DNA of 5,258 bases from Caldifarciminota bacterium. Its GTDB lineage: Bacteria > WOR-3 > Hydrothermia > UBA1063 > CAJXJZ01. Shown one piece after another: positions 1 to 5,258 of the stretch. The notes under the pieces were generated by a model, which was given only the letters and a program-made list of their open reading frames with translations, did no database searches and was not told the DNA's origin. The stretch's first letter is position 1. The number at the start of each line of letters is the position of its first letter. A program made the translations under genes and the position numbers. The stretch spans positions 1-5,258 of the forward strand of contig JALTEL010000649.1 of the NCBI GenBank assembly GCA_027073945.1. Direction: 5' to 3'.

Positions 1-27
1 GATCTGATTACAGGGCCGGGAGGGTAA
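1..27 (+). CDS. C-terminal tail of a possible antitoxin (partial)
   Basis: The window opens in a frame reading DLITGPGG and then a TAA stop. It ends 25 bases before the start of a RelE-type toxin remnant, which is where the antitoxin of such a pair normally sits. Only eight residues are visible, so neither family nor function can be shown. The call rests on position alone, and the frame may simply be open by chance. Confidence 0.25.
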   Translation, partial: DLITGPGG

Positions 28-52
28 AGAGCCATGAAGAGGTCTTTGGCCG

Positions 53-222
53 ATGAAATATAGGCTTGTTTATACCCACAGGGCAATTAAAGATATACCG
101 TTCCCGCCCTCGGAACGTATCGATTCAGAGTTGGCGATTATAGAGTCATCTTTGATATTGAGAATGAAGAGATTGTCGTTTTGCGGGTAGGCCATAGAAG
201 AGATATCTACAGGAGGCTTTGA
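53..222 (+). pseudogene. RelE/ParE-family toxin remnant, middle deleted and frameshifted
   Basis: An ATG at 53 opens MKYRLVYTHRAIKDI (to 97), a typical first strand and helix of a RelE/ParE toxin. That frame then leaves the family. From 103 the next frame reads PALGTYRFRVGDYRVIFDI and runs through VVLRVGHRRDIYRRL to a TGA at 220-222. This is the normal C-terminal half, including the RxGDYRVIF core and the GHRxDIY end. Intact members are about 80-90 residues long. Here roughly 35 codons between the first helix and the LGTYRF strand are gone, and the two halves are out of frame. RelE toxins are mRNA interferases or, in the ParE branch, gyrase poisons. This copy cannot make a complete fold. The family match is by pattern recognition only, but both ends fit well. 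The loss is too large to be a simple sequencing error. Confidence 0.8.
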
Positions 223-250
223 GGGTCAAAAAAAGCTTATAGAAGTTTTT

Positions 251-361
251 ACTATTTCACTTTTACCCCGCCTGTCCTGTTGAAATTCATTCCAATGAAA
301 AGCGAAGCTCATTTCACCGGGGTAGGTCTGGGAGATCGTACTGGGGCTCATTTCACCGGGG
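251..361 (+). repeat. Intergenic repeat module with two copies of GCTCATTTCACCGGGG
   Basis: This stretch starts with CTATTTCACTTTT (252-264), a phrase that recurs at 2054-2066 and 5181-5193 and, with one change, at 5119-5131. It continues with CCTGTTGAAAT, then an exact 16-bp direct repeat at 307-322 and 346-361. The parts resemble the CCCTGTTAAAT and ATTTAACCGGGG pieces at 1942-2047, so this is probably a diverged copy of the same module. The rest of the 223-507 gap holds an A-rich stretch near 417-433 and no plausible gene. Confidence 0.6.
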
Positions 362-451
362 CTTGAGACTGGTTTAAATTATTTTAACTTTTAGCGACTT
401 TGCGCCTTTGGGTGAGGCAAAAAACAAAAAAATGACTGAAAATGTTTCATT

Positions 452-465
452 TTTGAACCTTGAAC
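452..465 (+). repeat. Two GAAC-family heptamers (TTTGAAC, CTTGAAC)
   Basis: TTTGAAC at 452-458 is followed directly by CTTGAAC at 459-465 and then TTTCCCC. Alone this pair would mean little. The same 7-bp family forms longer arrays at 2074-2136, 4224-4251 and 5129-5156 in the same orientation. Confidence 0.5.
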
Positions 466-482
466 TTTCCCCCAAAACTCCT

Positions 483-512
483 TTGATATCATGTACAGGC
501 AATCGAAATAAA
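483..512 (+). promoter_or_regulatory. Possible sigma-70 promoter before the DUF2283 fusion gene
   Basis: TTGATA at 483-488 matches the -35 consensus in five of six positions. AATAAA at 507-512, after an 18-bp spacer, matches four of six -10 positions. The -10 is weak. No better candidate lies in this gap. Confidence 0.35.
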
Positions 513-543
513 AATTGAGTATTCAAAGCACATTGAAAACAGA
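511..543 (+). pseudogene. Detached N-terminus of a toxin-like protein
   Basis: In the frame beginning AAA ATT GAG the sequence reads KIEYSKHIENR. This looks like the normal start of a small toxin-like family (a 'YSKH...NR' opening) whose next residues appear one frame over as MLRRIKPELPKI. Omitting one G at 544 joins the two segments in frame. No start codon is left in this frame: the codon before KIEYS is ATA (508-510), and the frame is closed upstream by a TGA at 484-486. The left frame itself stops at a TGA at 565-567. Family recall is from memory and unverified, but the reading-frame geometry is directly visible. Confidence 0.5.
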
Positions 544-544
544 G

Positions 545-1000
545 ATGTTGAGAAGAATAAAACCTGAACTTCCAAAAATAATTGTTGAAGAGGTGGAAGA
601 AAAATTCTTTGATGTTGCAACCGGCTATCTAATTGCCGTGGAAGAAGTTGAATTGTATGGAAAATCTCGAGAAGTGATGGTAGCCTATATTGAAAGAGAA
701 GAGAACGTTGTTAAGCTACTAACCATACATCCATTGAAAAAAAGGCAGAAAAAGAATAGAGTAAAAAACAGAGAGATAGAGAAAGATACAATGAAAGATT
801 TTAAGATCTTTTATGATGAAGAAGACATTCTTTATCTATCAAAAAAGGGGCAAGAGGAAGAAGTGGTTGAACTTGCGCCTGGCGTGAACGTGGAGCTTGA
901 CGTGTCCGGCGAACTTATCGGGATAGAGTTTTTTAAGGCCTCGAATTTGTTTAAAGACGTGATAAAGTTAATGGACAAAAAGCTCTCAAAAGTCGCGTGA
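545..1000 (+). CDS. DUF2283-domain protein fused to a toxin-like N-terminal domain
   Basis: This ORF encodes 151 residues from ATG 545. A TTG at 515 is also in frame, but it adds only residues that are an out-of-frame reading of the original N-terminus. The first half (to about residue 80) contains GYLIAVEEVELYGKSREVMV and LLTIHPLKKRQKKNR, features I associate with small DUF4258-like toxins. The last 69 residues, from the in-frame ATG at 791, read FKIFYDEEDILYL, then VVELAPGVNVELD and GELIGIEFFKAS. This is a complete DUF2283 domain, usually a separate small protein and often the partner of such a toxin. Thus the ORF probably joins two former neighbours. No Shine-Dalgarno sequence is clear before 515 or 545. 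The DUF2283 half could be translated alone from 791. Function is unknown. The DUF2283 call is fairly sure; the toxin half is tentative. Confidence 0.65.
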   Translation: MLRRIKPELPKIIVEEVEEKFFDVATGYLIAVEEVELYGKSREVMVAYIEREENVVKLLTIHPLKKRQKKNRVKNREIEKDTMKDFKIFYDEEDILYLSKKGQEEEVVELAPGVNVELDVSGELIGIEFFKASNLFKDVIKLMDKKLSKVA

Positions 1001-1021
1001 TAGGACCTAACAACGTCCCAT

Positions 1022-1056
1022 ATCTCACAGATCACGCATTACAAATTACTTGTCAT
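1022..1056 (+). repeat. Five TYAC-family heptamers
   Basis: The units ATCTCAC, AGATCAC, GCATTAC, AAATTAC and TTGTCAT lie head to tail with a strict 7-bp period. GCATTAC and AGATCAC recur exactly in the array at 5084-5111. The array fills the gap between the DUF2283 gene and the next toxin-antitoxin pair. No terminator was found here. GGAC/GTCC at 1003-1018 could form a 4-bp stem but has no T-run. Confidence 0.65.
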
Positions 1057-1138
1057 TTTCAAAGGGTTTAAAAAATGATATTGTAAAAGAAATAAAAGCA
1101 ATTACATATCCCAAAGCAGTAATCGGGGGGAATGACTT

Positions 1139-1333
1139 ATGAAAACAATTCAAACTGAAGTGCCGGAGCAACTTTATAGAAAAGCCCAGATGCTGGTTAA
1201 AGAGGGGTGGTTTCGAGACGAACAGGACATTTTCTCTGAAGCCATACGTCGCTTCTTGGATGCGCATCGTTCCGATCTGATGGAGAAGTTTGTTCGTAAG
1301 GACGTGGAATGGGGCCTTCATGGACAAGACTAA
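1139..1333 (+). CDS. Ribbon-helix-helix antitoxin of a PIN-toxin pair
   Basis: This is a 64-residue protein. It has a short N-terminal strand (KTIQTEVP, residues 2-9), a first helix (about 10-22) and a second helix (DEQDIFSEAIRRFLDAH, about 27-43), the layout of a CopG/MetJ-type ribbon-helix-helix repressor. The tail ends KDVEWGLHGQD. Similar short proteins with a xDVEWGL tail are paired with PIN (DUF3368) toxins, from memory. The fold binds its own promoter as a dimer and the tail would hold the toxin. The start is supported by a GGGGGG run at 1125-1130, eight bases before the ATG. Its stop codon lies inside the toxin gene, a 14-base overlap that suggests coupled translation. A promoter in the A-rich leader is possible (TTGTAA at 1081-1086, TACATA at 1103-1108) but weak. 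Confidence 0.8.
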   Translation: MKTIQTEVPEQLYRKAQMLVKEGWFRDEQDIFSEAIRRFLDAHRSDLMEKFVRKDVEWGLHGQD

Positions 1334-1841
1334 AGAAACAAATTCAGTCGTATGTGATGCCGGTCCCATCATACACCTTGATGAACTTGGCCGCCTTCAC
1401 TTGCTTGTCGATTTTCAGAAAATTTTCTTGTCCGATACCGTTTGGGAAGAAATAGATCAGTATCGTCCGTCTGCTTTAAAAAGAAAGGACCTGTTCCTAA
1501 TTCGATCGCGTGGCGTAGTTCCTTCTAATGAAACACTTCTCACAATGTGTAGAGTATTTTCTCTCGATGCGGGAGAAATCGAGGCGCTTGCTCTTATGGA
1601 ACAAATACCTCAAGCAATGTTTCTTACCGATGATGCCGCTGCTCGGCTGGTTGCTGAACAAATGGCGTTCAATGTTCATGGAACAATCGGTATCCTTATC
1701 AGATCTATACGCCGAGGGCAGATGAGTCCCAAAGAAGTTCTGGACGTCCTTACAGAGCTTCCACGGAAATCTACCTTATATATAAGGCATTCTCTATTAC
1801 AGGAGATTTTACTCCGCATCAAGAATGAGTTTAATCTTTGA
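1320..1841 (+). CDS. PIN-domain toxin (DUF3368, VapC-like ribonuclease)
   Basis: The 173-residue product is a probable Mg2+-dependent endoribonuclease of the PIN superfamily. The acidic residues expected of the active site are present: D13 in VVCDAGPI, E43/E44 in SDTVWEEI, E86 in LDAGEIEALAL and D104/D105 in FLTDDAAAR. The following GTIGILIRSIRRGQMSP is typical of the DUF3368 branch. Length is normal and nothing looks broken. I chose the ATG at 1320 because it gives a short lead into the first PIN strand and has a GGGG run (1311-1314) five bases upstream; a TTG at 1290 is also in frame. It overlaps the antitoxin gene by 14 bases, the usual antitoxin-first order. VapC enzymes often cut tRNA or rRNA; the target here cannot be told. 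Confidence 0.85.
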   Translation: MDKTKETNSVVCDAGPIIHLDELGRLHLLVDFQKIFLSDTVWEEIDQYRPSALKRKDLFLIRSRGVVPSNETLLTMCRVFSLDAGEIEALALMEQIPQAMFLTDDAAARLVAEQMAFNVHGTIGILIRSIRRGQMSPKEVLDVLTELPRKSTLYIRHSLLQEILLRIKNEFNL

Positions 1842-1870
1842 GGATGAACATATCCCCTTGCTTTCCGCCT

Positions 1871-1942
1871 ACTGACCACCGCCAACCGCAAACTTTACTT
1901 TTCGCTTTCACTGTTTGGCCTTGATCTATGATCTCTGCTTGC
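1871..1942 (+). repeat. Degenerate heptamer tract
   Basis: A 7-bp rhythm is visible but decayed. ACTGACC, ACCGCCA and ACCGCAA occupy 1871-1891, and TGATCTA, TGATCTC and TGCTTGC occupy 1922-1942. Units between these fit poorly. It may be an aged version of the arrays further right. Confidence 0.35.
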
Positions 1943-2047
1943 CCTGTTAAATCTGGTTTTATTATTTAACCGGGGTTAAACCTAATTTTTTCTTTCGTTT
2001 AACTGGGAGTGCTAGCACTCATTTAACAGGGGCGGATTTAACTGGGG
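1942..2047 (+). repeat. Module of (A/G)TTTAACNGGG copies around a palindrome
   Basis: Four same-strand copies lie at 1964-1974 (ATTTAACCGGG), 1997-2007 (GTTTAACTGGG), 2021-2031 (ATTTAACAGGG) and 2036-2046 (ATTTAACTGGG). An inverted copy (CCCTGTTAAAT) lies at 1942-1952. The middle pair flanks the palindrome at 2007-2020. The module at 251-361 appears to be a related copy with ATTTCACCGGGG. Confidence 0.6.
2007..2020. repeat. Perfect 14-bp palindrome GAGTGCTAGCACTC
   Basis: The fourteen bases read the same on both strands. The halves resemble half-sites of the CIRCE heat-shock operator (TTAGCACTC-N9-GAGTGCTAA), but the order is reversed and there is no spacer, so it is not a CIRCE element. It is about 165 bases after the PIN stop and 375 bases before the ATPase start. 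It could be the core of the surrounding repeat module or a dimer binding site. Confidence 0.5.
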
Positions 2048-2066
2048 CCCTCACTATTTCACTTTT
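2048..2066 (+). repeat. Recurring phrase CCCTCACTATTTCACTTTT
   Basis: These 19 bases match 5175-5193 with one change (A to G) and 5113-5131 with two. The shorter core CTATTTCACTTTT also occurs at 252-264. At 2048 and at both right-hand copies a GAAC heptamer array follows within a few bases. Confidence 0.55.
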
Positions 2067-2073
2067 GGTCTTT

Positions 2074-2166
2074 GAACCTCGAACATAGAACATAGAACGT
2101 TGAACATAGAACATAGAACATAGAACGTTGAACTTTCCCTTTAGCCTTTAGCCCTTTGCCGTTAGC
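2074..2166 (+). repeat. Heptamer array: nine GAAC units, then four CNTTAGC units
   Basis: Nine head-to-tail 7-mers run from 2074 to 2136: GAACCTC, GAACATA twice, GAACGTT, GAACATA three times, GAACGTT, GAACTTT. After two bases a second family follows in 7-bp steps: CTTTAGC at 2139 and 2146, CCTTTGC at 2153, CGTTAGC at 2160. The period is exact throughout each block. It is the longest and cleanest array in the window. Confidence 0.9.
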
Positions 2167-2180
2167 CGCCTTCATCCCAC

Positions 2181-2254
2181 TGATTACTTGTCACTTATTA
2201 CGTGTCACTGATCACTGATTACGGCTTAACCTTGAGCGTAGAACGTAGAACATT
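2181..2254 (+). repeat. Heptamer array: six TYAC units, then GAAC-type units
   Basis: TGATTAC, TTGTCAC, TTATTAC, GTGTCAC, TGATCAC and TGATTAC run without a break from 2181 to 2222. After a GGCTTAACCTT link come GAGCGTA, GAACGTA and GAACATT at 2234-2254. The 15 bases ACGGCTTAACCTTGA at 2221-2235 recur exactly at 4214-4228, in the same place between the two heptamer families. Confidence 0.85.
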
Positions 2255-2263
2255 AACATTTCC

Positions 2264-2306
2264 CTTCGCCCTTAGCCTTTTTTTAAACGTAGAACACAGA
2301 ACTTCG
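2264..2306 (+). repeat. Short heptamer blocks CTTNGCC and AACNNNG
   Basis: CTTCGCC and CTTAGCC lie at 2264-2277. AACGTAG, AACACAG and AACTTCG lie at 2286-2306, again in 7-bp steps. They continue the array to the left and end about 55 bases before the ATPase promoter. Confidence 0.55.
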
Positions 2307-2360
2307 GGCATTTTGAGCCAGGTAATCCTTCCATCTATTTTGATGCGAGTATTATCTATC

Positions 2361-2388
2361 TTGACTTTTAAAATACTCGGGTTAATAT
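2361..2388 (+). promoter_or_regulatory. Promoter of the ATPase gene, TTGACT-N16-TAATAT
   Basis: TTGACT at 2361-2366 matches five of six -35 bases ending at the first of TTGACA's last two positions, and TAATAT at 2383-2388 is a fair -10, with a 16-bp spacer. A start site about seven bases downstream falls at 2395, the A of the ATG. There is no purine-rich ribosome binding site before that ATG, so the transcript may be leaderless or nearly so. Confidence 0.55.
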
Positions 2389-2394
2389 GGTAAT

Positions 2395-3663
2395 ATGCGT
2401 AATAAAATAATAAAAAGAAATATTTTTGAAGAGCTCAAGGAACACCTGCATAAGAAGGAAATATCTCTGATCGTTGGACCGCGACAGGTTGGTAAGACAA
2501 CAATGATGCTTTTTCTTGAGCAGGAGCTAAAGCGGCAAGGAGCGGCGACCTTTTTTTTAAACCTCGATCGTGAAATGGACAAGAAATATTTTGCAACACA
2601 GGAGGATTTGATTAAGAAGATTCACCTGGAGTTTGGCCATCAAAGAGGATACGTTTTTATTGATGAAATTCAGCGAAAGGAAAATGCCGGGTTATACTTG
2701 AAGGGGATTTCTGACTCCAACCTCCCATATAAATTCGTTGTTTCTGGCTCAGGTAGTCTGGAATTAAAAGAGAAAATACACGAATCGTTGGTGGGCAGAA
2801 AAAAGATCTTCGAATTGTGGCCCGTATCCTTTGGTGAATTTGTCAATTTTAGAACGGAAAATCAGTATGAAGACAGGCTAAGAGATTTCTTTGAAATTGA
2901 GATTGAGAAAAGAGAGTCCCTGCTACGGGAATACTTAAACTTTGGTGGATATCCACGGGTTATTCTGGCCGAGCAAGAAACTGAAAAACGGGAAATTATC
3001 GATGAGATATTTCATAGCTACCTTGAAAAAGATATCTCATATTTGTTAAAGGTGGAAAAGATTGACGCGTTTTTTAATCTTGTAAGAATACTTTCATCAC
3101 AATTGGGTCGGCTCGTGAATTATTCAAGGATTGCCGGGGAGCTAAATATTTCTATAAAAACGTTAAAAAACTATCTGTGGTATGGAGAAAAAACCTTTGT
3201 TTTCCAGAAATTGACGCCATACTTTAAGAATGTGAGAAAAGAAATTGTTAAATCCCCCGTGTATTATTTCTATGATCTTGGGTTACGGAATTATAGTATT
3301 GGAAGATTCGGGGGATTGGTGGAATACGGACCCGTTTTTGAGAATTTTATCTTGAATATCATTAAGGAGCGAATACGATGGAGCGGATCAACGGTGCATT
3401 TCTGGCGGACAAAGGATAAGGCGGAAGTTGACTTTGTGATTAACGTGGGCGAAGCAATAATTCCCATAGAGGTGAAATACAGAAAATTGACCCGACCTTC
3501 CATTGAGAGATCGATGCGGAGTTTTATAGATAAATATACCCCTAAGAAAGCTTTCGTTATTAATCTGACATTGAATAAAACAATAAAAATCGGAAAAACG
3601 GAGGTAATCTTTATCCCATTTTGGGAAGCTATTCATTCAGATCCCTTCGAAAGAAAAGGCTGA
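2395..3663 (+). CDS. AAA_14/DUF4143-family ATPase
   Basis: This is a full-length, 422-residue member of the archaeal/bacterial AAA_14 ATPase family with a DUF4143 tail. The Walker A motif is GPRQVGKTT at residues 28-36 (K34). Walker B is YVFIDEIQ at 86-93 (D90, E91). VVSGSGS at 115-121 fits the sensor position, and GRKKIFEL at 134-141 holds a likely arginine finger (R135). A winged-helix-like segment follows (VNYSRIAGELNISIKTLKNY, 241-260). The C-terminal part has AEVDFVI (343-349) and IPIEVKYR (356-363), the D-(E)xK layout of a restriction-endonuclease-like fold (D346, E359, K361). No signal peptide or membrane helix is present, so it is cytoplasmic. Such proteins are common in bacteria and archaea, but their task is poorly known. 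It stands alone between repeat-rich gaps. ATG 2395 fits the family N-terminus and the promoter. Confidence 0.9.
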   Translation: MRNKIIKRNIFEELKEHLHKKEISLIVGPRQVGKTTMMLFLEQELKRQGAATFFLNLDREMDKKYFATQEDLIKKIHLEFGHQRGYVFIDEIQRKENAGLYLKGISDSNLPYKFVVSGSGSLELKEKIHESLVGRKKIFELWPVSFGEFVNFRTENQYEDRLRDFFEIEIEKRESLLREYLNFGGYPRVILAEQETEKREIIDEIFHSYLEKDISYLLKVEKIDAFFNLVRILSSQLGRLVNYSRIAGELNISIKTLKNYLWYGEKTFVFQKLTPYFKNVRKEIVKSPVYYFYDLGLRNYSIGRFGGLVEYGPVFENFILNIIKERIRWSGSTVHFWRTKDKAEVDFVINVGEAIIPIEVKYRKLTRPSIERSMRSFIDKYTPKKAFVINLTLNKTIKIGKTEVIFIPFWEAIHSDPFERKG

Positions 3664-3684
3664 TAGGATTAACTCTTTTTTTAT

Positions 3685-3712
3685 TTGACGGATATTTGTT
3701 CTGTGATATTAT
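3685..3712 (+). promoter_or_regulatory. Strong promoter, TTGACG-N16-TATTAT
   Basis: TTGACG at 3685-3690 matches TTGACA at five positions. TATTAT at 3707-3712 matches TATAAT at five. The spacer is 16 bp. It begins 22 bases after the ATPase stop. Transcription would start near 3719, about 105 bases before the next coding start. Confidence 0.65.
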
Positions 3713-3718
3713 TTGCCT

Positions 3719-3799
3719 CAACTCGTGAGAGGATCAGGAAAATTCAAAAATATATAAATCCGTTGAAACGGAAATGGCGGTAGCCTGCGCTTTTTTGAT
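3719..3799 (+). other. Leader with hairpins and a T-run (possible attenuator or small RNA)
   Basis: After the promoter at 3685-3712 comes a stretch that codes for nothing obvious. A 5-bp hairpin (TCCGT-TGAA-ACGGA) lies at 3759-3772. A GC-rich segment, GGCGGTAGCCTGCGC at 3776-3790, can fold as GGC/GCC or as GGCG/CGCT, and is followed by six Ts at 3791-3796. Together they resemble a weak intrinsic terminator. Transcription stopping there would give an RNA of about 80 nt; read-through would express the gene at 3826. I could not match it to a known riboswitch class. Confidence 0.35.
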
Positions 3800-3825
3800 T
3801 TTTGATTCGAAAGGGGTAACTTATA

Positions 3826-4149
3826 ATGGAAAAACAGATGTTAGACCCGCAAGCCAGGCTGTTTAAGGATATTGATAAGCTAGATGGGAAGGATTTGCTG
3901 GAAAAGATCCAGGCTTACACCCAAAAGTATTTTAGCCAACCCAAGGGCGAGGAAAGCTCCTTCAAAATCGCCGGAAAACAGATCAGAATGGACCTGGGGG
4001 AGATGAAGGATTATTCAAGTTCATTAAAATTCCTTTCAGGCCCCACGGTTCCTCAGTATCCCCTAAAGCCTAAAAAGAAATTAATCACCGCCCTCGCCTT
4101 CTTTCTGGAGTGGTGCAGCGCGAACAAGGAGGTTTTAAAAACCAGGTAA
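3826..4149 (+). CDS. Unrecognised small cytoplasmic protein, 107 residues
   Basis: I do not recognise this protein. It is a lysine-rich 107-residue product with no signal peptide and no membrane helix. The first half is charged and probably helical (QARLFKDIDKLDGKDLLEKI, about 10-29). A middle part contains FKIAGKQIRMDL (about 46-57) and a proline-rich bend (GPTVPQYPLKPKKK, 72-85). It ends with a likely helix, LITALAFFLEWCSANKEVL. One cysteine (C93) is present and no metal or nucleotide motif. A ribosome binding site (AGGGG, 3812-3816) lies nine bases before the ATG, a promoter sits upstream, and base use resembles the neighbours, so it is probably a real gene. The heptamer array begins 27 bases after its stop. 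In this setting it might be an antitoxin or host-like accessory factor, but nothing in the sequence shows that. Confidence 0.65.
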   Translation: MEKQMLDPQARLFKDIDKLDGKDLLEKIQAYTQKYFSQPKGEESSFKIAGKQIRMDLGEMKDYSSSLKFLSGPTVPQYPLKPKKKLITALAFFLEWCSANKEVLKTR

Positions 4150-4176
4150 GAGAATTAGTTTTGAGCTTTTTTACCC

Positions 4177-4251
4177 CATTCACATTTTACATTTCACAGG
4201 GGAATCACAGATCACGGCTTAACCTTGAACGTTGAACATTGAACCTTGATT
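4177..4251 (+). repeat. Heptamer arrays between the orphan gene and mntA
   Basis: CATTCAC, ATTTTAC and ATTTCAC run from 4177 to 4197. After a short break, AATCACA, GATCACG, GCTTAAC, CTTGAAC, GTTGAAC, ATTGAAC and CTTGATT run in strict 7-bp steps from 4203 to 4251. The stretch 4183-4215 matches 5058-5090, on the other side of the mntA-hepT genes, in 31 of 33 bases. Confidence 0.85.
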
Positions 4252-4312
4252 TTCTTCATCCGCAGATCACTGTCTTGCTTTTCTTTGAATTTACGAATAT
4301 CCTTTCAAATGT

Positions 4313-4319
4313 AAGGAGG
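4313..4319 (+). promoter_or_regulatory. Ribosome binding site of mntA (AAGGAGG)
   Basis: AAGGAGG is a near-perfect Shine-Dalgarno sequence seven bases before the ATG at 4327. It fixes that start firmly, even though the reading frame breaks 50 codons later. A candidate promoter upstream (TTGCTT 4275-4280, TATCCT 4298-4303) is weak. Confidence 0.8.
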
Positions 4320-4326
4320 CGGAAAC

Positions 4327-4631
4327 ATGGAAAAACAGGCATTTTATTCGGCTGGTGAGATCGTCGAATTTTTAAGAAATCATAAAAAAATAACATACCA
4401 AAAATATGGGGTAGTTAAAATTGGTATCTTCGGAAGTCGCGTAAAGAGAAAAGAGAAAGTGATCTCGATATCCTGATAGAAATGAGTAAAGAGAAGAAAA
4501 ATCTCCATAACTTCCTTGAATTTAGAAGATTCCTTGAGAAAAACCTTGGGTTGCGTGTTGACCTTGGGATAGAAAGCGCACTTAAGCCTATGGTAAAAGA
4601 ATCAATCAAGAATGAGCTTGTCTATGTCTGA
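4327..4631 (+). pseudogene. mntA: MntA-type nucleotidyltransferase antitoxin, frame broken at a 7-bp repeat
   Basis: From ATG 4327 the protein reads 49 residues, through YGVVKIGIFGSRVKR (GS at residues 36-37), and stops at 4474-4476. From about 4458 another frame continues as SDLDILIEM, then FRRFLEKNLGLRVDLGIE, to a TGA at 4629-4631. Together these form a minimal nucleotidyltransferase. MntA adds AMP groups to its partner HepT and so silences it; catalysis needs the GSX10DXD motif, here GS on one side of the break and DLD on the other. The break coincides with two tandem copies of AAAGAGA. A third copy would restore frame, give exactly ten residues between GS and DLD, and a 103-residue protein. 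As sequenced no active enzyme can be made without frameshifting. A base error in assembly is the main alternative. The end overlaps hepT by 8 bases. Confidence 0.85.
4443..4456 (+). repeat. Tandem heptamer AAAGAGA x2 inside mntA
   Basis: AAAGAGA occupies 4443-4449 and again 4450-4456, followed by AAG. Adding or losing one unit moves the reading frame by one base. The present number (two) leaves mntA out of frame, while three would put it in frame with family-perfect motif spacing. Confidence 0.85.
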
Positions 4632-4968
4632 TAGGGGTCTAAAGCTTTATCTGTATGATATCCTGGATTCTGGAAAGGCGATTGAGGAATATATCAAAGA
4701 TTTTTCTTATGAGCAGTTTGTAAATGATAGAAAAACTGTTTCAGCTACTTTAAGGGAATTTGAAATAATAGGCGAAGCAATTGGGAAGCTTCCAGATTCT
4801 CTAAAAAAACAATATCCGGAAGTTTATTGGCAAGACATAAAAGACTTTAGAAATTTACTCATTCACGAATATTTCGGGGTAGATCTTGAAATAGTCTGGA
4901 AAACAGTAAAAGAGGACTTGCCTTTATTAATTGATGTGGTCTCTAAAATACTCGAAAGCGAAAAATAA
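4624..4968 (+). CDS. hepT: HepT-type HEPN ribonuclease toxin (DUF86)
   Basis: This 114-residue all-helical protein is a HEPN/DUF86 toxin, the RNase partner of MntA. The catalytic motif RX4HXY is intact as RNLLIHEY (R76, H81, Y83); the tyrosine is the residue that MntA AMPylates in the characterised pair. Other family features are the ATLREFEIIGEAIGKLP helix (41-57), the PEVYWQDIKDFRN run and the HEYFGVD segment. Length is normal. I prefer ATG 4624, which overlaps the mntA stop and begins MSDRGLKLYLYDI as relatives do; ATG 4612 would add four residues. No strong ribosome binding site is seen, so translation probably depends on ribosomes finishing mntA. The mntA reading frame now ends about 150 bases upstream, which should reduce hepT translation, a possible reason why an intact toxin is tolerated beside a broken antitoxin. 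Confidence 0.9.
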   Translation: MSDRGLKLYLYDILDSGKAIEEYIKDFSYEQFVNDRKTVSATLREFEIIGEAIGKLPDSLKKQYPEVYWQDIKDFRNLLIHEYFGVDLEIVWKTVKEDLPLLIDVVSKILESEK

Positions 4969-5014
4969 TGGGGCTTTCAAAATCCCTGCTTATGAAAAGC
5001 ATGACAGATTTTCC

Positions 5015-5111
5015 TTAAAACTTAACCACTTAAAACTTAATAACTTTTGACATTTAACATTTTACATTTCACAAGGAAATCACAGATCACTCGTCACAGA
5101 TTACGCATTAC
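5015..5111 (+). repeat. Heptamer array after hepT (TAAAACT and TYAC families)
   Basis: TTAAAACTTA occurs at 5015-5024 and 5030-5039. Then TAATAAC, TTTTGAC, ATTTAAC, ATTTTAC and ATTTCAC run in 7-bp steps from 5038 to 5072. After four bases AAATCAC, AGATCAC, TCGTCAC, AGATTAC and GCATTAC run from 5077 to 5111. Just before, at 4987-5001, TGCTT/AAGCA can form a 5-bp hairpin with no adjacent T-run, a poor terminator. Confidence 0.85.
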
Positions 5112-5211
5112 TCCCTCGCTATCTCACTTTTGAACTTTGAACTTTGAACGTTGAACCTAGTTTTCTCTCTCGCTCCCTCGCTATTTCACTTTTGGGCTTA
5201 GAACATTGAAC
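5111..5211 (+). repeat. Paired CTCCCTCGCT blocks with GAAC heptamers
   Basis: A 21-base block starting CTCCCTCGCTAT and ending TCACTTTT occurs at 5111-5131 and 5173-5193 with a single difference. Each is followed by GAAC heptamers: TTTGAAC three times and GTTGAAC (5129-5156) after the first; TTAGAAC and ATTGAAC (5198-5211) after the second. The unit appears to be duplicated as a whole. Confidence 0.75.
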
Positions 5212-5222
5212 TTCCCGGTTCC

Positions 5223-5251
5223 TTGCATATCATACCACAATATAGTATAAA
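5223..5251 (+). promoter_or_regulatory. Possible promoter pointing out of the window, TTGCAT-N17-TATAAA
   Basis: TATAAA at 5246-5251 is a good -10. TTGCAT at 5223-5228 is a modest -35 (first three bases match), with the ideal 17-bp spacer. It probably serves a gene beyond the right edge on the same strand. Confidence 0.45.
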
Positions 5252-5258
5252 AAAACTT

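Follow-up and report, generated by a model that had tools for sequence, protein, structure and literature searches.

The window, that is, the whole 5258-nt stretch of DNA that was analyzed, harbors a toxin–antitoxin module in which the antitoxin gene mntA is split between two reading frames and is followed by an intact gene for the HEPN toxin, hepT (Table 1). The HepT sequence matched the Pfam family PF01934 with 97.1 bits against a cutoff of 23.5, and its RX4HXY motif was present in 120 of the 120 HepT homologs listed from a total of 2725, the window's own protein included. The 3' piece of mntA matched PF01909 over positions 4461–4628 with 26.9 bits against a cutoff of 21, and the 5' piece by itself did not match this Pfam family. 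An earlier note on this DNA had named the broken gene as an MntA antitoxin; the HEPN/MNT type was borne out by the Pfam match of the 3' piece and by the similarity of both pieces to the MntA relative P0001, described below.

Table 1. Positions of the module and of other features in the window
Feature	Position	Strand	Description
GCTCATTTCACCGGGG, two copies	307..361		at 307 and 346, upstream of a DUF2283 gene
ribbon-helix-helix-like and DUF3368/PIN-like genes	1139..1841		possibly a second toxin–antitoxin module
AAA_14/DUF4143 ATPase gene	2395..3663		
mntA ribosome-binding site	4313..4319	+	AAGGAGG, strong, read directly
mntA 5' piece	4327..4476	+	49 aa, from ATG 4327 to TGA 4474–4476, carries the GS half of the motif at the active site
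mntA 3' piece	4419..4631	+	second frame, DXD half and C terminus, stop at 4629–4631
heptamer tract	4443..4458	+	2.3 units of AAAGAGA in the GS-to-DXD linker, where the frame breaks
hepT	4624..4968	+	intact HEPN toxin gene, 114 aa, RX4HXY = RNLLIHEY
hepT start/mntA stop overlap	4624..4631	+	8 nt

The frame of the 5' piece closes at the premature TGA, an ATG in the second frame follows 5 nt later at 4482, and the second frame remains open over its whole span with no further stop. The distance from the premature mntA stop to the hepT start is 147 nt. The 8-nt overlap of the two genes was identical in 52 of the 66 related loci in which both genes are intact, and the predicted RNA structure near the hepT start was no more stable than that of shuffled sequences (z 1.09). 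The intact hepT beside a broken mntA, the 8-nt overlap, and the pervasive intergenic 7-nt repeats described below had not figured in the earlier note.

Class I HEPN/MNT modules pair an RX4HXY toxin with a GSX10DXD antitoxin, and changes in GS or DXD abolish HepT modification, according to the accessible part of PMC7641770. By Pfam and motif, the toxin of the window belongs to this class, and a PF01909 gene adjoins and overlaps hepT; the antitoxin as sequenced does not show GSX10DXD. The HepT/MntA pair of Shewanella oneidensis (SO_3166/SO_3165), as far as the same part of PMC7641770 describes it, likewise consists of a PF01934 toxin with RX4HXY and a PF01909 antitoxin encoded by neighboring genes, whereas in the window the antitoxin frame is broken and the NCBIfam scores lie below cutoff. 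For the NCBIfam equivalogs (NF047752 and NF047751, cutoff 60), P0001 as a stand-in for the antitoxin scored 31.8 and HepT scored 35.4, and the mntA 3' piece alone gave no equivalog match. Because these cutoffs were missed, we place the module, by its profile scores, on a divergent branch of Class I HEPN/MNT. NCBIfam calls the HepT/MntA system type VII.

Other genes of the window, and the relative P0001, were compared with Pfam and PADLOC families. The ribbon-helix-helix-like and DUF3368/PIN-like genes had Pfam E values of 1.9e-4 and 9.5e-5, both below cutoffs, and the DUF3368/PIN-like gene matched PDC-S70 with 84 bits. The AAA_14/DUF4143 ATPase matched the candidate family PDC-S01 with 276 bits, and the MntA relative P0001 matched the candidate family PDC-S09 with 98.5 bits.

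The seven-base deficit in the catalytic linker

The earlier note had placed the frame break at two perfect AAAGAGA units between GS and DXD, and this was confirmed, with the two units at 4443–4456 and the exact period extending to 4458, in codons 39–44 of mntA. GS and DXD therefore stand in different frames, and GSX10DXD within one reading frame was not found. The closest MntA relatives, P0001 with 81% identity and P0002–P0007 with 65–71%, are metagenomic proteins of the same family and length with intact ORFs; P0003 and the toxin P0056, each on a 1199-nt contig, are probably an intact pair, judging from that size alone.

Alignment with MntA relatives had been proposed earlier as a check, and it revealed that one seven-base period is missing. 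Residues 11–52 of P0001 aligned with the 5' piece at 83% identity over 42 aa, up to GSRVKRKEK, and P0001 aligned with the 3' piece at 83% identity over 66 aa, from RKEK..ESDLD onward. RKEK occurs once in P0001, and both frames of the window align to that single RKEK; in the window, KEK is read at 4450–4458 in one frame and at 4443–4451 in the other, 7 nt apart. Since one RKEK of P0001 is matched from DNA positions 7 nt apart, the window gene is one period short. The P0001 linker, RVKRKEKKES, is near-identical to that of the window, with K where the second frame of the window has R.

The spacing GSX10DXD was present in all 53 retrieved MntA proteins, drawn from a database of predicted ORFs in which broken alleles are under-represented, and in all 75 readable mntA genes of related genomes; no other linker length was found among these proteins or genes. 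These counts, together with the 7-nt offset of KEK, uphold the claim of the earlier note that one missing repeat length would restore the spacing of the family. Because the X10 linker is shared by all sampled relatives, the change is placed in the lineage of the window. That the window mntA is one seven-base period short is thus well supported. Elsewhere the module is well preserved, with no deviation at 30 conserved columns of MntA and one at 51 conserved columns of HepT.

The coincidence of frame and spacing had also been described as unlikely by chance. The mntA tract was the sole perfect period-7 duplication lying wholly within the seven segments taken as coding, and a Markov-1 model predicted 0.03 period-7 runs of its length per 3416 nt of coding sequence (500 simulations). 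Single copies of AAAGAGA were mildly frequent in the window (6 against 2.46 expected; 6 of 200 shuffles reached 6). Random synonymous codings of the P0001 linker contained a period-7 run of at least 9 in 2.0% of cases and of at least 7 in 3.6%; for the P0003 linker, the values were 0.4% and 1.2%, and for the linkers of two other relatives, such a run appeared in none of 50,000 codings. As the K/R/E-rich P0001 linker yields such a run at that rate, the tract can be a by-product of the peptide. The improbability is therefore smaller than was implied in the earlier note.

Heptamer arrays and the state of related loci

Seven-base periodicity is a general property of the intergenic DNA in the window. 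Identity at lag 7 was 0.381 between genes, compared to 0.234–0.341 at other lags up to 13, and the signal rose again at lags 14, 21, and 28; in coding sequence, the value at lag 7 was 0.250. Tandem Repeats Finder listed ten intergenic period-7 rows, two of them overlapping, and a single coding one, the mntA tract. Period-7 repeats whose unit varies (GAACATA, CCTTTAG, CACTGAT, AACCTTG, CTTAAAA, TAACATT, and TTTGAAC) fill the intergenic segments 2072–2251, 3792–3807, 4179–4249, and 5014–5156. Several such units in runs of at least 18 bp, or the TTGAACNTTGAAC motif, were also seen in the related loci L002, L006, L008, L013, L016, L035, and L069.

According to the accessible parts of PMC4692102 and PMC4679880, many bacteria contain an excess of heptanucleotide repeats, and the polymerase has been proposed to slip at 7 nt. 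In the light of this proposed slippage and of the intergenic periodicity, a seven-base slip in mntA fits the habit of this DNA. The intergenic heptamers of Xanthomonas, Nostoc, and Beggiatoaceae described in those parts (PMC4692102, PMC4679880) resemble the window in forming many period-7 arrays between genes, whereas the units of the window differ (GAACATA, TTTGAAC, and others) and the mntA tract is coding. PMC5084427 yielded nothing on heptamers.

The related loci were taken from the best 80 of 102 relatives, which gave 79 distinct loci. By apparent type, 31 were deltaproteobacterial, 23 campylobacterotal, 8 from Nitrospirae, 5 betaproteobacterial, 2 from Nitrospinae, and 10 others. A gene was counted as intact when one open frame covered nearly the whole profile. 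The 75 readable mntA genes come from 74 of these loci, with two contributed by L069; loci lacking a readable mntA were L032 and L033 (contig edge), L054 and L078 (no match above 40 bits), and L065 (broken).

Both genes were intact in 66 of the 79 loci, in a set that was anchored on hepT and hence favors intact toxins. An intact mntA next to a hepT damaged by a stop, a frameshift, or a truncation was present in seven (L028, L030, L040, L041, L058, L073, and L077). The other loci comprised one intact mntA whose toxin gene lies at a contig edge, two intact toxins with an edge-cut antitoxin, two loci with both genes partial (L065 and L078), and one partial toxin without an adjoining antitoxin. None of the 79 related loci combined a broken mntA and an intact hepT, two being undecidable at contig edges. 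In L065 (5716–5983), mntA is also split in the GS-to-DXD linker, without heptamers, and the adjoining hepT is cut at residue 71.

Breakage of mntA next to an intact hepT thus looks disfavored, and loss of the toxin first may perhaps be the usual decay route of the module. That the state of the window was seen in none of the related loci makes it more likely that the sequence is in error or that only some members of the population carry this allele. The window could therefore reflect either a very recent break, an allele in part of the population, an error, or a toxin held down by other means.

Searches for nearer relatives covered several collections and brought up no genome close to that of the window. 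The best HepT identity to the window among the 79 loci, from the best 80 of 102 relatives, was 70%. A P0001 query against 395 genomes of one phylum reached at best 52% identity, and against 198 genomes of another it gave no matches at a strict 1e-29, a result that shows little; a HepT query against 77 genomes of a third phylum gave two matches at 1e-42, with 70% and 68% identity. Viral contigs contained 92 and 52 stretches fitting the peptide patterns, none of which encodes a relative of MntA or HepT, and no match to the back-translated linker pattern. Among plasmids, one record matched, covering 12% of the query. In the PDB, the MNT profile matched 11 sequences, including 1wot and 5yep, and the HepT profile had no match at 0.001.

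Origin and consequences of the frame break

We favor, with a probability of roughly 0.6, the view that a HepT/MntA-like Class I HEPN/MNT module underwent a single, recent contraction through strand slippage. Direct observation showed that a period is missing in comparison with every relative examined, that the toxin frame is intact, and that the genes overlap, and the following sequence of events would account for this. Slipped-strand deletion would have removed one seven-base period from the A/G-rich heptamer tract in the GS-to-DXD linker, and the resulting frameshift would leave neither mntA piece with both halves of the nucleotidyltransferase site. MntA activity would then be lost, and the locus should no longer supply AMPylation of HepT. 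Translation would end well upstream of hepT, and because the hepT start overlaps the mntA stop, toxin translation is probably lowered too. A different MNT protein of the cell may take over in trans, since 8 of the 10 relatives' genomes searched hold more than one MNT-like match (range 1–6); such a substitute is not a given, as the other 2 of the 10 hold a single one. The break is most likely recent because no further stop has accumulated, both pieces retain equal identity to P0001, and MntA deviates at none of its conserved columns.

A consensus or assembly error, in which the gene in the cell is one period longer and the contig has lost it, is an unlikely explanation, although one that deserves to be weighed. 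The awkward pairing of a disrupted mntA and an intact hepT, unmatched in the related loci apart from the two undecidable ones, would be explained by it, both mntA pieces look fully conserved, and the window is a lone contig. However, sequencing errors commonly take the form of 1-nt homopolymer indels and not of 7-nt losses. With one more period, the exact repeat in the tract would span only ~16 nt, which is shorter than the usual k-mers of assemblers and far shorter than reads, and the largest other gene, that for AAA_14/DUF4143, is full length. It is very improbable that the module as a whole decayed longer ago and that the toxin is dead because its expression was lost. Damaged toxins beside an intact mntA in 7 of 79 related loci, and the breakage of both genes in L065, indicate that such modules do decay, but the near-complete conservation of HepT (a deviation at just 1 of 51 columns) and of MntA (0 of 30) argues against age. 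We find it hardly credible that ribosomal frameshifting or a restart at ATG 4482 yields a functional antitoxin from the two-unit allele. The tract is A-rich and the ATG is close behind the premature stop, but a canonical slippery heptamer was not seen in the tract by eye, a -1 shift would yield an X8 spacing that occurs in 0 of 53 proteins, and a product started at 4482 would lack both GS and DXD.

A change in heptamer number could also toggle the AMPylating antitoxin reversibly, as the earlier note had suggested, and the overlapping toxin gene would be co-silenced when the antitoxin is off. The 7-nt unit length is not divisible by 3, the tract lies inside an ORF at the frame break, the window differs from the family frame by exactly one period and holds many heptamer arrays, and the overlap of the genes could co-regulate the toxin. 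We nevertheless consider such a switch quite improbable. Only 2.3 units remain, and two repeat units are a low number for phase variation. The longest period-7 run was 5 in the 75 related linkers, compared to 9 in the window; a heptamer repeat occurred in none of them, and X10 was the only linker length, which leaves switching by copy number unsupported. When the 49-aa truncated form was used as query, only the window's own copy was returned, in a weak test with one candidate past the word filter, and no second truncated allele emerged from it. The tract is also located mid-gene, where repeats are cited as suppressed (accessible part of PMC4692102).

Phase variation is tied to hypermutable repeat numbers in the portion available of a review (PMC11868660). 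The phase-variable genes with simple sequence repeats covered there (PMC11868660) share with the window a repeat unit not divisible by 3 within an ORF, whereas the window has 2.3 units in a tract unshared by sampled relatives and no allelic variation was seen. The accessible part of PMC6211672 deals with phase-variable methylases, and no literature was found on a toxin–antitoxin module switched by heptamer slippage, in a survey that covered mainly freely available papers. A slow contingency switch, in which losing a unit abolishes the active site of the antitoxin and at the same time cuts toxin synthesis via the overlap, would allow reversible silencing without killing the cell, and we hold it to be quite improbable. 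If true, slippage by 7 nt would gate a toxin–antitoxin module in a heptamer-rich genome.

Selection should act against the loss of an antitoxin next to an intact toxin. If the one-off contraction is real, the locus would provide a natural experiment on how cells cope with a HEPN toxin that lacks its AMPylator, whether by translational coupling, by rescue through another MNT protein, or because the toxin is weak. It would indicate that heptamer slippage, which is common between genes in the window, can also hit a catalytic linker, and were the change reversible, a toxin–antitoxin module would be switched in an unusual manner.
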